DNA of 40,480 nucleotides from the IMG/VR virus record IMGVR_UViG_3300034407_003474, positions 1 to 40,480 of that record. One strand, 5' to 3'. Shown piece by piece: positions 1-40,480 of the stretch (its first letter is position 1; each line of letters opens with the position of its first letter). The notes under the pieces are model-generated. The model worked only from the letters and a program-made list of their open reading frames with translations. It was not told the origin of the DNA and made no database searches. The DNA comes from a virus. The position numbers and the translations under genes were made by a program.

Positions 1-243
1 CGTGGAACCACAAATGGAGACGGCTACCAGAACGAAGATGTCTACATAGCGTCGGCAGCAGCGCGCTATGGGTTCGAGATGTTTTCAGCCGCCCTCACCG
101 AAGCCCGCGCACAAGGGGCAGCGGAAGAACGTGAGAGGCTGGCGGATGCGGCATTGGAAGTCGAGTGCCCAACCCGCGAAGATGAATTCATCACTTGGGT
201 TATCGCCAGTGAATGGCTCCGCTCTAATACAGGAGAAGGGTGA
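1..243 (+). CDS. C-terminal part of an unknown protein
   Basis: The frame is open from the first base to a TGA at 241-243 and gives about 80 residues, so the gene starts outside the window. The sequence is acidic with an alanine- and glutamate-rich helical stretch in the middle. I recognise no family. The stop overlaps the ATG of the next gene (TGATG), so the two are probably translationally coupled in one plus-strand operon leading towards the recombinase. It is likely a phage gene, judged only from its position. Confidence 0.6.
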   Translation, partial: RGTTNGDGYQNEDVYIASAAARYGFEMFSAALTEARAQGAAEERERLADAALEVECPTREDEFITWVIASEWLRSNTGEG

Positions 244-581
244 TGGGCTTTTTGTTTGCCTTGCTGGCCGTCGGTGTCGGGTCCCTGCTTATTTGGTGGC
301 TTGAATTTCGGCCATTGCCTGCAGTCGCACCTCGCCAAAACGCAATTCTTAGCCTCAAGGAGCGCAGGCGGTTGAAGCGGCGAGCGCGCGTGCAACACAT
401 GCTCAAGAATGTCATCCGGGACAACCTATACTGTATCCGGGACGGCTCCCGCGTGACCGTCGACAACTGCACGGGCTGGGACGAGGACGGAAACGTCTGG
501 TGTGACTGCAACGGTCAGACGCCGCTCGTGGAAAGAGATCACTTGTTCCGCTCCCACAAGGGTCAACACCATGACCAGTAA
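243..581 (+). CDS. Small membrane protein, unknown function
   Basis: This protein of about 112 residues begins with a hydrophobic segment (residues 3-20, MGFLFALLAVGVGSLLIWW), followed by a strongly basic stretch (about 40-50) and an acidic, cysteine-containing C-terminal half. One N-terminal membrane span with the rest cytoplasmic fits the positive-inside rule. I chose the ATG at 243, which overlaps the upstream stop; a GTG at 240 is the alternative. The C-terminus overlaps the start of the next gene at 571, as expected in a compact phage operon. No family is recognised. Confidence 0.6.
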   Translation: MGFLFALLAVGVGSLLIWWLEFRPLPAVAPRQNAILSLKERRRLKRRARVQHMLKNVIRDNLYCIRDGSRVTVDNCTGWDEDGNVWCDCNGQTPLVERDHLFRSHKGQHHDQ

Positions 582-1350
582 TGAAGAGAATGATGTGGCT
601 CGCGAAGCTCGCTCCGTTGCCTGCGCTGACGCTCCGGGCCGGTCTGACTCGGAAATGACGGCACTTATCATGGCGGACCTGCGGCGAAAGGCGCGCCACC
701 TGATCGCGGCCGAGGAGCTTCTTCTTAACAATATATCATGGCGGGGAAAGCGGCGGACAGACTTCTGGACGCTCACGCCGAACGCCAGCAGCGGGTTCGC
801 AACGGTAGGATACGAGGTCAAGGTTTCGCGGTCGGACTATCGCCGAGACAGCCTCGAAAAGCAGAAGCACGCCCTGCGGTATTCCAACCGGTTTTACTAC
901 CTCGTCCCGACCGGGCTTGTGACGAAAGACGAGTGCCCGGAATGGGCTGGTCTGATCTGGTGGACGCCACCGGAACAGCGTGACAGCCCCTATCAGGACC
1001 CGTTCAGTTACCGCAAGCGAGCGCCACAACGCGACAAAGAAGAGCCTGACTGGCTGTTCATTTCAACGCTGCTGCGGTCCGCGAGGGTCGAGAGAGATGA
1101 TCCGTTTGGCATCATAGCGGCCCGCAGCGAGAGCGAGGACACGCAGGCGAAGGCCACCCCCACACAAGAGGACGTAGATGCTCTGGTGAAGGCGGCGCGC
1201 CGTCTGCTGACGGCCACCGTGCTTGATGCCGGGTTCGATAGCGACAATCCGGGAGGCCCTGTAGCTGACCCGCTCCCCGGCCATACACGTCTGTCCTTTG
1301 GATTGGTCGGACAAGCCCATGCCGCCCTCACCCCATTCCAGAAAGGCTGA
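571..1350 (+). CDS. MmcB-like PD-(D/E)XK protein
   Basis: A 259-residue protein. Residues about 30-115 resemble the MmcB/DUF1052 group of the PD-(D/E)XK nuclease fold: an N-terminal helix, then TDFWTLTP, then YEVKVSRSDYRRD, which holds the E-x-K pair (E82, K84), then YSNRFYYLVP, typical of the family strand after the catalytic motif. MmcB-type proteins are linked to DNA repair and damage tolerance in alphaproteobacteria. In a phage this could be a nuclease or DNA-binding accessory. The C-terminal half (about 130-259) is low in recognisable features. I chose ATG 571, overlapping the upstream stop, over a longer start at 502 that would overlap the upstream gene heavily. Family assignment is moderate and activity is not established. 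Confidence 0.7.
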   Translation: MTSNEENDVAREARSVACADAPGRSDSEMTALIMADLRRKARHLIAAEELLLNNISWRGKRRTDFWTLTPNASSGFATVGYEVKVSRSDYRRDSLEKQKHALRYSNRFYYLVPTGLVTKDECPEWAGLIWWTPPEQRDSPYQDPFSYRKRAPQRDKEEPDWLFISTLLRSARVERDDPFGIIAARSESEDTQAKATPTQEDVDALVKAARRLLTATVLDAGFDSDNPGGPVADPLPGHTRLSFGLVGQAHAALTPFQKG

Positions 1351-1489
1351 CCGATCGCCGCGCGCCGCGCCTCCAAGCCCAAGAAGGCTATCCCGATCCC
1401 CGCTGGCATGACGTCGGCGGAGGCGGAGGTCGTGCGCGCGCTTGCCAGACTCGCGGCGGAGCGCCAACATGCCCGCCGATGAGGGATGC

Positions 1490-3124
1490 ATGACCGCCGC
1501 AATTTACGCGCGCTTCTCGTCTGATTTGCAGACCGAGAAGTCTATCGAGGATCAGGTCGCGCGATGCCAGGCTATCGCTATGGCTGAGGGGCTGGGCTTG
1601 TGCCGGGTCTTCTCCGATAGCGCCCTGTCCGGCGCGTCAATGGGCAACCGGCCCGGCCTTCATTCACTGCTTGAGGCGATACGGGATGGCCGGGTCACGG
1701 CGCTGGTCACAGAATCCCTCGACCGCATATCGCGCAATCAGGCTGATCTGCATACTGTCGTCCAGACCGCTCAATATCGTGGCGTCCGGCTGATAACTGC
1801 CAGTGATGGCGAGATCATGCAGGGCAGCCAGGGCGAGATCATGGTCGGCCTGCGCGGCATTGTCGGGGCCATGTATCTCAAAGACCTTGCCGACAAGACA
1901 CGGCGCGGACTGGAAGGCGTCGCCCGCTCCGGCCGCATACCCGGCGGGCTGTGCTATGGATACCGGGCCGTGCCGGGTGAGGTGCGCGGCCTGCGCGAGA
2001 TTGACGAGGGCGAGGCTGAAGTCGTCCGGCGCATCTACACCGAATACGATGATGGCCGTTCACCACGCGAAATCATGAAGGCCCTGATCGCCGAAGGTGT
2101 CCCCGGTCCGCGCGGCAAGCGGTGGGGCCTGTCGACCCTTCTCGGCAACGCCAAGCGCCTCAACGGCATTCTCTGCAACCCGCTCTATCGAGGCGAGCTT
2201 GTCTTCAATCGACAGCGCAAGGTGAAGAACCCGGAAACCGGCCGGGCGAAGATGGCCCCGAACCCGCCGGAGATGTGGCAGCGCTATGAGATGCCAGAGC
2301 TGGCCATCGTGCCGGCCGATCTATGGTCGCGCGTCCACGCCAGACGATTGGCAGGCGCCAGCACACGCCCTGAATATCAGCGCAAGCCGAAACGTGTCCT
2401 GTCCGGGCTGATGCGGTGCGGGGCTTGTGGCGGCCCATTTGGCTATGTCGCACAAGGCCCGCGCTATGGCTGCACGACGCGGCGCAACACGGGGGATTGC
2501 AGCAACAGCCGAACCATTCGGGCCGAGCGGCTTGAGGGTCGCGTTCTGGCCGGGTTGCGCGAACGCGCGCTGGCACCGGAGGCGGTCGAGTATGCCGTCG
2601 CCTGCTATCGCGAGCGGATGGAGGAATTGGAAGGGAAAAAAATCAGGGATCATGCCCGGCTCGAACGCGAGCTCGCGAAGTGTGAAGCGACCGTCCAACA
2701 GGCCCGCAAGATGTTGCGGGCTGGATCCCTGACTGAGTGGATGGTCGACGAGGCCAACGCGGCAGAATTGCGCGCGAAGGAAATCCGGGCAGAACTCGAA
2801 GAGGCTGACGCCCCGTCCGTCGTCCGGCTACACCCCGAGGCAGCGGGCCAATATCGTGCGCTGGTCGAGGAAATGAATACCGCCCTTGCGACTGGCGATG
2901 AGTTTGACTCACGCAGCAAGGCGGTCGCCGCGATCCGAAACCTGATCACGGCCATTATCGTAAGCCCCGGCGAAAAACGGGGCGAAGTTTATGTCGATGT
3001 TGAAGGGGATCTCGCCGCCCTCCTAGATAACCAGGAGGGCGGACGAGATGCGGTAACGCTGGGTGCGGGGGTAGGATTTGGTCGCTACCGCAACACTCTG
3101 CCCTTCAAGGTCATAGCCGGCTGA
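1490..3124 (+). CDS. Large serine recombinase, probable phage integrase
   Basis: A 544-residue serine recombinase. The N-terminal resolvase domain (about 1-150) starts with IYARFSSDLQTEKSIEDQ, where one of the two serines (S10/S11) is the nucleophile, and contains the TESLDRISRNQADL active-site region. A recombinase domain follows (about 160-270, including the GYRAV region). Next come a zinc ribbon near residues 310-350 (MRCGACGG and YGCTTRRNTGDCSNS) and a charged coiled coil (about 380-450) that in large serine integrases controls synapsis and directionality. The start at ATG 1490 has GAGGG five bases upstream; an in-frame ATG at 1469 is possible. Large serine integrases recombine attP with attB without host factors, and a separate directionality factor reverses them; I do not see one here. 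The gene converges on the late operon and lies far from the right prophage end near 40.27 kb. Confidence 0.93.
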   Translation: MTAAIYARFSSDLQTEKSIEDQVARCQAIAMAEGLGLCRVFSDSALSGASMGNRPGLHSLLEAIRDGRVTALVTESLDRISRNQADLHTVVQTAQYRGVRLITASDGEIMQGSQGEIMVGLRGIVGAMYLKDLADKTRRGLEGVARSGRIPGGLCYGYRAVPGEVRGLREIDEGEAEVVRRIYTEYDDGRSPREIMKALIAEGVPGPRGKRWGLSTLLGNAKRLNGILCNPLYRGELVFNRQRKVKNPETGRAKMAPNPPEMWQRYEMPELAIVPADLWSRVHARRLAGASTRPEYQRKPKRVLSGLMRCGACGGPFGYVAQGPRYGCTTRRNTGDCSNSRTIRAERLEGRVLAGLRERALAPEAVEYAVACYRERMEELEGKKIRDHARLERELAKCEATVQQARKMLRAGSLTEWMVDEANAAELRAKEIRAELEEADAPSVVRLHPEAAGQYRALVEEMNTALATGDEFDSRSKAVAAIRNLITAIIVSPGEKRGEVYVDVEGDLAALLDNQEGGRDAVTLGAGVGFGRYRNTLPFKVIAG

Positions 3125-3139
3125 CCATGAAAGAGCGAA

Positions 3140-3394
3140 ATGAATCTCAAATCTAAAGCCGGGGCCATCGCCCTGGGACTGGTCGCGCTGATCATCATCA
3201 GCCTCGTCGCCATCTCGCAGATTGGCGGAAATTCCGCACTGATCGAAAGCGAGCCCTACACGCTGACCTGCAACGGCCACCGGATCGAGACGACCCATCA
3301 CTATTGGGATGAGGGCTCATATTGGTTCCGGCTGGAAGACGGGACATATGAGCCGGTCGGGCGGGGCGTTCGGTGCTTGCGCGAGGAGCGTTGA
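3140..3394 (+). CDS. Small single-span membrane protein
   Basis: An 84-residue protein. Residues 1-5 are polar with lysines, residues 7-27 form one strong hydrophobic segment, and the remainder (about 30-84) is hydrophilic with two cysteines. By the positive-inside rule the tail would lie in the periplasm, where the cysteines could pair. It starts 15 bases after the recombinase stop and is probably cotranscribed with it. Small envelope proteins next to an integrase are often lysogenic-conversion or exclusion factors, but nothing here proves that. No family is recognised. Confidence 0.6.
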   Translation: MNLKSKAGAIALGLVALIIISLVAISQIGGNSALIESEPYTLTCNGHRIETTHHYWDEGSYWFRLEDGTYEPVGRGVRCLREER

Positions 3395-3466
3395 TCCGCT
3401 TCCCTTGCCTGCTTGGTTCTGGTAGGTATTGGGCGTCCCCGCTCTGCACTGCATCGGGCTTTAAGA

Positions 3467-3503
3467 CCTAGCTTGCTAGGCCGGGTGGGTTGATCACCAC
3501 CCG
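3467..3503 (+). terminator. Two adjacent hairpins after the integrase operon
   Basis: A short hairpin (CCTAGC / GCTAGG, about 3468-3480) is followed directly by a 7-bp hairpin (3482-3488 CGGGTGG with 3497-3503 CCACCCG, loop GTTGATCA). They lie 70-110 bases after the last plus-strand stop. No good T-run follows, so they may not be an intrinsic terminator. They may be the first elements of the structured region that follows. Confidence 0.35.
3488..3498 (+). repeat. Hairpin-loop motif GGTTGATCACC, copy 1
   Basis: An 11-base motif that forms the top of the hairpin at 3482-3503. The same 11 bases recur at 3782-3792, again inside a GC-rich stem. The central TGATCA is self-complementary, so two such loops could pair with each other. 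Confidence 0.5.
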
Positions 3504-3594
3504 CTGAAATTCATCGGGTGCGGTTTTCCGTATCCCCTGCCCTGTAGTCTTCTGGAATGCGGGCGACAGTTTCGCCAGAGATGGCGTAAAGAGA

Positions 3595-3657
3595 GTGGAA
3601 GGTTGGGGGTTCGAATCCCTCCCGTTTCGGCGGTAGCTCAATGGTAAGAGCGTCCAC
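3595..3657 (+). other. Circularly permuted tRNA-like core
   Basis: Read in tRNA order but starting at the anticodon stem, every segment has standard length. 3595-3599 GTGGA acts as the 3' strand of the anticodon stem. 3600-3604 is a 5-nt variable loop. 3605-3621 is a T-arm (GGGGG, TTCGAAT, CCCTC). 3622-3624 CCG pairs with 3631-3633 CGG as a 3-bp acceptor remnant capped by TTTCGG. 3634-3635 is T8-A9. 3636-3651 is a D-arm (GCTC, AATGGTAA, GAGC), then G26. 3653-3657 TCCAC pairs perfectly with 3595-3599. There is no full acceptor stem and no CCA, so it cannot be charged as it stands. It may be an elbow module inside a larger RNA or a decayed tRNA fusion. Confidence 0.5.
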
Positions 3658-3693
3658 ACCCCGAGATGCTGGCATCGAAGCCAGCCCGAACGG

Positions 3694-3760
3694 TCGAGTT
3701 CGCTACTCGATTAATGCCGGGCATTTGCGCGGTCGGTAGCTCAAGAGGTAGAGCGCGGTT
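3694..3760 (+). other. Second, weaker T-arm/D-arm pair
   Basis: A T-arm-like hairpin (TCGAG, loop TTCGCTA, CTCGA at 3694-3710) is followed by a small hairpin (AATGC, CGG, GCATT at 3713-3725). A D-arm-like sequence then follows at 3737-3754 (TA, GCTC, AAGAGGTA, GAGC). The order repeats that of the better module just upstream. Here the T-loop lacks the usual A58, the linker is longer, and the closing stem pairs only partly (3756-3758 with 3686-3688). It is probably a degenerate relative or a coincidence. Confidence 0.25.
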
Positions 3761-3781
3761 TGAGGTTGACGGGCGGCAAGG

Positions 3782-3792
3782 GGTTGATCACC
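3782..3792 (+). repeat. Hairpin-loop motif GGTTGATCACC, copy 2
   Basis: An exact second copy of the motif at 3488-3498. It lies inside the loop of the 8-bp stem 3770-3777/3796-3803. Presentation of the same self-complementary TGATCA in two loops suggests an RNA tertiary contact rather than a protein-coding repeat. Confidence 0.5.
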
Positions 3793-4143
3793 GGAGCCGC
3801 CCGACAGCCGACAGGAGACACGCCCGAACGGGCAACAGAATTGGGTGGGACACCACGCGGAGCGCTTGAAAGGTCGTGACACAAAGAGCGCCGAAACGGC
3901 CCCCTGATGCGATCCCACCCAATACACACACCGGAGAGAATGCGAACCGGCCACATAACCGGCCATCAGTGCCTCATATGGCACCATGCCGGGGATAACC
4001 GGACAGAAATTCCTTGCAGATCGGGATCAGCACTCCCGCATTTCACGATTGCCACGATCCGCGCCCGGCCTGCGGGACTATCCCAACCCGCCGCCGCCAC
4101 TTCGCCCTCTGCCGGGCATAGCGCCACTGCTTGAAGCGATTGA

Positions 4144-5241
4144 TCAGGCGGCGCATTGCTGGTCGCCGTAGCGGTCCAGAACTTCCAGCATATCGAACCA
4201 CTTCTCCGATATGACCTGCCCGCCCTGAATGCTCAATTCCATCACGCCATAATCCCAGCCGGTTGTAGACAGCTTGGCGTAGTCCTCTACATGGCCGAAG
4301 GGGAGCGCGCAGCCGACATTGACCACCTTGATTTGATTGATGGGGCCGATCTTGGGAACCGACTTCACCACCTTCTTGTGCGTGTGTCCGTAGACGATGG
4401 AAAACGTCGCATCATTGCCGATCTGGTTCTCAGGGTTCTTGCCGCCATAGGGGCGGCCCATGATGTTGAGCGGGACATGCGTGAAGCCCACGCCGTCGAT
4501 GAACAGGAATTCGCCAAAACGCCGGGTCTGCCAGCGGTACTGCTCGAACATCTCCAGCAAGCGGCGATACATGCCGCCTTCCATAACTGGGTGCAGGTTT
4601 TCATAGACCCGAACCCGGTCTTCATGGTTGCCCAGCGGGATATGAAGGTCACAGCGGTAGGTGTCCAGTCCCCGCTGAAACGCCATCAGGGCCATCCGGC
4701 ATGACGCCATGTCATCCTCGAATGAGGGCAGCGCCCGGCCTGCAATCGTGCTGCGGTCTTCATGGCGGCTTACACTGTCCCAGGTGCCGAAGTCCCCGAT
4801 CTGCACCACACGGTCAACCTTGCGCTCTGCGGCCATGCGCCCGAATGCCTCAAAGCGCGCCTTGTCCGGGTGGCGCGGGTCATCATGGGCATCCCCAATG
4901 ACCAGCACACGGATCGGCTCGCCCTCGCGTTCCCTGACGCTTTCAGGTATCGGGTCTCGAGCATTCGGGCTGTGCTTGGTTCCCTTCGACTGCTGATATT
5001 GCGGTGCGCGCCAGAGGGACCAGTCAGGCTCTAGCCCGTATCGTTCGCGGGCCACGGTGAGGCGGGTGCAGAAGCTTTTCGGTGACAACCCGCTTTGTTT
5101 TTGTAAGCGCTTGCCTGCCTCCGTTATTGCCGCCATGCCAGCGCGCGGTGTGGAGGGTGGCGCAAAGCCCTCTTTCAGACAATCCTCGACCAGCGAGACG
5201 GCATTTTGCGCCTGCTCTTGTGAGAGTGGCTTTGCAGGCAT
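4144..5241 (-). CDS. Calcineurin-like metallophosphoesterase
   Basis: A 365-residue protein. The metallophosphoesterase signature is complete: GDAHD (116-120), GDFGTWD (149-155), GNHED (204-208) and GHTHKK (285-290), all binding a two-metal centre that cleaves phosphomono- or diesters. Residues 1-80 form a separate helical region that looks like a small DNA-binding or oligomerisation domain (LSQEQAQNAV, then TEAGKRLQKQSGLSPKSF), so the enzyme may act on nucleic acid. The ATG at 5241 overlaps the stop of the o-spanin gene (TGATG); a TTG at 5244 is an alternative. It is the last gene of the late operon, just before the structured non-coding region. The substrate is unknown. Confidence 0.85.
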   Translation of the reverse strand: MPAKPLSQEQAQNAVSLVEDCLKEGFAPPSTPRAGMAAITEAGKRLQKQSGLSPKSFCTRLTVARERYGLEPDWSLWRAPQYQQSKGTKHSPNARDPIPESVREREGEPIRVLVIGDAHDDPRHPDKARFEAFGRMAAERKVDRVVQIGDFGTWDSVSRHEDRSTIAGRALPSFEDDMASCRMALMAFQRGLDTYRCDLHIPLGNHEDRVRVYENLHPVMEGGMYRRLLEMFEQYRWQTRRFGEFLFIDGVGFTHVPLNIMGRPYGGKNPENQIGNDATFSIVYGHTHKKVVKSVPKIGPINQIKVVNVGCALPFGHVEDYAKLSTTGWDYGVMELSIQGGQVISEKWFDMLEVLDRYGDQQCAA

Positions 5242-5582
5242 CAATCGCCCTCCTGACTGGAGACCAGATCAGCGCAGCGTTCCCGCGCGATAGCCACCAG
5301 AGCCCAGCCACGATCACCCCACGCGCCAACATCTTCGACCCAGCCGAAATAGCGCAGGGCCGGGCCGTAAAGCGGGCTCGATTTGGGAGGGCGGATCATG
5401 CCGGCATCATCGGGAATGGCAGGCTTAGGGTCGCTCGCCGCGCAAATCCGGGGGTCCATCCGAACCGGTTCCGGCTGCGGGGCTTGACCGATCGCTCGCA
5501 GTCCCGTGCAGCTCGCGAGCAGACACGAAGTCATAACCAGGGCAAAGGCCGCTCTGCGGCTCGCTGATAGGCGTCTCGTCAT
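5241..5582 (-). CDS. o-spanin, Rz1-like outer membrane lipoprotein
   Basis: A 113-residue lipoprotein. Residues 1-25 form a signal peptide: basic MTRRLSASRR, a hydrophobic core, then lipobox LLASC with the acylated cysteine at 25. The mature part is proline-rich at first (QAPQPEP), as in Rz1-type spanins. The start codon at 5582 lies inside the i-spanin gene in another frame, giving an overlap of about 160 bases, a known arrangement for Rz/Rz1 pairs. The o-spanin joins the i-spanin across the periplasm and fuses the two membranes in the last step of lysis. A longer frame open to 5738 has no signal peptide and was not chosen. Confidence 0.75.
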   Translation of the reverse strand: MTRRLSASRRAAFALVMTSCLLASCTGLRAIGQAPQPEPVRMDPRICAASDPKPAIPDDAGMIRPPKSSPLYGPALRYFGWVEDVGAWGDRGWALVAIARERCADLVSSQEGD

Positions 5583-5886
5583 TTTGCGGCTCCTGTGTCC
5601 CGGCCCGGTCAAATCGTGTCTGCCGGGCGTCCCTGCGCTCAATTTCGGCCATCCAGTAGTTCCGCTCGGCTTCGACAGCGGCAAGGCACTGCATGCCCTC
5701 TTCATCGCGGCGGGTTTCGGACGTGTCGAAACTCTCACGATGGGCTTTCAGATCGGCCTGTGCCTGGCGAAGGTCTGCCCGGACTTCCAGATAGGACGGA
5801 AGAACAAACGGCACGCCAATGAAGGTCAGCCAGAGAATGCCAGCCGCGGCGCCGGCCGAGGCGATGCCCACAATGCGCCAAATCAT
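5425..5886 (-). CDS. i-spanin, Rz-like inner membrane protein
   Basis: A 153-residue protein with one N-terminal membrane span (about residues 4-29), followed by a charged helical region likely to form a coiled coil (about 33-75, rich in E, R, A and Q) and a proline- and polar-rich tail. This is the layout of Rz-type i-spanins, which anchor in the inner membrane and pair with the o-spanin. Its ATG overlaps the endolysin stop (ATGA). The position directly after the endolysin and the overlapping lipoprotein gene support the call more than sequence similarity does. Confidence 0.72.
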   Translation of the reverse strand: MIWRIVGIASAGAAAGILWLTFIGVPFVLPSYLEVRADLRQAQADLKAHRESFDTSETRRDEEGMQCLAAVEAERNYWMAEIERRDARQTRFDRAGTQEPQNDETPISEPQSGLCPGYDFVSARELHGTASDRSSPAAGTGSDGPPDLRGERP

Positions 5887-6452
5887 GCCTCGCCCTCCGT
5901 CACCCGGCCGCCCTCGATGACACGCTGGCCATGCCCACCCTCGCCTGGCTGGCGCCGGGCACCGAGCAGGCGATAGGCCGGGATCTTGACGATCGACACC
6001 TCATCGCCCTGATTGCCGCCCAGGACGTGATAGAACTCACCGTCCGCGCTCTCGCCGACATACAGGCCGACATGCCCGCTTTTGCCGGCAGGATCGCCGC
6101 GCCAGAACACCAGCACATCGCCGAGGCCGGCATCGCCATCCTCGACCTGATCGCCCCAGTGCAGCCACTCGCGAGCGGCCAGGCACTTGTTGAACGCCTG
6201 AGCCCCGGCGCGGACCGCACAGACCGCGGTGAAAAGCCCGCACCACGGCACCGAGTCCTCGGTATAGAAATCAGCCAGCCAGGCGCCGACATTGTCCGAT
6301 GCCGCGACCTCTTCGGCCCAGCCCAGAATAACCGGGTTGTTCGCCATACCGGCCAGCTCTTCGACGCCATAGAGGTTCACCGCCTGGCGAAGCATGGGCG
6401 AGCCGGTCCCGCGATACAGGAAGGTGTAGGGCTTGCGCAGGAGCTTATCCAT
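5883..6452 (-). CDS. Endolysin, NlpC/P60-like (TIGR02594-type) peptidoglycan hydrolase
   Basis: A 189-residue protein. The middle part matches the TIGR02594 pattern of cysteine peptidoglycan hydrolases: SVPWCGLFTA with the putative catalytic Cys71, GDVLVFWRG (111-119), SGHVGLYVG with His127, and GGNQGDEV (145-152). No signal peptide is visible, so export would depend on the holin. It sits between the holin (overlap of 8 bases) and the spanins (overlap of 4 bases), giving a complete lysis cassette. The cleaved bond is probably a peptide link in the peptidoglycan stem; this is inferred from the family. Confidence 0.8.
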   Translation of the reverse strand: MDKLLRKPYTFLYRGTGSPMLRQAVNLYGVEELAGMANNPVILGWAEEVAASDNVGAWLADFYTEDSVPWCGLFTAVCAVRAGAQAFNKCLAAREWLHWGDQVEDGDAGLGDVLVFWRGDPAGKSGHVGLYVGESADGEFYHVLGGNQGDEVSIVKIPAYRLLGARRQPGEGGHGQRVIEGGRVTEGEA

Positions 6453-6774
6453 CAGAGTCGCCCTCCGATCTCATCGACCGGATTTCCGCTATGGCTTCGG
6501 CAATCGTCTTGCCTTGCAGTTTCGCCACCGTGGGCGGGCCGCACACGGCTCCGAGCAAGACCGCGACCCATTCGGTCCAGTCTGGCAGAAACGGCGCTTG
6601 GTGCGCGGTGATGCCCGCAACGATGCCGAACACGAACATTCCAAGCAGATACGGGATGGAGCGCTGCGCACCGGGAATGACCAGGATGGCGGCCGGCGTC
6701 ACGAGCGCCGAAATCACAGCCATGGTGATGATGTCCGCAAACAGGCCGGACAAGCGATGCCAAAGGTCAGCCAT
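6445..6774 (-). CDS. Holin-like membrane protein
   Basis: A 109-residue protein with about three hydrophobic segments (roughly 12-33, 41-59 and 67-83) and a charged C-terminal tail (RSMRSEGDSDG). Size, topology and position directly before the endolysin fit a phage holin that forms inner-membrane lesions. Its end overlaps the endolysin start by 8 bases. The neighbour at 6775-7203 is also a small membrane protein, so which one is holin and which antiholin is open. Confidence 0.7.
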   Translation of the reverse strand: MADLWHRLSGLFADIITMAVISALVTPAAILVIPGAQRSIPYLLGMFVFGIVAGITAHQAPFLPDWTEWVAVLLGAVCGPPTVAKLQGKTIAEAIAEIRSMRSEGDSDG

Positions 6775-7203
6775 CTAGACCTTCTCCTTTTCGAAGCGCA
6801 GCGCCGTGCCGCAGTGTAGGATTATCAGCGCAGACGCCAGCAGGATGTGAGGCATCACCTGCTCGAGGCTGTCCGCGTACCCCAGCTTGCGCCATGAAAA
6901 TTCAAGCAGGAATTGCGCGGTTCGGAGCGCGCCGATCAGGCTTCCGAAAGCGGTCCCGAACACCCCCAGCGCCACAAAGTCACGCGACCGCCATTCGCGA
7001 GAGGACATCGGCCGACCGAACACCCAGCGCGTGGCATCCACGACAAGGCAAAGAGGCGCGGCAGGCGGCCGGTCATAGGCCCTGTGCAGCGCCCTTGCCC
7101 CCGCTACGCACGCGACCATGTAGGCCATGAACGCCCAGAAATAGGCGGCAAGGTTTGCCCAGCCGAGCGGCGTGGCAGGCAGGTCGAGGCCAAGCCAGGT
7201 CAT
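6775..7203 (-). CDS. Small multi-span membrane protein of the lysis cassette
   Basis: A 142-residue protein with likely membrane spans at about 14-38, 77-95 and 115-133, joined by basic loops (GARALHRAYDRPP, RPMSSREWRSRD). Its stop is directly followed by the start of the holin-like gene. It could be a second holin, an antiholin or a pinholin. No family is recognised with certainty. The ATG at 7203 overlaps the end of the lectin-like gene by 4 bases. Confidence 0.6.
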   Translation of the reverse strand: MTWLGLDLPATPLGWANLAAYFWAFMAYMVACVAGARALHRAYDRPPAAPLCLVVDATRWVFGRPMSSREWRSRDFVALGVFGTAFGSLIGALRTAQFLLEFSWRKLGYADSLEQVMPHILLASALIILHCGTALRFEKEKV

Positions 7204-8012
7204 GCGAGTGTGATCAGTTCGCCCATGCGGGCCGTGCAGAACGCTTTGATGTCCGCCAATAGCGCAACCTCCTCGTCAGCGCTTCCGAAGCAATCCAGGG
7301 TAAACACGCCAGCAGCGTCGATAGAGGCTTCAGGGGCCAACGTGTCACCGCCGTCCAGCCCAGGCTGACCAAGGTAAATCTCGGTGTTGGCCACTAGGTC
7401 GATGGTCGCCGAAAGCGTGGTCGGAGCAGCGCCATTGATGGAAACCGAAACCTCGGACGAGCCGTCATAACTGCCGATGATCAGGTTCCACTCCTCATCC
7501 ACATAGGATTGCTGAGGTGTCACCGATCCGCTGGCCGAACCATACCAGTGCTGGACACTATTGCTCGCTGTCGAGCGATACAGCAGCGCCGACCGTTCGG
7601 AGCCGCCGTCAAAGAAGCCCAGGATAACTTCGTCGGCATCCCCGGTTCCCTGCGTTTTCTTCGCGATCGCAAAAAAGGTGTGGGCCTGAGCGCTGTTGAA
7701 CCCGCCGTCACGGTTCAGCAAAAGATTGGATTTGGTTGACGACACGAACTGCATCGTTTCCCGCCCGAGATCGGCGTCTGTCGCCCAGTTGGGACGCTCG
7801 GCGGTGACAGTCTGGATGAAGTCCGGCCCGTTCGGGACCAGATTGTCCAGCACTGACACCTCATCATCGACAAGCGTCACCCTCGACGTATCTGCAACAA
7901 CCATCGCAACGGCAGATGAGTTCAGCGCCAGCGGCGCTGCATTGCCCAGGGCAGGCGGGAGAAAGCCGCGGATTGCAACGGGGGCATTTGATCGTAGTGT
8001 GATATCAGGCAT
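7200..8012 (-). CDS. Tail-associated protein with lectin/LamG-like fold
   Basis: A 270-residue protein. After a short N-terminal region, residues about 60-245 read as a beta-rich concanavalin A/LamG-type jelly roll: FFAIAKKTQG, VILGFFDGG, SALLYRS, EEWNLIIGSYDG and SVSINGAAP, then TEIYLGQPGLDGG, the usual order for laminin-G-like phage proteins. Such domains bind sugars or form tail-spike parts. Its place after the fibre gene and before the lysis genes suggests a receptor-binding accessory at the tail tip. Confidence 0.65.
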   Translation of the reverse strand: MPDITLRSNAPVAIRGFLPPALGNAAPLALNSSAVAMVVADTSRVTLVDDEVSVLDNLVPNGPDFIQTVTAERPNWATDADLGRETMQFVSSTKSNLLLNRDGGFNSAQAHTFFAIAKKTQGTGDADEVILGFFDGGSERSALLYRSTASNSVQHWYGSASGSVTPQQSYVDEEWNLIIGSYDGSSEVSVSINGAAPTTLSATIDLVANTEIYLGQPGLDGGDTLAPEASIDAAGVFTLDCFGSADEEVALLADIKAFCTARMGELITLA

Positions 8013-8025
8013 GACGCCCTCCTGG

Positions 8026-10269
8026 TCAGGCAGAGATGTCGAAAATTGTGGCCGGCACGAAATGCTTCACAGTCGGCTCATTCAGCACGACAGGCGCGTC
8101 CACGCCGTCGAAATAGAGCTTGCCGTAGCAGCTCGAATATTGAGGCGTGTTCACGGTTCCGTCCGGCGCGTTTTCGTAATCAAAGCCGGGTGCGGGCAGC
8201 GCCGCGTAATTCAGTTCGAGATTCTTGCCCGCCAGGGCCTCGGTCGCCGTGATGGTCACGACATTGCCGCTGACCGAAACGGACGAAACCAGCTCGGTGC
8301 TGCCCTCCAGCAAATTGAAACCCAGATCCGCGCGCGCCGGCATGCGCTCGCTTTCGGTCTGCAACGTGCCCGTGGTCTGTCGCGGCGAGGTCACCGCGAT
8401 GGACAGGTCCGCGCCGTCGATTGACACGCTCGTGGGATCAAGCTGCGGTGGCGCCCAATCGCCGAACCGCTCGACATAGGTCACAGCAAGGGCGACGACT
8501 TCGGCAAGGGCGACATTCGACCAACTGGTCCGGTGTGTCCGATCATCCAGCGGATAGGGATGGCCGGCCGCCGCCAGCCAGTCAGCACCGCTGGTATTGG
8601 TGTCGCAGAAGTTGACCAGACCCTGCGCGCCGGCCGTCAATTGAGGGCTGTCGACCTGCTCCACATTCGGAATCCAGAAAATGTTTCGCGTGCCAAGTCC
8701 CAGCGCATCCTGCTGCGTGCGATACTCGGCGAGAAAAGCCTCCTCCAGCGCGACCGTCGAATCTGGCGAAAAAGCCGTGACCAGATGCGTATAGGTCTGC
8801 GGGTCACGGCGATAAGTGTCTGCCAGAATACTTTGGATTTCTGACCGCAGCTTTACATTCGCCGCCCACAGGTAATGCGTGTTGCCGTCCACCAATGCCG
8901 CGTTGACCGTGGTTTCACCGGCCGTATAGCTTGAGCCCTCTGGCAGGAATTTGTCAGGCGTCTGCCCACCCTGCCCGCACGACGCATGAATGAGTTGCGG
9001 GCGCGCCAGGTTGAACTCGGCGCGGCGCAAATCGACAAGCGCGGCGATAATCCCGCCCAGCGTCCACTCCGCCGACCAGTCCTGACGGTAAAAGTCCTCG
9101 ATGCTCTCATCGTCCGAATAGGAGCGTTTGCGATAGGGCTGATCGGTCACGGTCGCGTTGCTGGCGATGGCGCGCTGCGTCGTGGTCAGGGCCCGGCCCA
9201 GGCGCTCTACGGCAAAGCGGGTGCGGCCCGTATCGTCCAACACATCGCACTCGCTGGCATAATTGCTGTCGCGGACCATCCAGGAGCGACCATCTGTCTC
9301 GAACAGCTCGAAGGCCGGGCCATCCAGAAGGATCGGGGCATAGGCATCGCCGGTGAAGTGGGACACCATGGCGAGGCCATCGCGGCGAAACTGGCAGAAC
9401 TCGGCCGAGACAGTCACGCTATCGATCGCACCCTCACCGGCAATCACCGGCAGGTGTGTGAGGCCATGCGCGAAGCGCTGAGCGTCCAGCGCGCCCCTTT
9501 GAGAGCCCAAATCTTCATTGACCTCAAAAAGAAGCGCGCCATCTGCCGACAAAAAACCATAGGCCCGCTCGCCGACGCTATAGATCAGGTCCAACCACCA
9601 GCCATTGCCGTTCGGATCAAGGCCCGCGAGCCGATACAGATCATCAGTCAGGACCTGCCACACATCCTCGACGTCATTTTTTGCGAGCCCAGCGCTTGCC
9701 ATGGCGGCCTCGGCGGTCGTCACGCCACGCCGAGGCGTCAAAACTGTTGTGCCGGAAGTCCCGGCAGCGGCTTCGCTGGCGGATGCCTCGGCTACCGTGA
9801 TTGTTCGATCAGCAGACAGGTCGCCGCCGCCGGTGGCCAGTCCCGCTGCACTGATCGCACGGGTCGCATCGGCCTTGGCGGCCAGATCGGAGGCTGATGC
9901 GAGTTGCAATGTCGTGGCTGACCAGCTCCCCGGCGACCCGACAGTAAACAAGTAGAGCCCGTTATTGGACGCTGTGCTGTCATTGAAGACGAGGGCAACC
10001 GTGCCATCATCCTGTGTGTCGTCCGCATCCATCACTGCTTTGGTCGTGTATGCGACGTTTGCGGTCGCGATCAGAGCAGCCAGATCCGAGAGCTGCCCGG
10101 GCACGTTTTCCAGTGCAGTGACGTTCGTCACCCACCCGGATGCGAGCGCATCAATGCGACTCTGGACATCCGTGTCCTGCACCCGGGCGAGATAAGGCGA
10201 AGCATAATACTTCTGCCCCGACTCGTCGGTCAGATAGTCTTTGTGGAAAAGATAGGCGATTTCAGCCAC
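8026..10269 (-). CDS. Tail fibre protein, possible SGNH-type esterase domain
   Basis: A 747-residue protein. The N-terminus (about 1-200) has fibre-like features: repeated A/S/T/D-rich segments and phrases such as GGGDLSADRTITVAEAS, seen in phage tail fibre shafts. The central and C-terminal parts (about 380-610) contain PQLIHASCGQGGQTPDKF and, further on, HPYPLDDRTHRTSWSN, which resemble block II and the D-x-x-H block of SGNH/SASA carbohydrate esterases. The tail (about 620-747) is beta-rich. A deacetylase acting on surface polysaccharide is plausible, but a clear block I GDS serine was not found, so activity is inference. It is the likely host-recognition protein. Confidence 0.65.
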   Translation of the reverse strand: MAEIAYLFHKDYLTDESGQKYYASPYLARVQDTDVQSRIDALASGWVTNVTALENVPGQLSDLAALIATANVAYTTKAVMDADDTQDDGTVALVFNDSTASNNGLYLFTVGSPGSWSATTLQLASASDLAAKADATRAISAAGLATGGGDLSADRTITVAEASASEAAAGTSGTTVLTPRRGVTTAEAAMASAGLAKNDVEDVWQVLTDDLYRLAGLDPNGNGWWLDLIYSVGERAYGFLSADGALLFEVNEDLGSQRGALDAQRFAHGLTHLPVIAGEGAIDSVTVSAEFCQFRRDGLAMVSHFTGDAYAPILLDGPAFELFETDGRSWMVRDSNYASECDVLDDTGRTRFAVERLGRALTTTQRAIASNATVTDQPYRKRSYSDDESIEDFYRQDWSAEWTLGGIIAALVDLRRAEFNLARPQLIHASCGQGGQTPDKFLPEGSSYTAGETTVNAALVDGNTHYLWAANVKLRSEIQSILADTYRRDPQTYTHLVTAFSPDSTVALEEAFLAEYRTQQDALGLGTRNIFWIPNVEQVDSPQLTAGAQGLVNFCDTNTSGADWLAAAGHPYPLDDRTHRTSWSNVALAEVVALAVTYVERFGDWAPPQLDPTSVSIDGADLSIAVTSPRQTTGTLQTESERMPARADLGFNLLEGSTELVSSVSVSGNVVTITATEALAGKNLELNYAALPAPGFDYENAPDGTVNTPQYSSCYGKLYFDGVDAPVVLNEPTVKHFVPATIFDISA

Positions 10270-10324
10270 GACAAAGGCTCCTGGGGTTCAGGGCGGATTG
10301 CTCCGAATTGATTGAAATGCTGGA

Positions 10325-13300
10325 TCAGAGCCCGAGAACTTCGGCCTTGATCCTTGCGGCAATGGTGGCGTCCCGATTTCCGCCGTCGCGGTTCACGCCC
10401 TCGGAACACGCTGTCACGTCATCGTCATCGGCGGCCCAGCGCCAGCGCGCCTTGTAGCCGCTCGCGTCATAACTGCCAGATACCAGGCTGGGGAGCGTCA
10501 CGGCGCCGAACGCGATGATAGGTTTTGTGAGCGCGCGGCCTGCGGAGACCATGTTGGCTGATGCCGAGTTGACGGTTTCGGCAGCAGAGTGCTCACCGAT
10601 TGCGGAATAGAAGGTTGAGATCAGCGTGCCATCTGATTCCAGCAGGTCGAGATAGTGCTTGTAATACTGCCACCGGAAAATATCGGCAGTTGCCAGATAG
10701 TTGGCGATGCACTGAACTTCGACCGTCGCACCCGGCTCGCCATTAAAGACAGAGGTTGTCACTGACAGGTTGTCAAAATCGCTGGTTCCTGTTGGCACAC
10801 ACTCGCCCGACGCGCACGCGCTGGCCCAGATTGTCGTGGCTGCGAGCGTCCCGGACCCCTCGCCCACAACAGAGCCAACCGGCATCATACGCGGCGCAAT
10901 GTTGAAGACCTCGTTTGTGACATCGGCCTCGAACATTTCGACGCCATCGGAATCGTAGAGCCATATCCCGACGTCGCCCGACACCGGATGCTTGCCGATG
11001 CAGATACGCAAAACGTCAGGGGTGCCACTGTCGTAGAAGGTGAATGCCGCATCATCATCAAGACGCAGCTCCTTGAGGATGTGCACAATCGCGTCGCGCA
11101 CCTCCATCGCCACCGTGACACCATCGCCACCCGCATCCGGATTGGCGAAGGCAATCACGCCCGCAATGTTCAATATCCGGCTGACGCCATCCGCCGCATA
11201 AAGCTCGGAGAGCGCATAGGTCACGCCGTCCGCACCCTCATAGGTCACCGAGGTCTGGTAGCGGGCGACATTGGCTGTCACTTCTTGCAGGACCAGGACG
11301 GCCGCGCGAGAGACTGCCGTCTCATACACCAGCCCTTCGATCTCGAAGACCCGGGCCTGATCGACCAGACTTTGCGCGATGATACGGCCAACAGCCTCGT
11401 CCTGCGGATCCCGGAAGGCCTCGACGGAGGCCTGGTTCGGGCCGGCATAGGCGACAAACGGCTCATGAACCTGCAGGCGCGCCGTGCCGGCAGCGGTTGA
11501 AGTCGAAACGACCTCCAGCTGCCCCCATCGCACGCCATTGGGAATATCAGCCGCCTCGAGGAACCCCTCCGCCCGCTCGCCGGTCGCGGCGGTCGCCACT
11601 TCGACAGGCGTTCCGACTTCAGCCAGATCGGCGTCGAAGAAGCGAACTTGCAGCGCCGCCTGCGAAAGCGGCCCGGTCAGCGTGACCTCGCCCCCGACCA
11701 TCAGACGGGATTCCGGGCGCAACTCAAAACGGGGCTTGAAGATGATGTCCAGGACTTCACCCGTGCCGACCGACAATTCCGCTGCGAGCGCATTGGGGTC
11801 ACCGGAAATCAGGGACAGCGGCGCGGTGTTGGACACATTGTCCCGGATGCCTAGCTGGAACAGCGGATCGAACACGCGATTGATCGCGCCGACCTGGGTG
11901 AGTGTTGCCAGCCCCGCAGCCAGCTCTGGATTGGCCGACGCAAGGAAGGCAAGGGCCGAGTCAATATCGTCTTGCGTGACGGAACCAACCGCACGGGTCG
12001 AGACAAAACCATCCGAAGTTGTGACCGTCTCAGCGTCGCACCATTGGCCAACCCGCGTGCCGCCGATCAGGCGGGCGCGAACTGAATACTCCGTGCCAGG
12101 CGCGACGCCCTCAACCAGAACGCGCTGACCTGCCGACTTGAGGCACCGGGTCGAGCGGATTTCCTCATCGTCATCTGTTGGCCAATACTCAAACTCAATA
12201 TGGGTTTCGAGCGGGCTTTCCGCGACAGAGAACGCGGCCTGAATAGCCGGAAGCGTCGTGCCGCCGCCCTCAACAGAAACAGCGGTCAGGGTCAAGTCTG
12301 GAACCGCCGGATCGGGTATTTCGCCTATCGGGTAGGTAGGCGGGGTCGGGTTGTCCACGCCATCAGCGGCGGTCTGGTCCCAAGCCCACGGGTCAACCGA
12401 AATCTCTTGAGCCTGGATGATGACCCGGCTTCCACGGTCGCGCGTGTTGATGCGCGATGTTGTCTGGACTTCCCAAACCGAGGAGGAAAGGCCCGTCTGC
12501 CCATCAGTGACGGTGATCCAGTCACCCGGCTCCGACTGCATCGCGATCAGGGGCAGTTCAAATGTCGCGGTGCCTGCGAGGCGGGCGCGCTCATGCTTGG
12601 CAATCTGGATGCGGGTCGCTTGAAAGCGCGAATAAACGAAGTCCAGCCCAAGGGATTGAACCCGGTGACGACTATCGTCCGCTGTCAGGTCAGCAGACGG
12701 CGCATAGGCCGGGAGGTCTTGCATTTCCCATGCGCTGTCAGGGTCGACAAAGTTCGCGCCGGTTTCGTTATACCGGGCCGTTGCCGCGCCGTGCTCGTCC
12801 ATCGAAATAAGGCGACCGCCCATAGCGCGAATGTCGTATGTGTGCTCTGGCGTCCGGTCGGCGCCGGGCAGGATCGTGAACGTCCCTCCGACTTCGATCA
12901 GGTCGCCATCCATTGACGCCATGACCTTTTCCAGCGACGGGCGAATGCCGCTGCCTTTGTCCATGCGGATCATGCCCCCGCAGCGGTAGCGCTTCTCCGT
13001 GCCGTCATCCGTCTCGACGCTCTCGTCACAGATGTCCGCCGCGTCTTCCAGATCCGCTTCCGGGATATCGGCTGACACGATGCCGTGAGCGCCAACAATG
13101 ACTTCCCCGCCGCGCTTCCAGCCACGGATTGCTTGTGCCGCGATCAGAGCGGGGTTGAACCGGGCGTCTGTATCAGTCGGCCATGTGCTGGCGTCATCCG
13201 GGTCGCTGCCCTCGTAGCGCGGGTCATGGACCGGAGCACCATCACCCACAAAGACGATTTGGCTCGGCTCGGACGTGATGTTGTCATCTGGGCTGAATTC

Positions 13301-13819
13301 CCAGCGCATGATAGCAATGGCCATGCCCGCGAAGGTGTCGTCTGATGTCAGCTCGCCGCCGTATGACCCCTCTCCCGCAGCAGCCGCAAGCTCACTGTCA
13401 AGCACCTGATCTTCCGTGCCGGACATGATCCGAAACTTGATGGTTGGAGAGTCGTCTTCCTTGGTCAGATAGTCCGTGACATTGACCCAACCGGACAGCG
13501 GGTCGCCAGAAAGCGTGACCTTCTGGCCATCAATCCAGATTTCCTCGATGCCGGTGATCAGGTAGTCGGAGAGGGCCGTGACGCGCCAGACGTATTGGTT
13601 CTCAGCTCCCGATACCGTGTCATAGACGCCCGAGCCGCCGGTCGCGAAACGTCCGACTGCAATCTCGCGCGGATAGTTGGCGTCCAGCTTGCGGGAGAGA
13701 TCGAAGCCTCGATCGACCTCATTGGCACCAGGCGTCTTGAGCTTTGACCGAATAGCGGAAACCGCAAGGCCTCCGAGGAGCAAGGCCGGGGATGCTAGGA
13801 GTAGCGCGGCAGGAGGCAT
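10325..13819 (-). CDS. Tail tip / host-specificity protein, gpJ-like
   Basis: A protein of about 1164 residues. It starts with a hydrophobic segment (PPAALLLASPALLLGGLAVS), followed by regions typical of central tail tip proteins (YPREIAVGRFATGG, a long hub-like domain, RIQIAKHERARLAG, then EPGDWITVTDG). A fibronectin type III-like module lies near residues 510-615 (LTLTAVSVEGGG, then GTEYSVRARLIGG), and a beta-rich C-terminal half follows. Lambda gpJ and gene-transfer-agent homologues have this order. I chose ATG 13819, which overlaps the upstream stop (TAATG); a longer frame to 13966 is arginine-rich shadow sequence. Confidence 0.85.
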   Translation of the reverse strand: MPPAALLLASPALLLGGLAVSAIRSKLKTPGANEVDRGFDLSRKLDANYPREIAVGRFATGGSGVYDTVSGAENQYVWRVTALSDYLITGIEEIWIDGQKVTLSGDPLSGWVNVTDYLTKEDDSPTIKFRIMSGTEDQVLDSELAAAAGEGSYGGELTSDDTFAGMAIAIMRWEFSPDDNITSEPSQIVFVGDGAPVHDPRYEGSDPDDASTWPTDTDARFNPALIAAQAIRGWKRGGEVIVGAHGIVSADIPEADLEDAADICDESVETDDGTEKRYRCGGMIRMDKGSGIRPSLEKVMASMDGDLIEVGGTFTILPGADRTPEHTYDIRAMGGRLISMDEHGAATARYNETGANFVDPDSAWEMQDLPAYAPSADLTADDSRHRVQSLGLDFVYSRFQATRIQIAKHERARLAGTATFELPLIAMQSEPGDWITVTDGQTGLSSSVWEVQTTSRINTRDRGSRVIIQAQEISVDPWAWDQTAADGVDNPTPPTYPIGEIPDPAVPDLTLTAVSVEGGGTTLPAIQAAFSVAESPLETHIEFEYWPTDDDEEIRSTRCLKSAGQRVLVEGVAPGTEYSVRARLIGGTRVGQWCDAETVTTSDGFVSTRAVGSVTQDDIDSALAFLASANPELAAGLATLTQVGAINRVFDPLFQLGIRDNVSNTAPLSLISGDPNALAAELSVGTGEVLDIIFKPRFELRPESRLMVGGEVTLTGPLSQAALQVRFFDADLAEVGTPVEVATAATGERAEGFLEAADIPNGVRWGQLEVVSTSTAAGTARLQVHEPFVAYAGPNQASVEAFRDPQDEAVGRIIAQSLVDQARVFEIEGLVYETAVSRAAVLVLQEVTANVARYQTSVTYEGADGVTYALSELYAADGVSRILNIAGVIAFANPDAGGDGVTVAMEVRDAIVHILKELRLDDDAAFTFYDSGTPDVLRICIGKHPVSGDVGIWLYDSDGVEMFEADVTNEVFNIAPRMMPVGSVVGEGSGTLAATTIWASACASGECVPTGTSDFDNLSVTTSVFNGEPGATVEVQCIANYLATADIFRWQYYKHYLDLLESDGTLISTFYSAIGEHSAAETVNSASANMVSAGRALTKPIIAFGAVTLPSLVSGSYDASGYKARWRWAADDDDVTACSEGVNRDGGNRDATIAARIKAEVLGL

Positions 13820-14244
13820 TAGCGAACTCCGACTTGGAAGGCGCGCGTGACCAGATCGAGGGCGTAAGGACGCGTCCCGTTCGGCGTGACAGCAGAAATG
13901 CAGGTTTTGAGGCGAAGGCCCCCGGTAGCGCCGAGCGGCCCGTCGAGGATCACGACATCGCCGCAAACGGCATCGCGCGGATCGATCTCAGGCAGGCGCT
14001 GGGCAAGCGTTGAGGCAAGGTCGCCCGCGCCGTACTTGATGAGTGCGCGGGTTGCCCCAAGCTCGGTGAAGTACCGGCCTCGGAAGTCCGCTACCAGGTC
14101 AACGCCGGTCATGGCGAGAACGGCGTTTCCGGGATGCATCGCGCAATCGTTTTCGCCCCATGCGAAGGGTTTGAACGCAACGTCGATCAGGTAGGACGAA
14201 AATCGCGGCCTCCAATCAGAAAGCCGCGCGACTTGTTCAACCAT
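13819..14244 (-). CDS. DUF6950-like tail protein, possible NlpC/P60-type fold
   Basis: A 141-residue protein. The stretch FKPFAWGENDCAMHPGNAV is the hallmark of a small phage and gene-transfer-agent family with an NDC motif reminiscent of NlpC/P60 cysteine peptidases; a later GDVVILDG stretch fits the same fold. Such proteins sit at the tail tip and may open peptidoglycan during DNA entry. No obvious catalytic histidine could be fixed by eye. I chose ATG 14244, ten bases after the upstream stop, over the longer open frame to 14409. Confidence 0.7.
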   Translation of the reverse strand: MVEQVARLSDWRPRFSSYLIDVAFKPFAWGENDCAMHPGNAVLAMTGVDLVADFRGRYFTELGATRALIKYGAGDLASTLAQRLPEIDPRDAVCGDVVILDGPLGATGGLRLKTCISAVTPNGTRPYALDLVTRAFQVGVR

Positions 14245-14254
14245 GTTCGGTGCC

Positions 14255-14929
14255 TCAGTAGAGCTGCAAAGAGCTGCCCGGATCAGAGCGGCCACCGCCA
14301 CTCGACCCGGTGCGCGTCCCTGACTGTGAGGGGTTGTAGCCAACGGGCAGCTTACCGTTTCGGGCAGCGACCTTAGAGGCGTGACGAAGCGACCGGTCAT
14401 CCGTGTCAATGCGTTGCTGATCAGCGTCCGAACGAGTCCGGCCCGTTGCCCATCCCAGCGCTTGCCGGTTCGAGCGAACCTTGATCGTCACCTTGCCGGA
14501 TTTGAGTTCGATGGACTTGCTTTCAACGGGGCCTGCGAAGAGCTTGATGCCGCGTGACGCAACGCCAGTATCGGGGTTTTCGTACAGCTCCCAAATGTCC
14601 ACCCGGCGATTGACCATATCCTCGCGAAGCGCGTCGCGAAGGTCAGAGGTTTCATCAGAATAATCGTCGAGATTTTCAGTCAGTAGCGCCGCGTCAACGG
14701 TGATAGTGGCCTGATCCGCTGCAAGGCCGGACGCGGTGCGCAAATCGCTGATTTGGGCAAGCTGGCCGACGCCGATCCAGTTCTGGCTATCCCACGAAAT
14801 GAGCTCCCCGGGGCGATGATTGCCCAGATACCATGTGCCAGAGGTCAGCGAGAACTTGGCAAGATAGCGAAACTGGACGTGTCCGGCTTCCAGAAGTGTC
14901 TGCGTCGTGCTGTCGAATGACTTGGCCAT
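14255..14929 (-). CDS. DUF2163-like minor tail protein
   Basis: A 224-residue protein. It contains YLAKFSLTSGTWYLGNHRPG near the N-terminus, a beta-rich core (IKLFAGPVESKSIELKSGKV) and, at the C-terminus, SLRHASKVAARNGKLPVGY, the pattern of DUF2163/BR0599 proteins found next to gpJ in alphaproteobacterial phages and gene-transfer agents. It is a baseplate or tail-tip component. The start at 14929 overlaps the upstream stop (ATGA). Confidence 0.7.
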   Translation of the reverse strand: MAKSFDSTTQTLLEAGHVQFRYLAKFSLTSGTWYLGNHRPGELISWDSQNWIGVGQLAQISDLRTASGLAADQATITVDAALLTENLDDYSDETSDLRDALREDMVNRRVDIWELYENPDTGVASRGIKLFAGPVESKSIELKSGKVTIKVRSNRQALGWATGRTRSDADQQRIDTDDRSLRHASKVAARNGKLPVGYNPSQSGTRTGSSGGGRSDPGSSLQLY

Positions 14930-15588
14930 CAGATGAAGTCCCTGACGCGTTCGGAAAATGCGATGGAGAATGGCGAGGCGTTGTTGCCGCCGTATTGGAA
15001 ATCTTGCGGGTTCCAGCTCACCATTGCTTGGCAGCAGGCGTCGCGGACGCGCAATGTGGCGTCGCCATGTGTCAGACCGCGCGCCGGGCGAGGCTCGACC
15101 GTCACCGTCACGTCGCCCGACCCGTCTGCTTGCGCGTCTGCGGTAAGCACATGCAGGTGCCAGCGGTCGCTTGTGTCTTGAAAACTGAAATAATCCCCAG
15201 CCCGAAGCTGCTGGCCGGCCGTCCATCCTTCAAGATCGAAAGTGGACGCTGCCCGGTCATAGTCCGCAACGTTCGGCGCTCCCCACGGACTACCAGACGC
15301 CAGCGGCTTGCCTTCGCCGTCATAGTGCTCAAGAGGGACGCGGCGGGCCGGATCAAAGACGAGTACCGGGATCTTGGCACCACGCAGCGAGCGAAGGAAG
15401 CTGTGCCACACGTCGCGATCTGCCCGCGTCGGAAAGCCCGCAAAGCGAAAGGATGCCCGCCATTCCGGGTCGAACGGCTCCATCGTCTGGCCAAGACCGC
15501 CGCCATCGCCGTATTCGCTATAGCGGTGGATGTCGAACGAAGCGGATTGCATATAGGTCAGGGCCGGAAGCTCTTTAGGAGTGGCCAT
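14929..15588 (-). CDS. Minor tail protein, distal-tail type
   Basis: A 219-residue beta-rich protein (FDIHRYSEYGDGGG, PVLVFDPARRVPLEHYDG, DDYFSFQD-like segments, DVTVTVEPRPARGL, then VSWNPQDFQYGG). It lies directly after the tape measure gene and before the DUF2163-like gene, the position of distal tail or gpM/gpL-like proteins that connect the tube to the tip. It starts at 15588, touching the stop of the tape measure gene. Family assignment rests mainly on position. Confidence 0.65.
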   Translation of the reverse strand: MATPKELPALTYMQSASFDIHRYSEYGDGGGLGQTMEPFDPEWRASFRFAGFPTRADRDVWHSFLRSLRGAKIPVLVFDPARRVPLEHYDGEGKPLASGSPWGAPNVADYDRAASTFDLEGWTAGQQLRAGDYFSFQDTSDRWHLHVLTADAQADGSGDVTVTVEPRPARGLTHGDATLRVRDACCQAMVSWNPQDFQYGGNNASPFSIAFSERVRDFI

Positions 15589-18440
15589 CAGATAACCCCC
15601 ATTTGCGCGCGTTCGACTTGGCCAGACACAACGCGGTTATCGAAATTGGCGTCCATATCTTCGACGCGCGCGCTAGTGGACGCAGCCAACCGCTGCACGT
15701 CTTCAAACGCCTCACGGGTGATGAGGGCGCCGCGCATGTCCGCAACAATCACGGTCTTGCCCCCGCTGTCATTGGCACCACGGTCATTGGAGGCGTTGCG
15801 TGGGATCACGTCGATGCGTTCGCCCTGACCGACGCGAGCGACCGGCGATCCGTTGATGCTCATGACGTTCTTGTCGATGCCAGGATTGCCGCCAATCATG
15901 ATCGAGCCGCCCGAATTGAGGCCGGGAAGCCCACCAAGCGCGGCCATGCCTTGCGACAGGGCGAACGCCGCAGCCATTCCCGCCATTGCCGGGACAGAGT
16001 TGGCGCCAAAGCTCGCGAGAGAGACAGCAGCAGCGGCGGGCGCCCATGCGGCCGCAACGGTTGCTGCCTGCCCCACCGATGCCGCCGTGGCGGCAGTCGC
16101 GATGCTCTGCCCGATGGCCTGATTGACCAGCCATTGAATGCCGAGCTGGACGAAAGACGAAATGAGCTGTGCAACCGCATTGCGGGCCACATTCATCAGC
16201 GCGCCGCCAAGGTCTTCCGCGAACACGATGGACCGCCCGATGGCATCCCCGAAGCCTTGCGAAATAGACTGTGCAGCCGACCCGAATGCATCCCGCATGG
16301 CGAAAGCGACGTTCTGCGACCGGATCGCCACCTTATCGAGCCCGGCCAGAATGCCGTCGATCCATGACGCCTGCCCGCTATCGACCGACGCTTGCAGCAT
16401 GGCCGATTGAGCCTCACGCATGCGCATGGTGAATTGGCTTTGCGTGATCTGGCCTTCGTCCAGGAGCTGATTGATCGCGAGAAGCGTGGTGCGGTACTGT
16501 TCAGCCGGCGCGTGGATCTGCTCATAGATCCATTTGGCTTCGTTCTGAGCGTCGGTCAGGCCCTCAACCTTGCGGATCACAAGTTCTGTAACCTCGACCT
16601 CCTCCTCCGTTGCCGCCGTGAGGGCAATTGTCGTATCTCGCGCCCTGCGGCGTTCCCGATCCCGGTTGCGTTCCTCGACAAGCAGCAAGGCGACTTGTCC
16701 GCGAAGCTCTTCGGTCGCGCCGGCGGCGCGTAGACGGCGCTCAAAGAACTCGTCTTCGGCCAAGGCTAGACTTGCTTGCGCAGCAGCCAATTCACGCGCC
16801 GCTGCCGCCCGATTGGTCGATCCCCGCCCGTCAACAGTAGAGGCGTCAAACATGGCCTGTGCGCGCGCGACGTTGATGCGTTCGAGTGCGAGCGCCCGAT
16901 TGGCCTCTGCATCTGCCGCCGCCTGCGCTGCCTCGGCCTCTGCAAGGAGAACGCGGGACTGCTGAAGCGAAGCCCCGCGCATTCGGTCCTGAATATCTTC
17001 TACGTCTTGCAGGCGGGCGAAAAGGTCAGCGTACCGGGCTTCGACCTGCTGGACCGGTGTTCGGTGCGCAACCCATGCAGCCGTGAGCAAGCCCACCGCC
17101 GTGATCATCAGCCCAACCGGACCAAGAGCAAAGCGAACTGCCGCGCCAAGTGCCTGGCTCATCACGATGGCCGCGCCGCCGCGGACAGTTAGAAGCTGTA
17201 GCGAGGTGGCCCAAACACCCGTCGCCCCAGATGCCACGATCATGGACGCAGCGGCGCTGCCGACCGATTGCACCATCAGGACGCCAGCCGTGACCGCAGC
17301 CGCCTTCATGGCGATCTCAAGGGCGAGCGAGGCGTCTTCCGCCCCGGTCAGAACCTTGATCACCTCTTCAGCGGCGGGAACGATGCCAGACAGCAACGTC
17401 ATGCCGAACCGTTCAGCGCGCTCCGACGCTGTGGCCATAACCACGTTCCATCGCGTCGATACCCGCTTGGCCATGTCTTCATATGCACGGTCAGCCGCCC
17501 CGGCCCGATCCGCCATTTCGTCCATGATCTGCGCAAAGCGAACACCGCCCTGCCCGGCCAGCGAGAGAACCGCCGTTCCAGCCTCGACCGATCCAAACAG
17601 CGTGGTCAGGGCGTCACGGCTTCCGCCTGTGCGTTCTGCGACGTGCTGCATGAAGCCGAGGAAGCCCATGCTTTCGACGGCGGCGGAGTTGAATTCGATG
17701 CCCAGCTCACGCGCCAGCTCTGCGGCTTGCTGCGATGGTTGCAGCGTGGCGTTGAGCGCGGCCCGGATGCCGGTGACGGCAAGCTCGGTCGATTGACCTT
17801 GTGTGGTCAGGGCTGCGGTCGCGCCAACCAGCTCATCAAGGCCAATGCCCAGCGCGCTCGCAATCGGGATCGCGCGGCCAAGACCGGCGGACAGCTCATT
17901 GATGGTCGTGACGCCGGTTCGAACGCCCGTGAAAAGGATGTCCGAGGCGTCCGCAGCCGTGAGGTTTTCGTCCGCGTAAGCGTTCGTCGCCGCGTTCAAG
18001 ATCGCAATCGAGCCGGTCAGCTCGGCAGCGCCGCCAATGGCCAATCGGTTCGCAGCATCCACGCGGGCAATCGCTTCCGCGCTATCCGTCGCGCCAGCGG
18101 AGACAGCCGCATAGAATGCCTGCGCCTGCGCACGGGTGCCGGTGCCGAACGAGGCCCCGAACGCCTGCGACGCTTCCGTCATGGCCACCAGGTCACGGGT
18201 CGCGCCGGGAATGAGCGTGGAAAGCTCACCAATCGCCGCGTCGAGCTGGCGAGCCTGTGCAATGGAGGAGGTGAGAGAGAAAGCCGCACCGAAGGCAGCG
18301 CCAAGCGCGCCAACCGAACGCACCAGGCTGCCGACGCGGGTTTCCAGCCGGGTCGATGTCCGGTCGAGATTGTCCAGACGCCTTTCAGCCGTGACGGCAT
18401 CTTGCGACTGGATGCGGAAGCCCAGTTCTGCGACATCCAT
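15588..18440 (-). CDS. Tail tape measure protein
   Basis: A 950-residue protein, alanine-rich and largely helical. Residues about 60-330 contain the conserved tape-measure segment (GELSTLIPGATRDLVAMT, TAADASDILFTGVRTG, ALTTQGQSTELAV, then GGSRDALTTLFGSVEAG). Two to three hydrophobic stretches follow (about 370-470), then a coiled coil (about 490-620), then a glycine- and alanine-rich hydrophobic end (about 750-860). The protein sets tail length and helps DNA pass the membrane. A good GGAGGG ribosome site lies just before the ATG. Two terminators lie 20-75 bases upstream of the start, between this gene and the island at 18.5-23.1 kb. Confidence 0.93.
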   Translation of the reverse strand: MDVAELGFRIQSQDAVTAERRLDNLDRTSTRLETRVGSLVRSVGALGAAFGAAFSLTSSIAQARQLDAAIGELSTLIPGATRDLVAMTEASQAFGASFGTGTRAQAQAFYAAVSAGATDSAEAIARVDAANRLAIGGAAELTGSIAILNAATNAYADENLTAADASDILFTGVRTGVTTINELSAGLGRAIPIASALGIGLDELVGATAALTTQGQSTELAVTGIRAALNATLQPSQQAAELARELGIEFNSAAVESMGFLGFMQHVAERTGGSRDALTTLFGSVEAGTAVLSLAGQGGVRFAQIMDEMADRAGAADRAYEDMAKRVSTRWNVVMATASERAERFGMTLLSGIVPAAEEVIKVLTGAEDASLALEIAMKAAAVTAGVLMVQSVGSAAASMIVASGATGVWATSLQLLTVRGGAAIVMSQALGAAVRFALGPVGLMITAVGLLTAAWVAHRTPVQQVEARYADLFARLQDVEDIQDRMRGASLQQSRVLLAEAEAAQAAADAEANRALALERINVARAQAMFDASTVDGRGSTNRAAAARELAAAQASLALAEDEFFERRLRAAGATEELRGQVALLLVEERNRDRERRRARDTTIALTAATEEEVEVTELVIRKVEGLTDAQNEAKWIYEQIHAPAEQYRTTLLAINQLLDEGQITQSQFTMRMREAQSAMLQASVDSGQASWIDGILAGLDKVAIRSQNVAFAMRDAFGSAAQSISQGFGDAIGRSIVFAEDLGGALMNVARNAVAQLISSFVQLGIQWLVNQAIGQSIATAATAASVGQAATVAAAWAPAAAAVSLASFGANSVPAMAGMAAAFALSQGMAALGGLPGLNSGGSIMIGGNPGIDKNVMSINGSPVARVGQGERIDVIPRNASNDRGANDSGGKTVIVADMRGALITREAFEDVQRLAASTSARVEDMDANFDNRVVSGQVERAQMGVI

Positions 18441-18459
18441 TGGCTACCCTCCGGGCATG

Positions 18460-18484
18460 AAAAAGCCGCCCTGTGACGAGCGGC
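18460..18484 (-). terminator. Intrinsic terminator before the tape measure gene
   Basis: On the minus strand GCCGC (18480-18484) pairs with GCGGC (18465-18469) and is followed by TTTTT (18464-18460). The stem is short and the loop is about 10 bases, so it is weaker than its neighbour. It stands just upstream of the tape measure ribosome site. Confidence 0.5.
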
Positions 18485-18488
18485 CATG

Positions 18489-18514
18489 AAAAAGCCCCGC
18501 TGCGAGGCGGGGCT
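18489..18514 (-). terminator. Strong intrinsic terminator after the antirepressor remnant
   Basis: On the minus strand an 8-bp perfect stem (AGCCCCGC with GCGGGGCT, loop of six) runs into a T-run. It ends the minus-strand regulatory operon of the island, 28 bases after the antirepressor stop at 18542. Late transcription must pass it to reach the tape measure gene. Confidence 0.8.
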
Positions 18515-18541
18515 GTTCAGTTGTTCGGCGTTTTCAGTTTG

Positions 18542-19142
18542 TTATGCGGCCTTGAGGGCCGGCTTGATGAGTTGCGCCAGCCGGGTCATGCCCTTCGGAG
18601 TCACCCTCACCTGTTCCGTCATGCGTTCATCACCATTCGCGGTGAGGACCGTCGTCACCTTGTGTTCCAGCAGGCCTTGCTGCGTCTTCGACTGATAGCC
18701 CACCCAGTGGCTTGACCCGATGCGCTTGTAGATCCAGCCATTCATCGACAGGAAACCGAAAAGGTCTTTCGGGCGCATTTGAAGAGCCTTGGCCGCGTCC
18801 GTGATGCAAAGCGACCCATCTGCTACCGAAATGCGCTCCAGAGCCTCGACCTGCGGCCGCATCTCGTCAGTCAGCGCCTCCAGCTCGATCACTTTCTCGC
18901 TGTAGGTCAGCAAAAGCCCGCGCATCGCTTCCGGGTCATTGAGAACCTGCACCGGGTCACGGTTCGCGCGACGCTCGCAGTCGATGAAATACTGGCGAGC
19001 CTGCTTTCCCTTCTCATTGCGCTCGACCATCGACAGCTCTTTCGCCATGTCGAGGCTGATCGCGTATTCCTTGGCTGGACGCCCGCCTCGGGAGTTTTCG
19101 CCAGAATTGGCAAAAACCTCAAAGTCGCGCCCCTCTTCAAAA
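18542..19142 (-). pseudogene. Antirepressor, C-terminal part, split by an insertion element
   Basis: This frame holds the C-terminal part of an AntA/KilAC-type phage antirepressor: [40 protein letters not shown] and [12 protein letters not shown] (the end of the N-terminal ANT region), then a KilAC-like domain with [36 protein letters not shown] and [15 protein letters not shown]. The insertion at 19143 cuts it within the ANT domain. Removing the element and one target copy joins it in frame to the piece at 21541-21688. An internal ATG at 19048 could still give a 168-residue KilAC fragment. Intact antirepressors inactivate the phage repressor. Confidence 0.85.
19135..19142. repeat. Target site duplication, left copy
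   Basis: CTTCAAAA directly outside the left inverted repeat. It is identical to 21541-21548. Confidence 0.9.
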
Positions 19143-19169
19143 GGGGATTATCCCCTTGACACAAGTACG
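19143..19169 (+). repeat. Left terminal inverted repeat
   Basis: About 27 bases, matching the reverse complement of 21514-21540 at about 22 positions. It starts GGGGATTATCCCCTTG and contains CAAGT further in. Confidence 0.85.
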
Positions 19170-19183
19170 GTGAGTGGTAGGTT
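19156..19183 (+). promoter_or_regulatory. Possible transposase promoter in the left inverted repeat
   Basis: A perfect -35 hexamer TTGACA (19156-19161) is followed after 16 bases by TAGGTT (19178-19183), an imperfect -10. It lies just upstream of an AGGAG ribosome site and the transposase ATG. Overlap with the inverted repeat would let transposase binding limit its own synthesis. Confidence 0.45.
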
Positions 19184-19203
19184 ATTGCCAAGGAGACAAG
19201 GCA

Positions 19204-20079
19204 ATGACCGCTCAAATGACTGTTCGCGAATTCTTCAAGCGCTTCCCTGATGACGAAGCCTGCCTGACGCACATTATGGAAGTGCGCTACGGCATGAAGC
19301 ACACCTGCCGGAAGTGCGGTGTTGAAGCGACCTTTCACCGCATGAGTGACCGTCGCGCCTATGCCTGTGCTGCCTGCGGTGATCACCTCTACCCGACAGC
19401 CGGGACCGTATTTGAAGACACCCGCACGCCCCTGCAGCTGTGGTTCTATGCGATCTATCTGTTTGTCGTCACCCGTCACGGTGTGTCTGGCAAAGAGCTG
19501 CAGCGCCAGCTTGGCGTGACCTATAAGACCGCATGGCGCATGGGCCAGAAAATCCGCGATCTGATGAGCAAGGCTGACAGCTTCGAGCTGCTGCAAGGCC
19601 ATGTCGAACTGGATGAGACTTATGTTGGCGGTCACCGCCCCGGCAAGCGCGGTCGCGGTGCGGAAGGCAAGACCATTGTCATGGGCCTGAAAGAACGTGA
19701 CGGCGCGATCCGTACCGTCGTCATTCCGAACGTGAAAAAAGACACGCTGCGCAAGGTCGTCAATGAACAGGTCGAAAAAGGCGCTGTCGTCTCAACTGAC
19801 GAGCTGATGAGCTATGGCTTACTGAACGCTGATGGCTACAAGCACGGCACTGTGACGCACAGCCGGAAGGAATGGGCGCGGTATGACTACCGGGAGCAAG
19901 CCAACCATCACACGAACAACGTTGAAACATTCTGGCGTCTGTTCAAGAAGTCGGTCGCGGGCACGCACATTCATATCTCGCGGACGCATATGTCGCGCTA
20001 CCTTGGCGAGTTCACTTTCCGCTCGAACCACCGCGCGATGGAGAATGCGATGTTTGATCTTTTGATTGCGGCTGTTTGA
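19204..20079 (+). CDS. IS1595-family transposase
   Basis: A 291-residue transposase. Residues about 35-70 form an N-terminal zinc-binding motif (HTCRKCGVEATF and YACAACGDHLYP). The DDE domain shows HVELDETYVGG (first D), VVSTDELMSYG (second D) and NNVETFWRLFKKSV with the final acidic/asparagine region, followed by RYLGEFTFRSNHR, conserved in this family. It catalyses cut-and-paste movement of the element. The ATG at 19204 has AGGAG eight bases upstream; an earlier in-frame start at 19174 lies nearly in the inverted repeat and is less likely. Confidence 0.92.
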   Translation: MTAQMTVREFFKRFPDDEACLTHIMEVRYGMKHTCRKCGVEATFHRMSDRRAYACAACGDHLYPTAGTVFEDTRTPLQLWFYAIYLFVVTRHGVSGKELQRQLGVTYKTAWRMGQKIRDLMSKADSFELLQGHVELDETYVGGHRPGKRGRGAEGKTIVMGLKERDGAIRTVVIPNVKKDTLRKVVNEQVEKGAVVSTDELMSYGLLNADGYKHGTVTHSRKEWARYDYREQANHHTNNVETFWRLFKKSVAGTHIHISRTHMSRYLGEFTFRSNHRAMENAMFDLLIAAV

Positions 20080-20206
20080 TCACGCGAGCCAAGGCGTCGT
20101 CGAGGGCATCGCGTCCGACAGGTCCGATGCCCTCGGATTCCGTCTGCGCAATGAAGTCTTCGAGGCGACCGCAGTCTAGCGCCTCACGAAGCGTTAAGCG
20201 GGTCAT
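20012..20206 (-). CDS. Small cargo protein of the insertion element
   Basis: A 64-residue protein starting MTRLTLREALDCGRLEDFIA, followed by a helical acidic middle and a lysine/serine-rich tail. It overlaps the 3' end of the transposase gene on the opposite strand (20012-20079), yet its composition is protein-like. Small proteins of this kind (an xxREALxxGRLEDFIA start and a PPQSK-type tail) are familiar near alphaproteobacterial transposases; this is recollection, not a search. Its ATG overlaps the stop of the upstream cargo gene by four bases, which places it third in the cargo operon. Function unknown. Confidence 0.6.
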   Translation of the reverse strand: MTRLTLREALDCGRLEDFIAQTESEGIGPVGRDALDDALARVIKQPQSKDQTSHSPSRGGSSGK

Positions 20207-20961
20207 GCTGCTGCTCTCAGAAATCTATCGTCCGGGTCATCCACACTTATCACGCGCCCAGCTTGGGCAAGGAGCGCAAGCTTATTGCCCATCGCGTCCT
20301 TGTCGGCGACAACAGAGACGCAACTAGGTGCCGGTCGGAGCAACGATAGGTCATGAAAGGCCGCGCTTGTCTTGTAGACCGACTGGCTGTGATGGCTCAC
20401 GAGATTGAATACCGCCATATTGCCACCGTTCCCGGGGCGCACCACCGCCGACACATCCCATTCTTTCTGAGACTGACCAATGATCTTCGCGCTATCCGGA
20501 AGCTCTTGCCTAAAAAGACGCTCTAGACGGCCGTGCAAACGCGCAGCGATTTCGTCCTCTTCTTCGTCTTTCAGTCCGTCGTAAATGTGGCTCACCACAC
20601 GCTGCGACACTGCAGCGACATCGCAAATCGCGCGGTCTAGATGCTCGACCGGCACATCCACAAATATCACCCCCCGCTTGACCTGCAGGGCCTCAATATC
20701 CGCCATGCGTGAGGCGACTCGAACGTAAGAGCGGGTAGCGCCGACAGCATCTACTTCCCGCAGGGCCTGTCCGCCATCGCTAACACGATACCCCCCCTCC
20801 CTTGCGACCACCTCCACGCCGACACAGGTGCCACCTGGATAAATGATCGGAAGACCAATCGTTGACCGGCCTTGGAAGTGATCCACCCAAACGAGATCGC
20901 GCGCCACCCTCTCGGCGGCGCGATAAGTTTCTTCTGGGGTCCCAATTACGATCTTATTCAT
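20203..20961 (-). CDS. Cargo protein, DUF1828-like
   Basis: A 252-residue protein. The N-terminal half contains IIYPGGTCVGVEVVAREGGY followed by RVSDGGQALREVDAVGA, the 'SDgG' core of the DUF1828 type, which is found in mobile and phage-related loci. The C-terminal half (about 150-252) includes EWDVSAVVRPGNGGNMAVF and SVVADKDAMGNKLALLAQ and is not recognised. It overlaps both neighbours by four bases (ATGA). The gene is inside the insertion element on the opposite strand to the transposase, so it moves with it. A toxin-antitoxin or defence role is possible but unproven. Confidence 0.75.
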   Translation of the reverse strand: MNKIVIGTPEETYRAAERVARDLVWVDHFQGRSTIGLPIIYPGGTCVGVEVVAREGGYRVSDGGQALREVDAVGATRSYVRVASRMADIEALQVKRGVIFVDVPVEHLDRAICDVAAVSQRVVSHIYDGLKDEEEDEIAARLHGRLERLFRQELPDSAKIIGQSQKEWDVSAVVRPGNGGNMAVFNLVSHHSQSVYKTSAAFHDLSLLRPAPSCVSVVADKDAMGNKLALLAQAGRVISVDDPDDRFLRAAA

Positions 20962-21476
20962 AGGTCAAGCTCATACACCCATTCGGGTCTCTCTACAATG
21001 TCGATGTTGTTGATTTTAAAGGCTTCACCGGCGTAAGCTCTTGCTTCTTCGAAAGTTTCGAGAAGACACGGCACATTGTCTGCGAGAGGTAGATTCGCCT
21101 TAAGCATTCGCTCACCACCGGTATCCCAATTCAGGCCGAAAGGATGAATGTGGGTTGGGTCTGTTCGCGACGGCAGATCGTGGCCGGGCGGGCGACGAAA
21201 GTTACTGTGTCCGCGGCGCGAGCTGCGCCAACAAAGCCTCATCAACGGCACCTTTTTGGGCCGCGGGGGGTTGGTGGCGTACACTTCGAACGTAACCGCA
21301 CGATCTGGACGCCGCCGGAAACACACGCCCTGCAATATTAGCCCGCGCTCGATCACGCCGGCGATGGACAGTGGGGCGCTAAAAAACAAGGAGCTTGTTG
21401 CCGGATTCTGGCTAACCCAACCGGCAAACCTTTCAATCCGCTTTTCAGCATTCGCGATATCGACAAACGTCACCAT
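20958..21476 (-). CDS. Cargo protein, DUF6978-like
   Basis: A 172-residue protein, first gene of the cargo operon. Motifs seen: LQGVCFRRRPDRAVTFEVYA, LCWRSSRRGHSNFRRPPGHD, DPTHIHPFGLNWDTGGERML, NLPLADNV and a C-terminal PEWVYELDL. The histidine- and arginine-rich centre resembles the DUF6978 group as I remember it; no function is known to me. It ends overlapping the DUF1828-like gene by four bases, so the two are probably translated together. The start is 64 bases from the right end of the element, so its promoter must lie in or next to the inverted repeat. Confidence 0.7.
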   Translation of the reverse strand: MVTFVDIANAEKRIERFAGWVSQNPATSSLFFSAPLSIAGVIERGLILQGVCFRRRPDRAVTFEVYATNPPRPKKVPLMRLCWRSSRRGHSNFRRPPGHDLPSRTDPTHIHPFGLNWDTGGERMLKANLPLADNVPCLLETFEEARAYAGEAFKINNIDIVERPEWVYELDL

Positions 21477-21513
21477 GCCTTACGCATAGCGCACGTTGTA
21501 TGACCTTGCCAAT

Positions 21514-21540
21514 CAAACTTGCTTCAAGGGGATAAACCCC
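21514..21540 (-). repeat. Right terminal inverted repeat
   Basis: Read on the minus strand it starts GGGGTTTATCCCCTTG and contains CAAGT further in, paralleling the left end with about five mismatches in 27. Confidence 0.85.
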
Positions 21541-22039
21541 CTTCAAAATCATAGGCGGCGACTCGATCCTTGATCCAGTTCGCGAATTCTTTCCCGACAC
21601 CGAGAAACTTGTGCAGGTCGCGCGCGTTCACGCTGTTGATGGTTTCGTCACCGATTTTGGCCGATGCAATCTTGATTAAAGCGTTCATGCTTTTCGTCTC
21701 CACGGCAACCGGCCCGCCAAGCCCGGTTGCGCACAGGGGTTTGCTTTCGCAAACACCGGTCGCCGTGAAGCTCTGGTGTTCGCGCAACTTCCTCATGGCG
21801 GCGAGGAATTTCGTGAAAGTGGTTATCGAACCGCCTTGAGCGGCAGGATGGTTGCGGTGTCGAGCGTCCCGGTCGGGTTCGCTGACAGGGCTTTTTTGCA
21901 GGCGCATCATCAGGCCGACAGCCGCGTGGCGGGTCAGCAAGACATCAGCACCAGCAAGGCGAGCAATGAAGCTTCCGTCCGAAGCGTCGAACGTGACAGA
22001 CGGAGCGCCCTTCTCAGACAGGGTCAGAACCGCGCTCAT
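21524..22039 (-). pseudogene. Antirepressor, N-terminal part, with upstream extension
   Basis: From an internal ATG at 21688 the frame encodes the start of an AntA/AntB-type antirepressor: NALIKIASAKIGDETINSVN, ARDLHKFLGVGKEFANWIKD and RVAAYDFE. It then runs six codons into the insertion element and stops at 21524. In the uninterrupted allele VAAYDFE continues directly with EGRDFEVF of the piece at 18542-19142. The same frame is open upstream to an ATG at 22039. That adds 117 residues, of which the first 50 (MSAVLTLSEKGAPSVTFDAS and on) look protein-like and the rest does not. It may be a separate small gene that has lost its stop. Confidence 0.75.
21541..21548. repeat. Target site duplication, right copy
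   Basis: CTTCAAAA directly outside the right inverted repeat. It is identical to 19135-19142. Confidence 0.9.
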
Positions 22040-22206
22040 GACCGCAGCTCCCGGCCAAGGTCTTCAATGGCCGTGTCGATAGCCTGGACCTTCATCATAT
22101 CGATCAGGCGTGCCGCCTCGCGCTCATAGCGGATGGCGATGTGGTCTTCGATGCAAAGACGGGCTTCGCTCGGAAGCGGGTTTTGGGTATTGTGGCGCTC
22201 AGCCAT
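22036..22206 (-). CDS. Small protein at the head of the island's minus-strand operon
   Basis: A 56-residue helical protein starting MAERHNTQNPLPSEARLCIE, with an acidic and arginine-rich remainder. GGAGGTGA lies seven bases before the ATG at 22206, and a good promoter lies 75-100 bases upstream. Its stop overlaps the next ATG by four bases, so it is the first gene of the operon that leads to the antirepressor. No family is recognised. Confidence 0.65.
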   Translation of the reverse strand: MAERHNTQNPLPSEARLCIEDHIAIRYEREAARLIDMMKVQAIDTAIEDLGRELRS

Positions 22207-22279
22207 GGCGATCACCTCCAATGATCAGCTTCGGTTAGGCCCGGTTCGGAAGCTCCAACTTCCTTCCGGGCCGTTTTGG

Positions 22280-22308
22280 TATTTACCTATATTGTTGCTT
22301 TTGGTCAA
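22280..22308 (-). promoter_or_regulatory. Sigma-70-type promoter for the antirepressor operon
   Basis: On the minus strand TTGACC (22308-22303) and TAAATA (22285-22280) are separated by exactly 17 bases in an AT-rich pocket. This is the best promoter match seen in the window. It overlaps the repeated TACCTAT boxes described separately, so it is probably repressible. Confidence 0.65.
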
Positions 22309-22315
22309 TACCTAT
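22284..22315. promoter_or_regulatory. Likely operator: two TACCTAT boxes
   Basis: TACCTAT occurs at 22284-22290 and 22309-22315, 25 bases apart, bracketing the promoter. GGTATT/AATACC also form an inverted pair here. Ribbon-helix-helix regulators usually bind short direct or inverted boxes like these, and the gene for one starts 16 bases to the right. Confidence 0.45.
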
Positions 22316-22330
22316 TTTACAAGCCCTTTC

Positions 22331-22507
22331 ATGAGCAGGATCGGGCGGCCCCCTGGCCGCGTATTCGACAAACCGTTTCAGATGCGTGTGAACGACGCCT
22401 TTTTAGAGCGCGTTGATCAATGGCGCCTTGCGCAGGATGATCAGCCGTCCCGCGCCGAGGCCATCCGCCGACTTGTCGAGCTTGCCCTCAATTCTCCCAG
22501 CGAGTAG
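22331..22507 (+). CDS. Ribbon-helix-helix regulator
   Basis: A 58-residue protein. PFQMRVNDAFLERVDQWRLA followed by RAEAIRRLVELAL is the classic ribbon-helix-helix pattern: a beta strand that binds DNA, then two helices. It diverges from the antirepressor operon across a 124-base region with a promoter and paired boxes, so it probably represses that operon and itself. Longer frames starting to the left have no gene-like N-terminus and were dropped in favour of ATG 22331. Confidence 0.75.
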   Translation: MSRIGRPPGRVFDKPFQMRVNDAFLERVDQWRLAQDDQPSRAEAIRRLVELALNSPSE

Positions 22508-22531
22508 CTTTTCTCCCCTACAACTCAGGGG

Positions 22532-23137
22532 ATGAAAATGCGGGTTTTTCTACTGGCCTTTGCGGCCGTGCTGTCTGGATGCGCGACGACCAGCGGGCCT
22601 CAAGAGACGTGGCAAGCCCTGCGCGCATCTGACCCGATCACCGGATCCGACCGATGCACAGTCACCGCACCGGATCGCGCGTTCGGTCGAGGCTATACCC
22701 GCGCGGGCTTCATCTACCCGTTTGTCGAAATGAACAGCGAGGTCGGTCTGCTTGTCGGCGTCATGAGTGGCGGTAACTATCGCGTGCCGCCTGGCGACGT
22801 GCAGTGGCGGGTGGATCGCAACGACCACCGCACGCTGAGGGCAAACAGAACCCCGGTTATTGGTGAGCGCTCCGGCGTCATGTTCAATGAAAGGCTTATG
22901 TCATCTGTGCGCAACGGCATTACCGCTGTGGATGGCGAGGATGCCGATGAAATGCTCGCCGAAATGCTGGCCGGAACCGGACTGCTTTACCGTGCAGCGG
23001 CGACGGCGAACATGGCAGGCTTGGCTACCTCTCGGTCGGCCTCTGTGGGCAGGATGACCAGCGAGGGCCTTGAACCCTACCCGCTCGACGCCAGCTTTCG
23101 GGCTGCTTTGGCCGAGTGCGGCATACCTACGCCCTAG
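22532..23137 (+). CDS. Lipoprotein, possible conversion or exclusion factor
   Basis: A 201-residue protein with a lipoprotein signal peptide: MKMRVFLLAFAAVLSGC, lipobox LSGC, acylated Cys17. The mature protein is soluble with no recognised domain (RAFGRGYTRAGFIYPFVEMN, YRVPPGDVQWRVDRND). It follows the ribbon-helix-helix gene on the plus strand, against the direction of the late operon, and its last four bases overlap the end of the tail chaperone gene. An independently expressed envelope lipoprotein inside a tail operon is typical of a 'moron' gene used by the lysogen; a specific role is not shown. Confidence 0.7.
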   Translation: MKMRVFLLAFAAVLSGCATTSGPQETWQALRASDPITGSDRCTVTAPDRAFGRGYTRAGFIYPFVEMNSEVGLLVGVMSGGNYRVPPGDVQWRVDRNDHRTLRANRTPVIGERSGVMFNERLMSSVRNGITAVDGEDADEMLAEMLAGTGLLYRAAATANMAGLATSRSASVGRMTSEGLEPYPLDASFRAALAECGIPTP

Positions 23138-23436
23138 CGCTTATCATGCCGGTCCCGGTCTGCTGCGATCACTTCTCGAATTGCGGCCAGCCACCGGATT
23201 TCCATCGCGTCCAGTGCGTCATGCTCCCAAGTCGTCAGGCTCAACCCCTGCCGTGTCAGTGAGGCCGTGACCTCGGCATGGGGAACGCCGACCGGGCCTT
23301 CCGGGCCGCGCGGGCGTCGGGTGCCGATCCGGTCGAATATCTCACGCAGGTATTCGGTGTTCTCAGGCCATTGGATCTGGACAACATCGTCAACTATCGG
23401 GCCGGGCAATTCGTGCCCGAACGCCCGCTCGTACAT
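23134..23436 (-). CDS. Tail assembly chaperone, frameshift extension (GT-like T part)
   Basis: The frame open from ATG 23436 gives 100 residues (MYERAFGHELPGPIVDDVVQ and on, ending in a charged helix). The same frame is open further back to the slippery site at 23523-23529. It is therefore probably made as a -1 frameshift extension of the upstream chaperone rather than from its own start; no good ribosome site precedes 23436. In lambda-like phages the G and GT proteins load onto the tape measure and recruit tail tube subunits. Confidence 0.8.
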   Translation of the reverse strand: MYERAFGHELPGPIVDDVVQIQWPENTEYLREIFDRIGTRRPRGPEGPVGVPHAEVTASLTRQGLSLTTWEHDALDAMEIRWLAAIREVIAADRDRHDKR

Positions 23437-23444
23437 GCCGTGCG

Positions 23445-24008
23445 TTACGCCTTCGCGGTCTGGCGTGTTGTAGCGGGCGTCTTGGTAGACCGCTTCCGCG
23501 AGGGCTTTGACGATGCCTTGGTAAAATTTTCGACTTTCGCAGCCTTCACGTTCGCGGCTTCCACGGCCTCGGGCAGGCCATTGAACAGCTTGCGGGCATT
23601 CTCAGGCGTAAAATCCCAGACTTCAACGCTGACAACGACCTTCTTCCCGTTGTCGTCCAGCACATACTCGCCATCTTCATCGACCTCGTATGTGTAAATC
23701 CCGAACTGCTCGCCGTTTTCATCGATGCCCCATTCCCAATCGACGGAAACGCCAATGGCCTGTTCGAGCGCGCTCTCGCTGAACGACTGGCCGACCGTTT
23801 CATAGACCGTATCGAGATCTGCGCCCTTGTTCCTCACCCCCTGCACGATGCTCTTGCCGGACAGGCGGTGAGCAAGGCGCTTCATGTCGGGATGATCGGC
23901 GCTGCGGACCTTGATTTTCAGGCCAGACTTGATGCCACGAATGATGACCTCATCGGTCCAGACAGTGGCCTCCGGATCAATCTCAGGCTGAAGAGTTGCT
24001 ATATCCAT
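23445..24008 (-). CDS. Tail assembly chaperone (G-like)
   Basis: A 187-residue protein with an acidic middle (IDENGEQFGIYTYEVDEDGE), the tail-chaperone-like start (VWTDEVIIRGIKSGLKIKVR) and a basic low-complexity C-terminus. The position between tail tube and tape measure genes is that of lambda G. A slippery heptamer near its 3' end allows a -1 shift into the next frame. The usual order tube, chaperones, tape measure is kept, though an island of 4.6 kb now separates chaperone and tape measure. Confidence 0.78.
   Translation of the reverse strand: MDIATLQPEIDPEATVWTDEVIIRGIKSGLKIKVRSADHPDMKRLAHRLSGKSIVQGVRNKGADLDTVYETVGQSFSESALEQAIGVSVDWEWGIDENGEQFGIYTYEVDEDGEYVLDDNGKKVVVSVEVWDFTPENARKLFNGLPEAVEAANVKAAKVENFTKASSKPSRKRSTKTPATTRQTAKA
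23523..23529 (-). other. Programmed -1 frameshift site
   Basis: On the minus strand the heptamer A AAT TTT falls in the correct phase of the G-like gene (codons GAA AAT TTT). Slipping back one base gives YQGIVKALAEAVYQDARYNT, open without a stop into the 23134-23436 frame, while the unshifted frame ends at 23445. The position is as expected for tail chaperone pairs. Confidence 0.8.
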
Positions 24009-24035
24009 TGAATAGCTCGCTTATTGGTCTTGGTG

Positions 24036-24064
24036 AAAAAGCGGCCCCGACCGAAGCCGGGGCC
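24036..24064 (-). terminator. Intrinsic terminator after the tail tube gene
   Basis: On the minus strand GGCCCCG (24064-24058) pairs with CGGGGCC (24049-24043), loop of eight, then GC and TTTTT. It lies between the tail tube gene (stop at 24081) and the chaperone gene (start 24008). Confidence 0.8.
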
Positions 24065-24080
24065 AGTTGGCCAGAAAGGA

Positions 24081-24551
24081 CTAGGAGCCGACCGCTTCCG
24101 GTGCGACCGGCAAGTGCTGGGTGATGTAGTAGGAGAAGCGGTGCAGCTTCTTCTGATCAGGACCGCCGCCGGGAACAACCGGGCCGGCGATTTTGCCGCG
24201 CAGATAATCGATGCTCGCCGTGGTGACGCCGGAAACGGCATCAGGGCCGACAATCTTCACAGCATAGTCGAGCTCAGTGAGCGCGGCAGCAGCGAACGCG
24301 TCACGGCCAAGGTTGGTGCCTTCACGGGACACATCAAAGTCACCGGACCCGTAGTTGACCGGCCCCTTGCCCTTCTGCACGCCATCAGCGAGCGTGGGAT
24401 ATGTCAGCTCGTCTTGCGCGCGGCCAACATCGGGAAGCGTGCCGACATTTGGCGTCTCGATCCATTCGAGGGCTTCGAAGCCAGATTGATCAAGGCCGCT
24501 GGATTGCGCGGTCTCACAGATGTAGACCTTCGAACCGGTATTGAAAGCCAT
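24081..24551 (-). CDS. Major tail tube protein
   Basis: A 156-residue protein. It has the tail tube signature of small siphoviruses: an N-terminal MAFNTGSKVYICETAQ, then EALEWIETPNVGTLPDVG, LTYPTLADGVQKGKGPVNYG, DFDVSREGTNLGRDAF and a beta-rich C-terminus. It polymerises into the tube around the tape measure. GGAG lies before the ATG. Terminators stand directly upstream and downstream, so transcript levels for this abundant protein may be set separately from its neighbours. Confidence 0.88.
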   Translation of the reverse strand: MAFNTGSKVYICETAQSSGLDQSGFEALEWIETPNVGTLPDVGRAQDELTYPTLADGVQKGKGPVNYGSGDFDVSREGTNLGRDAFAAAALTELDYAVKIVGPDAVSGVTTASIDYLRGKIAGPVVPGGGPDQKKLHRFSYYITQHLPVAPEAVGS

Positions 24552-24572
24552 TGGAGGCTCCTTTCTGTCATG

Positions 24573-24595
24573 AAAAAAGCCCCGTTAAAGGGGCT
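24573..24595 (-). terminator. Intrinsic terminator before the tail tube gene
   Basis: On the minus strand AGCCCC (24595-24590) pairs with GGGGCT (24583-24578), loop TTTAAC, followed by TTTTTT. It lies between the tail terminator gene (stop at 24641) and the tail tube ribosome site. Its flank (CATGAAAAAAGCCCC on the plus strand) resembles that of the terminators at 18.46-18.51 kb. Confidence 0.8.
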
Positions 24596-24640
24596 GTCAT
24601 CGGCCATACGGGACCGCGCCGGTTGCGCCTCTGGCGCGAA

Positions 24641-25081
24641 CTACGTGGTGACCTCGCCGGGAGCCTCAACCCAATACGGGATGCTCACCGGGGTCTTGAT
24701 CTTGGTGTCGTATTTCACCGCTGCGCCCACGGTCGGGCGGCGATCGATGTGAACGGTGATGCCGCTGGCTGTCAGCTTGGTGCCAGCCTTGAAATGCGCG
24801 GCAACCGCATCAGCGACTTCCGAGCTTGGCACTTCTCCAAGGCCGAGCCGGTCGCAAACTCCGACCTGGAAGATACCGCGCTCATAGACTGTGGCGCTGT
24901 GCGCCATGAACGGTTGCAACGGCTCGTTTCTGATCAATGCGGCTTCCAGCCAGAGGTCGGTATCAGGCGGTGTGACCTCCAAGCCGACATGTCCGAGAAC
25001 CGACACGTCATCATGCTCAAAATCGGCATAGTGAAGGGACAGCGCGTTCAATATCGCGCTGTGGATCGCAACCACGGCCAT
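24641..25081 (-). CDS. Tail terminator protein (DUF4128/gpU-like)
   Basis: A 146-residue protein. DTDLWLEAALIRNEPLQPFM, VYERGIFQVGVCDRLGLGEV and a C-terminal SIPYWVEAPGEVTT fit the small phage family that caps the tail tube and stops its growth. It stands between the HK97 gp10-like gene and the tail tube gene, the usual position for the tail terminator. Confidence 0.75.
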   Translation of the reverse strand: MAVVAIHSAILNALSLHYADFEHDDVSVLGHVGLEVTPPDTDLWLEAALIRNEPLQPFMAHSATVYERGIFQVGVCDRLGLGEVPSSEVADAVAAHFKAGTKLTASGITVHIDRRPTVGAAVKYDTKIKTPVSIPYWVEAPGEVTT

Positions 25082-25090
25082 GAAGGTCTC

Positions 25091-25504
25091 CTATCGGATC
25101 GCGGCTTTCGCCTCACGGACGGCTTGGTCGACGAATTCCTGCCAGCGCGCCGCAGCGGATCGGGCAAAGCCGTGGTGTTCATACTCTTGCCGACGTGCGT
25201 AAACCGCGGTCCAGCCTGCCCAGATCGTGTCTGTAATCGAAGCGCTGGTAAGGACGGTTGCGATGTTTCCGCCATTGTCAGGCGTCCCGCCCTCTTCCGG
25301 CCGTTGCGGGCCAACCGGCATCCCGTGCAGGGATGCGTCGAAGCTGGCACGCAAGAACCCGAAATCAACCGGCATCTTGCCGCCCTTGGCGACAGGCAGG
25401 TTGGACGCCTCAAACAGAAGCTCCGCAGCCCGGCGATGGACAGCATTTTGCCGCGCCTCGGTCTTGCGGACCCAGGCACTCACTGAGGCGCTAAATTTTC
25501 CCAT
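25091..25504 (-). CDS. HK97 gp10-like tail/neck component
   Basis: A 137-residue protein with a helical start (SVSAWVRKTEARQNAVHRRA), a conserved PVDFGFLRASFDASLHG segment and a C-terminal YARRQEYEHHGFARSAAARW followed by a basic helix. The pattern 'tG.LR.S...' then 'yA...E.G' is typical of HK97 gp10-like proteins that connect head and tail. It stands before the tail terminator gene. Confidence 0.75.
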   Translation of the reverse strand: MGKFSASVSAWVRKTEARQNAVHRRAAELLFEASNLPVAKGGKMPVDFGFLRASFDASLHGMPVGPQRPEEGGTPDNGGNIATVLTSASITDTIWAGWTAVYARRQEYEHHGFARSAAARWQEFVDQAVREAKAAIR

Positions 25505-25507
25505 TGA

Positions 25508-25735
25508 TTAGCCGCCGCGCAGCTTTCCGATGACGCTCTCATGCGAGGCCGATACGGCCTCACCGGCAAGATCGAGCGTGCTATCAAGGTGCGCATGGGC
25601 TTCGGCCCTGATGCGCTCCTGCTCTTCCGGGTCGTCACGCATGACGGCGCTCTCGAACCGAGTGATCGAGGCGTTGAGGTCGCCACGGGCGGCAAGGGTC
25701 AGCCGCACCAGTCGCATTGTGTCTTCACCGCTCAT
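25508..25735 (-). CDS. Small helical phage protein
   Basis: A 75-residue, mostly helical, acidic protein (RLTLAARGDLNASITRFESA, then EEQERIRAEAHAHLD). It lies between the MuF-like gene (four-base overlap) and the gp10-like gene. No family is recognised. Its position suggests a connector or chaperone. Confidence 0.6.
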   Translation of the reverse strand: MSGEDTMRLVRLTLAARGDLNASITRFESAVMRDDPEEQERIRAEAHAHLDSTLDLAGEAVSASHESVIGKLRGG

Positions 25736-26775
25736 TCAAGCCCCCGGAAGTGATCGACCTTGTAGCTTACCCGGCACCGGCAACTGATGATCTCACTTGC
25801 GGGTGCGCCCAAGCTGCCGTCGAGCGGGTGCATTAAACGCGCTCCGGACGGCGAGGTAAAGGCCTCGTCCATCGTCACAGTGTCGCCATCCATATCGGCG
25901 TGGGCGTCGCGGACCCGGCCATCGCCAGCGCTGTCCCATTCCTTCGTGATCGCGTCGGCCTCGACAAGCCCGTCATCAATCGACTGGCGAAATGCCTGGT
26001 TCTGGCCAGCGTTGAGGGCCTGCAAGCTCTCCGTTCGCGCAATGGTTTCGCCGCGCTGCCGCAGAAGCGTGTCCGAATACTGTCCGGTCGCGCGGGTGAT
26101 CGTGTCTGCATCCACGGGTACGCCGTTTTCGATGGCCTCGCGCACCGTCGCGTCAAAACGCTTGTCCCGAAGCGAGCGGGTCAGATAATTGCGCATCTGG
26201 GCGGGATCGCCCGAAGCCAGCTCTGCACGGGCCGAAGCCACATAACCGCTCTGCTGCCCGGTCAGCCCAATCACGCCACCGACGCGACGCCCTGTCTGGC
26301 GATTAATGCGCCCCGCCACGTCCAGAGCCGTGTTGCGCGGCCCCCTGCCCGCTTCCATGCCAGAGCGAAGGGCCTCCCGGAGCGTGTCAACTTGATCCGC
26401 CGTAAATGCCGTCGTGTTGCGCAAGGCCATCTCGACAAGCCATTGCTCAGCACGCGGATTGCGCAAGTTGAAGCGCATGACAGTGCGCAGGCCGGACCTG
26501 TTGGCCGCCGCCGTTATTGACGCCGCGACCTGCCCGCCCGCCGTCTCATAGGCTAGCGCAATTGAGCGCTCGAGAGGCCGCATCGCGGACGGGTCAAGGT
26601 TGAACGCCCTGACAGCCCGTTCGATGTCACCAGCCTCAAGTGCGGCGATCACTTCGGAGAGCGAAACCCCGGCGCGAAGGTCATTGACGGACTCGGTAAA
26701 GGCCACCGCGACCGCCCGGCCGAAACGCTCCTCCAGCGCTTCAAATATCTGGCGTTGGGTCGGACGACGGGCCAT
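25732..26775 (-). CDS. Phage minor head protein, MuF-like
   Basis: A 347-residue protein. The N-terminal two-thirds are helical. Residues about 235-345 form the Mu gpF-like domain: GETIARTESLQALNAGQNQA, KEWDSAGDGRVRDAHADMDG and LMHPLDGSLGAPASEIISCR, with the family's typical cysteine-rich end. MuF-type proteins sit at the portal or are injected with the DNA, and some carry toxin domains; none is seen here. It lies among head-completion genes, later than usual relative to the portal gene. Confidence 0.85.
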   Translation of the reverse strand: MARRPTQRQIFEALEERFGRAVAVAFTESVNDLRAGVSLSEVIAALEAGDIERAVRAFNLDPSAMRPLERSIALAYETAGGQVAASITAAANRSGLRTVMRFNLRNPRAEQWLVEMALRNTTAFTADQVDTLREALRSGMEAGRGPRNTALDVAGRINRQTGRRVGGVIGLTGQQSGYVASARAELASGDPAQMRNYLTRSLRDKRFDATVREAIENGVPVDADTITRATGQYSDTLLRQRGETIARTESLQALNAGQNQAFRQSIDDGLVEADAITKEWDSAGDGRVRDAHADMDGDTVTMDEAFTSPSGARLMHPLDGSLGAPASEIISCRCRVSYKVDHFRGLE

Positions 26776-26778
26776 TTG

Positions 26779-27168
26779 TTACGCCTCTTCATCAACCGTG
26801 ACGCCAGCACCCTTGACGAAAAATATCCACTGCACCGCGATACCGGCTGATGGCTTCGGCTTGAACTTGGCAATCTCGCGTCGGATACCATCAACCAGCA
26901 GGTGATCACTCAATTCGGGATCGATGCCAGCAATAACCTCGGTCTTCACGACCATATCCGCGCCGACCTCCAGGGCCTGGTCCTGGTATTCCTTCGTCAC
27001 ACCGTCCGCAGCGCCGTTTAGCGTCGTGTAAGCGACAGTCGGACGCCCCGGATTGTGCGCAGGGCCATTGCCCGGCGTCGTCACGGCAATCTTGATTTCG
27101 CCTTGGCTGACTTCCGCCATCGCCTCGGCAACCTCTGCCCGAATGGCCATGTAATCGACGGTCACCAT
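26779..27168 (-). CDS. Head-tail connector-type protein, unknown family
   Basis: A 129-residue protein (RAEVAEAMAEVSQGEIKIAV, then TPGNGPAHNPGRPTVAYTTL and a beta-rich end with AVQWIFFVKGAGVTV). It follows the DnaT-like gene with a shared base and precedes the MuF-like gene. The size and place fit a stopper or neck protein. No firm family match by eye. Confidence 0.6.
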   Translation of the reverse strand: MVTVDYMAIRAEVAEAMAEVSQGEIKIAVTTPGNGPAHNPGRPTVAYTTLNGAADGVTKEYQDQALEVGADMVVKTEVIAGIDPELSDHLLVDGIRREIAKFKPKPSAGIAVQWIFFVKGAGVTVDEEA

Positions 27169-27662
27169 CAGGAGCGCACCGAAGAGCCAACAAGAGCCGA
27201 AACACCACCGCCAACAAGCGGGGCCATGATTGCATCAATCACCGCAATGACGGGCCGGGCCGATGCCGGGCCGGACGGCGCGACATATTCAGTGTCAATG
27301 ATGCCCTCGATCCGCTTGCGCTTGACCTGCGCAGAAGGCGTCACGTCTGGCAGGAGCGAGCCGGGCGTTGCCAGCTCACGAAGCGCCGCCTCATAGGTCG
27401 CATACTCGACCTCGATAGGCTCCGCATCAGTGGCGATTGTGTATCCACTGGCATCCGTCGCGCCAGTGCGGGGCCATTCACGGACTTGATCACGCTCGCC
27501 TGTCTTGGCACCGGAAAACGCACCACGATAGCGCGCGTCCACATACTCAGAGCCTCGCAGGAGAGCAATGGTCAGGTCGGGGTCATCAGCCGCAGCCCAA
27601 GCCGTATTGCCGCGATCCGCGTGATAGGCCTTGGATGCCGCAAGGGTACCGTAGCTACTCAT
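27168..27662 (-). CDS. DnaT-like head-completion protein
   Basis: A 164-residue protein. LTIALLRGSEYVDARYRGAF followed by DQVREWPRTGATDASGYTI and PIEVEYATYEAALRELATPG is the pattern of the 'putative DnaT-like' phage family, which is structural in phages and usually found as a head-tail adaptor. It ends at 27168 next to the start of the connector-type gene. Confidence 0.75.
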   Translation of the reverse strand: MSSYGTLAASKAYHADRGNTAWAAADDPDLTIALLRGSEYVDARYRGAFSGAKTGERDQVREWPRTGATDASGYTIATDAEPIEVEYATYEAALRELATPGSLLPDVTPSAQVKRKRIEGIIDTEYVAPSGPASARPVIAVIDAIMAPLVGGGVSALVGSSVRS

Positions 27663-27864
27663 CAGCGCTCACCCCTGTGTAATCTTTGCGGACACGGATG
27701 CGACCGCCTTTGTCGTGAAGATAGGCGCGTGCCTGCGAACCGCGCGCGAGGCGGCAGGCTTCTTTCCATGCCTCAAACTTGGTCAGGCCCGTTCGCAGCG
27801 CTCGTTTGGCACCCGCGCGGTAGACGGCAAATGCGCCGTTGGTCGGGGAAGCGTGGAAGCCCAT
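27655..27864 (-). CDS. Small basic phage protein
   Basis: A 69-residue basic protein (YRAGAKRALRTGLTKFEAWK, then LARGSQARAYLHDKGGRIRV). It overlaps the DnaT-like gene by eight bases and starts on the stop of the HslV-like gene (TAATG). No family is recognised. Confidence 0.6.
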   Translation of the reverse strand: MGFHASPTNGAFAVYRAGAKRALRTGLTKFEAWKEACRLARGSQARAYLHDKGGRIRVRKDYTGVSADE

Positions 27865-28295
27865 TAGTTATCACCCTGCATCAAACGCACGACATGAACC
27901 TCGCCCCCGGTGCCACCATCCCATTCGCAAGCGATGCGGACAGCCCCTTCCGCCGTTGCACCCGCCGCCATAGCCCCGATGGCAATCTCGCGACCGGAGC
28001 CGATGGCGTAGAATGGCGCTTCGTAGGTCAGTCGACCGGATGGGTCGAACTCGGTGAATGAGCCATCCGACTGAATCCAGATGACGTCGCTTTCCTTCAG
28101 CTCTGGCTGCTTGCTTGGATCGGCACCATCAACGATCCAATCCTTGAAGCGCAGCACCTCGCCAAAAGCTCCCGACCCGGCAATGACGCCGCCATCATGG
28201 GGGAACATTTTCTGTGTGTTCCCGCTGCGCACGCCATTGCACCCGATGTGCGAGTCTGAGGCCATAACGCCGTCACGATAAGCGATAGTCGTCAT
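27864..28295 (-). CDS. HslV/proteasome-like Ntn-hydrolase
   Basis: A 143-residue protein aligned by eye to the HslV/20S beta fold. It begins MTTIAYRDGVMASDS, so methionine removal would expose the threonine nucleophile. D14 (ASDS) and K29 (NTQKMF) fall where the catalytic Asp and Lys are expected. VIAGSGAFGEVLRF and FYAIGSGREIAIGAMAAG match the family's 'aG.aG' and 'aiGSG' strands. It is shorter than HslV (about 175), and no HslU-like ATPase is nearby. In a head-gene cluster it may trim head proteins or be a co-opted structural protein. Overlaps of four bases on its upstream side and one base downstream tie it into the operon. Confidence 0.75.
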   Translation of the reverse strand: MTTIAYRDGVMASDSHIGCNGVRSGNTQKMFPHDGGVIAGSGAFGEVLRFKDWIVDGADPSKQPELKESDVIWIQSDGSFTEFDPSGRLTYEAPFYAIGSGREIAIGAMAAGATAEGAVRIACEWDGGTGGEVHVVRLMQGDN

Positions 28296-28654
28296 TCCAT
28301 TTCACCGTCGATATAGGCCTCAGCTTCCGCGATACGCTTGGCCAGAGTCGGGGCGCCGATATTCGCGCCGTAGGGAATGCCCAGCTCGTCGGCCCGCACC
28401 TTGAGTGCGTCCAGATCGCCGCTCTCCGGCTCGCTGGCGGGCGTTTCGTCGCTTTCTGCACCCGGTGCCCCCAAAGCATCAGAAACGCTCTCAGCGGTCG
28501 TGTTTTCAGCTGCAGCGGCGATTTCAGCCGGGATGGACGGAACGCCGGCCAAAACCTCATGACCTTCTGGCCACTTCTCCGGCTTGTAGTCGGCAACGCG
28601 GATTTTCTCGCGATGCTTGCCGACGCGGATAACCATGAATGCAGGGTCTTGCAT
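28292..28654 (-). CDS. Small head-module protein with HeH/LEM-like C-terminus
   Basis: A 120-residue protein. Residues 1-40 are beta-like (AFMVIRVGKHREKIRVADYK). The middle is acidic and low-complexity (rich in E, A, S and T). The end (LDALKVRADELGIPYGANIG, then PTLAKRIAEAEAYI) looks like a HeH/LEM or SAP-type helix-hinge-helix motif, as seen in phage head-associated proteins. GGAGG precedes ATG 28654; the longer open frame to 28855 was not used. Confidence 0.65.
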   Translation of the reverse strand: MQDPAFMVIRVGKHREKIRVADYKPEKWPEGHEVLAGVPSIPAEIAAAAENTTAESVSDALGAPGAESDETPASEPESGDLDALKVRADELGIPYGANIGAPTLAKRIAEAEAYIDGEME

Positions 28655-28664
28655 GGGAGCCTCC

Positions 28665-29663
28665 TTAAGCCGCTGCCGAATAGGCACCGCAGATCGCGGT
28701 TTCATCAAAGCCGAGCGCGTCGGCCAGCTCACAGGCCCGGCGGGTATCGAGCGCCACGCCATCAACCGGGTTCGGCCATTGCAGCGCGGCGTGGGGATGG
28801 GCGATGACACCGGACACCCCGGCCTCCATCGCCCTCTGCGCATCGGTCCAGACATCGGAACCCGGCATCAGGACCATCGCCCGGCCAGCCTTGCCGGAAG
28901 CGGGCAACACCTTGTCGCTCGCATAGCACTGCCAGAGCGCGTGAAGATCGGGGCGCTCGACCTGGACTTCCTTGCTCCACGGATCGTTGCGCCCCGCGAA
29001 GAAATAGATCGCTGGATCGTCCGAGGTCTTCACGGCGCGCTGCTGGGCGACACCATCGGCCACCCCGATCTTGTTGGCATCGGGTCCGAGCCGAACCGAG
29101 AACCAGGCTTGATCCGAGCCCAAGGGACGCCGGCCGTTCGGCATCTTGTAGGCCTCGCGCTGGTCGTAGAAGGTCGCCGGATCGAAATCGGACCAGAGGA
29201 AGTTATGCGCGCCGGCGCGCCAGAGGACGAAGGAGCCGTTGTAGTGGCAACAGGAGGTTCCGTCCTTCTGCCAGACCGAACCTTCCATCGCGGTGAAGTC
29301 GTGTTGCATAGCGCTCTGGAAGATGCCGGTCGCATCGCGGGTGAAGACGGCATCCAGATCGAGCCAGCAAAGGAAGTCGCTGCCGATTTCCGCCTCAAAC
29401 TCAGGCGCGAAGGCTTGCAGGCGTCGATAGCAGGCGTCCTCGCCATTCACGAAGATCGCTGGCAAGCAAGGCCGGGTCTCGCACTCGATACCGTCCGGCG
29501 TGTCCGTGAGGCACACGAAACGAAAAGGGATGCGGATATTGGCAAGGCACATGTGGTAAAGCGCGTTGACGTGCCGGTGATCGTAGGAGGCCCGCCCGGT
29601 GCGCTGCCATTGGCGCGGCTTCTCGAACAGGAATGTCATGATCGTCAGCGTCGGATTGCTCAT
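28665..29663 (-). CDS. GT-A type glycosyltransferase-like protein
   Basis: A 332-residue protein. Residues about 5-60 (SNPTLTIMTFLFEKPRQWQR and IPFRFVCLTDTP) and the DxD motif in CWLDLDAVFTRD (D102, D104) fit a GT-A fold that binds a nucleotide sugar through a metal. GSDQAWFSVRLG further on resembles the acceptor-side 'DQ' motif of such enzymes. It is locked into a four-base-overlap chain with an epimerase and an ATP-grasp gene inside the head genes, which suggests modification of a virion part. The acceptor is unknown. Confidence 0.78.
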   Translation of the reverse strand: MSNPTLTIMTFLFEKPRQWQRTGRASYDHRHVNALYHMCLANIRIPFRFVCLTDTPDGIECETRPCLPAIFVNGEDACYRRLQAFAPEFEAEIGSDFLCWLDLDAVFTRDATGIFQSAMQHDFTAMEGSVWQKDGTSCCHYNGSFVLWRAGAHNFLWSDFDPATFYDQREAYKMPNGRRPLGSDQAWFSVRLGPDANKIGVADGVAQQRAVKTSDDPAIYFFAGRNDPWSKEVQVERPDLHALWQCYASDKVLPASGKAGRAMVLMPGSDVWTDAQRAMEAGVSGVIAHPHAALQWPNPVDGVALDTRRACELADALGFDETAICGAYSAAA

Positions 29664-30565
29664 TGCTTGCCTTCCCGAATTGACTGGACCAGGCGTTCGA
29701 GGCCGGGCCGGAGCGTGATTGTCGGTGCGTCACCGATGAGTCCGTAGATACCCGCGCAGTCCGCGACAGGGCCGCGCGGTTTGGGCCGGTATCCGACAGG
29801 CATGATCGGGCTCAGGCCCGTGATCTCACCGACGATATCGGCAACATGGCCGTAATTGGCGGATGCCTCCGGCGCACACAGCGTTTCCAGCACGAAAGGC
29901 GACGGAAGGTCAGCGCTCACGAACGCCGCCATGCACCGGGCCACGTCGTTGATGAACACCATCTCGTGCAGGCCGTTGAAAGCCGAGGTCTTGGGCATCG
30001 GACGGCGGTCCAGAACGCTGTTTGTCACTTTCCAGATGCCCGCGTCGTCCCGCATCATCGGGCCGTAGACGGCCCCAAGGCGCAACGCGACGATCTCCAG
30101 ACCGAGCCGGGTGTAGACATGCCCCATCAGCTCGCCGAACTGCTTCGTTGCCGCATACATGGACGAAGGGCGCGCGCCATGCTTCGCCGTGATCGAGCTG
30201 GAGTAGACAACCCGCCCGACGCCATGATCCCGGCAGGACTCCAGAACGTTGGCAAAGGCCGTCACATTGCTCGCGATATACTGGTCGACCGTCTGGCGTG
30301 TGTGCTTGACCGGGAATTGTGCAGCGAGGTGGATGACGCAATCGAACTTCGCTCCGGCAAAGAGCGCATCTACTTGGCCAGGATCAGCGAGGGACGCCTC
30401 GACATACTCGAGTCCGGCATCAGCTATCGCGCGGACCCGGGCCGACTTTTCGCTGATGGCGCCGTCGAGCCGGTCGGTCCCGACAGCGTGATGCCCGGCA
30501 GCCAATAGCGCCTTGCAGACATTGTGTCCGACGAAGCCGTGACAGCCGGTGACGAGCACGTTCAT
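29660..30565 (-). CDS. NAD-dependent epimerase/dehydratase (extended SDR)
   Basis: A 301-residue protein. The Rossmann motif is GCHGFVG (7-13). The active site shows SSS (122-124), Y137 and K141 (SMYAATKQFGE), and the C-terminal part fits sugar-nucleotide binding. Extended SDRs of this type make or epimerise NDP-sugars. The gene overlaps the glycosyltransferase and ATP-grasp genes by four bases on each side, so it likely supplies a sugar to the glycosyltransferase or works with the ATP-grasp enzyme. Confidence 0.85.
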   Translation of the reverse strand: MNVLVTGCHGFVGHNVCKALLAAGHHAVGTDRLDGAISEKSARVRAIADAGLEYVEASLADPGQVDALFAGAKFDCVIHLAAQFPVKHTRQTVDQYIASNVTAFANVLESCRDHGVGRVVYSSSITAKHGARPSSMYAATKQFGELMGHVYTRLGLEIVALRLGAVYGPMMRDDAGIWKVTNSVLDRRPMPKTSAFNGLHEMVFINDVARCMAAFVSADLPSPFVLETLCAPEASANYGHVADIVGEITGLSPIMPVGYRPKPRGPVADCAGIYGLIGDAPTITLRPGLERLVQSIREGKQ

Positions 30566-31431
30566 GCCGTCAGCCTTTCGAGCTCGTCAATCACGAAGTC
30601 AGGCCAACTCCCGCCGGCCTCCCCGGTCGGTTCGAGCGTTGCCCGGTCGAATACGGCGCAATCGGTATATGACGCCTCTGTCCATGAGGTCGAAACCTCA
30701 AGGCAATAGGGCCGATCGCCATCGAACACGAAGTCGTAGCAAGACCACGGCGCGTTGATCGTCTCGGCAATCTCGTCAGCCATAGAGAAGGCGTTGCGAA
30801 CCTGCGGATCATCAAGCGCCATGATCGGGGACGTGCGGCCGGAACCGGACGCGAACGGCACATCATCCCGGCATTGCCTGATCAGGCCATAGAGGCGACG
30901 CCCTGCGACAATCACGCGGATATCGCGCGTATTGCCGGGGATCAGCTCTTGCCAGTACACATAGCCCTGTTGGACGCCACCCTTGACCGGGAGGCCCGGC
31001 CCGAATGCGGCGTCGATTTCAGCGCGGGCCTCTGCCTCATTGCGGATCAAGCGGACATTGGCCGAGCCGGAACCGAACGCGGTCTTGGAGATAAACGGAT
31101 AGGCCACATTCGCGGGCAGGTGAGCAATCGCGCCGTCCCGCGTATCCTGAACCAGTGTGTCCGGCATCCAATCACGCAGAAGATCAACCTGCGCCAGCTT
31201 GTCGTCATACCAGTCAGCCGCGCCAGCACCAGGAATGCAGGGCAAATGCGCGTCACCGAACATCTTGAGCGCTTGCAGGCATTGCTCGCGGCCATGCCCG
31301 TAATTCACCGTGCGCACATAGGCGGCATTCGCACAAGCAATGGAGGCTATGGCCTCATGCCCCCGGTGCTTCGCAGCAGCCAGGACGGCATCACCGCAAC
31401 CGCGCGGGTCGGGGAAGGCGTAAACCCTCAC
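30562..31431 (-). CDS. ATP-grasp (RimK-like) ligase
   Basis: A 289-residue protein. The ATP-grasp pattern is present: YPFISKTAFGSGSANVRLI (ATP-binding lysine and glycine-rich loop, about 112-128), QELIPGNTRDIRVIVAG (about 162-178), and PWSCYDFVFDGDRPYCLEVS near the end with the metal-binding acidic residues. These enzymes join a carboxylate to an amine, for example amino acids to proteins or peptides. In RimK-like proteins the target is often a protein tail. Its substrate here is unknown. It heads the three-enzyme cassette and overlaps the downstream epimerase gene. Confidence 0.82.
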   Translation of the reverse strand: MRVYAFPDPRGCGDAVLAAAKHRGHEAIASIACANAAYVRTVNYGHGREQCLQALKMFGDAHLPCIPGAGAADWYDDKLAQVDLLRDWMPDTLVQDTRDGAIAHLPANVAYPFISKTAFGSGSANVRLIRNEAEARAEIDAAFGPGLPVKGGVQQGYVYWQELIPGNTRDIRVIVAGRRLYGLIRQCRDDVPFASGSGRTSPIMALDDPQVRNAFSMADEIAETINAPWSCYDFVFDGDRPYCLEVSTSWTEASYTDCAVFDRATLEPTGEAGGSWPDFVIDELERLTA

Positions 31432-31955
31432 TGATCGCCACCGGCACTGCGCTTGGCCACTTCCGCCTTGATGAAGGCGTCGATCGAAGGAACGCGGTTG
31501 GCCGGGTCCGGCACAAAGTCCGGGTCAATCTCTTCTGCGAGCTTCTGACGAGACTTCCAATGCATCTCGTTCCAGTCAGCCGGAATGGCGACGGGTTGCT
31601 CTGTGGTGCGCTTGCCAACGCGCGTGGACAGTTCAATAGCCGCCCTTGAACCATCGCGAATGGCGGATTGGACATCTTCGCGCGTCATATCGCGGCGCGG
31701 ATCATAGACAGGCGCTCCTGTCTCGACCTGCGCTTTCAGCCCTTCCGGGATCGGCGGAACTTGTCCAGCCTTGACCGGGCCGGGGCGGATTTCAACTTCA
31801 ACGCCCGCGTCGCGATACGCGCTCGCAACATCAGGCCAGTCACCACAGACGATGACCTTGGTCTCATTGCCCATCGGGGCGTCGAAATAGCGTGGGTTGC
31901 GATAGACCTTCCCGGCTTCGAACCCGTCACGCTGTGCAGAGTAGATGACTTCCAT
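31428..31955 (-). CDS. Unknown protein downstream of the major capsid gene
   Basis: A 175-residue protein. It has a beta/alpha segment (TKVIVCGDWPDVASAYRDAG, then VEVEIRPGPVKAGQVPPIPE) and an acidic helical end. A strong GGAGGGAG ribosome site precedes ATG 31955; the longer frame to 31997 was not used. It overlaps the ATP-grasp gene by four bases. Adjacent to the capsid gene, it could be a head decoration or head-closure protein. No family is recognised. Confidence 0.6.
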   Translation of the reverse strand: MEVIYSAQRDGFEAGKVYRNPRYFDAPMGNETKVIVCGDWPDVASAYRDAGVEVEIRPGPVKAGQVPPIPEGLKAQVETGAPVYDPRRDMTREDVQSAIRDGSRAAIELSTRVGKRTTEQPVAIPADWNEMHWKSRQKLAEEIDPDFVPDPANRVPSIDAFIKAEVAKRSAGGDQ

Positions 31956-31976
31956 GGGACTCCCTCCCGCGACGAG

Positions 31977-32005
31977 AAGCGGCGGCACATCCCGCACCGC
32001 CGCTT
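31977..32005. terminator. 9-bp GC-rich hairpin after the major capsid gene
   Basis: AAGCGGCGG (31977-31985) pairs with CCGCCGCTT (31997-32005) around an 11-base loop. It sits between the capsid stop (32034) and the next start (31955). On the minus strand it is not followed by a T-run, so it may protect the capsid message from 3' decay or slow polymerase rather than end transcription. Confidence 0.45.
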
Positions 32006-32033
32006 TCTCTGATTGGATGGTCGGTTGACCGGC

Positions 32034-32990
32034 TTACGAGCCGGACAGGTCGATCAGGACGCCAGCCGTGGCCTTGTCGCTGGTCGCGTACTTGCGCCAG
32101 TTAGCACCGGTGCCGAGCTGCGTCTTGTTCGGGTTGGCGGGAGCGGAACTGTCCACATCCCAGCCGTAGCCCAGAAGATCGACGTTGAACGCGCCTTCCG
32201 AGCGATAGCCCAGAGCCAGGTTCTCTTGATCGTCGATATTGTAGAGGCGGAAGCCCGGAGCTTGCGACTCCGTGATCTTCGCGGCACCAGCCTGCAAGCC
32301 GAGGATGGTGTCAGCCGGAGCCTTGTCCGTGACCAGCACCGGCTTGCCCATCGTCCCCGGCGTCCCGCCGTAGACGATCACGCCGGCCTCTTCGTACAGC
32401 TTGTCGTCAATGGCATCATCGACCAGATCGAAATAGGTCGATGCATCCATGCCGAACATGGCGATGCGATTGAAGCGGTCGCCGAAGAGACGCATACCGC
32501 GGGTCAGCACCTTCTTGCCGTGCGTCGCCCATGCCGCAGTCGTGGTCATGCTGGCATTGGCACCGATGGCAGCCTCGAGCGAAGCGAACGCCGCTTCGAT
32601 CATGTAGGCCAGCGTGGCGTCAGCCGCGTCCTGGCCGATCAGATAGGCGAACTCGTCAACCGAGCGATTGCGACGCTTGAAGGCCTCTTCCGTGGTCTTG
32701 TACGGGCCGTACTTCCACGGGGTCTTCACGCCGATCATCTCGTCAGTGCCGATGGCGGAGCCTTCGACAGACGAAGACGAGTTGACATTACGGTGAGCCG
32801 CAGCGCCGCCGATTTCATAGAAAGCGTCTTTCGAGAAGTCGCCTTCGATGGCCTCAGAGGTCAGCACCAGCGCGTTTTGAGACGCAGCATTGAAGACAGC
32901 CAGATTGTCTTGAATGCGTTCCAGGTATGCGGTTTGGGCAAGGCGATTGTAGATCACCATGTCCGAATTGAGAGTGGTTTCGTCTGCCAT
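32034..32990 (-). CDS. Major capsid protein
   Basis: A 318-residue protein. The start MADETTLNSDMVIYNRLAQT, the conserved phrases KYGPYKTTEEAFKRRNRSVD, RFNRIAMFGMDASTYFDL and KPVLVTDKAPA, and a following lipid-poor beta-rich end fit a coat protein of the HK97-like fold from phages with a separate scaffold. It follows the scaffold gene directly. The gene ends in a stable hairpin, as expected for a highly made protein. Confidence 0.9.
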   Translation of the reverse strand: MADETTLNSDMVIYNRLAQTAYLERIQDNLAVFNAASQNALVLTSEAIEGDFSKDAFYEIGGAAAHRNVNSSSSVEGSAIGTDEMIGVKTPWKYGPYKTTEEAFKRRNRSVDEFAYLIGQDAADATLAYMIEAAFASLEAAIGANASMTTTAAWATHGKKVLTRGMRLFGDRFNRIAMFGMDASTYFDLVDDAIDDKLYEEAGVIVYGGTPGTMGKPVLVTDKAPADTILGLQAGAAKITESQAPGFRLYNIDDQENLALGYRSEGAFNVDLLGYGWDVDSSAPANPNKTQLGTGANWRKYATSDKATAGVLIDLSGS

Positions 32991-33001
32991 TGGGGAATCT
33001 C

Positions 33002-33808
33002 CTATTTAGGCAGCTTCAGAAACGCCGCTTGACCATGCTCCGTCTGATAATCAGACTTTTGCTTCACGGTCATTTGGCTTCGCTTGAGTTGCCCAGATCC
33101 CCCGGGACTTCCGTTGCCGGGGCGCTTCCCGCTTCCCGACGTGTCCGGCGCGTCAAAGGCGCGCTCGAACGGCGAACCCGGTCGGCGCATATCCGCCACC
33201 AAGCCCGCAATATCCATCGGCGTACCCGCGCTATCCGCGATCCGGGTATTGCCGTCCTTGTCCACGACTTCGGTGATGAACTTGCCGTCCACCTCCTTGA
33301 CGCGGGTGTGTTTCGTGATGTGCGGGAGAAGCAGCTCGACAGAGCCCTTCGCTTCCGCGATGGCCGTCGTGGCGACCTGCTCGACCAACAGGCGTTCAAC
33401 CTCGCCCGTCAACTGCCCGATGCGGTCTTCCTTGGCCTTGATCTCGGCACCGTGGCGCTCAAGAAGCTGCGACTTCGCGGCCTCGAACTTCGTGTTCGCG
33501 ATCTTGTCGGCTTCCTTCGCCGGATCGAGCGAACCCAGCTCATCCAACTGGGCCAGCGCATCGCGCGCCTTGTCCGGGTCAATATCCTTGAACTTGACGA
33601 CTTGGCGTTCCAGCGTCTCGCGCGTCGTGCGCTCCTTGCCGAGTGCCGATTTCAGCCCCTCGACATTTTCCAGGGCGAAGCCTGCGTGCGGCTCAACGTC
33701 GAGCACGAACTTGCCCTTCATGTCGCCGTCGTCTTCGATTTCCCGATAGAGCGGCTTCACGCCATCGTCGAGGCCGTCGATTGAATCAATAACTGCTTTC
33801 AGTGCCAT
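33002..33808 (-). CDS. Scaffolding protein
   Basis: A 268-residue, highly charged helical protein. YREIEDDGDMKGKFVLDVEP followed by ENVEGLKSALGKERTTRETL and a long coiled coil (about 80-160) is typical of phage head scaffolds found just before the capsid gene. The C-terminus is basic and glycine-rich, as needed to bind the inner capsid face. It directs shell assembly and leaves before DNA packaging. No separate head protease is seen in the usual place. Confidence 0.85.
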   Translation of the reverse strand: MALKAVIDSIDGLDDGVKPLYREIEDDGDMKGKFVLDVEPHAGFALENVEGLKSALGKERTTRETLERQVVKFKDIDPDKARDALAQLDELGSLDPAKEADKIANTKFEAAKSQLLERHGAEIKAKEDRIGQLTGEVERLLVEQVATTAIAEAKGSVELLLPHITKHTRVKEVDGKFITEVVDKDGNTRIADSAGTPMDIAGLVADMRRPGSPFERAFDAPDTSGSGKRPGNGSPGGSGQLKRSQMTVKQKSDYQTEHGQAAFLKLPK

Positions 33809-33858
33809 GACTGGTATCTCACTTCCCGTGATGATGGTGGGTGCGCTTCCCGCGCGGC

Positions 33859-35382
33859 TTAGGCTGCGTCCGGCGTCTCGCCAGTCGCATTGGTCGCCCC
33901 GGATGCAATGATGTCGTCATCGCCGGGGTATTCTTCCTCAAGGCCCTTCGTTTCAGCCTTGGGATCAAAATCAGCCGAGAGCTTCCCGCGCCGTTTCAGC
34001 TCACGCCAATACGTCTCACGGGTGATCTCGCCATTCTCGCGAGCCTTCGTCAGGTCCGCGAAATCGCTTTCGCCGCTGAACTCCACGGCAAAGTCGGTGT
34101 GGACATTAACTTCGGGCGATTTCGCGACTTCCATCCACTTGGCGGTCAGGACAAAAGCCCGCTCCAACGCATCCTTGAGGCCAAAGGCCCACATCTGGAC
34201 GGCGCTGGACGCCTTTTGCGATCCGAACGCTGCGGCGACCTGTGTCAGCCCTGCCGTGCCGCCCGTGAGGGGCAGGCGGCCAAGCTCTCGCATCTGCGTC
34301 TCGATTGTCTCAACTTGGCTGGCGAGAAATTGCAGGCTTGTCGCGGAAGGCTCAATCACCTCCCATGTGCCAGCCACGCCATCGCGCACGCCGCCATAAA
34401 GCACACTGTTGGGGCCGCGCTTGATCGGCCGTGGCTTCCCGTCCGCGCTGATCTCCGGCATCACGCCATTGCCAGCGAGAACCGGATAAGCCGTCATCGT
34501 CTCAGCGAACTTGAGATTGGTTTCACGCTGGTAGTGCTCAACTTGCAGGTCTGCCACGTCTTGCAGCACCGGGGAGAAGCGCCAGGACATGCCGTGGCGC
34601 CGGCCGGTGATGAACGGCACAAGGGCAATCTCACCAATGGTGATCGAGCCGGAATGATCGAGCGTCCAGACCGTCTTTGCCTCGGTCTTGCCGTTCGTCG
34701 TGACCTCGGATTCCGTCTGACGCCAGACCTCAAAGCGGGCAGGCGCATAGTCGACCACAACCCCGTCATCATCGTAAATCGGGTCACGAACCAGAACCCG
34801 GACCTGCGTGACCTCGGTCTCTTCGGTCCCGTCCCGCTCGACAACGGTTTCACGCATCCGGGCGTAGTGGATGATTTCTTTCGACCCGACCATTGCAGAG
34901 TAAACGGCCAGCATTTCCGTCGCCGGGATATGGACCCAGTACGGGCGCGCACCGGAGCGGCGAGCGGTGGGCAGGTCAGACCCCGGACGCTTCGGCGGAT
35001 AATCCACAAAAATCCAATCGATCGCGCGGGTGACGCCCCGGAAGAACGTATCCGCCGCAAAGACATTCAGGTGATTGCCCGCGCCGTCGATGTCCTCAAC
35101 AATATCTGTGAAGTCCGTGAACGCCTCCGGCTTGGCCAGGGATACTTCCTTGGTGAACGGCTTCGCGCTCAGATTCTCGCCAATGTCCCGAAAGATGTTC
35201 GTGAACTTGGCGGTCTTGCGGCGGTACTCATAGTCATCATCGGACTCGCCGGGGAATTGCGGCAGATAGGTCTTGCCAGCCGCCCGCATCGCCTTCGTAC
35301 CGGCCATCATGGTTTCAACCACATCCCAGTAACCGGACATGGCTGTGTAATCGCCGGAGACGGCGAGCATATCGTCAGTCAT
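33859..35382 (-). CDS. Portal protein (DUF4055-type)
   Basis: A 507-residue protein. YEYRRKTAKFTNIFRDIGEN, FRGVTRAIDWIFVDYPPKRP, ALVPFITGRRHGMSWRFSPV and LQFLASQVETIETQMRELGR follow the order seen in DUF4055 portal proteins. It forms the ring at one head vertex through which DNA is packaged. It sits between the large terminase and the scaffold gene, the expected place. The C-terminal end is glutamate-rich. Confidence 0.87.
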   Translation of the reverse strand: MTDDMLAVSGDYTAMSGYWDVVETMMAGTKAMRAAGKTYLPQFPGESDDDYEYRRKTAKFTNIFRDIGENLSAKPFTKEVSLAKPEAFTDFTDIVEDIDGAGNHLNVFAADTFFRGVTRAIDWIFVDYPPKRPGSDLPTARRSGARPYWVHIPATEMLAVYSAMVGSKEIIHYARMRETVVERDGTEETEVTQVRVLVRDPIYDDDGVVVDYAPARFEVWRQTESEVTTNGKTEAKTVWTLDHSGSITIGEIALVPFITGRRHGMSWRFSPVLQDVADLQVEHYQRETNLKFAETMTAYPVLAGNGVMPEISADGKPRPIKRGPNSVLYGGVRDGVAGTWEVIEPSATSLQFLASQVETIETQMRELGRLPLTGGTAGLTQVAAAFGSQKASSAVQMWAFGLKDALERAFVLTAKWMEVAKSPEVNVHTDFAVEFSGESDFADLTKARENGEITRETYWRELKRRGKLSADFDPKAETKGLEEEYPGDDDIIASGATNATGETPDAA

Positions 35383-35393
35383 CGGAGATCCTG

Positions 35394-36857
35394 TCAGTTC
35401 CAGCCGGATGAACCGGAGAGCGGGGGCGCGTCAGGCTTCGTCAGCGCATTGAACGCGCCGGAAAGCACATCGACCTGGTCGTCATGAGCGCCAGCGGGGA
35501 AAACGCACACCTCATCAAGGAATGCGTCATTCCACGCGCCCTTGACCAGTTTCACGTTTCCAGCTTCGGCTTGAGCGCTGACAGGCGTTGCCCGCCAATC
35601 CTTCTTGCCCTTGGTCAGTTCACGTTCGATCCGGGCGTCATACCCGGCCAAGAGCTTCACAATGCGTTGGGGCCAAGCGCCGCCCGTGGCGACCTCGGCA
35701 GGCAGGCGCTGGGCAACTTCCCGGCCATCCTGCGAGGCTGTGTTCTGAATCAATCTCTCAACGCCATCGGGCGAGAGCCGATCCCTGATCACATGCTCGA
35801 CATAGTAGACGCCGCCGACCTTCTTCATGCGAAGCCCTGCGGTATAATCCGGGTCACTGCCCTGCTTGGCTTGCGTCAACGCCAAATCCCACACCCGCAC
35901 GGATCGTCCACCAGCCGGTGCAGCGGGGACAATCTCGAACCATGCCCGCTTGAACATGCCACCTTCACGCGGCGCCGGACGTTGCTGGAACTGGCCGGCC
36001 GTCGCGTAAGACCCCATCACCCGCTTGTCGCGCTCCACGACCTCTCGGGAGAAACGCTCAGGAAAGAGCAATTCACCGTCTTGCGTGCGCGGATCCGTGA
36101 AGCCTATCGATGTGCGGCAAGCCCGATCAGGCTCGAACTCCATCGGCAGCATCAGGTGTTCATACCCAAGTTCACGGGACAGGATCAGGCCGGACACATC
36201 CTTTTCGTGCAGGCGCTGCATGATGACCACGATGGCCGACCTGTCCGGATTGTTCAGGCGCGTCGTAATGGCCTCAGCAAATGTCGTATTGATCGCGTCC
36301 CGCTTTGTGTCTGACGAGGCGTCATCAACGCTCATCGGGTCATCGATCACAAACCGGTCACCGCGAACACCGGTTGTCCCGGTAAATGCGATGGCCTGTC
36401 GAAAGCCGGTCGCGGTCGTCTCAAACTTCTTTTTCTCGTTCTGGTCACTCACGAGCTGGACGGCATCGCCCCACAGCTCCTGATACCAGTCCGACTTGAT
36501 CAGGTTCCGGCATCGCCGGTTGTCCCTGATCGCCAGCGTCTCCGAGTGCGAGGCCGCGACAATGCGTGTATGCGGGCGCCCCTGCGGTCCCATCTCCCAA
36601 GCAGGCCAGAACACAGCCGTCATGAGTGACTTCATGGTGCCGGGCGGCACGTTGATCAGCAGCCGGGTTATCTCGCCTCGACTGATCGCCTCCAGGTGCT
36701 CGGCAATCGCATCAATATGCCAGCCATGCACATAAGGTTGCCCCGGTTCGACAACATGCCATGCACACCGCACGAACTCCGCAAGCGACCTACGACACGC
36801 CTCCCGCTCAATTGCCTGCCAGTCAGCCTTCGTCAGCGTCAGACTTGCGGCGGGCAT
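35394..36857 (-). CDS. Terminase large subunit
   Basis: A 487-residue protein. The ATPase domain shows Walker A PPGTMKS (71-77, preceded by LLINV) and Walker B RFVIDDP (168-174). The nuclease domain shows VRVWDLALTQAKQGSDPDYT and, near the C-terminus, AGAHDDQVDVLSGAFNAL with the metal-binding acids. It drives DNA into the head and cuts the concatemer. Its start overlaps the small terminase gene by 35 bases. Confidence 0.95.
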   Translation of the reverse strand: MPAASLTLTKADWQAIEREACRRSLAEFVRCAWHVVEPGQPYVHGWHIDAIAEHLEAISRGEITRLLINVPPGTMKSLMTAVFWPAWEMGPQGRPHTRIVAASHSETLAIRDNRRCRNLIKSDWYQELWGDAVQLVSDQNEKKKFETTATGFRQAIAFTGTTGVRGDRFVIDDPMSVDDASSDTKRDAINTTFAEAITTRLNNPDRSAIVVIMQRLHEKDVSGLILSRELGYEHLMLPMEFEPDRACRTSIGFTDPRTQDGELLFPERFSREVVERDKRVMGSYATAGQFQQRPAPREGGMFKRAWFEIVPAAPAGGRSVRVWDLALTQAKQGSDPDYTAGLRMKKVGGVYYVEHVIRDRLSPDGVERLIQNTASQDGREVAQRLPAEVATGGAWPQRIVKLLAGYDARIERELTKGKKDWRATPVSAQAEAGNVKLVKGAWNDAFLDEVCVFPAGAHDDQVDVLSGAFNALTKPDAPPLSGSSGWN

Positions 36858-37314
36858 CCATCAGCTCCTTGAGCGCGGTATCTGACAGGCGGGACGCATC
36901 AACAGCCGGGGACATCGAGCCATCAGGGCTGCGGTGGTCGATCTCTTGCTTGTCGCGCCAATTCTCAGGGTCGCGGTTCTTCAGCCAGAAGATCGCCGCT
37001 GTCGTGTCGGGCGCATATCGCTTCTGGACGGGCGTAAGCGTGACCTGCCCCTGATAGTTGGACACATGCATGTCAGGATGCTCGTACCCGATGGCGCGCT
37101 CATACAGGCTGCGCTCAACACGGGCGTCGGCTTCCTGCTTCCATTCCTTTAGGGCGTCGCAAAACTTCTGGTCTTGCGCCTTCCAGCGATACCAGGTCGC
37201 GCGGTCCACTTCGAAGAATGCGGCCATCTCCTCGTCGGTCCATCCCTTCCGTGCTAGGCGCTCTACCTGCTTGAGATCGAGGCTGGACTTTTTCGAGGGG
37301 CGCCCACCAGCCAT
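36823..37314 (-). CDS. Terminase small subunit
   Basis: A 163-residue protein. Residues about 12-50 form a helix-turn-helix (VERLARKGWTDEEMAAFFEV then DRATWYRWKAQD), followed by oligomerisation helices and the conserved DTTAAIFWLKNRDPENWRD. It recognises the packaging site and controls the large subunit. GGAGGGTGAG precedes ATG 37314. Confidence 0.9.
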   Translation of the reverse strand: MAGGRPSKKSSLDLKQVERLARKGWTDEEMAAFFEVDRATWYRWKAQDQKFCDALKEWKQEADARVERSLYERAIGYEHPDMHVSNYQGQVTLTPVQKRYAPDTTAAIFWLKNRDPENWRDKQEIDHRSPDGSMSPAVDASRLSDTALKELMDARRKSDADEG

Positions 37315-37318
37315 CAGC

Positions 37319-37435
37319 TCACCCTCCGGACTGTGTCATCACCCATACGGCACCACATGGAGCGCCAAGGGCAAAAGCTGCCAGCATTCCAGCAGTGAGA
37401 ATTGATGCGGTGATGGTGTGTTCGCGATCGGTCAT
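37319..37435 (-). CDS. 38-residue hydrophobic peptide
   Basis: Too short for most gene callers: MTDREHTITASILTAGMLAA and on, a single hydrophobic stretch (about 9-33) with a charged start. Its stop TGA lies four bases before the small terminase ATG, and it shares the small terminase ribosome site region. It may be a small membrane protein or only a translated leader. Confidence 0.4.
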   Translation of the reverse strand: MTDREHTITASILTAGMLAAFALGAPCGAVWVMTQSGG

Positions 37436-37436
37436 G

Positions 37437-37634
37437 TCAGATAGTCTCAGTACCGGTCGGAACCGCGACAACCTTGAAACCATAGCGCCCGATGGTATTG
37501 GCGACGAACCGGGCGAACCGGTCCATGTGATCTTGGGTCATGAAGGGAGCCATGATGACGAGAAGCGCCTTGACCGCGCCGATGTAGGCAGGAACCCACC
37601 AGGATTGCCGGGCCTGAAGCTGCAAATTGGTCAT
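37437..37634 (-). CDS. Small protein with one hydrophobic segment
   Basis: A 65-residue protein. WWVPAYIGAVKALLVIMAPF is a likely membrane helix, followed by an amphipathic basic part (HMDRFARFVANTIGRYGFKV). It belongs to a run of three tiny genes between the tRNA and the terminase. No family is recognised. Confidence 0.5.
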   Translation of the reverse strand: MTNLQLQARQSWWVPAYIGAVKALLVIMAPFMTQDHMDRFARFVANTIGRYGFKVVAVPTGTETI

Positions 37635-37635
37635 G

Positions 37636-37845
37636 TCAGGACTCGCTTTCCATGATGATGGTCGCCTCGAACTCTGCTTCCAGGTGAGGCGTGCCGTCCG
37701 GGTCGATCCATGCTGCCGCTGCGATGGCTCCCGAAGCCTTGGCCCGGTCGAGCATGGCCCCCAGCATTTCGATCTGGGTGATCTGGCCGCCGGTGAGGCC
37801 GAATGACTGGCTCATGATGCTTTCGGGCAGGGTTGGCTTGGTCAT
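37636..37845 (-). CDS. Small acidic protein next to the tRNA
   Basis: A 69-residue protein starting MTKPTLPESIMSQSFGLTGG, followed by a helical and then a beta-like segment (AAWIDPDGTPHLEAEFEATI). GGAGGG lies four bases before ATG 37845, and the gene begins 21 bases after the 3' end of the tRNA gene. No family is recognised. Confidence 0.55.
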   Translation of the reverse strand: MTKPTLPESIMSQSFGLTGGQITQIEMLGAMLDRAKASGAIAAAAWIDPDGTPHLEAEFEATIIMESES

Positions 37846-37865
37846 TTTCCCTCCGGCTCGGTTTA

Positions 37866-37942
37866 TGGCCACCCCACGAGGGGTCGAACCCCGAACCTCC
37901 AGATTCGAAGTCTGGCGCTCTATCCAGTTGAGCTACGGGGTG
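37866..37942 (-). tRNA. tRNA-Arg (anticodon UCG)
   Basis: A 77-nt minus-strand gene with complete cloverleaf: acceptor CACCCCG/TGGGGTG (7 bp, one G-T), TA, D-arm GCTC/GAGC, anticodon stem CCAGA/TCTGG with loop CTTCGAA (anticodon TCG, codon CGA), five-base variable loop, T-arm CGGGG/CCTCG with loop TTCGACC, discriminator G and an encoded CCA. It is inside the phage late transcript, so it is a phage tRNA released by host RNases. Confidence 0.93.
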
Positions 37943-38325
37943 GCGACCATATTGCCAGCGTCGGCAAAAAGGTGCGGCCAAGTCGGGACCGCAAACCCCA
38001 TCCGCCGCGCCTAGCACAGCGACTACCTGTGCAACTGATCCCTAGGACGCTCGACCAATGGGGCCACTGTAGCAACCCTTCCTCCGGCCCTCGGTTCAAG
38101 GATTGTCAGAGTGAGTGTGACCGGGGAAGGGTGTTTGGACACGACAAAGCGCCCGACCCGTCAATGGGCTAGGCGCTTGCCTATCGACTTCCAGTGCGCC
38201 GCTCGGCTGACAGGTGCCTCGGCAGTCCTGCCGTGAGTGCTGCGGATCGGTTCCACTGGGGCGGGTCGAACCCGCCATATCTGGTGTCAATCTACGCCTG
38301 ATCTGGGGGCAGGGTCAATATCTAG
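37943..38325 (-). promoter_or_regulatory. Structured non-coding leader between antiterminator gene and tRNA
   Basis: No gene is visible in these 383 bases. Stems seen include 38147-38153/38172-38178 with an inner pair; 38014-38019/38027-38032 with a 7-base loop, itself flanked by CCTA/TAGG; and 38262-38267 region/38272-38277 (GGCGGG/CCCGCC). The stretch follows the NusG-like gene and precedes all structural genes, so it is the natural place for a late promoter, a pause site or an RNA signal loaded by the antiterminator. No promoter stood out. Confidence 0.4.
38147..38178. terminator. Hairpin in the late leader
   Basis: On the minus strand AAGCGCC pairs with GGCGCTT, with an inner GCCC/GGGT pair, followed by TGTCGTGT. 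The tail is only weakly T-rich, so it may be a terminator that antitermination overcomes or a recognition hairpin. Confidence 0.4.
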
Positions 38326-38907
38326 TTACGCGGCTTTCGGCTCGAGGTCCATGTCTTCCACGGAGACGGGAATATCGACCTCCTTTCCAAGCAGATCACG
38401 CTTGAAGTGGGCCACACCGTCCGCGATCTCCCGAATGGTCAATACCTCGCCCGCAAGAATGCCATCCGTGATGCGCACGCGCTCGCCCGGCTGGAAGCGC
38501 TCAAGATCGGCCGGCGCTTCATCGTGGAGCTCGAAGAGTGGCGTTGTCGCCGCCTTCATGACCTGCTGGATGTCATCGGCGTTGATCACCCGCGGAAAGC
38601 CCGTGGACGGGTTCGCAAGGCACCCGATGATCAGATGGATCTCGGAGAGCCGATACCAGTCAAGACGGTTTGCCCCCTCACCCACAAAGACGATGGATTT
38701 GTACGCCGGGAATTGGGTCTTCTTCGGCTCGGCATATCGGCTTTTCTTGCGCCAGCGCCATTCAGAGGGAACAAAGGCCGTGATGCCCATGTCCGAAAGA
38801 ACCCGTTGCAACCGATACTCGCCCTGCGGACGGGCTTTCAGGGCGTACCAGGTCAGCCGACCGGCTTGCTCTCGCTCTTTGCGGGTGAGCTTGCGGAATT
38901 GCGTCAT
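38326..38907 (-). CDS. NusG-like transcription antiterminator
   Basis: A 193-residue protein. Residues about 18-118 form an NGN-like domain (RLTWYALKARPQGEYRLQRV, LSDMGITAFVPSEWRWRKK, SIVFVGEGANRLDWYRL). Residues about 137-165 form a KOW motif (FQPGERVRITDGILAGEVLT). NusG and its paralogues RfaH and LoaP bind the polymerase clamp and suppress pausing and termination. The start at ATG 38907 overlaps the upstream stop (ATGA). Its place directly before the late operon, which has several internal terminators, suggests a phage-specific late antiterminator with the same role as lambda Q. Confidence 0.82.
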   Translation of the reverse strand: MTQFRKLTRKEREQAGRLTWYALKARPQGEYRLQRVLSDMGITAFVPSEWRWRKKSRYAEPKKTQFPAYKSIVFVGEGANRLDWYRLSEIHLIIGCLANPSTGFPRVINADDIQQVMKAATTPLFELHDEAPADLERFQPGERVRITDGILAGEVLTIREIADGVAHFKRDLLGKEVDIPVSVEDMDLEPKAA

Positions 38908-39278
38908 TGTCCGGTCTCCGTGTTGGGGTTGGGGTCCGCTTCGTAGTCTGCTAAAGACAGCGCGATCTCCGCGTCGAGAAGGTCCCGTAAGCGCTCGACG
39001 TTCCCGTCTGTCAGGATGGTGTCGGCCCAATGGCAGTCTTGAGCGCCAAATACGAACCTGATAGCCACCCAAATTCGCCTGTGCAGAGGCAAGAAGCGGC
39101 CCATCTGAACCTGCACATACACCGTCGGCCACGGGTAGCCGCCAAGTGGGAAAAGTGCGCTCTCCCGCGTGACCCTGATGACGTGCTCAGCGTCATCACA
39201 AGCGCACTCAAAATACTCCCGGACCGCAGTCTGCGAGGACCGGAGCGAGCCTTGCGAGCCACCACATTCATTCGTCAT
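38904..39278 (-). CDS. Conserved small phage protein, unknown function
   Basis: A 124-residue protein. REYFECACDDAEHVIRVTRE near the start and RRIWVAIRFVFGAQDCHWAD in the middle match a pattern I have seen in phages ('F.C.C...eH', then 'riw.aikyvFG'), without a known role. The cysteine/histidine start might bind metal. It overlaps both neighbours by four bases in the pre-late operon. Confidence 0.65.
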   Translation of the reverse strand: MTNECGGSQGSLRSSQTAVREYFECACDDAEHVIRVTRESALFPLGGYPWPTVYVQVQMGRFLPLHRRIWVAIRFVFGAQDCHWADTILTDGNVERLRDLLDAEIALSLADYEADPNPNTETGQ

Positions 39279-39484
39279 GACGAGGCCCTCTCGCTAAACC
39301 AGTCACGGACATGCTGCGGTGTCTCGAACGTCCGGCGCTCTATGCGCCCCCCATGTGTGTCATTGGCCGACCAGCGACCATTCATTAAAGCGATGGCAAA
39401 CCCGACAATTTCACCGGTCGGATCAAACACCCGCCATGAATCTCGGTCGCATTTTTCCGTCGTGTATCCACATTCATTCGCCAT
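39275..39484 (-). CDS. Small phage protein, unknown function
   Basis: A 69-residue protein (ANECGYTTEKCDRDSWRVFD, then FAIALMNGRWSANDTHGGR). ATG 39484 overlaps the stop upstream; a GTG at 39487 is the alternative. No family is recognised. Confidence 0.55.
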   Translation of the reverse strand: MANECGYTTEKCDRDSWRVFDPTGEIVGFAIALMNGRWSANDTHGGRIERRTFETPQHVRDWFSERASS

Positions 39485-40017
39485 CACACACCACCTTTCG
39501 ATTCAATCGCGGGAGAAGAGTGCGGGGAGACGTGTTCAGCGCCTCCCCGCTGTTGCTTGGCGGGCATTATCCCGCCAAGCACACGACAGGCCGTCAAAAC
39601 CCATCGCGCGGGGAGAGGGGTTAGTGCCCCATCTTCCCCATCACAGCCGCTGGATTGGCTACCAGACCGGCCCCTTGCCTGTTCAGAGGCAAAGCCCATT
39701 ACAGCGCCTGTCACTCGCTTCGTGATGCTGTTGCACACCACGGACCGACGCGCGCCCTTCAAATATTCCGGGTGCTGATTGAAGGCATCCGCAACCGCCC
39801 CGTCCACAATCCGCCAGAGACGCGAATAGGACCGATCAGGCTTGGGGCAACGCAATCGGCGGCGCTGCCTCGGCACACCGCGCGGACGTGCTGGCGGCTG
39901 CTCACCATCCCGGTAAACCAGATCCGTCGCGTGTTTCGCCTTGATGTGATTGGCGGCCGCATTTTCACTTCCAAACCGAGCCGAGCACAGGGCGCATATG
40001 TGGAGCTTGGCGGTCAT
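39484..40017 (-). CDS. Protein with N-terminal C2H2 zinc finger
   Basis: A 177-residue protein. Residues about 5-30 are a classic C2H2 finger: HICALCSARFGSENAAANHI then KAKH. The rest is basic (PRGVPRQRRRLRCPKPDRSY) with a helical middle (AFNQHPEYLKGARRSVVCNS) and a polar tail. A DNA- or RNA-binding regulator is likely. It overlaps both neighbours by four bases. Confidence 0.65.
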   Translation of the reverse strand: MTAKLHICALCSARFGSENAAANHIKAKHATDLVYRDGEQPPARPRGVPRQRRRLRCPKPDRSYSRLWRIVDGAVADAFNQHPEYLKGARRSVVCNSITKRVTGAVMGFASEQARGRSGSQSSGCDGEDGALTPLPARWVLTACRVLGGIMPAKQQRGGAEHVSPHSSPAIESKGGV

Positions 40018-40223
40018 GCTGCGTCCTCGAACAAAGACGGCTGCTCTAGGCCCTGCTCAATCCCGTCCAGCCAGTCAGCATGAAGCGGTGCGCTCGCGAG
40101 CCGGTCGCCTATCCGGCTGCGTAGATATTTCACGCCAGCCAGAACCGCTTCGCCGCGGCTGACATGTGGGCCATCGGCGCAAGGTCCGCCGCCGCCCTCA
40201 CCACCGGACAAAGTGTAATCCAC
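40014..40223 (-). CDS. Phage protein, probably missing its N-terminus
   Basis: From a GTG at 40223 the frame gives 69 residues (VDYTLSGGEGGGG, then SRGEAVLAGVKYLRSRIG). The frame continues open upstream to 40277 (TWAEIKIGAHDGGWFYG), and this part looks like genuine protein, so the real gene probably began further upstream and was cut by integration at the junction near 40.27 kb. The family is a common small phage type with a 'dGgW..G' beta start and a helical end; function unknown. Confidence 0.55.
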   Translation of the reverse strand: MDYTLSGGEGGGGPCADGPHVSRGEAVLAGVKYLRSRIGDRLASAPLHADWLDGIEQGLEQPSLFEDAA

Positions 40224-40242
40224 CCCGTAGAACCAGCCCCCG

Positions 40243-40480
40243 TCATGGGCGCCGATTTTGATCTCTGCCCAAGTGCATCAGGCGAAGAAGATTGCCATAG
40301 GTGCTGACATTATTAAAACCATGATCATGGACACCGAAGTGGCTCACATGGGGTGCCATCTTCTCCATCGTCATGGTTCGCCCATAGTCTAGCGCTTCTT
40401 CGTCACCCGTCGCATCAAACTGCGAGATGGCCGAACCAAATTCGAACCCCTGCGTCCACTCCGTCCACCCACGCGTCGTG
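40243..40480 (-). pseudogene. Host gene fragment, probable glycoside hydrolase, interrupted by the prophage
   Basis: The minus-strand frame is open from the window edge: RGWTEWTQGFEFGSAISQFD, EALDYGRTMTMEKMAPHVSH and FGVHDHGFNNVSTYGNLLRL, then RLMHLGR. It then runs into phage sequence and stops at 40243. The sequence resembles (alpha/alpha)6-barrel glycoside hydrolases of the GH88/105 type, a call from memory. It is unrelated to phage genes and enters from outside, so it marks chromosome beyond the prophage. The rest of the gene should lie beyond the left prophage end, outside the window. Confidence 0.6.
40262..40290. other. Prophage-host junction (right attachment site region)
   Basis: Host coding similarity ends and phage coding sequence begins within this interval. 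The exact crossover core cannot be fixed without the other end of the prophage. Confidence 0.5.

What the first reader, a model, noticed from the sequence alone, without database searches (positions are those of the whole stretch)
3595..3657. A tRNA core in permuted order with a capped 3-bp acceptor and open anticodon stem
Seen: T-arm and D-arm consensus sequences occur in reverse order, 12 bases apart. Every remaining tRNA segment can be placed at standard length: variable loop of 5, T8-A9, G26, and a perfect 5-bp anticodon stem joining 3595-3599 with 3653-3657. The acceptor is only CCG/CGG closed by TTTCGG. Inference: this is a tRNA elbow used as a structural module inside a larger RNA, or the remains of a fused tRNA pair. 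I know of no bacterial RNA class with this exact design.
Basis: partly seen in the sequence, partly recalled or inferred. Interest (0 to 1): 0.8.

Follow-up and report, generated by a model that had tools for sequence, protein, structure and literature searches.

The report
Phage YrlA-like Y RNA tRNA mimic
This is a small RNA in a temperate bacteriophage whose tRNA-like fold is written in circularly permuted order, the known design of bacterial Y RNAs; the unusual point is that neither this phage record nor its close relatives show the Ro60 protein that Y RNAs normally bind.

Summary
At 3595-3657 a T-arm, a capped acceptor stump and a D-arm are closed by a 5-bp open anticodon stem; 600 simulated windows gave no comparable hit. 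The claim that no bacterial RNA has this design is wrong: it is the tRNA-mimic module of the bacterial Y RNA YrlA (Rfam RF02553; structure 6CU1). Rfam's YrlA model aligns end to end at 3581-3675 (30.8 bits, E 1.3e-4, below the curated 69). A covariance model built from 53 other phage modules, without the window or its relative, hits exactly 3595-3657 (59.8 bits, E 6.7e-16). A related phage carries the module at the same locus with compensatory changes. Elsewhere such modules sit beside Ro60/Rsr genes (29 of 50 phage records) or in rsr-rtcBA-type RNA-repair loci. The window and three relatives show no Ro60, and only 5 of 190 sampled genomes of the probable host class do. Best reading: a divergent, apparently Ro60-orphan phage Y RNA with a second degenerate module at 3692-3760, probably binding host proteins that recognise tRNA elbows; that function is inferred. 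Side finding: an unnamed covarying two-hairpin RNA element lies about 90 nt upstream and recurs in many viruses.

The parts
3581..3675 (+). Stretch aligned end to end to the YrlA (bacterial Y RNA) model; likely body of the Y RNA
   Evidence: Rfam RF02553 1-114, 30.8 bits, E 1.3e-4
3583..3590 (+). 5' strand of the putative basal (Ro60-side) stem, GGCGUAAA; 3' partner uncertain (AUGCU 3666-3670, or CGCC 3821-3824)
   Evidence: Same 5' strand in syntenic relative L123 (GGCGUGAA, which pairs with UUUCGCC in the free fold) and in Ro60-linked phage Y RNAs (GTGGCGTAGA in L022, L062, L066)
3595..3657 (+). Permuted tRNA-like module (open anticodon stem, variable loop, T-arm, capped acceptor, D-arm)
   Evidence: R1 covariance model built without the window: 59.8 bits, E 6.7e-16, exactly these ends
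3595..3599 (+). Open anticodon stem, 5' strand GUGGA
   Evidence: Pairs with 3653-3657; helix covaries across 53 phage modules and was not selected for
3605..3621 (+). T-arm GGGGG-UUCGAAU-CCCUC
   Evidence: Sequence; R1 alignment
3622..3633 (+). Capped acceptor stump CCGU[UUCG]GCGG
   Evidence: Cap helix covaries across 53 modules; replaced by CACC...GGTG in L123
3634..3652 (+). U8, A9, D-arm GCUC-AAUGGUAA-GAGC and G26
   Evidence: Sequence; R1 alignment
3653..3657 (+). Open anticodon stem, 3' strand UCCAC
   Evidence: See 3595-3599
3692..3760 (+). Second, degenerate permuted module in tandem: good D-arm (3736-3754), T-arm with an atypical loop
   Evidence: R1 25 bits, E 1.1e-5; 22-nt direct repeat of the D-arm, 82% identical; tandem Y RNAs also seen in L249 and L250
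3821..3837 (+). Hairpin CGCCCGAACGGGCAACA shared with the 3' flank of the L123 module; possible 3' end or basal-stem partner
   Evidence: Same stretch follows the module in L123; role inferred

Best explanation
The feature is the tRNA-mimicking module of a YrlA-type bacterial Y RNA carried by a temperate siphophage that probably infects Alphaproteobacteria. Shown: permuted T-cap-D order, covarying cap and open anticodon stem, end-to-end alignment to YrlA, and the same kind of module next to Ro60/Rsr genes in other phages and in RNA-repair loci of bacteria. Inferred: the RNA folds into a tRNA elbow that host proteins recognising tRNA elbows (pseudouridine and dihydrouridine synthases, PNPase) can bind. 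With an Rsr present it would tether Rsr to PNPase, as published for Y RNAs. Because this phage record and its relatives show no Ro60 and few sampled genomes of the probable host class have one, the elbow probably acts mainly on its own, as a docking site or decoy for tRNA-binding enzymes. The confidence given is for the identity; the decoy/docking role alone I put at about 0.35.
For: Rfam YrlA full-length match. Independent covariance model hits exactly these ends at 59.8 bits. Anticodon helix, not used for selection, pairs in 68.7% of cells against 41.8% in shuffles, 0/500; cap covariation 0.83 against 0.20 (partly selected for). Syntenic relative L123 with compensatory changes in closing stem, cap and T-stem and a free-fold basal stem of Y RNA type. 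29 of 50 phage records with such modules have TROVE/Ro60, mostly within 2 kb. Bacterial positive controls: modules beside Ro60-type protein, RtcA, RtcB, RtcR and in tandem upstream of a TROVE gene.
Against: Score far below Rfam's gathering cut-off (30.8 of 69), though operon-linked controls also miss it. No TROVE or Ro60-vWA gene in the window or in the records of L121-L123. 3' strand of the basal stem unclear in the window. Energy minimisation slightly prefers another fold. Only one syntenic homologue keeps the module; L121 and L133 lack it. No expression data; no promoter or terminator found.
Confidence: 0.8

Rival explanations
1. Remains of a tRNA array: T1 is the 3' end of one tRNA, D1 to T2 a decayed ordinary-order tRNA, D2 the 5' end of a third, so the permuted look is accidental.
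For: Order along the strand is T1-D1-T2-D2; many hits of the same pattern in viral contigs are real tandem tRNAs, and tandem tRNA-Asn genes can score 62 bits with R1 (L259). tRNA-like stretches at the integration end of relatives.
Against: No tRNA by ARAGORN or Rfam here; no CCA or acceptor partner; cap closes in 4 pairs and anticodon strands are perfectly complementary at exact spacing; L123 keeps the permuted module with compensatory changes and has no T-arm after its D-arm.
Confidence: 0.08
2. The elbow is one domain of a larger (about 400 nt) phage non-coding RNA running from the upstream two-hairpin element (3440) to the hairpins near 3850-4000, with a function unrelated to Y RNA.
For: Upstream element and 3' hairpin are conserved together with the module in L123; 3540-3960 folds better than shuffles (z = -2.1).
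Against: The upstream element occurs without any elbow nearby in the other two dozen viral loci, so it looks like a separate element; the module itself matches Y RNAs.
Confidence: 0.1
3. A decayed, non-functional Y RNA picked up by the phage from an ancestor that had Ro60.
For: Second module degenerate; basal stem partner weak; no Ro60.
Against: First module is intact in every tRNA-elbow position, and L123 differs from it by paired changes, which points to selection on the fold.
Confidence: 0.15

Closest known systems
YrlA, bacterial Y RNA (Rfam RF02553; PDB 6CU1, Salmonella; PMC11472068, PMC8394870)
   Same: Circularly permuted tRNA mimic: T-arm, capped acceptor, D-arm, open stem leading to a basal stem; length about 95 nt; GGCG at the 5' strand of the basal stem
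   Different: Acceptor stump only 4 bp on UUCG (6 bp in the Rfam consensus); 30.8 bits against a cut-off of 69; no Ro60 gene nearby; 3' basal strand unclear
Phage-borne Y RNAs beside Ro60/Rsr (reported for mycobacteriophages by Chen et al. 2014 as cited in PMC12282133; proposed for Listeria phage CKA15, PMC12282133)
   Same: Same module in a phage genome; same 5' motif GGCGUARA in several
   Different: Those found here have Ro60 close by and most carry a closed anticodon-like arm; the window has an open stem and no Ro60
mascRNA/menRNA (RF01684) and other tRNA-like RNAs
   Same: T-arm consensus; elbow mimicry
   Different: Not permuted in this way; the model scores only 19.1 bits, E 0.41, through the T-arm
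Permuted tRNA genes of algae and archaea (from general knowledge)
   Same: 3' half of tRNA before 5' half
   Different: Those have a full acceptor and anticodon loop and mature to tRNA; here the acceptor is a closed 4-bp stump and there is no anticodon loop

Membership tests
YrlA / bacterial Y RNA | tRNA-like domain with T-arm before D-arm, joined by a capped acceptor stem | tested here: met
   Sequence and R1 model; full-length YrlA alignment
YrlA / bacterial Y RNA | Open anticodon-side helix that connects the tRNA-like domain to the rest of the RNA, conserved by covariation | tested here: met
   5/5 pairs in the window, compensatory changes in L123, covariation over 53 modules
YrlA / bacterial Y RNA | Score above Rfam gathering threshold (69 bits) | tested here: not met
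   30.8 bits; but RNAs in Ro60/Rtc loci score 44-64 and also fail, and none of 50 phage records passes, so the threshold is not a biological criterion
YrlA / bacterial Y RNA | Basal stem formed by the 5' and 3' ends | tested here: inconclusive
   Clear in L123; in the window the 5' strand is kept, the 3' partner is ambiguous
YrlA / bacterial Y RNA | Encoded near a Ro60/Rsr gene | tested here: not met
   No PF05731 or PF25045 in the window or relatives L121-L123; records may be incomplete
YrlA / bacterial Y RNA | Binds Ro60/Rsr; substrate of TruB and DusA; associates with PNPase | not testable with these tools
   Needs biochemistry
Ordinary or truncated tRNA | Seven-bp acceptor with free 3' end, anticodon loop, D-arm before T-arm | tested here: not met
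   ARAGORN and Rfam tRNA negative; acceptor closed by UUCG; no anticodon loop

The most novel reading that the evidence does not exclude
Phages without Ro60 carry a separate class of orphan Y RNAs with open anticodon stems that work independently of Ro60, for example as decoys that occupy host enzymes or defence nucleases recognising the tRNA elbow.
Probability: 0.22. Interest if true: 0.65.

Novelty: new variant of a known kind. Interest (0 to 1): 0.36.

Why it matters
It adds an apparently Ro60-less phage example to the small class of circularly permuted tRNA mimics, and it shows that Rfam's YrlA threshold misses Y RNAs that lie in Ro60/Rtc loci. If such RNAs work without Ro60, they would separate the tRNA-mimic function from the Ro60 tether, which is still unclear for Y RNAs.

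Tried and rejected
Ordinary, truncated or fused tRNAs. mascRNA-like element. Single-sequence folding as proof: not decisive. BLASTN against phage records: weak matches to tRNA T-arms and chance. The serine integrase as a route to relatives: none in viral contigs. The neighbouring metallophosphoesterase worked, but only L123 keeps the module. Promoter and terminator scan: nothing. TROVE alone understates Ro60: L258 and L260 have divergent Ro60 seen by PF25045, so both families were used. L259's YrlA/R1 hit is a tandem tRNA-Asn pair and was discarded. Reading every pattern hit as a Y RNA was rejected: many hits are tandem tRNAs. The 50 records were picked by eye for permuted look, so 29/50 is not an unbiased rate; the closeness of Ro60 to the module is the stronger evidence.

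Full report
Setting. The window is a 40,480-base IMG/VR virus record. It encodes a large serine integrase at 1442-3124, a head-tail gene set on the minus strand (terminase 35394-36857, portal, major head protein, tape measure, tail fibre) and a metallophosphoesterase at 4144-5244. Among the closest tail-fibre relatives are Brevundimonas, Paracoccus and Roseobacter phages, and a 90%-identical neighbour protein lies in an alphaproteobacterial MAG (L133), so an alphaproteobacterial host is likely. The feature sits in the 1-kb gap between integrase and metallophosphoesterase.

Observation. All pieces exist at the stated coordinates. A scan for T-arm followed by D-arm with a closing cap and complementary anticodon strands finds one hit in the window; 600 order-3 Markov simulations gave 18 loose T-D pairs and none with both cap and 5/5 anticodon stem. 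Energy alone does not prove the fold.

Identity. Rfam at an E-value threshold aligns the YrlA model from end to end at 3581-3675 (30.8 bits, E 1.3e-4). YrlA's tRNA-like domain is circularly permuted relative to tRNA (81 tRNA superpositions with PDB 6CU1; PMC11472068), with D, T and acceptor arms, and a basal stem that binds Rsr (PMC8394870).

Independent test. A DNA pattern scan of viral contigs gave many permuted elbows mixed with tandem tRNAs. After removal of most tRNA overlaps, 53 distinct modules were aligned (A2). They were selected for T-arm, D-arm and at least 3 cap pairs, not for the anticodon stem. The anticodon stem nevertheless pairs in 68.7% of cells against 41.8% in shuffles (0/500 as high) and 35-42% when slid. 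The cap helix has covariation score 0.83 against 0.20 in shuffles (partly selected for). Covariance model R1, built without the window or its relative, hits 3595-3657 with 59.8 bits (E 6.7e-16) and a second, weaker place, 3692-3760, with 25 bits (E 1.1e-5).

Homologue. Of three viral relatives found through the metallophosphoesterase, L123 carries the module at the same place (R1 57 bits; YrlA 37 bits). Its closing stem AGCGG/CCGCA replaces GTGGA/TCCAC with three double changes and one mismatch, and its cap CACC...GGTG (41 nt) replaces CCGT...GCGG (12 nt). Its unconstrained fold shows a basal helix GGCG-U-GAAU/GUUUCGCC, an internal loop and the module-closing stem. L121 and L133 carry different DNA here, with what reads as a tyrosine integrase and a tRNA remnant, and no module, so the region varies between relatives. 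L122 ends too close to judge.

Link to Ro60. Among 50 viral records picked by eye as permuted rather than tandem tRNA, 29 have a TROVE/Ro60 gene, mostly within 2 kb of the module. In alphaproteobacterial genomes, R1 and YrlA hits lie beside a Ro60-type protein with RtcA and RtcR (L258) or with RtcB, RtcA and RtcR (L260), and as tandem copies upstream of a TROVE gene in L250. These are positive controls, and those scored also miss Rfam's gathering score. The window and the records of L121-L123 lack both Ro60 domains. Ro60 by either domain occurs in 5 of 190 sampled genomes of the class. The viral records may be incomplete, so 'orphan' is provisional.

Basal stem. The window keeps the 5' strand GGCGUAAA, found as GGCGUGAA in L123 and as GTGGCGTAGA in Ro60-linked phage Y RNAs such as L022, L062 and L066. 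Its 3' partner is ambiguous: AUGCU at 3666-3670, or CGCC at 3821-3824 if the two modules share one basal stem. This is the weakest part of the case.

How it works. Shown: a conserved, permuted tRNA-elbow RNA of Y RNA type. Inferred from published Y RNA work (PMC8394870; PMC7790460 for the repair operon): the elbow is recognised by tRNA-modifying enzymes and PNPase, and with Rsr it would tether Rsr to PNPase. Without Rsr it most likely acts as a docking site or decoy for host tRNA-binding proteins during infection or lysogeny. I found no expression or binding data.

Novelty. The architecture is known. New here are the apparently Ro60-less phage context, the short UUCG-capped acceptor and the degenerate tandem copy.

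Side finding. At about 3440-3505 lies a hairpin (CCCG...CGGG), then AAGACC-hairpin-GGCC-hairpin with a GUUGAUC loop. It recurs with strong conservation of AAGNCC, GGCC and GUUGAUC and with covarying helices in 25 aligned viral sequences (the two hairpins were partly selected for) and has no Rfam match. In L137 it closely follows a TTGACA/TATAAT promoter-like sequence (by eye). Two adjacent hairpins near a promoter recall HK022 put RNA (PMC9378689), but that was not tested.

Noticed in passing
window 3440-3505 (+); also L130, L134, L135, L137, L169, L183, L199 and others: Unnamed structured RNA element AAGNCC-hairpin-GGCC-hairpin(GUUGAUC loop), widespread in viral contigs with covarying helices (covariation score 0.49 against 0.13 shuffled) and no Rfam match. 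Possibly a phage leader regulator such as a put-like antiterminator.
   Followed up: partly
L028, L036, L014, L041, L058, L117 and others (28 Ro60-linked phage loci): Most Ro60-linked phage Y RNAs (20 of 28) have a closed anticodon-arm-like hairpin with a 7-nt loop just 5' of the variable loop, 18 with U33 and a purine at 37, so they resemble a complete circularly permuted tRNA; only 3 of 16 modules without Ro60 do (post hoc).
   Followed up: partly
L021 (- strand), L008, L097, L104, L035, L063: Chains in which permuted modules follow each other (T-cap-D-short stem-T-cap-D), in records without Ro60 where tested.
   Followed up: no
window 3764-3809 (+): GC-rich hairpin (14-nt arms, 86% complementary) whose loop region repeats the GGGTTGATCACC of the upstream element exactly (3487-3498 and 3781-3792).
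   Followed up: no
window 3945-4051; L121, L123, L133: Stretch between the RNA and the metallophosphoesterase, rich in ACCGGCC repeats, conserved at 81-85% DNA identity in relatives with different integration modules.
   Followed up: no
L121 and L133, just outside the metallophosphoesterase: Relatives carry a different integration module, by eye a tyrosine integrase with a tRNA-His-like remnant; L123 has a tRNA-Cys-like 5' half upstream of its module. Integration modules are swapped in this phage group.
   Followed up: no
Rfam RF02553; L249, L250, L259: The YrlA gathering score of 69 bits misses Y RNAs in Ro60/Rtc loci (44-64 bits), while a tandem tRNA pair reached 42.8 bits.
   Followed up: partly
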